From a virus: a stretch of DNA of 25,927 nt. How positions within the stretch are numbered: the stretch's first letter is position 1; the number at the start of each line of letters is the position of its first letter. Of the stretch, positions 1 through 25,927 are shown one piece after another. The position numbers and the translations under genes are program-made. The stretch covers positions 1 to 25,927 of IMG/VR virus record IMGVR_UViG_3300035682_000173; one strand, 5' to 3'. The notes below the pieces were generated by a model. That model was not told where the DNA came from and did no database searches. It saw nothing but the letters and a program-made list of their open reading frames with translations.

Positions 1-131
1 GCGATAGCTTCTGCTTCTGTATTCCATGGTCCTCCAGGAATAATTTGATCGAACTCTAATGGATCTGTTGCCATAAATTGGCCGGCCAATGTTTCGTAAA
101 TAAAAGTTTTGTAGGTTTCTGTTGTTATCAT
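1..131 (-). CDS. Hypothetical protein, 3' part missing (runs off left edge)
   Basis: The reading frame opens with ATG at 131 and stays open to the left edge, giving 43 complete residues beginning MITTETYKTFIYETLAGQF. I do not recognise it. The start is supported by an ATGA junction with the upstream 59-residue gene, whose stop codon TGA lies inside this ATG, which suggests translational coupling. The visible part is soluble-looking, with no signal peptide or membrane segment. The missing remainder prevents any family call. Confidence 0.6.
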   Translation of the reverse strand, partial: MITTETYKTFIYETLAGQFMATDPLEFDQIIPGGPWNTEAEAI

Positions 132-307
132 TTTATCCAATCGTTAAATGCGTGAATGTATGCTGTCAATCGATCCATCTTAGGATCTTCTTCCATGTTC
201 TTTTTTGCGAATTCTATAACCTCTAGTCGCAATCCATAAGCCGAAGCCTCCATCAAAATCTCTTCGATTTGTTCTTCGTTACTCATGATTTTTGTGTTAT
301 TATCCAT
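128..307 (-). CDS. Small hypothetical acidic helical protein, 59 aa
   Basis: An ATG at 307 opens a 59-codon frame ending in TGA at 130-128. The product begins MDNNTKIMSNEEQIEEIL and ends AYIHAFNDWIK. It is rich in Glu/Lys and probably helical, ending in a pattern (AYxxAFxxWI) typical of small phage proteins of unknown role. A second possible start is the internal Met at residue 8 (MSNEEQ). It overlaps the next gene as ATGA and follows the previous gene after a 27-base gap holding an inverted repeat. No function can be assigned. The tight coupling and clean frame support a real gene despite its size. Confidence 0.65.
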   Translation of the reverse strand: MDNNTKIMSNEEQIEEILMEASAYGLRLEVIEFAKKNMEEDPKMDRLTAYIHAFNDWIK

Positions 308-312
308 TAATT

Positions 313-332
313 AGCTTTAGTATTATAAAGCT
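313..332. repeat. Perfect 7-bp inverted repeat between two small genes
   Basis: AGCTTTA (313-319) and TAAAGCT (326-332) are perfect complements separated by 6 bases. The repeat lies between the stop of the 335-523 gene and the start at 307. It could form a small hairpin in the mRNA just upstream of the start codon. No U-run follows on the minus strand, so it is not a classical terminator. Confidence 0.45.
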
Positions 333-334
333 TA

Positions 335-523
335 TTAGTGAATTGTTTCATTTAATTTCGGAGTTAAAATATAGCCAGAATTAGTTTCAATTGGTAGTTT
401 AGCAATTTCTTCTGGTAGCATATCTCTTAAAGATCCTACTACATGATTGCATGTAACTAATTGATCTTCTGTGGATACCATTAAATAACCTAAGTCCGAA
501 ATATAAACCTTTGTGATTTTCAT
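335..523 (-). CDS. Small hypothetical protein, 62 aa
   Basis: A 62-residue product beginning MKITKVYISDLGYLMVS. It looks like a compact, largely beta protein with alternating hydrophobic residues in its first half; I do not recognise the family. Its ATG at 523 shares one base with the TAA of the upstream gene (TAATG), which argues for this start and for coupled translation. There is no signal peptide or membrane segment. Function unknown. Confidence 0.65.
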   Translation of the reverse strand: MKITKVYISDLGYLMVSTEDQLVTCNHVVGSLRDMLPEEIAKLPIETNSGYILTPKLNETIH

Positions 524-921
524 TACATAGTTTTGCGATCCATAAAGTCTTGCATAGACAATACGTATCTTCTTATTTTTCTAAGTTCTTCATCATCCTC
601 TTTTTTCTGGCCAGTTGGAACGTCTCCTGATCCAAAACGACCAGTTGTCATATCAGGTAATAAGACCGCTCCAGCTCCAGTGATGCTACTAGGCGTTACA
701 CCTATTCCAGCATCCATTCCTGAATATTCATCAACTTTGTCGGGTAAACCTTCGTGTGGAGTTGATGCAAAATCTTTTAGTTGCTTAAGAGTCATGCTAG
801 AAACAAGTTCTTGAACTTTGTCCCGATACTCTGCATCAACTTCTGAAAGTTCTAGTTCGCCTTTTTTAACGGCGTATGCAACTCCCATTAATCTTTGTTG
901 TGTTTTACTTGTACTTGGCAT
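523..921 (-). CDS. PSTSK/QQRLMG-type small phage protein (DUF3008-like), 132 aa
   Basis: The frame is open upstream to an ATG at 1017, but I place the start at 921. From there the protein begins MPSTSKTQQRLMGVAYAVKK, the conserved opening of a widespread short phage protein family that I know as DUF3008-like. The family pattern continues: PSTSK..QQRLMG, a Lys/Glu helix, then M(T/S)..Q.KDFAST.H.GLP.KV, here around residues 43-64. The longer start would add 32 unrelated residues and would run through a strong hairpin (939-964), so it is unlikely. The C-terminal half is a Gly/Asp-rich linker followed by a charged helix. The family's role is unknown; members occur among structural genes of T4-like phages. 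The stop overlaps the next start by one base. Confidence 0.8.
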   Translation of the reverse strand: MPSTSKTQQRLMGVAYAVKKGELELSEVDAEYRDKVQELVSSMTLKQLKDFASTPHEGLPDKVDEYSGMDAGIGVTPSSITGAGAVLLPDMTTGRFGSGDVPTGQKKEDDEELRKIRRYVLSMQDFMDRKTM

Positions 922-935
922 AATGTTGTTATAAT

Positions 936-964
936 AAAAAAGAGCAGCTTTAGGGCTGCTCTTT
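936..964 (-). terminator. Hairpin plus T-rich tail: rho-independent terminator candidate
   Basis: Minus-strand reading gives a perfect 10-bp stem, AAAGAGCAGC and GCTGCTCTTT, with a CCTAAA loop, then TTTATTATAA. It sits 28 bases after the stop of the 992-2479 gene and 18 bases before the true start of the next gene, the right place for a terminator of the 992-8781 group. The T tract is short and interrupted by A. Because a GATATATA box overlaps the stem's upstream edge, it may instead be a 5' hairpin on the next transcript. Confidence 0.7.
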
Positions 965-971
965 ATATATC
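964..971 (-). promoter_or_regulatory. GATATATA box (putative phage promoter -10)
   Basis: Minus-strand GATATATAAAG lies 43 bases before the ATG at 921. The same octamer recurs in front of other genes in this window (2506, 8811, 13142, 14299, 24266). It abuts the terminator-like hairpin, so transcription starting here would begin inside the stem. Confidence 0.4.
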
Positions 972-991
972 TGTTAGTTATTTGTTGTAAA

Positions 992-2479
992 TTACCAAGC
1001 GATGTCCATCTTCTCAAACTTAGCTACTCTTTCTTTAATACTTAGAGCATATTGTTTAAGTTCTCTTTCGTAATAACTACCACTATAATCATCTTTCTTA
1101 GAATTTTCTTCAGCTGTTGTAAATCTAGCATAATCATCCATGATGTTTCTTAACCAATTAGCAACATCAGATAATTTAACTTCTCTATCTCTTGGATCTG
1201 TACCAGCGATAATATCACCGTATTGACCCATTTTCTTTTCTTTAATTGCATTTTTGATAAGATCAGTACCGTCTTCAATAGCTTTTTCAATCATCTTGTC
1301 GATAGTTTTATCGCCTTCAGTTAATCTTTTTGCAATAATAGCTTTGTATCTGTTTACGTTTTCTTCCTTGATTTTCTTAGGATCTAATAATGCGGTTGCA
1401 CCTCTTCTAGCTGCATCTCTATTATTTGTTAAAGTACCTGTAGAAAGTCTTGCTTGTAAAGCATCAAGATCAATTACATACGCAATATCAGCTAATTCAG
1501 CAATTCTCTTTACGTTGTAAAGTCCTGAAGCACCGTAACCTCTGTAGTTTTTATTAATACCAACACCATCTCCTGACGCAGACATTGTCTTTTTTCTATC
1601 AGCTGAATAACCTCTTCCAGACCAACTAGCACCCATGAATTCGTTTTGACCATTTGCAACACCTAAGATAGTGTCTGGTGCAAGATTTTTCTCATTAGAC
1701 CATGCACCTGAATCAGCATAAGGATTTTCTTTTGCATTTGTTACAACGTAAAATACTAATTCTTTACCCGCCTTTCTTTTGTAAGCTCTACTAGGATCCA
1801 TTGATAAAATGTCAGTGTCTTCGATTTGATCTAAAGCAATTTTAGTGTAACCATAGATATACTGCAAGAAATCTTTAGGAGCGTATTTCATATCGATCAA
1901 TGAAGATAAGATTGAAGACTTAAGAGCTTCATTTATTACTGATTCATAGATTTCAAAGCCATCTGCTTTGATTGCTTTTTTAGCTTTACTTAATTCAACT
2001 GCATTTTTTGCTTTAACTACCATTTCTTCTGAATCTAATCCAGGTTGCGCAGTTGCATCAACTCCAGCCTTTTTTAATACGCTTTGGATGTAATCCACAT
2101 CGTCTTCATCTGTATTGTAATCAAATGAAAATAATAATGATTTTGCTTCGTTAACTTCTTCTGATTCGTTAATGTGAGAAAGTACTTTAGAACCATAAGA
2201 TGATAGTGTTACACCTTCTTCAGATACACTAAAGTATCTAGCGTTTCTGGTTAACCACTTCTTAGAATCAGCCGAGAATTCATTGATGATAGTTTTAAAA
2301 TCTTCGTGAGATAATTGGCCATCTTTAAGTGCAGCTAAAACTTTATTTCTAACTTTGGTTTCTTTAATTGTAGTTACAGCTGCATTTGAGCCGTATTGTC
2401 TTTTAAGAACAATTTTGCCTTCGTCGATCTTATTATAACCGTTGTTTACAAAATCTTCAAATGATTCAAAAATTTTCAT
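992..2479 (-). CDS. Hypothetical protein with capsid-targeting-like leader, 495 aa
   Basis: No family recognised. The protein opens MKIFESFEDFVNNGYNKIDE followed by GK. The leader resembles the N-termini of T4 internal head proteins (T4 IPIII starts MKTYQEFIAEA), and I18-D19-E20|G21 fits the T4 prohead protease rule (I/L)xE|(A/G/S). Further sites of this type lie at I103-N104-E105|S and I182-N183-E184|A; they bracket a probable alpha/beta domain (about 112-184). The larger C-terminal part (about 190-495) is mixed, with a Gly/Ser-rich stretch at about 280-315 (SWSGRGYSADRKKTMSASGD), an RR-containing helix and an acidic helical end. It is the last gene of the 992-8781 group, preceded by a GATATATAGAAAAACA box and followed by a terminator-like hairpin. 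I infer an internal virion or prohead protein. Confidence 0.75.
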   Translation of the reverse strand: MKIFESFEDFVNNGYNKIDEGKIVLKRQYGSNAAVTTIKETKVRNKVLAALKDGQLSHEDFKTIINEFSADSKKWLTRNARYFSVSEEGVTLSSYGSKVLSHINESEEVNEAKSLLFSFDYNTDEDDVDYIQSVLKKAGVDATAQPGLDSEEMVVKAKNAVELSKAKKAIKADGFEIYESVINEALKSSILSSLIDMKYAPKDFLQYIYGYTKIALDQIEDTDILSMDPSRAYKRKAGKELVFYVVTNAKENPYADSGAWSNEKNLAPDTILGVANGQNEFMGASWSGRGYSADRKKTMSASGDGVGINKNYRGYGASGLYNVKRIAELADIAYVIDLDALQARLSTGTLTNNRDAARRGATALLDPKKIKEENVNRYKAIIAKRLTEGDKTIDKMIEKAIEDGTDLIKNAIKEKKMGQYGDIIAGTDPRDREVKLSDVANWLRNIMDDYARFTTAEENSKKDDYSGSYYERELKQYALSIKERVAKFEKMDIAW

Positions 2480-2497
2480 TATAGTATTGTTTTGTTT

Positions 2498-2513
2498 TGT
2501 TTTTCTATATATC
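2498..2513 (-). promoter_or_regulatory. GATATATAGAAAAACA box (putative phage promoter)
   Basis: The minus strand reads GATATATAGAAAAACA, entirely within the 38-base gap upstream of the ATG at 2479. All 16 bases match the box at 8803-8818, and the 3' half matches that at 10331-10343. I infer a -10-type element, with transcription starting in the A-rich tract. Confidence 0.5.
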
Positions 2514-2517
2514 AGGA

Positions 2518-3993
2518 TTATTTCCCCATTTCATATCCTAGTCCAGCATTGAATGTTGAACTACTTCCTCTTGCAACAAATTTTGCCGCTGGTATACTGC
2601 CTGAGCTTGTTCCTAGGAATTTAATTAAGTCATTACGTAAATCAATAGTTAGATACATTTGTTTAACTACCAGTAGTTTATTAATGATTGTTGCTAAATG
2701 TCCTCTGTAATATGTATTTAAATTACTAACCACTTCTACTGCAAGTGGATAATAAAACTCATCTCCTTTTTTGTGTTTAATAATATCTTCTGGAGATTCT
2801 GGTTTCGTTGGAGCTGTTCCACATTTTGTCCAAAATGTGCCCATAAAGTCTTCATACTTTTCTGGATCTTTTGCAAGTTCCATTATAAATGATAAAATAT
2901 CTTTTCTAGTTAATTTAGTGGCAGAATTTCCTGATACATTTAAAAAATGCTCGAATCCAGAGTTTTTCATTTTTCCAGTACTCATCAGTGTATTTGCTAT
3001 TTGAATATAAACTTCTACTGATGGAAGTTGACCACCTTTCTTAATGGTTTCCATATCTAACAAAATATTATAAAGTTCTGTTTCTGCTTCACTAAGTGCT
3101 AAATCTAAACCGCTATTTGCATGAATTGCACATGCTTTAACAATTGCATCAATCCCAGGTCTTCCACCTCCTTTTGCTGCTTTAGATGATACATTCCATC
3201 CGTCAACCCATAAATCTGAAAGAGCTTCATTTTGTGCAGATGGGAATTCCAATCCACTTCCAATATCTTTAATTACAGTCAATAGATATACACCATCTAG
3301 GATTTCACCATAATCATTTACAATATTATTTAAAGATTTGGCATCAATATTACTATTTGAAGATAACTTAATAGTTTCTCCAGATTTTCCAGCGTCAAAA
3401 TATGATTTCATATTATCATATTTAGCCGTTGAATTATTTTTAACGTCATGTGCTAAAGATATTAAAAATTGTTGAGTACCTTCGCTAATACTAGTATACA
3501 TTTTAATATTACCTTCAATAACATTAATTAAAGAATTAACATCTTTAAATATAATGCCACTAACTCCTAATTTAGCTGGAGTCAAGTCTTTTTTACCAAT
3601 TTCTTGGTTTCCACCAGAATCTAATTCAACGGTTGAGTTAGTAACCCACGATTCTATACCATCTGTTGATGTTATTTTATAAGAAGCATAATCATTTGAA
3701 CCTAAATTCTTACCTTGTCTAACTTGTCCTTTTGCAAAATATTCAATTGCAGATACTGTTTTACCAGCATCAGCATACATACTTTTAATATTAGCTTCAG
3801 CCGTTCCATCTAAATCTGCACCAAATGGGGCTCTAATCATTTCTAATGATTTTGTTCCTTTCGGTTCTCCTAAACCTACTACTTTTCGGTATGAATCAAA
3901 ATATACTTGTTTTTCTTTAGTTGGAGCTTTTGCTTCGTACAAAGCCATTGCGTGTGCGAATCTTGCTCTAATATCTCCGTAAGTTTGTGCCAT
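2518..3993 (-). CDS. Hypothetical protein with leader-like N-terminus, 491 aa
   Basis: No family recognised. The N-terminus MAQTYGDIRARFAHAMALYE then AK carries an L18-Y19-E20|A21 site, at the same position as in the 992-2479 product and matching the T4 prohead protease rule. Residues 21-160 are mixed alpha/beta with a DSGGNQEIGKKDLTPAKLGV segment; the rest is largely helical. A Gly-rich segment (KAAKGGGRPGID) lies near residue 275, and the C-terminus is Ser/Gly-rich. The K.LTP.KLG pattern occurs in some nuclease-like proteins, but I cannot support a nuclease call. The start codon shares one base with the stop of the ligase/NMNAT gene (TAATG). I infer an internal head or cargo protein; the function is unknown. 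Confidence 0.7.
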   Translation of the reverse strand: MAQTYGDIRARFAHAMALYEAKAPTKEKQVYFDSYRKVVGLGEPKGTKSLEMIRAPFGADLDGTAEANIKSMYADAGKTVSAIEYFAKGQVRQGKNLGSNDYASYKITSTDGIESWVTNSTVELDSGGNQEIGKKDLTPAKLGVSGIIFKDVNSLINVIEGNIKMYTSISEGTQQFLISLAHDVKNNSTAKYDNMKSYFDAGKSGETIKLSSNSNIDAKSLNNIVNDYGEILDGVYLLTVIKDIGSGLEFPSAQNEALSDLWVDGWNVSSKAAKGGGRPGIDAIVKACAIHANSGLDLALSEAETELYNILLDMETIKKGGQLPSVEVYIQIANTLMSTGKMKNSGFEHFLNVSGNSATKLTRKDILSFIMELAKDPEKYEDFMGTFWTKCGTAPTKPESPEDIIKHKKGDEFYYPLAVEVVSNLNTYYRGHLATIINKLLVVKQMYLTIDLRNDLIKFLGTSSGSIPAAKFVARGSSSTFNAGLGYEMGK

Positions 3994-5828
3994 TATATCT
4001 TATTTATAAATTGTTCAAATGTCATTACACTTTCGTTTGCATTTAATGATACTTCTAATTTTTGTTTAAGTTCATCGTACATTCCGTGTAGTGATTTTGG
4101 TACTAGCTTTTTGAATAGGTTATACTCGTCGTCTAACATACTGTTTCTAACTTGCGTTGCAGAAATATCATCATCACCTCTTTTAATTTCATGTAAACCA
4201 AAATCAGCTCTAACATTAAGTTCTTCTCTGTACTTGTCATTATCAACCATGTAACCGTATGCTTTCATTCTGTCTGTTCCTGTACCCCATAAAACTGGTT
4301 CGTAATTAGGTCTAAGTTGATTAAACATAGTATCGATTGCAGCTGAAGGAACTACGATCACCTCTTTTAAGAAAGGATATTCCTTTTGTACTTTGTTAAA
4401 CATCTCAATTTGAGTGTCTGTGTCATAAGGTCTTTTAGCAGCGTCTTCTTTTTTAACTGTCTTAGATTTTACTAAGAATACAATTACTGGAAAGCCATTA
4501 GCTTTATTTAAAGTTTCTAATACTTTAACGTGACCTAATGTAAATGGTTGGAATCTACCAACAAAAATATTTACGGGCTGTGCACCTTGATCTTTATAGT
4601 CAATCTTTAGGGCTTCACTAACGTGAGCAACTGGAGAAGACTTAATTGATTTTTGTCTGCTATATGAACCAAAATCTAGGACTTCAGTTTCAGCAACTTC
4701 TTCAAGAACTTTTGATTCAATCTTTTTAACAATATCATTCATCATCGACATCATATCAGTTGAAATAATATCTGTTTCTTTGTTTCTAATCTTTCTATAA
4801 GATCCTAATAAGATTTTAAAAAGCTCAGCAATAACTGGATTTTCAACATATCTTAGGGTCTTTTCATTAGAAATAAATTTGGTATTTAAATTGAAGTCTT
4901 CGCCTACTGCAAAATCAGCTGGATCAAAATTAGCTCCAATAAATTTATGTGAATTGGTTTTAACGTAATCATTAAATACATTTGACATTAATTCAAGATA
5001 ACGAGCATCTTGAGTTTCTGCTTGTAAAATATTATCGCTAAAGTTATAATTGCTTAAATATGTGGTCATGTCCAAAATTGTAATTTGGTACATATCACTT
5101 GGTTTTCTGTCAATTGGCTCGTTGATTCTTCTGAAATCTTCTAACTTATAAGAATCATAATTGTTGCCATTGACGAATGTCAAGATTAAACCATCGATGT
5201 CAGAATCTAATGACGTATTTAAAGCAGATGAAAATGCATCTGGTTTAAACATATTGTACATAAAACGTGTAAATGACTCGCTTTGGAATCTCTGGCTGAA
5301 CGCTTTATCGTTTGACGATAAAACCTTAGTCAATTCCTCTTTAGAGTGATCCATCATCAGGCCATCAAAAAGGATTGGGGGATTTTCTACTTCTAAGATC
5401 TTAGCCCACTTTTTCAAAACAACAGGATCAATAATTACTTTCTTAGTCTTACGACCATTCATTATCATGATATGTGTTAGAACCAAAAAGTTTTTAGGTA
5501 GTCTATCGTATTCAATATTAACAGGACTGACATTTGGCAAATAGTCAAATCCAAATTTCCAATCTTCTGGCATTGCATAAAGAGCCTCTTCTGAAATTGA
5601 CTGCATTTGCTTGATAGCTTTCTCATAATATCTAATAATAGTTCTGTCAACCAGATCCATAGGTTCTGTTTGATTTGACTTAAAATAGTGTAATTTATCA
5701 CCTACCTTTTGGCAGTGAAAAGAGCTTGCAGCTAATTTTTCTGTAACAAGTACTCTGGACTTTAATAATTTATTAAAATCCTCTAAATTACTTTCAGCAA
5801 AGTGGTCTCTAAGTTTTTTAATTGCCAT
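3993..5828 (-). CDS. Ligase-like nucleotidyltransferase fused to NMNAT-like adenylyltransferase, 611 aa
   Basis: Two enzyme domains are visible. Residues about 20-250 look like the ligase/covalent nucleotidyltransferase fold: motif I is TEKLAASSF (K31 the candidate AMP-accepting lysine, but KLAA replaces the usual KxDG), a motif III-like WKFGFDY at 90-96, motif IV DGLIL at 212-216 and motif V YKLED at 227-231. Residues about 418-590 are a nucleotidylyltransferase of the NMNAT type: GRFQPFTLGH at 424-433 (a (H/T)xGH signature) and ISATQVR at 555-561, the second ATP-binding motif. NMNAT joins ATP and NMN to make NAD; related domains use other substrates. A helical linker (about 330-415) contains V403-S404-E405|A. 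The tail ends A597-N598-E599|S then VMTFEQFINKI, which resembles the leaders of neighbouring proteins. Substrates are inferred; an RNA or DNA ligase role for the first half is not proven. Confidence 0.82.
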   Translation of the reverse strand: MAIKKLRDHFAESNLEDFNKLLKSRVLVTEKLAASSFHCQKVGDKLHYFKSNQTEPMDLVDRTIIRYYEKAIKQMQSISEEALYAMPEDWKFGFDYLPNVSPVNIEYDRLPKNFLVLTHIMIMNGRKTKKVIIDPVVLKKWAKILEVENPPILFDGLMMDHSKEELTKVLSSNDKAFSQRFQSESFTRFMYNMFKPDAFSSALNTSLDSDIDGLILTFVNGNNYDSYKLEDFRRINEPIDRKPSDMYQITILDMTTYLSNYNFSDNILQAETQDARYLELMSNVFNDYVKTNSHKFIGANFDPADFAVGEDFNLNTKFISNEKTLRYVENPVIAELFKILLGSYRKIRNKETDIISTDMMSMMNDIVKKIESKVLEEVAETEVLDFGSYSRQKSIKSSPVAHVSEALKIDYKDQGAQPVNIFVGRFQPFTLGHVKVLETLNKANGFPVIVFLVKSKTVKKEDAAKRPYDTDTQIEMFNKVQKEYPFLKEVIVVPSAAIDTMFNQLRPNYEPVLWGTGTDRMKAYGYMVDNDKYREELNVRADFGLHEIKRGDDDISATQVRNSMLDDEYNLFKKLVPKSLHGMYDELKQKLEVSLNANESVMTFEQFINKI

Positions 5829-5838
5829 TTTATATTCT

Positions 5839-7113
5839 TTATCTTCCGTATTTAATGATTCCCATTAATTGGTTAATCGCTGCGAAAGTTCCAGTTAGTT
5901 TATAAATTTTACCTTTGTATTTAAATACTATACCTTCAGTAGGCATAATTGATTCAATTCCGCCGATTCTATCTAATCTAGCTAATTCCTTTTCAACTTT
6001 ATCTATCTGACTTAAATCGCCGTTGGTTTTGATCTTACCAGCTTCTGTGCTAATTTGATTGTGTAATCTTTGAGCTTCCACACTTGGGTTTAAGGCCAAT
6101 AAGTTTGAAACGTTTTTAAGAATAGTAGAACCTAATTCCAAGAATATATCTTCGAATGGTCTAATGTTTTCTTTTTGCTTTGATTTTAAATCTTCTTTGT
6201 CAAATTTATCAAAGGCTGCTTTTTCTTCTGGAGTAACTTGTTTGGCAATATCTCTAATGTTTAAAGTTTTCTTATCATCATAAGCCCATCTCATTAACAT
6301 ACCGTGTTTTAAGTTAGCATCAACATTTGGAAACATTGCTTCAATTTCATCTTTCCACCACATTTCATGATATTTAGAAACTGGTTCGTTTTCACTTAAA
6401 CTGTATTTTGACTGTAAAGCATTGATTTTACCCAAAAAGTAACCTTTCTTTTCTTCAAAATCAGGAATCTTGTTGATATTAAGTTCTTGTGGAGGTATAA
6501 TAGTAAATGTCTTTTGAACGTGTGTGTTTGTGTCTTGTAAAATCTTAGCAAGATCTTTAGCAGCTTTTGAATTTGTTGTACCATCTTCAATAGTTACAAT
6601 ACCGTGGAATTGAATAACATCTCTGTTGTAAGCAATTACGTTGGCGTTTCCAGAATAGATTAGCTCCATATTCATGAATGCTTTACCATTTTGAAAGAAA
6701 TCTTCTTGTGTTTTAGCAGGCAATCTTTGTAAAGAACCAGCTAAATCTTGAGCAGCAAATGTAAATGTATCTCTTACCGCTTCTGATGCATGATTAGCAA
6801 ACATAGAAACTAAAGCTATTAAATCCAATGGGGTTGATAACTGTCCTTTATTTCTGGCAAACATTACTTTACCATCAATCATAGTCACAAATAGATTTTG
6901 ACCATCTGTTTTTTCAGTTGGTGCTTCTTCAAAGTTTAAGTCACCTTGTAATCCTCTATCAACAAACATTTTAAAGTCTGCAAATGTCAAAGAGTTATCA
7001 TCGAATGGATGCATCATGTGACCTGCAGCTCCACCTTCCATAACAAGATTAAAAGCAGAATTAGTAAAATTCTGCTTTTCTGTTATGTATTCTGTTAATG
7101 TTAATAGTTTCAT
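5839..7113 (-). CDS. RNA/DNA ligase-like adenylyltransferase, 424 aa
   Basis: Motif order fits the ATP-dependent ligase superfamily. Motif I is EKTDG, with K68 the candidate lysine for the enzyme-AMP intermediate, followed by FARNKG (R87). A motif III-like MELIYSG segment lies in the middle of the protein. Motif IV is TEGIVFK at 392-398 and motif V is YKLTG at 404-408. The N-terminal GGAAGHMMHPFDD (27-39) precedes the catalytic core; I recall a similar GG..GHM.HPFD opening in ligase-like proteins of other large phages. There is no obvious C-terminal OB domain, so it may be a minimal ligase or RNA-repair enzyme. The leader MKLLTLTEYITE holds an I10-T11-E12 site, and V24-M25-E26|G27 would release a protein starting at the conserved GG. 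It lies 10 bases upstream of the ligase/NMNAT gene, so the two nucleotidyltransferases are probably co-expressed. Confidence 0.85.
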   Translation of the reverse strand: MKLLTLTEYITEKQNFTNSAFNLVMEGGAAGHMMHPFDDNSLTFADFKMFVDRGLQGDLNFEEAPTEKTDGQNLFVTMIDGKVMFARNKGQLSTPLDLIALVSMFANHASEAVRDTFTFAAQDLAGSLQRLPAKTQEDFFQNGKAFMNMELIYSGNANVIAYNRDVIQFHGIVTIEDGTTNSKAAKDLAKILQDTNTHVQKTFTIIPPQELNINKIPDFEEKKGYFLGKINALQSKYSLSENEPVSKYHEMWWKDEIEAMFPNVDANLKHGMLMRWAYDDKKTLNIRDIAKQVTPEEKAAFDKFDKEDLKSKQKENIRPFEDIFLELGSTILKNVSNLLALNPSVEAQRLHNQISTEAGKIKTNGDLSQIDKVEKELARLDRIGGIESIMPTEGIVFKYKGKIYKLTGTFAAINQLMGIIKYGR

Positions 7114-7131
7114 TATAAGAATTGTGTTTAT

Positions 7132-8781
7132 TTATTGGCCTAAACCAGATGTTAACATACCGATTGCGGCACCGAAATCACCTTCAGCTTTAGCTAAAAT
7201 ACCATCAATAGTTTCTTTTGCTTTAGCTTCATCATATTCTGCACCGAAAGCTTTCTTTAATATTTCTTGAGCATATTCTGTGAATTCTTCTTCTGAATTA
7301 ATTTCAGCTTCTGACATATCAACTGATTCTTCAATTTTCTTAGCAGCTAATTTAGAGTCTTTCTTAGCAACATTGTCTGTATAAGAACCTTCTCCCCAGA
7401 ATGCTACGATGGCATCTGTATCTGCTGTTGAATTAAATCCAGAACCTGCATTAAAAACATCTACGAATTGTAAACCTTTTTTGTTTTTAATTAATTCTTT
7501 AGCAAATTCCATTGCTTGCTTTTCGTTACCGAATTTTTTAGCAGCTCTTACGCCATCAGAATAGTGTACTTCAAAACCTTCGCTTACTTCAACTGACTCA
7601 ACAGCCAATTCAAGATCTTTGTCTTTACCAGCAACTGCAGCATCTAATTCTTTCTCTAAAGATTTTTTAACAGCTGTTTTCTCTCTTAATGTTGCAACTA
7701 ATGCCTCTTTGGCATCACCTTCGGCAGCTTTCCATTCTTTAGCAAGTTCAGCCATTTCGCCTGTTACTTTTGTCCATTCATTTTGGATCTTATTAATAGA
7801 TCTAGCTTCTAAGATTTCTTCAGCTTCTGTTACTTTAAAAGTTTTACCTTTAAATTCAAACTCGTCTTTTTCGTCTTCTTTAGCTTTAGTTACAGCAGCA
7901 CCGAATGCATTACCTTCACTAGCTTTGATTGTTTTACCTTCGTAAACACCTTCGAATTCATCTCCAATTTTATATGCGATATAATCAACACAATCTTGAA
8001 ATTCAAAACCTTCAGTTTCAACTAAGTCTTGGATAAGTACTCCAGCAACGTCTAACAATTGTTTCATTTCTTTAATAAGAACTAAACCATCCATTCTGCT
8101 AATAGCTGATCTTGAGATAGCTTCGTTAGTATCAAATGCTATGTTACTTTCAAATATTTGTAAAGTTTCATCTTCATAAGTATCCATGAATAACCACTTT
8201 GCAGTAGTTTCATCCCATAAATAAAGAAATTCTGCGCCACCATCATTTTTAACATCACTAACAAACTTTCTAAGATTGTCAACTTTACCAGTCATGATTG
8301 CATTTCCTTTTTCGCCTCTGTCTCTTCCGTAGAAACAAGCTGCGTCATAATCAGGATTGTTAAAATCATTTTTAGCAGTGATTTTCTTTCCTAAGAAAGA
8401 AATACCAGCTTTACCTAATTTTAAAAGTTCTTTGGCTTCTTTTCCACCATTATTTCTTAAGAAATCACCAGCTGATGAAACTGATCCATAGTGAACATAC
8501 GTAGTTGTAATTTTACCAGATTTGTCAAGAGTACCAATTTGACCTCTTGTACCTTCGTTAATAATAAATGTAGAATCAATAGACTCAACTAATTTAGAAA
8601 AGAATTGATTTCTCTTTTCTTCTTCTAATTCGCCTGGACTAGCAATACCGAATTCTTTTAAAAGTGAATTATATCTTTCAATAGATTGAGATTGCTTGTT
8701 TGAAACTTCTTTTAACTGCTTCATTTTGGCAGCCTCTTCTCTTACTTGAGAGAATGATTTGAATGTATGGAGTTTTTCCAT
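7132..8781 (-). CDS. Hypothetical modular acidic protein with leader-like N-terminus, 549 aa
   Basis: No confident family. The N-terminus MEKLHTFKSFSQVREEAAKM fits the leader pattern of this gene group. A segment at 77-135 (GTRGQIGTLDKSGKITTTYV) recalls a small phage domain with a T.YVH.DG pattern. Residues about 327-400 are a highly charged, probably coiled-coil helix. The C-terminal 64 residues (EEFTEYAQEILKKAFGAEYD to SGLGQ) look like a separate helical module. Protease-type sites fall near apparent domain borders: I74-N75-E76|G, I323-L324-E325|A and I483-E484-E485|S. It is the first gene of the 992-8781 group, behind a GATATATAGAAAAACA box. A prohead core/scaffold role or an internal-protein role both fit; the coiled coil and acidic composition would suit a scaffold, but the length is greater than T4 gp22. 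Confidence 0.7.
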   Translation of the reverse strand: MEKLHTFKSFSQVREEAAKMKQLKEVSNKQSQSIERYNSLLKEFGIASPGELEEEKRNQFFSKLVESIDSTFIINEGTRGQIGTLDKSGKITTTYVHYGSVSSAGDFLRNNGGKEAKELLKLGKAGISFLGKKITAKNDFNNPDYDAACFYGRDRGEKGNAIMTGKVDNLRKFVSDVKNDGGAEFLYLWDETTAKWLFMDTYEDETLQIFESNIAFDTNEAISRSAISRMDGLVLIKEMKQLLDVAGVLIQDLVETEGFEFQDCVDYIAYKIGDEFEGVYEGKTIKASEGNAFGAAVTKAKEDEKDEFEFKGKTFKVTEAEEILEARSINKIQNEWTKVTGEMAELAKEWKAAEGDAKEALVATLREKTAVKKSLEKELDAAVAGKDKDLELAVESVEVSEGFEVHYSDGVRAAKKFGNEKQAMEFAKELIKNKKGLQFVDVFNAGSGFNSTADTDAIVAFWGEGSYTDNVAKKDSKLAAKKIEESVDMSEAEINSEEEFTEYAQEILKKAFGAEYDEAKAKETIDGILAKAEGDFGAAIGMLTSGLGQ

Positions 8782-8802
8782 GATTGTATAAGTTTATTTT
8801 TG

Positions 8803-8818
8803 TGTTTTTCTATATATC
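8803..8818 (-). promoter_or_regulatory. GATATATAGAAAAACA box (putative phage promoter)
   Basis: The minus strand reads GATATATAGAAAAACA 22 bases upstream of the ATG at 8781. It overlaps the last codons and the TAG stop of uvsW (GAT ATA TAG). It is identical over 16 bases to the box at 2498-2513. It likely drives the 992-8781 group separately from uvsW. Confidence 0.5.
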
Positions 8819-10318
8819 TCCGTCAAACTTTACTTGCTTCACGGTGTACTCAAATTTCTGATCTTTATATATTGCAATTCTGGCCTTTGAGTGTTTCATT
8901 AGGTAATTATCCCATTCTCCATAACGCAAATCATCAACAAAGTCAATAATATTAACGCTATCTTTAGATTCATGTTGTCTTAATCCTCGACCGATTGATT
9001 GTCGGATGATAACTTCTGACTTAAATGATTCTGTGAAGAAGATGTTGTGGATCTTTTTGATCGAGATCCCAGTTGAAAAGGTACCATAGGAAGCGATAAT
9101 AACGATTTCTTCTCCCTCTTCCATTTTCTTTTTGTATTCTTCTCTAATTTCAGCATCAACTCCTCCGTCAACATAGTAGACTTTTTTGTCACTATCTTTG
9201 CGTAGCTTTTCGTATAGCTTTTTCCCGTGTTCAATGCGATGAAAAAGGACAAGACTATTGTGTGGTATTCTGGAAATGACACTAGTAATAAATCCGAGGC
9301 GAGCTTCGTTATTGATGATATAGTTTTGTTCGAGCGAGAAAACATCTTTACTATCGTATTTGTTTGTAGCCAATTCGTAAAAGGCCTTTTTAGTTGTTTC
9401 GGGGGCATAATCCATTTCAATAACTCTAACTTTACAACCAGCAATGTGTCCTTCTTGTTGTAAAAAATTAGCAGTTACCTCACTGATAACTGGACCCGTG
9501 AAGCTCATAAGAGTTAAACGATCCAATGTACCTGGTTTTGGAATAGTACCTGATAATCCATATCTATACTTTGCGTTTACACATTTCTGTAAAATGGTTT
9601 TAATAGACGCTGATTTTGCTTTGTGAGTTTCATCGATCATGACACAGTCAAATTGATCAAAGTATTCTTTTGGCTTTTTAACCAGAGATTGATATGTACC
9701 AACTACAACATTTCTGTTGGCTTTGATAGTTTGGCCAGAATAGATTTGTTGCACCTTGATTGGTGTTCTATTTCTGTAATTATATTCATCAAAATCTTCT
9801 GTAGCTTGTACAACCAACGAAACGTTAGGTACAATAAATAGTATCTTCTCAACCTTTTGCTTTTCAAGCATATACGCTATCGTCAGAAAGCTGATTAGAG
9901 TCTTACCAGCAGAAGTTGCTAATTCTGCTAAACATCTTCTAAACTTTAAAATATTAAACGCTGTATCAATCTGGTAGTCTCTGGGTTTCATCTTAGAATC
10001 CTTAAAGTATTCATTGACCCATGCTTCAAATTCTTCAGCTTGAATTTCTCTATCAAATAAAGTAGTTACACCATTTAACTTTAGCTCATACTTATAGTCT
10101 TTGCACATCTGCATAACCTCTTTCCAAAGTCCTGCAGGGATCCACTTATTATCTTTAATATAAGAAACATACCCATCCCATAGCTTCTTTTTCACTAATG
10201 GGTGAAACCTCCAGCTCTCAATTCTCCTAGTAAGCGTGATATTCAATTGCTCTAATTCAAGTTCAGTCGCTGAATCTATTCTTAGGAATTGACTATCTTC
10301 AGTCAATGTTAATTCCAC
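8810..10318 (-). CDS. uvsW: UvsW-type ATP-dependent helicase, 502 aa
   Basis: A superfamily 2 helicase with near-exact T4 UvsW length (503 aa). Visible motifs are a Q-motif-like RDYQIDTAF (113-121), Walker A ATSAGKT (134-140), motif II DETH (229-232), motif III GLSGT (254-258), a motif V region IIASYGTFSTGIS (407-419) and motif VI RQSIGRGLRQ (439-448). The N-terminal about 100 residues match the small wing domain of the family. In T4, UvsW unwinds R-loops and branched DNA, resolves recombination intermediates and helps switch from origin- to recombination-driven replication. It lies next to a UvsY-like gene, as in T4. A variant of the promoter box (GATAGAAAAACAA at 10331-10343) precedes the start, so it may have its own transcript. 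Confidence 0.93.
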   Translation of the reverse strand: MELTLTEDSQFLRIDSATELELEQLNITLTRRIESWRFHPLVKKKLWDGYVSYIKDNKWIPAGLWKEVMQMCKDYKYELKLNGVTTLFDREIQAEEFEAWVNEYFKDSKMKPRDYQIDTAFNILKFRRCLAELATSAGKTLISFLTIAYMLEKQKVEKILFIVPNVSLVVQATEDFDEYNYRNRTPIKVQQIYSGQTIKANRNVVVGTYQSLVKKPKEYFDQFDCVMIDETHKAKSASIKTILQKCVNAKYRYGLSGTIPKPGTLDRLTLMSFTGPVISEVTANFLQQEGHIAGCKVRVIEMDYAPETTKKAFYELATNKYDSKDVFSLEQNYIINNEARLGFITSVISRIPHNSLVLFHRIEHGKKLYEKLRKDSDKKVYYVDGGVDAEIREEYKKKMEEGEEIVIIASYGTFSTGISIKKIHNIFFTESFKSEVIIRQSIGRGLRQHESKDSVNIIDFVDDLRYGEWDNYLMKHSKARIAIYKDQKFEYTVKQVKFDGDI

Positions 10319-10330
10319 ACCAGTTGGGTG

Positions 10331-10343
10331 TTGTTTTTCTATC
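10331..10343 (-). promoter_or_regulatory. Variant GATAGAAAAACAA box upstream of uvsW
   Basis: The minus strand reads CTATAACGATAGAAAAACAA across the end of the uvsY-like gene and the 26-base gap before uvsW. The GATAGAAAAACA part matches the boxes at 2498 and 8803, but the preceding TATA is replaced by an offset CTATAAC. It is a weaker promoter candidate. Confidence 0.35.
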
Positions 10344-10344
10344 G

Positions 10345-10764
10345 TTATAGATCTTTTATAGCAAGTCTATTACGAACAGCAAATCCCATGTTATCTAGAG
10401 TCTTTACTGATTCTTTATAAAAATCTAACTGAGCTTCTAGAAGACCTATTTTTTGGTGGTCTTCTGTCATGTCAGCAACAAGAAACTGCTCTTTTTGCTT
10501 ATCAGTAAGTTTGTAGTCGAAGTTGTAGTATTTGATGAAATTCTCTCGCCACAGAACATCTATGCGAGATTTTTGTTTCTTAATCATGATGTTCATTTGA
10601 GTTGAACGATCGACTAAGACTTGACGGTGACTTAACATTTCTGCTATTAAGTCCTCTAAACCGTTTATGTACTTGATTCTTTTAGCTAATTCAGTTATCT
10701 TTTCGGTCCAACTTCCTCTCTCAGTAGCTAATTTTTCATCAAGCTCTATTATTTTATTTGACAT
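10345..10764 (-). CDS. uvsY: UvsY-like recombination mediator, 139 aa
   Basis: The length matches T4 UvsY (137 aa), and the C-terminus (LLEAQLDFYKESVKTLDNMG then FAVRNR) parallels the T4 pattern LDF...LD.IK.RGFAIK. The rest is helical and charged, as expected for the oligomerising mediator. UvsY binds gp32-coated ssDNA and loads the UvsX recombinase; a gp32 homologue is encoded just upstream in the same run and UvsW just downstream, as in T4. No catalytic motif is expected. The identity rests on C-terminal resemblance, size and order, not on a full alignment. Confidence 0.72.
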   Translation of the reverse strand: MSNKIIELDEKLATERGSWTEKITELAKRIKYINGLEDLIAEMLSHRQVLVDRSTQMNIMIKKQKSRIDVLWRENFIKYYNFDYKLTDKQKEQFLVADMTEDHQKIGLLEAQLDFYKESVKTLDNMGFAVRNRLAIKDL

Positions 10765-10774
10765 CTATATTGTT

Positions 10775-10990
10775 TTAAAAAAGTGAGTTCTTACCGGGCT
10801 TTGTATATTTATCGGCGATTCTTTTCTTAGGGTTCTTGGGCTTTTGAGGTATGTTAAACGTTGGACTAGAATAATTGTATTGAGGCACATCGAAGCCTAT
10901 TAGCAATCTAAAATTCTTGCTGTGTCTTTGTTTATCATTGTTAAATTCCTCGAGTGAGTCGAGCATGCTTTGTTCAAATGTTTTTTTCAT
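10775..10990 (-). CDS. Small hypothetical protein between primase and UvsY, 71 aa
   Basis: A 71-residue basic protein beginning MKKTFEQSMLDSLEEFNNDK. An N-terminal helix is followed by a Pro/Lys-rich tail (IPQKPKNPKKRIADKYTKPG). It starts in an ATGA overlap with the primase stop codon and ends 10 bases before the uvsY-like start, so it is probably translated with them. The basic tail could bind nucleic acid or a replication protein, but that is inference. I do not recognise a family. Confidence 0.7.
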   Translation of the reverse strand: MKKTFEQSMLDSLEEFNNDKQRHSKNFRLLIGFDVPQYNYSSPTFNIPQKPKNPKKRIADKYTKPGKNSLF

Positions 10991-12051
10991 ATATGGTACA
11001 TATCGAAACTAGAGTTACTAAAATAGTCATTAATCTTATTTAAGTGTTTATTCTTTGTTTCGGCACAATACTTTACCAGATCATTTAGATCCTTTATATA
11101 TGTATCTATATTTGCATCAGAAAGAAATTTAGACCATAAAAACACTGATTTGCCCTTCTTAAGCTTTTCAATCATCTTCTTTTTACCAGCTTCGTCATTG
11201 TCCATGAAGTATCTAACTGTTTGAATCTCATCAAACTCATCAGTATTTCTACCAACAGTTGCGAGTCCTATAGTGTTCTTCATAAACTTAGCATCAATTG
11301 GTCCTTCAAACAAAGTAAAAGAGCGACCAAAGTCGATGCTCATAATACCAAATAGGGTTGAGATCCTATTTAGGGTTTCTTTGTTTTCAGGTATCATTTC
11401 CGGGAATTCTAAGCCAAAGTCTTCATACATTTTACTTAATTCAAATGTCAAGTACTTGCTTTTATAAGATCCTATACCACGAGCTTGATAGCCTAAAATG
11501 GCATTTTTACCAGGAACTCGATTTAAGATCAAGAGTTTTTTATTCTTGGGTTGATAAAGAAAGTCATCACACATATAATGCAACATACGTCCTTTTAAAT
11601 AAAACCACGCAAAATCTCCAGGCTCAATGCTTACTGCTCCTGTTAATTTTTTAAAGTCTTGAATTGGAATTGCTAATTCTGCTGCTTGTAAAAGGACAGC
11701 ATGTTGAAGTGATTCTGTTCTGGCAACTGACATACGATTTTCTTTGACAATATCAATTACTGCCAATGAATCTTCCGATGAACTTAGTCTAAAGCCAAAA
11801 TGTTTTAAGAATGCATGTACATCACTATGTTCTCCACAATTGTAGCAGTGATATTGCAAGGTGTCCCAAAAAAGATTGCCACGTTTCTTTAAGCCATCTT
11901 TAGTTGAATCACCACAAAAAGGGCATGCCAGAGCTAATCGCCCTGGCATTTCCTTAATCATTTGTTTCTGTGAGTTTGTATGTTCTTGAACAACGACTTC
12001 TTTAACCAGTTGACGGATTTTATCTTTTAAATCATCACTGATATTAGCCAT
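10987..12051 (-). CDS. DnaG-type DNA primase (T4 gp61-like), 354 aa
   Basis: The N-terminus carries a zinc ribbon, CPFC (43-46) and CYNC (69-72), which contacts template in phage and bacterial primases. The centre has the RNA polymerase/TOPRIM elements: FEGPIDA (248-254, with acidic E249 and D253) and YFMDNDEAGKKKM (281-293, with D284 and D286), which bind catalytic metal. The length is close to T4 gp61 (342 aa). It would make RNA primers for lagging-strand synthesis together with a replicative helicase encoded elsewhere. It sits two bases after the gp32-like gene and overlaps the 71-aa gene as ATGA. No helicase domain is fused, unlike T7 gp4. Confidence 0.9.
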   Translation of the reverse strand: MANISDDLKDKIRQLVKEVVVQEHTNSQKQMIKEMPGRLALACPFCGDSTKDGLKKRGNLFWDTLQYHCYNCGEHSDVHAFLKHFGFRLSSSEDSLAVIDIVKENRMSVARTESLQHAVLLQAAELAIPIQDFKKLTGAVSIEPGDFAWFYLKGRMLHYMCDDFLYQPKNKKLLILNRVPGKNAILGYQARGIGSYKSKYLTFELSKMYEDFGLEFPEMIPENKETLNRISTLFGIMSIDFGRSFTLFEGPIDAKFMKNTIGLATVGRNTDEFDEIQTVRYFMDNDEAGKKKMIEKLKKGKSVFLWSKFLSDANIDTYIKDLNDLVKYCAETKNKHLNKINDYFSNSSFDMYHI

Positions 12052-12053
12052 TG

Positions 12054-12986
12054 TTAAATGTCTAAGTCGTTCAAGAATGAATCTAAATCGTCAGCATCAC
12101 TTGAGTTAACAGTTGCAGTTGCTGATGGTGCAGAAGTAGTCATTTCTAAATCGAAATCCTCACTTGCTGTTGCAGCAGCTTTGCTTGGTGCAGCTTTTTT
12201 CTTTGGAGCTGAGCTTGTTAGCTCGTCCATTGCTGATCCACCTGGTGTCAAATATTGACGTAATGTTGCATTAACGAAGTCTCTAGTTTGGTCATCCCAT
12301 ACTTGGTATTCGTAAGCTGTTAAATCTGGTGCTGATGTGATTTCTTCTTTGATAGAAGCCATAAATTCTGCATTGCGTTCTGCTGCTTTACCATCAATTG
12401 TGATTGGTGAGCGGGCTGATGAGAATTTTGATTTATCGTAGTTATTGAATTCACCTTGACGAGTGATGATTAACTCGAAGTTTTTGCCTTCAAAAAGGTC
12501 AAAGATTTGAGTTGGTTCACCAAAGTCTGGTTTCAATTCTGCGTCAATCTTTTCTTTGATTTTGTAACCAAATTTAAAGATCTTATATGTTCCTTCGAAA
12601 TCAGGATTTTGTGGATCTTTAATGATTTTGATAAGAGCGTAATACTGTTCACGTCTTTTTAATTTCTCAGAGATCTTACGATCTACAGCTGAGTCTGATT
12701 TACGTAGTTTCCAGAATGCATCTGCAATTGGACACTTTTCACCGATAGAAGTAGGTGAGTCAACTAGTTTACCTTCGCCTGAAGCGTCAGTCAACCAATG
12801 TACATACTTTTTAACTAGTGAGTTACGTGGGTTTTTTGGATTAGGTACGAAGCGGATAAGTGCTTTGTAGGTTCCGTCTTTACCGTCATCTGCGGTAGGT
12901 TTGTACACTTCTGAGTTAGAAGTTGTTTGTACTGCGTGGGTGTCAACTGCGTCGACCCCAAGATTGAAGATGTCAAATTCTGCCAT
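12054..12986 (-). CDS. gp32-like single-stranded DNA-binding protein, 310 aa
   Basis: The OB-fold core carries gp32-type landmarks: ALIRFVPNPKNPRNSLVKKY (42-61), then KIFKFGYKIKEKIDAELKPD, matching the T4 pattern LFKYGFKIKDKINA, and a later GEFNNYDKSKF similar to GFSNYDESKF in T4. The C-terminus is the expected Ala/Ser/Lys-rich linker and acidic tail ending DADDLDSFLNDLDI, which in T4 recruits replication and recombination partners. It coats ssDNA for replication, recombination and repair. The zinc site of T4 gp32 (His plus three Cys) is absent: Cys85 in GEKCPIADAF is the only cysteine. It is the first gene after a 286-bp control region, with a long A/T-rich leader, which suggests its own regulation. 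Confidence 0.92.
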   Translation of the reverse strand: MAEFDIFNLGVDAVDTHAVQTTSNSEVYKPTADDGKDGTYKALIRFVPNPKNPRNSLVKKYVHWLTDASGEGKLVDSPTSIGEKCPIADAFWKLRKSDSAVDRKISEKLKRREQYYALIKIIKDPQNPDFEGTYKIFKFGYKIKEKIDAELKPDFGEPTQIFDLFEGKNFELIITRQGEFNNYDKSKFSSARSPITIDGKAAERNAEFMASIKEEITSAPDLTAYEYQVWDDQTRDFVNATLRQYLTPGGSAMDELTSSAPKKKAAPSKAAATASEDFDLEMTTSAPSATATVNSSDADDLDSFLNDLDI

Positions 12987-13030
12987 GTCTTTAATTCTTT
13001 AAATTGTTTAGTTCTTTAATTATTAATTGC
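12987..13030 (-). promoter_or_regulatory. Unstructured A/T-rich leader before the gp32 start (possible autoregulatory site)
   Basis: The 35 or so bases before the ATG are almost wholly A/T with repeated TTAAAGAA units (AATTAAAGAACTAAAC, then TTTAAAGAATTAAAGAC) and no Shine-Dalgarno. T4 gp32 represses its own translation by binding a similar unfolded A/U-rich leader. By analogy this may be an autogenous operator; this is an inference. Confidence 0.4.
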
Positions 13031-13082
13031 GTTAATGCCTTTAAGTGCGATAACAATACTTATACCGTGTACCCTAAGATAT

Positions 13083-13223
13083 GTTTCAAAAATAGTGAAA
13101 GATAACCCGGGATTGGAGCTTATACATAAAGTATCACCTTCTATATATCCGTCTACTGTTAAAAAAATGAGGCCCCAAAGAACTATTTTAAAAATATTAA
13201 ATTATTTTCACTTTTTTTGAAAC
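13083..13223. repeat. Pair of inverted 18-bp dyad sites flanking the gp32 promoter box
   Basis: GTTTCAAAAATAGTGAAA at 13083-13100 is repeated in inverted orientation at 13206-13223 (17 of 18 bases match). Each copy is itself a dyad, TTTCA-N7-TGAAA. The copies are 105 bases apart and lie on either side of the GATATATAG box at 13141-13149. They look like operator sites for a dimeric DNA-binding protein, possibly with looping, or could pair as a long RNA stem in read-through transcripts. Confidence 0.55.
13137..13150 (-). promoter_or_regulatory. GGATATATAGAAGG box (putative promoter for gp32/primase group)
   Basis: The minus strand reads GGATATATAGAAGG, sharing GATATATAGAA with the boxes at 2498 and 8803. 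It lies about 155 bases before the gp32 ATG, implying a long 5' leader. Confidence 0.45.
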
Positions 13224-13272
13224 AGTTTTTCAGCACTAGCATATAATTAAAGTCTTTAAGCCAGAAGGTAGA

Positions 13273-13929
13273 TTAGGTTTGGACCAATTTAGACCCAACT
13301 AAGTGATTCAGGAAATAAGCGTCAATTAAGTCATCAAGGGGTTTCGGCACTTTTTTGCAAACTCCCAAAGTTTTAACAAACTCAAAAATAGGATGAGACT
13401 CAAGATTTGGATCGTTCAAACAATTTTCTAAGAATTTACCCCATAGTTCATCTTTCTTCATATTACCCTTACCAGCATGTTTCTTGATAGTTGAAGGGGC
13501 AATAGTCATAATATCTTTAGGACCTATGGTATTTATAATCTCTAATTTTAGGATAGCTGCTGCGGCTGCCATGTCAATAATGTTATTTGTGCCAGCACTT
13601 GATCCGTAAGAAGAGCCTTCAAAAGCAAATAAGTATGGATCTTCCCACCTGGTGTGAGTTAAGATGATATTAATAATATCCTTTGAGATGGTCTTGTATT
13701 TTAAGATCTTTGCAAGTTCTCCTTCTGAAAATTCAGTTTGAGCTGCAAAGTTTGGTTGTTTAACCATCACACAACCTTCTAAGATTGACATGTCGTCTTG
13801 CATCTTTTGTTCTGCCTTCGTTCCCGTTTTGGGTTTTAGGTAAGAAACAAAAATGTAATTCTGGTCAATGGTGTTGTAAATACAAATTCCTGGGGAATTT
13901 ATAGAGAAGTCAATTGAAACTATGTTCAT
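13273..13929 (-). CDS. RuvC-like Holliday-junction resolvase/RNase H-fold nuclease, 218 aa
   Basis: The fold is suggested by the N-terminal beta strand VSIDFSINSPGICI with D7, a second acidic strand FAFEGSSYGSSAG with E104, and a C-terminal KPLDDLIDAYFL with D199, D200 and D203. This D...E...DD/D layout and spacing fit RuvC-family resolvases, where the acids bind two metal ions. An Ala-rich helix (120-128) and PSTIKKHAGKGNMKKDEL (145-161) also fit; similar PS..KK...GKG.(A/M)KK segments follow the E strand in phage RuvC-like proteins. It probably cuts branched DNA during recombination or before packaging. T4 uses the unrelated endonuclease VII (gp49), so this may be a functional substitute. 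The start overlaps the previous stop by one base. Confidence 0.8.
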   Translation of the reverse strand: MNIVSIDFSINSPGICIYNTIDQNYIFVSYLKPKTGTKAEQKMQDDMSILEGCVMVKQPNFAAQTEFSEGELAKILKYKTISKDIINIILTHTRWEDPYLFAFEGSSYGSSAGTNNIIDMAAAAAILKLEIINTIGPKDIMTIAPSTIKKHAGKGNMKKDELWGKFLENCLNDPNLESHPIFEFVKTLGVCKKVPKPLDDLIDAYFLNHLVGSKLVQT

Positions 13930-14294
13930 TAAATTACGCGTGAACCAAGAGCAGAGCCTAAGGCAGCTCCAACTAATCTTGAGGTTAAAAGATCAAATAA
14001 AACGCCAGATTGTATGCCTAATACATTAGCGATAACTTTACCAATTGATTTACCTAATGCAAATCCTGTAAGTCCTCCTAAGATACTTCCTAAAAAGCCT
14101 TCATTAGTAATTTCTTCGTTGAATCTTTCCAAATCAATTTTACCAGACTCATCAGTGTATTGCTTTAACCATTCTGAAATAGCAGCATCAACCTTTGACT
14201 CTAATTCAGGAGACCATTCTTCCTGTAGGGCTTCATTTAAAGCCTTGATATCGGGATTAACGGTTTCTTGTAAGTGTTCAATGAATGTTTTCAT
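13929..14294 (-). CDS. Leader-bearing glycine-zipper protein, 121 aa
   Basis: The N-terminus MKTFIEHLQETVNPDIKALN closely resembles the capsid-targeting leader of T4 internal head proteins, with L8-Q9-E10|T and L19-N20-E21|A22 as cleavage candidates. Residues about 25-65 are an acidic helical region. Residues about 66-121 are strongly hydrophobic and Gly-rich (GFLGSILGGLTGFALGKSIG, then GALGSALGS-like repeats), a glycine-zipper pattern common in membrane-inserting proteins. One reading is a small internal head protein that inserts in a host membrane on ejection; a tail-associated or membrane toxin-like role is also possible. It is transcribed just ahead of the RuvC-like gene. Confidence 0.7.
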   Translation of the reverse strand: MKTFIEHLQETVNPDIKALNEALQEEWSPELESKVDAAISEWLKQYTDESGKIDLERFNEEITNEGFLGSILGGLTGFALGKSIGKVIANVLGIQSGVLFDLLTSRLVGAALGSALGSRVI

Positions 14295-14298
14295 ATAG

Positions 14299-14306
14299 TA
14301 TATATC
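14299..14306 (-). promoter_or_regulatory. GATATATA box close to a start codon
   Basis: The minus strand reads CTGATATATACTATATG, with only five bases between box and ATG. It shares CTGATATATA with the 2498-2513 box. If used as a -10 element the mRNA would be almost leaderless, so it is less convincing than the others. Confidence 0.3.
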
Positions 14307-14309
14307 AGA

Positions 14310-14861
14310 TTAATCCAACTCTATTTTAAGGTTGAATTTATTATAATTAAATGTGCAATCGAATGTAGAAAACTGAGCAACGTTAGTACTCATATTTAAT
14401 TCAAGTTCACCTAGTTCTTTAAAGATTAGCTTTTCAAACTTAGCAGTTGCTAAGATATTTCCCTCAGCGTCTAGAATATTAAGACTAACATCTTGGATAA
14501 ATGGCTCTTTAACATCTTTACTATAATAATAAAGCAAAGTGTCTAACATGATCCAATAGTTAATAAAACCATCTAAAAGTTGCATGGTAACAGAAAACTC
14601 TCTGTTAATTGTATTTTGAATTGGAATAGCACCTCTGTGATATGTTGTAGTACCATCATTAAAGTTTTGTTCAACTGGATCAAACGCAATTCCTGGCATT
14701 GAGATTCCTTGAATACTATAATTAATATAATCAATAGGTTCACTAAGGACAGAACCTGGTATTCTGTTCAAATAACTTTTATATTTGGCAGCTACTTCTT
14801 CAGGTATAAATTTCCTAGGAAACTTAAATTCAAATAGATTATTTCTAGAATTTAAAATCAT
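14310..14861 (-). CDS. Tail tube-fold/baseplate protein (gp19-like), 183 aa
   Basis: Pattern and size fit the phage tail tube fold: an N-terminal FEFKFPRKFIPEEVAAKY helix, IDYINYSIQGISMPG (a strand and loop typical of tube proteins), a central REFSVTMQLLDGFINYWIML strand-helix, and a C-terminal GELELNMSTN...FSTFDCTFNY strand pair that parallels the T4 gp19 ending GELQLDW...Q.FEVTLALDY. It could be the main tube protein or a tube-like baseplate initiator (gp54/gp48 type). It lies among tail and fibre genes and overlaps the 699-aa gene by one base. Confidence 0.6.
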   Translation of the reverse strand: MILNSRNNLFEFKFPRKFIPEEVAAKYKSYLNRIPGSVLSEPIDYINYSIQGISMPGIAFDPVEQNFNDGTTTYHRGAIPIQNTINREFSVTMQLLDGFINYWIMLDTLLYYYSKDVKEPFIQDVSLNILDAEGNILATAKFEKLIFKELGELELNMSTNVAQFSTFDCTFNYNKFNLKIELD

Positions 14862-16960
14862 TATGCGTTCTTGAATTTTCCACTATACAACATAGTCTCA
14901 TTAGATCCGTTGTGTATTGTGATATAAAATTGTTTATTAACAAAGCCTCTGACAATATTAGCATTGCCTTCGTCTACTTTAAATAAGATTTCTCCCATTG
15001 AAGAATCAATTGCTTTGTATTCCTGTGTATTGGCAAACTTAACTCTTTTTCCTGCACCATCACTAAAAAATAAATATAGTGTTTCAGCATTAGTAAGGTT
15101 TACAGCTTCTAAATCGCCATCAACCTCTTTTGCTACTTTAAATTTAATGAAAGTGTCAACTGGTGAAATAGAAATTTCGGCAAGTCCTTCTCCAACGAAT
15201 GCAGTTGCTGAAGTTTCTAAAGCAGTTCCAGCATTAATATTAACAGATGAATTACTTGTTACTACGTTAACTCTTTCAGTAAAGTTCTGTACATATTTTA
15301 CTTGACTTTGAATTGGATTCAAGTTCATAGCTTTTTCTGTAGCTGTTGCCATATTCATCATTGGCAATTTATTGTAAACCTTAGTTTCAACATTTGAATT
15401 CTTAAGAACTATGTTTTGTAACTTCTTACCAAATTTGGTAGGTGTCCATTTGTTAATAGAGTTTAAGCTATTCCAACTTGAATTTTTTACAATTTGAGTA
15501 TTATCGGTTTCGTTATAAACTCTAAGTGTATAATCAATTGTAAAAGAAACTGCACCAGCTGCATTTTTAATGATAGGTCTAAATGTAATAGGCTCATCAA
15601 AATCTTGAGTTTGATTAAACGTAGTTTGAAACGTCTTTATAAATGAATTACCGATTTGTTCAAATATAGTAATATCATGAGAAACAGTTATGTCGTCTGA
15701 AGATGTATTAATTCTATTTGTAATATAACTATTGAATGATGCAGCAGATCCATTATATAGACCTACCATTTCAAAGTAATCTCCTTCTGTTGATTCTGTA
15801 ACACTAGCTGAAATATCAATAAACTCATCTTCGATTGCCAAAGCAAAATTAGTTTCTTCTGCTGTTTCGATAAAATCAAAACCACCTAGTGTTTTATAAG
15901 TGTCAATTAATTTAAAACTAATGTCATATTGTGCAGTAGGATCAACTTCATTTCCAGAAGCTGCAAGTCCAAAGAATAGCTCAGCAAAATCAGGATCTAA
16001 GTCTTTTAATGAAGGCACTTTAATTTCAATAAACTTAGAATAAAGTGTTTCTGATAAAATAAATGGCTCAGGATTTTGAAGTTCATAATTTGATGAGTTC
16101 AAATAAACAATCTGAGTAAAGTTATTCATGATACCACTTATTCTTGGTACTCTAACCTCAAATAAGAATCCTTCATAACCACGACCAGCAAAATTGTAAC
16201 CTGATCTTAAATGCAATCTGATAGTTTCATAAACGACTGAATTTGTATTAAGACTATTATATGGTAGCGAAGCTAAAATAGTTGCATAACTATCTCCAAC
16301 CCAATCACCACTATTTTGAATGTAATTCCATGTGCTATCTAATAAAGCAAATTTAGTTCTTTCTTCGTTAACAGCAACACCATGGTATCTGTTTGGCTGT
16401 CCAGGTCCAGTGTTAATATTATTTCCAGTGTCTTCATTTGGTATTGCATACAAAGGATTGGCTTTTAACATGACTGAAACTTTACCTTGGTTATAAACCA
16501 AAGGAATTGGTAAACCAGTAATTGTACTAGTTACAGTATCAGTATAAGTATATTTGTATTCTCCTGTTTTTGTTGGAGTATAACTAAAAATTCCTGCGCT
16601 ATAGCTTTTGGTACCCAATGTAGTATCAGTAATATCAAAACTTGTAGGATTTGTCAAAGCTGATACATCAAATTGATAAGTATTTCCTGGAGCTAGTACT
16701 AAACTTCTATTAGTAATATTTTCAACCACTAGAAATTTATTAGCTTGATCTTCTGTCACCTCGAAGTTTACAACCGATGAACCTAATTCATGAACCAATA
16801 ATTTTTGACCACCGGTAACACCATCTGTACCGATAAAATACATTTCACTACCATTGTTATCTGTTTCAATTGCGTACGCAGATGGATTTGACTGATCGTG
16901 GTAAATTACCTCCATCAATATGTCGTCGTCGATCTTAAAAAATCTTGATGCTTTTGCCAT
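14861..16960 (-). CDS. Large beta-rich virion (tail/baseplate) protein, 699 aa
   Basis: Family not recognised. The protein is beta-rich and low in charge, with many Asn, Thr and Ser, as in phage appendage proteins. Residues about 84-160 contain a likely immunoglobulin-like segment (FSYTPTKTGEYKYTYTD). The centre has KVSVMLKANPLYAIPNEDTG. The C-terminal about 100 residues (TLYLFFSDGAGKRVKFANTQ to LYSGKFKNA) form a compact beta domain that could be an attachment or tip module. There is no membrane segment or enzyme motif. Position between the tube-fold gene and the fibre genes supports a structural role. Confidence 0.65.
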   Translation of the reverse strand: MAKASRFFKIDDDILMEVIYHDQSNPSAYAIETDNNGSEMYFIGTDGVTGGQKLLVHELGSSVVNFEVTEDQANKFLVVENITNRSLVLAPGNTYQFDVSALTNPTSFDITDTTLGTKSYSAGIFSYTPTKTGEYKYTYTDTVTSTITGLPIPLVYNQGKVSVMLKANPLYAIPNEDTGNNINTGPGQPNRYHGVAVNEERTKFALLDSTWNYIQNSGDWVGDSYATILASLPYNSLNTNSVVYETIRLHLRSGYNFAGRGYEGFLFEVRVPRISGIMNNFTQIVYLNSSNYELQNPEPFILSETLYSKFIEIKVPSLKDLDPDFAELFFGLAASGNEVDPTAQYDISFKLIDTYKTLGGFDFIETAEETNFALAIEDEFIDISASVTESTEGDYFEMVGLYNGSAASFNSYITNRINTSSDDITVSHDITIFEQIGNSFIKTFQTTFNQTQDFDEPITFRPIIKNAAGAVSFTIDYTLRVYNETDNTQIVKNSSWNSLNSINKWTPTKFGKKLQNIVLKNSNVETKVYNKLPMMNMATATEKAMNLNPIQSQVKYVQNFTERVNVVTSNSSVNINAGTALETSATAFVGEGLAEISISPVDTFIKFKVAKEVDGDLEAVNLTNAETLYLFFSDGAGKRVKFANTQEYKAIDSSMGEILFKVDEGNANIVRGFVNKQFYITIHNGSNETMLYSGKFKNA

Positions 16961-16974
16961 TTTTTTATTCTATT

Positions 16975-17772
16975 TTAAAATTGTAACCATTTAGGTGTTA
17001 TTGTAAAGCCAAAACCAACCATCGGTGCCAAGTAAACTTGATTGCCGATAATAGCTGCTCCATACATAACTCCCATACTAACACCAAATTTCATCTTCTT
17101 ATTTTCAGATACCTTATTTAACTCGTCCTCGATGACGCTGATATTTTCAATAGTATTAAAATTGATGCCAGGATATTTTGTGGCTATTTTGATTTTCTTT
17201 CTGCCATCAATAGTTTCTAAACTACTGTATAGCATAATATTTTGTTCGTATAAGAAATTAGAACTTAGGGATGTTAAAGCATCTGCTTGTCTTTTTACTA
17301 CAACACTGCCTTTAAATCTTCTCCAGTTGTTATCACCAAAATCTTTGTCGTCTGCTAATGTAATAGTAGAAGTACCATCATAATTATTAGTGACTATCAT
17401 CATTGAATTGATAATAGAATCCTTTACGGTAATTTGAGTTTGTAATAAGTTATTAACTCCTTTAAGTTTTTTGTTAAGATCCAAAACACCAACATACTTT
17501 TGATAAGCTTGATCCTTGTCATCTAACAATTCTTGTTTTGTCTTTTCAAATCCACTGATCTGAGAAATATAATAGTCCTGTTTATTTTTATAGAAAGTCA
17601 CAGAATCATTTGAAGCTAAGATGTTATTCTCAACTCTAGTGATTTTTGTTTCAAGAGCCGTTCTTTCAGCCTTTAAGCCTGAAATTCTCGAGCACTGTCC
17701 CATCATTAGAATAATCAAGACTAAGATTACTGCTACAAAATGAATGGGTTTTATTTCTATTTTCTTAAACAT
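16975..17772 (-). CDS. Membrane-anchored coiled-coil protein with beta-rich C-terminus (spanin candidate), 265 aa
   Basis: One N-terminal transmembrane segment (about 11-25, HFVAVILVLIILMMG) follows a positively charged start, predicting N-in topology with the body in the periplasm. Residues about 30-115 form a long coiled coil. The C-terminal about 40 residues alternate Gly and hydrophobic residues (KFGVSMGVMYGAAIIG, then APMVGFGFTI) and end in Phe, like outer-membrane beta strands. Inner-membrane anchor, periplasmic coiled coil and outer-membrane-like end suggest a spanin that fuses the two membranes in lysis of a Gram-negative host. No lipobox is present at Cys27 (MGQC), and no holin or endolysin is adjacent, so the call is tentative; a virion-associated anchor is an alternative. 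Confidence 0.55.
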   Translation of the reverse strand: MFKKIEIKPIHFVAVILVLIILMMGQCSRISGLKAERTALETKITRVENNILASNDSVTFYKNKQDYYISQISGFEKTKQELLDDKDQAYQKYVGVLDLNKKLKGVNNLLQTQITVKDSIINSMMIVTNNYDGTSTITLADDKDFGDNNWRRFKGSVVVKRQADALTSLSSNFLYEQNIMLYSSLETIDGRKKIKIATKYPGINFNTIENISVIEDELNKVSENKKMKFGVSMGVMYGAAIIGNQVYLAPMVGFGFTITPKWLQF

Positions 17773-17786
17773 CTTTTAAATTAATC

Positions 17787-19394
17787 TTATACATCATTTT
17801 CTTCAGAACTACCTGCACTATAATCATATATTAAATCAGTTCTGCCTAAATAAACGGCCATCGGTAACGGATGAAAATTGGGATGAGGATGAATACTATA
17901 ACCATTGACAGAACTGCTTCCCGCACCGTCAATGATTTCAGCACCGTCTAATACATCGTAAACACTAGCACTTGAACCAAATTGAGTTAATAAATCGCCT
18001 ACATTAGTTAACGTTCCTGTTCCTATAACTCCTTGAGAACCCACGCCTGTATAATCTCCTCTAAGAGTAGGTTGATAAGAAGTACCATATCCAACTGGTG
18101 GATTATAACCTTGAGTACCCATAGAAGATTTAAAATCTCCATCGAGTGTATAAGTATCACCAGGCAGGTCTGTATTATCAGGAGCTGATGCTCCCATTAA
18201 TAAACTTCCTGGAATATTTGTTGGCACATAACTAATTAATGTAGAAACGTTATACCATGCGTTAGTTTGTCCAAACAAAAGATACCAACCTCCCCATCTA
18301 GTGCCCGATTTTCCTCTTCCAAAAAATTGATAAGAGTCTGATGCATTTTCTAAAAGCGAAGGATATAAATAATTAGTAATACTAAAATAAGTATCTATAA
18401 TATCAGCAGGATTGACAAATACAATAGTTCCAATTGGGTACATTCCCATTACTTCTGTTGGGTTTTTCCAAAGAGCTTTACCATTAGTATCTTGCGCAAC
18501 TAATACTTTATTAAGAGCCGGTGAAGCACCAGTTGGGTTAATTCTAAACTCAGCTCCGGTAACTATATTTGTACCAGTAATTGTATTAGTTGTACCAGTA
18601 ATTTGATTAGTTTTGCCAGTAGCTCCAAAAATATTATTACCTAATAAACTAGAGTTGCCATCATTTTTAAGAGTTATAGCAGTGCCGTTTGCGGCAATAT
18701 TAATTGAACTACCAGTTAAGAAATTCCATGTACCAGCCGCTTCATTAAAGGAATTAGTTATTCTAAGTTTTGTTAAACCATTTCCATCTATTAATGATGT
18801 ATCATTACCTACTAAGTCTATTCTATTAGAGGCAAGTTCAAAACTGTTATTTCCGTCAATAGTTGCTATTTTTAATTTAGCACCTCCTGTACCAGGAATT
18901 AATCTAACTACAGCAGATGTAGCATTAAATGTGCCATCATTATTTCTTATTCTTATTCTAATTAAATCATCCCAATCAGCACTACCTTTTCCGCTCACTA
19001 AACTAACTAGAGCATTTTTATCAATAGCATCTAACGTATATAAAGCATCATCAACACCTAATACCAAATTAGTTGGTTTATAACCCTTGGCACCAGATAC
19101 TGGCTCAATTTTTGGTAAAAGAGTATGTTGATCATCAAGTGGAATACCGCTAGTATAACTTTCTAGAGTCCAATATCCATCAGCACCTGTACTACCTTTA
19201 GCACCTGTTCCACCTACTTCACCTTTACTACCTTTGGGTCCAATGCTGCCTATTGCACCAGTTGAGCCCTTATCTCCTTTTAAACCTTGTGATCCACCAC
19301 CGTTTGCTAAGATCTGGTCAAAATTATAGTTAATCTTATCTTGTGAAGTAGATAGATTATCTGACTGAAAAATTTCTTTGATGTTAATTGACAT
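17787..19394 (-). CDS. Collagen-like tail fibre protein, 535 aa
   Basis: Residues 34-73 are an unbroken run of Gly-X-Y triplets (GSQGLKGDKGSTGAIGSIG and on), a collagen-like triple helix implying a trimer. The N-terminal SINIKEIFQSDN and INYNFDQILANGGG form an apparent attachment region; such a short helix followed by GGG and collagen repeats is common in phage fibres. A beta-rich shaft follows. Residues about 325-335 (MYPIGTIVFVNP) start a C-terminal receptor-type domain like those of T4 short fibres. A His-rich SIHPHPNFHPLPMAVY near the end could bind metal, as HxH motifs do in T4 gp12/gp37. It likely recognises the host surface and sits next to the giant structural gene. Confidence 0.85.
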   Translation of the reverse strand: MSINIKEIFQSDNLSTSQDKINYNFDQILANGGGSQGLKGDKGSTGAIGSIGPKGSKGEVGGTGAKGSTGADGYWTLESYTSGIPLDDQHTLLPKIEPVSGAKGYKPTNLVLGVDDALYTLDAIDKNALVSLVSGKGSADWDDLIRIRIRNNDGTFNATSAVVRLIPGTGGAKLKIATIDGNNSFELASNRIDLVGNDTSLIDGNGLTKLRITNSFNEAAGTWNFLTGSSINIAANGTAITLKNDGNSSLLGNNIFGATGKTNQITGTTNTITGTNIVTGAEFRINPTGASPALNKVLVAQDTNGKALWKNPTEVMGMYPIGTIVFVNPADIIDTYFSITNYLYPSLLENASDSYQFFGRGKSGTRWGGWYLLFGQTNAWYNVSTLISYVPTNIPGSLLMGASAPDNTDLPGDTYTLDGDFKSSMGTQGYNPPVGYGTSYQPTLRGDYTGVGSQGVIGTGTLTNVGDLLTQFGSSASVYDVLDGAEIIDGAGSSSVNGYSIHPHPNFHPLPMAVYLGRTDLIYDYSAGSSEENDV

Positions 19395-19395
19395 C

Positions 19396-22300
19396 TTATA
19401 TGCTTATTTTTATTATAGGCAATATACTATAAGTATATCCCACTCTTTTGTTATATATTAGCCTCAAATTAAAAGGCTTGTTAGCGTGTAATTGATAGGT
19501 AAAATTACCATCTTCTGTATAATCAGAAGCTAAAACTTCTTCCGGAGAATTCTTACTCGCAATACTAGAAGCTACATTATTGATTTGCTTAACAAACAAC
19601 TGTAAAGATTCGATCTTATAAAGAGGATTCAAATTCTTAAGAGCATATTGTCTTGCATCATCTTGTATTGTTGTTAAATCTCCAAAACTTTCAGATGGAC
19701 TAACATACTTTTTAATAGTTGATAATAATCCAGCTTCTAACAATTCATCTACAATAACATTTTGATTATAAAAATCAATAAAGACTTGATCTTTAGTTTC
19801 AAAAACAATAGTTTGAGTTGATGATTCATCATATTGAGAATCAAGATCTCTTATTGTATTTAGATCTTTTAAAGAAGCAACATTAACAGTACTAAATTTT
19901 GTTAGATATAAATTTCTTTGTGGTTGCATTGCTGTTGAAGACATAAATGATTTTTTAGAAGCAGGTGATTTTGTTCCAGGAACTAATTGTGATCCACCGT
20001 TTGCTAAAGATCTTGTATAATATCCATTTTCAAAGTTGCTTGTAAATACATTAACGTCTTTCTTGTCTATTACGACCTCGTTTATCAACGGATAAACTGG
20101 CTTAAGAGCTGTTGTTGGAGATAATTTAGTAATAGTAGATTGATTAATCTCGTTAACTTTGTGATAAAACAAATTCTTTATAACACCATAGTCTTTTCTA
20201 TTAGTCATAAAAGTTATACCACTTCTAAAAAGTTTTTGATTAAAAATCATTTCTCTTGCAACATGCGCGCTTATATTACTTACATCCTCATTTAAAAATA
20301 CTTTATATTTATTGTAAGGATTATAAAAATCTATAACATCTGCAAATGTTGGATTGTAAGATCCATTTAATCTCTTAAGATGTGTAATATAAGGATTTGA
20401 TCTATTTGCTAGATTGTAACCAACAGCACTAGTACTTTTTCTAAATGAAGAAGGAATTTTAGTATTCTCAGACACTGTCAAAACCGTAGGTTTGTAAACA
20501 TCTACACCATCATCAATATTTAATATAAATTGATTGTATGCTAATGTGCCGTCTTCTTTTATAGTAATATATTCAACGTCGTTAGTATTGTTTGTTTCTA
20601 ATAATTCATGAATATATTTTGCTGATAATTTAGATAAGACTTCTCCGTGTGCATTTTGACCACCGTTTAAATAACTATAATCTGCACTAATAATTTGATT
20701 AAATGTTAGATTAGATAGATCTGCAATAGAACTAGTACAAGAAATTCCAACAAATTCTGTTGGTAACTCACTAAGTAATAATGTATTATCATCTATAACT
20801 GACGTAATAGATAAACACATATTAGATGTGGATGAACCCGCTGGTAAAATCACACGTACTTTTTCATAAATACTTTTGTTATTTAATGTGATTTGTGTAG
20901 TAAATTGAGTACCAATACCCTTTAGTATATATGGCCCAGTTCCAGATGGCCCAGTTCCTGTTATATTTAAAAGATCTAAATAGCCAGTCAATATGGTATT
21001 ATCAGAAACTCCGACAGTTGAATCAGCATATCTACCTCTTAGTTCGTAAAGAACTCTTCTGTTTATATATGTTATTAATTTTTCTTGTAAATGCAAATTT
21101 AATAATAACGATACTGTTTTAAATTTTTCATTAACTATAACTTTAACAAACATATCTTGTTGTTCGCTTTGTGATACAGTAGATAAAAGTGTTGCTGCAA
21201 ACTTGTAAGAATTATATTTATTTGAAACATTAAATTCTGTAGGTATAATTTCATTAGACTCTTTACGCTCTTTAATTGTAAATTGTAGTCCTCTAAAATT
21301 AGTTTTAGCAAAAGTTTCATTTGATCCATCTTTAAATAAAGAGTATTTAGGTGTTGGATGTGCATCGTAATATCTTAAACCAACTGGATCAGTATTACTA
21401 ACATTATATGCATATCCATCATAGACCATAAACTTATCAAAAACATTTGTAGTTACATCATTAAAATCTGATAAACTTAATGTTTGATTAATTTGTTGTG
21501 CGTCAAAGTTTAAATAGCTAAAGACTTCTTCCGGATATATTTCGTTAAGCGTATTCTCTGCATTAGTCGGACCACCATAAATAGGAAACTTATCTATATA
21601 AAACCATTCATGAGTCATATTTTGTGCTATGCGACCTTCAACTTCAATATCAGCTGCAAAATTTGTTTTACCAAAAGCCTCTGATACGTTTAATGAGTAT
21701 GGTGTTTCTCTAACATTTACAGCATCTTTTAATGAGAACTTATTAATATAAGGTACTACTCTTGATTTTGAAAACAAACTAGAATTATAGTTTTCTTGAA
21801 GTCTATCGTATTCTGTTAAAGGATCAATAGTATTAATAATAGAAGAATCTTCAGCTTCAAGCGACGGTAATAAAAATCCAAAGAAATCTAATGGATTAGA
21901 ATTATAATAAAAATCATTATTAAAAGTACCTTCAAAAATAATCTTAGGGACTTCGGGTAGACCATAATTAAATATCTTACTAGAATCTTGCGGTACTAAA
22001 AGAGCATTAGGATCCATGTAATTAATACTTTCTAATTTTAATTCATAAGGATCAGAGTAAGTAGTGCTGTAAAAATCAAAGTCAAAATCTTTAATAGAAT
22101 ATGCTGAGAATTTACCAATAGTTGGATAATACTTTTTATAAACATTAGCTGATTTTCTAATAGCTAATGGTTTTTTACAATCAACTATAACTTTAGCATA
22201 AGAATCATTGTATTTTACAATGTCTAATACAATAGCATACTCATTTAATGATTGTAAACCTATATAGTCTCCGACAATAATTTTACCAGACTCGAAATCT

Positions 22301-24237
22301 TCCAAATTGATTAAAAATGCTTTATTAGCAGCGTGACCTCCAGTTAAACCATGTACAACGGTTCCAGAAATTGATGTGTTTAAATAATTATTAGTATCTA
22401 TGTAACCATCATATAGATCTAGTGTCATGACATTAGCTGAGAAGCTTAGGAGCGCCAGGTTAGGGTATCGGAATCTTGATATGTTACTTGTTACTGTAAT
22501 AATCGATTTGTCTCTAGAGACTTTAAATTCATTACTGAACTGTTTTAAACATGATTCAATAGCATAAGCTACATCTTCTAAACTACCTAAACACGAAAAG
22601 TAATTGCCATTTGTTGTTCCTTTCGTTAACGAAGAATCCGCAGAAATAATATATTTGTTAAGATCAATATGATCTGCTCCAGCTTTTATCTTCATTTTAC
22701 TGACAGTGGCAGAATATGATAAGTCATTAACTATTAGAGTATTTATAGTTTCATTAGCGATTAAAGTATCACCTTCGATAACAACCTCATAATTATTAAA
22801 TAATGTACCGCTTTGTAAATCCCATTGTATCTTAAAATTAGTAAGAGCAGCTGACATAGAAAGTCCAGTATTAAATGATAACGAATCAGTTGTAATACCA
22901 TCTGATATAGTAATAGTTACACTTTCTGTTAAGCTTAAAGTTGTAAAGTTAAACTTCCAAACCTGTTTTTGTAATCTAGTAAGGGCTAGCTTATCACCGT
23001 TTGTGGGAACTGAGTCGCTATTAATGGCAAATCTAATTCTATCAAAATCTGGCCCTTTAAATTCATCTGCTCTTAATGTAAAGTCTTGTTTTTCAAAACC
23101 ATCAAAATCAGCAAATGTAACACCGCTTAAACCACCTAATGGAATTTTTCCAACTTCCCATCTATTTCCATTCTTTATGTTATGATAACCTTTCTTTGAA
23201 GTCACATAACCTAATGTAGCATCATCAAAATCTTCATATCTTGGTAAAGCAAAGTTAGTACTATCTAGAAATGAAAATGCACTTAAATCATAGTAATTTT
23301 CGTATTGAGTAGCAGTTAAGTTATTATGAACTAGATTTTTAACATTCAATTTACCTTCTTCGATTTCATCAACGAATAAACCAAAATAACGATTGATTTC
23401 ATAGGGATCCACGCTAGGATCATTAAATTGAAATTCTAAATTAATAAGATTAGCAGAAATGATAGCATTTCTTTTTAAGCCATCTGTAATATATTCATTT
23501 ACATTAATAATTGCATTATCATATCCAACTATATCATCAAAAATATATTCAGGCTTAGTTATAAAACCACCATTCTTTAAATCAATACCTCTATATAAGA
23601 AGTTCTCATTTTTATTAAAGTTTGCTACGATAGCAGAGTTGGGAAAGTTTTCATTATTAGCATGTTTTCTTAAATAAGCACCCAATTCTGAATCATTTGA
23701 CATATCAAAGACTTTGACAATGTCTGCATTTTTAAGCATATTAACTACTTTTTCAGAAGTTGTAGCTCCGTCATTTGTAACGCCATTAAGTCTGTAAATA
23801 ACAAATTTAGTAGGAACTTTCTTTTCTAACCAGAATGGTACAAAGATCTTAAATGTTTCGTCGTATAATTTAGAATAGCTTATGCCAGCTCCGTATCTGT
23901 ATGTGTCTTCATATTGAAATTCATAATCATTAAAGGCTGTAAGATCGTTTGGAACTTCTCTTTTAACGTCATAAATTAAATCATAAGGAGTTGCGTTGTT
24001 ATTATAAAAGGCTGCAAGGTCAAAAGAATAATCTCCATCTTTTGATAACCTATGCTTTTTATATCTAGAGCTAGCAAGTTGTGTATTTGCATCAATAGTC
24101 TCTAGGTAAATCTCTCCACCATTTGTCACGACAATCTTGTTATTACCAGAAAGCCTTGGATTGGTTCTAAGTAATGCAAATGATTTATCTTCCAAATCAG
24201 TTGAAAGATCAAATTTATAATTTAACGTTGTAGACAT
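19396..24237 (-). CDS. Giant virion structural protein, 1613 aa
   Basis: The largest gene in the window. The N-terminal region FALLRTNPRLSGNNKIVVTN, followed by YKKHRLSKDGDYSFDLAAFY, recalls the opening (LLRTNPKL.GN.K) of large structural proteins of other big phages; I cannot name the family more precisely. The body is mostly beta, Asn/Ser/Thr-rich, with no membrane segment, signal peptide or enzyme motif. Length and place between the fibre gene and a further structural gene suggest a tail or baseplate component. Its frame is unbroken over 4.8 kb. A GATATATAG box lies 29 bases before the start, so the fibre and tail genes to its left may be expressed from there. The stop is one base from the fibre gene's ATG. 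Confidence 0.75.
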   Translation of the reverse strand: MSTTLNYKFDLSTDLEDKSFALLRTNPRLSGNNKIVVTNGGEIYLETIDANTQLASSRYKKHRLSKDGDYSFDLAAFYNNNATPYDLIYDVKREVPNDLTAFNDYEFQYEDTYRYGAGISYSKLYDETFKIFVPFWLEKKVPTKFVIYRLNGVTNDGATTSEKVVNMLKNADIVKVFDMSNDSELGAYLRKHANNENFPNSAIVANFNKNENFLYRGIDLKNGGFITKPEYIFDDIVGYDNAIINVNEYITDGLKRNAIISANLINLEFQFNDPSVDPYEINRYFGLFVDEIEEGKLNVKNLVHNNLTATQYENYYDLSAFSFLDSTNFALPRYEDFDDATLGYVTSKKGYHNIKNGNRWEVGKIPLGGLSGVTFADFDGFEKQDFTLRADEFKGPDFDRIRFAINSDSVPTNGDKLALTRLQKQVWKFNFTTLSLTESVTITISDGITTDSLSFNTGLSMSAALTNFKIQWDLQSGTLFNNYEVVIEGDTLIANETINTLIVNDLSYSATVSKMKIKAGADHIDLNKYIISADSSLTKGTTNGNYFSCLGSLEDVAYAIESCLKQFSNEFKVSRDKSIITVTSNISRFRYPNLALLSFSANVMTLDLYDGYIDTNNYLNTSISGTVVHGLTGGHAANKAFLINLEDFESGKIIVGDYIGLQSLNEYAIVLDIVKYNDSYAKVIVDCKKPLAIRKSANVYKKYYPTIGKFSAYSIKDFDFDFYSTTYSDPYELKLESINYMDPNALLVPQDSSKIFNYGLPEVPKIIFEGTFNNDFYYNSNPLDFFGFLLPSLEAEDSSIINTIDPLTEYDRLQENYNSSLFSKSRVVPYINKFSLKDAVNVRETPYSLNVSEAFGKTNFAADIEVEGRIAQNMTHEWFYIDKFPIYGGPTNAENTLNEIYPEEVFSYLNFDAQQINQTLSLSDFNDVTTNVFDKFMVYDGYAYNVSNTDPVGLRYYDAHPTPKYSLFKDGSNETFAKTNFRGLQFTIKERKESNEIIPTEFNVSNKYNSYKFAATLLSTVSQSEQQDMFVKVIVNEKFKTVSLLLNLHLQEKLITYINRRVLYELRGRYADSTVGVSDNTILTGYLDLLNITGTGPSGTGPYILKGIGTQFTTQITLNNKSIYEKVRVILPAGSSTSNMCLSITSVIDDNTLLLSELPTEFVGISCTSSIADLSNLTFNQIISADYSYLNGGQNAHGEVLSKLSAKYIHELLETNNTNDVEYITIKEDGTLAYNQFILNIDDGVDVYKPTVLTVSENTKIPSSFRKSTSAVGYNLANRSNPYITHLKRLNGSYNPTFADVIDFYNPYNKYKVFLNEDVSNISAHVAREMIFNQKLFRSGITFMTNRKDYGVIKNLFYHKVNEINQSTITKLSPTTALKPVYPLINEVVIDKKDVNVFTSNFENGYYTRSLANGGSQLVPGTKSPASKKSFMSSTAMQPQRNLYLTKFSTVNVASLKDLNTIRDLDSQYDESSTQTIVFETKDQVFIDFYNQNVIVDELLEAGLLSTIKKYVSPSESFGDLTTIQDDARQYALKNLNPLYKIESLQLFVKQINNVASSIASKNSPEEVLASDYTEDGNFTYQLHANKPFNLRLIYNKRVGYTYSILPIIKISI

Positions 24238-24255
24238 TCTGAATATATTATTTTA

Positions 24256-24287
24256 CTATCTCTGCTATATATCTTGTTTAACAGAGA
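24256..24287 (-). promoter_or_regulatory. GATATATAG box between short inverted repeats
   Basis: GATATATAG at 24273-24265 on the minus strand lies in the 59-base gap before the giant gene. It sits between TCTCTG (24259-24264) and CAGAGA (24282-24287), a perfect 6-bp inverted repeat with a 17-base interval. The box matches those at 2498, 8803 and 13137; the flanking repeat may be chance. Confidence 0.45.
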
Positions 24288-24296
24288 CTGTAAATA

Positions 24297-25927
24297 TTAT
24301 TCAGATGTTATAGCTGCGTTGTAATTATTGTTGTTAAAAATAAATGTAGATTGACTAGTAGCTGTTGATTGAATGCTCTTACCCTCTGCTTTATATTTAG
24401 CAAATACTTCTAAGTCAAATGAAAATTGCTCGTCATCTGCATCAAAAATATCGATACCAATTTGTTTAGCATAAGTTAAGTTAGTCAGAGTAGAAGTAAT
24501 AATACCACCAACTCTACCTATTCCGGTTGTTCCTTGACCATAATAATCGGTCATTCTATATTGGAATGTAATATCTATAGAAATAGCATTACCAGATGTT
24601 CCACCAGCAATTCTCTTTCTACCGAACTTATTATCTCCGTCAACAATTAAACTGTCTTTGTTAATTGGATTTAAGAATAAGTAAGAACCACATGATTTAC
24701 CACCCAATACATATTGGTCATAAATTCCGAAACTGGTTTTTACCGCCCTAGTACTAGCAGATAACCATAAATATGGTGTTTGTTTTTTCCCATTAGCTTC
24801 GTCAGCTTTAAGTGTAGCGGTCTTAGTATTAGAGACGTAATTACGAACAGTTGCAAGTGTATATGCTGTGCTTGTTTTACCATCTTGTACAACTGGATGA
24901 TCTACGTGTATGTATAAACCAGCGTCATATAAAGCATTAGTAATATTTGTAGTAGGCGATTGAGATACAGTAAGCAATGTTCTAGCACCAGATGCTATTG
25001 CACTCCACGCTCCAGACCAAATAAAATCAGTACCAGCATTTGTTGGTGTGATTGCAGTTGCTGGTGATTGAAATTCAGCGGTGGCTAATGTAGTAATAGC
25101 AACAGTACCTCCAACTTCTGTTTCTAAATAAAGAGGCTCTTCTCCAGAAACATTATAATATCTTCCGTAGATATATTGACCTCTTAATTGTGCAGATTGA
25201 TATGGAATATTTTGAAAATATTTAATACCATTATTTGTTAATAAAAGTGTATTTGCATCCAAATTTTGATACTGAATAGGAACTCTATCATATTTTCCTT
25301 CAGTTGTATAATAAGTATCATTTAAAACTCTAGAATCAATTGAGGTTGCAGTTGGATTTGTACCAAATAAACCTGAAGCAGAAGAATGCCAAACTGGTAA
25401 AGTTCTAGTTCCAGTAATTCTAGCAACTAACTCTAATGTAGTAGCTCTAGTGTTCTTTAATAATAATTTAAAGTTCTTAGTGATAACAACACCTTTTTGA
25501 ACTTGTAATCCTTTAATTTGATCAGTGTAATATCCAGCAAAAATCTTATTAACTGTGTTAGGTCTAATTCTCGTTACATTTCCAGTTTCATCTACTAATT
25601 CAACAGCCAATTCACCCTTAATACCGGCTAGAGTTTCTTGTAAAGTAAGAACTTGTGTAGTCATTTCAGATAACTTATCAAAAAGACTCACTGGTTTTTG
25701 TTCTGGCGTCAAGAATCCTGATGCAATAGTAGCAGCTTGGTGAGCAAAGAATTTTTCATTTGCAGTAAAACTATCTGATACGTGCTTATAAACTCCGCGC
25801 GATTCTAATTCATTTGAAATTTCAACTTTAGCAATTTCTTTTTCATTGTTTTCAACAATCGTAATTGCATCTAACGTAGAGATTTGACCTTCTGGGAAAT
25901 TAACAGTAATAATTTCAGAGTAATCTG
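24297..25927 (-). CDS. Virion structural protein, 5' end beyond right edge
   Basis: The frame is open from its TAA at 24297-24299 to the right edge, giving 543 complete residues without an N-terminus. A TTG at 25712 is not a credible start because coding-quality sequence (SEIITVNFPEGQISTLDAIT, then VYKHVSDSFTANEKFFAHQA) continues upstream in frame. The protein is beta-rich and Thr/Ala/Gly-rich, with a helical LFDKLSEMTTQVLTLQETL segment and a C-terminal region containing GGKSCGSYLFLNPINKDS and DITFQYRMTDYYG. There is no enzyme motif. The composition and its place before the 1613-aa gene suggest a tail or baseplate structural protein; I cannot name it. Confidence 0.7.
   Translation of the reverse strand, partial: DYSEIITVNFPEGQISTLDAITIVENNEKEIAKVEISNELESRGVYKHVSDSFTANEKFFAHQAATIASGFLTPEQKPVSLFDKLSEMTTQVLTLQETLAGIKGELAVELVDETGNVTRIRPNTVNKIFAGYYTDQIKGLQVQKGVVITKNFKLLLKNTRATTLELVARITGTRTLPVWHSSASGLFGTNPTATSIDSRVLNDTYYTTEGKYDRVPIQYQNLDANTLLLTNNGIKYFQNIPYQSAQLRGQYIYGRYYNVSGEEPLYLETEVGGTVAITTLATAEFQSPATAITPTNAGTDFIWSGAWSAIASGARTLLTVSQSPTTNITNALYDAGLYIHVDHPVVQDGKTSTAYTLATVRNYVSNTKTATLKADEANGKKQTPYLWLSASTRAVKTSFGIYDQYVLGGKSCGSYLFLNPINKDSLIVDGDNKFGRKRIAGGTSGNAISIDITFQYRMTDYYGQGTTGIGRVGGIITSTLTNLTYAKQIGIDIFDADDEQFSFDLEVFAKYKAEGKSIQSTATSQSTFIFNNNNYNAAITSE

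Follow-up and report, generated by a model that had tools for sequence, protein, structure and literature searches.

Predicted head-packaged enzymes and apparent polyproteins behind T4-style capsid-targeting leaders in uncultured T4-like phages

The closest described system is that of phage T4, in which the internal proteins IPI to IPIII and Alt carry a capsid-targeting sequence (CTS). For IPIII the first 10 residues suffice, with residues 4 and 7 mattering for targeting and residues 8 and 10 for processing, and the head protease gp21 cuts after L/I-x-E (PMC9026906). Because the CTS has been suggested to allow T4-like phages to package a variety of proteins (PMC9026906), the principle of such loading is already known. 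T4 itself packages a handful of internal proteins, and what IPII and IPIII do is still an open question (PMC9026906). Both of the latter proteins start with MKTYQEFIAE|A, and within T4 itself the product of gene 61.1 (L235, positions 467-631) has a CTS-like start, MKTFKEFIKE. Two further systems resemble the locus described below. In the giant phages phiKZ and SPN3US, many head proteins are cut after a Glu-containing motif by a diverged relative of gp21, and a large load is ejected (PMC9026906, PMC10052503). The polyvalent proteins of phages and conjugative elements (PMC5512222) are multidomain, are predicted to enter with the DNA, and have been compared there to polyproteins.

The window (the whole stretch of DNA analyzed) is a 25.9-kb virus fragment in which genes A to E all lie on the minus strand. 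Upstream of this block are UvsW, a UvsY-like gene, and other T4-like phage genes; the head genes are absent from the window. Our main reading, to which we give a probability of about 0.8, is that the tagged products are late-expressed cargo packaged in the head by an enlarged version of the T4 internal-protein system. What is new here, beyond the known CTS principle, is the scale and the architecture. The genes concerned are as follows.

Gene A, 992..2479, minus strand: 495 aa; predicted leader plus three modules; its own GATATATA motif at 2506-2513
Gene B, 2518..3993, minus strand: 491 aa
Gene C, 3993..5828, minus strand: 611 aa; RNA ligase 2-like half plus NMNAT-type half
Gene D, 5839..7113, minus strand: 424 aa; predicted RNA/DNA-ligase-type nucleotidyltransferase
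Gene E, 7132..8781, minus strand: 549 aa; multimodule protein
Gene F, 523..921, minus strand: DUF3008 protein; start ATG at 921 set by homology; GATATATA at 964-971
Gene G, 13929..14294, minus strand: small glycine-rich protein, MKTFIEHLQE...LNE21|A

A sequence-only reading of this DNA had proposed that several products of the block begin with capsid-targeting leaders followed by protease-type sites. The terminal elements of the five proteins are as follows.

A residues 1-20, 2420..2479, minus strand: predicted leader, cut at IDE20|G21
B residues 1-20, 3934..3993, minus strand: GDIRARF-type putative leader, cut at LYE20|A21; [LIV]xE|[AS] in 13/13 relatives
C residues 600-611 (..ESVMTFEQFINKI), 3996..4031, minus strand: C-terminal leader-like tail, conserved in relatives
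D residues 1-26, 7036..7113, minus strand: predicted leader with sites ITE12|K and VME26|G27
E residues 1-76, 8554..8781, minus strand: predicted prodomain (HTFKSF...) ending at INE76|G; phrog_1987 aligns from residue 77

Judged by its conservation, the leader of D is real and the strongest case of the block. MKLLTLTEYITE|K...VME|GG lies where it had been placed, and the expectation that homologues would keep leader and site was borne out: (V/I/L)xE|GG is present in 74 of 74 relatives, behind a leader that varies in length and sequence (used as a query, D recovered 74 loci in IMG/VR). In the structure model of D, a helix occupies residues 6-13 and pLDDT falls below 50 at residues 19-21 and 23-33, around the cut. 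A genome scan for D returned one short stray contig. One D relative (L196) sits on a contig of 4.5 kb assigned to a Rhodospirillales MAG and is probably phage DNA that strayed there. The leader of A, MKIFESFEDFVNNGYNKIDE|GK, is also in its proposed place and, by sequence comparison, is real; in relatives of A a GKIVLKRQY-type module begins directly behind a Glu, whatever stands before it. In the case of B, MAQTYGDI...ALYE|AK was found as described with its site kept in the relatives, but the GDIRARF leader is not of the F..F type, and we regard it as plausible. This stretch resembles the N terminus of the major capsid protein, SEIRATW, from which it may be copied. The leader of E appears weaker than those of A and D: MEKLHTFKSF is present at the start of the protein, but no E|A site is adjacent to it, the first sites being LVE66|S and INE76|G. 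For C the proposal needs correcting: an N-terminal leader is absent, and what the relatives conserve is the C-terminal leader-like tail. A TFEQFI-type tail ends 31 of the 36 C relatives and in four more is fused to a downstream domain, against a background of 23 of 1,141 ORFs, and in three relatives C runs on into B with the tail element in between. The tail is modeled as a short helix following a disordered linker, and no strictly conserved cut site was seen in it among the relatives. A [LI]xE|[SGA] site is common in relatives of gene G.

Two of the products are enzyme-like. The ligase motifs KTDG, EGxVF, and KLT of D are invariant in 25 sequences, and RNA/DNA ligases make up nearly all of the top Foldseek matches of its model (best E = 2.8e-3, probability 0.97, TM-scores about 0.2); when the D profile was searched against PDB sequences, no ligase matched and the hits were weak and unrelated. 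We regard D as RNA/DNA-ligase type by its motifs, with a weak predicted fold match to RNA ligases. Comparison of the modeled N-terminal half of C points to RNA ligase 2 (2hvr; E = 4.9e-7, probability 1.00). In the window, however, ligase motif I has degenerated to EKLAASS (part of the relatives have KxDG), and for this reason the ligase half may be inactive in the window phage. The C-terminal half contains an NMNAT-type nucleotidyltransferase domain:

C residues 415-597, 4038..4586, minus strand: NMNAT-type nucleotidyltransferase domain with GRFQPFTLGH and ISATQVR motifs

In this half TxGH and SATxVR are invariant in relatives, PF01467 scores above its cut-off, and the modeled fold matches NMNAT structures at a target TM of about 0.7, with PPAT structures matching too. 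Going by the models, C would join an RNA ligase 2 fold to an NMNAT/PPAT-type domain. Gene B matched no known family or structure.

The related contigs show that the earlier reading, while well supported as to capsid targeting, was too narrow in scope, as one leader tags many unrelated proteins in each relative. Seven related contigs contain 104 leader-bearing genes, against about 4 expected by shuffling, and the mature parts behind these leaders fall into 53 unrelated groups. In IMG/VR, the exact DNA pattern of the strict leader recovered 83 ORFs, whose mature parts form 32 unrelated groups. The leaders are 69% identical and the following 30 residues 7%, figures to be read with the pattern itself fixing residues 7, 10, 11, and 13 (residue 6 in part only). 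Among the proteins so tagged in relatives are a stand-alone NMNAT-type protein and Acb1 (anti-CBASS)-like proteins (PF23474; 30 bits for one of them versus a curated cut-off of 27, both HxT motifs kept). Homologues of the same enzymes in Maribacter phage Molly, Stenotrophomonas phage Moby, and LR756508 are without the leader, so that it is a separable add-on. A relaxed leader pattern has one match in T4 and one in P-SSM2, and none in Syn9, Lak-B5, Mel-JY01, or LR756508. More than 10 leader genes stand in tandem at 193196-200277 of one related contig (G001), including GNAT-like, Acb1-like, and Zeta-toxin/AAA_33-like ones.

The leader residues F7, F10, V11, and E13 have the same spacing as T4 CTS residues 4, 7, 8, and 10. 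Finding a gp21-like protease elsewhere in the genome had been named as a check, and an S77 (gp21-type) protease with the motifs GELDHP and ISSR is indeed encoded in related contigs of 95-256 kb, 10 of the 13 long ones having it; none is found in the window, but since this is only a 25.9-kb fragment its absence there is no evidence either way. In relatives the protease is joined to a scaffold-like region in which [ILV]xE[AGS] is dense (9-15 sites versus 2.3-3.8 in shuffled sequence). The two parts form one ORF of 602-736 aa (604-715 aa in G009, 1353-3212; G001, 51569-53383; G004, 114741-116735; and G005, 96060-98207), as against two genes in T4. Between portal and protease the relatives have a gene that starts with MKTIKTFEQFISE|A or similar, i.e., with the leader, at the position of the T4 core genes 67 and 68. 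The CTS-like spacing, the conserved sites, and the protease of the relatives lend good sequence-level support to the proposal that such products are targeted to the capsid and processed in the gp21 manner.

A short promoter-like motif precedes both A and the E-D-C-B gene run:

GATATATA, 2506..2513, minus strand: late-promoter-like; 26 bases from motif to the ATG of A
GATATATA, 8811..8818, minus strand: before the E-D-C-B gene run; 29 bases from motif to the ATG of E

It occurs six times in the window, always on the coding strand, with 1.9 occurrences expected over both strands; the sites include those before A, before E-D-C-B, before F, and before the giant fiber gene. In relatives most copies stand 20-35 bases ahead of genes for tail sheath, tail tube, protease, portal, and giant fibers, and we infer that GATATATA is a predicted late promoter. 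The T4 late promoter TATAAATA was considered and set aside, being rare; the group uses another motif. Two other motifs, GTATATTTAC in G001 and TTGCCTATA in G005, stand mostly before small genes and are perhaps early promoters. A GC-rich hairpin with a T-run (AAAGAGCAGCCCTAAAGCTGCTCTTTTTT, window positions 922-960) separates the ATG of gene F from its GATATATA copy at 964-971, and a DUF3008 relative of gene F in G004 (88724) ends with KTFEQFIFEKLNPSIKDK, a second instance of the leader-like element close to a C terminus.

The earlier reading anticipated leaders on A and E but overlooked their polyprotein-like build. It is seen in the following parts.

A residues 111-184, 1928..2149, minus strand: middle module, bounded by the sites VNE111|A and INE184|A; homology boundaries at 109 and 180
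A residues 185-495, 995..1927, minus strand: C-terminal domain
E residues 326-401, 7579..7806, minus strand: module bounded by the sites ILE325|A and VSE401|G; homology boundaries at 323 and 393-407
E residues 402-491, 7309..7578, minus strand: module between VSE401|G and MSE491|A; recurs in A-type proteins, e.g., L036
E residues 492-549, 7135..7308, minus strand: module that in L063 follows a leader of its own (MARLLGFNDFLNE...)

In a further relative (L060), a leader plus E module 326-401 forms the start of a separate gene. Protease-type sites number seven in A, against 1.8 in shuffled sequence (2 of 2,000 shuffles reach seven), and eight in E, against 3.0 (18 of 2,000 shuffles reach eight); UvsW, the gp32-like protein, and the fibers have no clear excess over shuffled sequence. 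Across 62 A-, B-, and E-type proteins, 113 of 173 well-supported module starts, as placed by the ends of local alignments within Glu-rich linkers, lie near protease-type sites, against 31 at random positions. The reversed motif is moderately enriched as well (38 versus 18 expected), and replacing Glu with Asp or Lys gave no excess at the module boundaries of these 62 proteins. Because modules shuffle at protease-type sites, we take A and E for multiprotein precursors, i.e., for apparent polyproteins. The C-terminal domain of A matched no known family above cut-off and no PDB structure; a Terminase_2 match to A was weak, fell below its cut-off, and was rejected. As a fuller picture, which we favor slightly, shuffled-module polyproteins tagged at the N or C terminus would be packaged in the head and cut in the prohead into ejected effectors, alongside dozens of singly tagged enzymes (RNA ligases, NMNAT-type, and anti-CBASS-like proteins).

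Mechanistically, an amphipathic leader of the form x-F/Y-x-x-F/Y-[ILV]-x-E would dock each precursor onto the prohead core. Cleavage past [ILV]xE by the S77 head protease would follow. Cutting at the intermodule sites of A and E inside the head would release several separate proteins, D would be freed from its leader, and C would be docked via its C-terminal tail. The mature proteins would remain in the head and, as a guess, be ejected with the DNA into the next cell, where they might repair RNA or blunt host defense ahead of phage gene expression; the DNA repair and NAD restoration put forward in the earlier reading are guesses as well.

An account on which the leaders serve head assembly only, tagging prohead core or scaffold proteins that are cut, are mostly lost at maturation, and have no role in the next cell, seems to us unlikely. 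It draws on the T4 core proteins, which gp21 cleaves and which are for the most part lost (PMC9026906), on the leader gene that occupies the place of genes 67 and 68 in relatives, and on one acidic leader protein resembling prohead core proteins. The tagged set as a whole, however, is unlike scaffold, including conserved enzyme-type proteins (ligase-type D, NMNAT-type, Acb1-like, kinase-like, GNAT, and ATP-grasp) and spanning 53 unrelated families. We consider it considerably less probable again that the leader is an address to somewhere else in the cell, such as the membrane or a replication compartment, with the E|A pattern a by-product of a conserved amphipathic helix. The spacing of the tested T4 CTS residues, a leader-bearing gene located between portal and protease, the cut motif between modules, and the late-type promoter motif all speak against such an address, even though not every leader has A, G, or S after its Glu (60 of 104 do, and 21 have K) and Lak-B5 and Mel-JY01 have T4-like capsid proteins with no match to the relaxed pattern.

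The slimmest chance goes to shared 5' ends that spread as DNA, in the manner of a start-region or promoter cassette, and have no role at the protein level. Such spread would fit the tight tandem runs of leader genes, e.g., at 193-200 kb of G001. Against this, 36% of same-residue codons differ between leaders, and this synonymous variation implies selection on the protein rather than on the DNA; the element is also found at C termini and between fused domains, and the reversed DNA pattern yields almost nothing. We therefore retain packaging in the head as cargo as the preferred reading. If it is true, uncultured T4-like phages, as a large group, inject dozens of proteins marked by a 13-residue tag that can be found from sequence, and phage-injected proteins become a question for genome searches. 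It would also supply candidates for action before phage gene expression (RNA repair, NAD, and CBASS) and an example of polyproteins processed in trans by the head protease. Neither a packaged ligase/NMNAT set nor a packaged Acb1 came up in the part of the literature searched, a negative that weighs little.

Relatives of individual proteins occur in other phages. The uncultured phage LR756500, with 17 matches to the leader pattern, has a D relative that keeps MKFLKSYEEFLNENLILE|GG, and in Microcystis phage Mel-JY01, which has no leader-pattern match, the D relative is fused, an NMNAT-like domain being joined to it through IIAE|GG. The leader-bearing Acb1 match (PF23474) belongs to relatives, the gene not being in the window, and its homologues in Molly and LR756508 are leaderless. 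Of the described systems, phiKZ and SPN3US differ in that the phiKZ motif is S/A-x-E rather than the [ILV]xE seen here, and the literature consulted on these phages describes no F..F leader common to many unrelated enzymes. With the polyvalent proteins A and E share a multidomain architecture; A, B, and E have no Pfam match to typical polyvalent domains or to an embedded peptidase. Polyvalent proteins often have peptidase domains of their own and differ in their other domain content, whereas A and E would be cut in trans by the head protease. The likeness to IPI to IPIII and Alt of T4 lies in the aromatic pair three residues apart, the [ILV]xE site, the S77 protease, and the unrelated mature parts behind one leader. 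Set against the T4 CTS, the main leader type here is longer (13 residues against 10), a contig has as many as about 25 leader genes, the putative C-terminal targeting tail of C is without close T4 precedent, and the system combines enzyme-type cargo and this leader-like tail with apparent polyproteins that have cut sites between shuffled modules.
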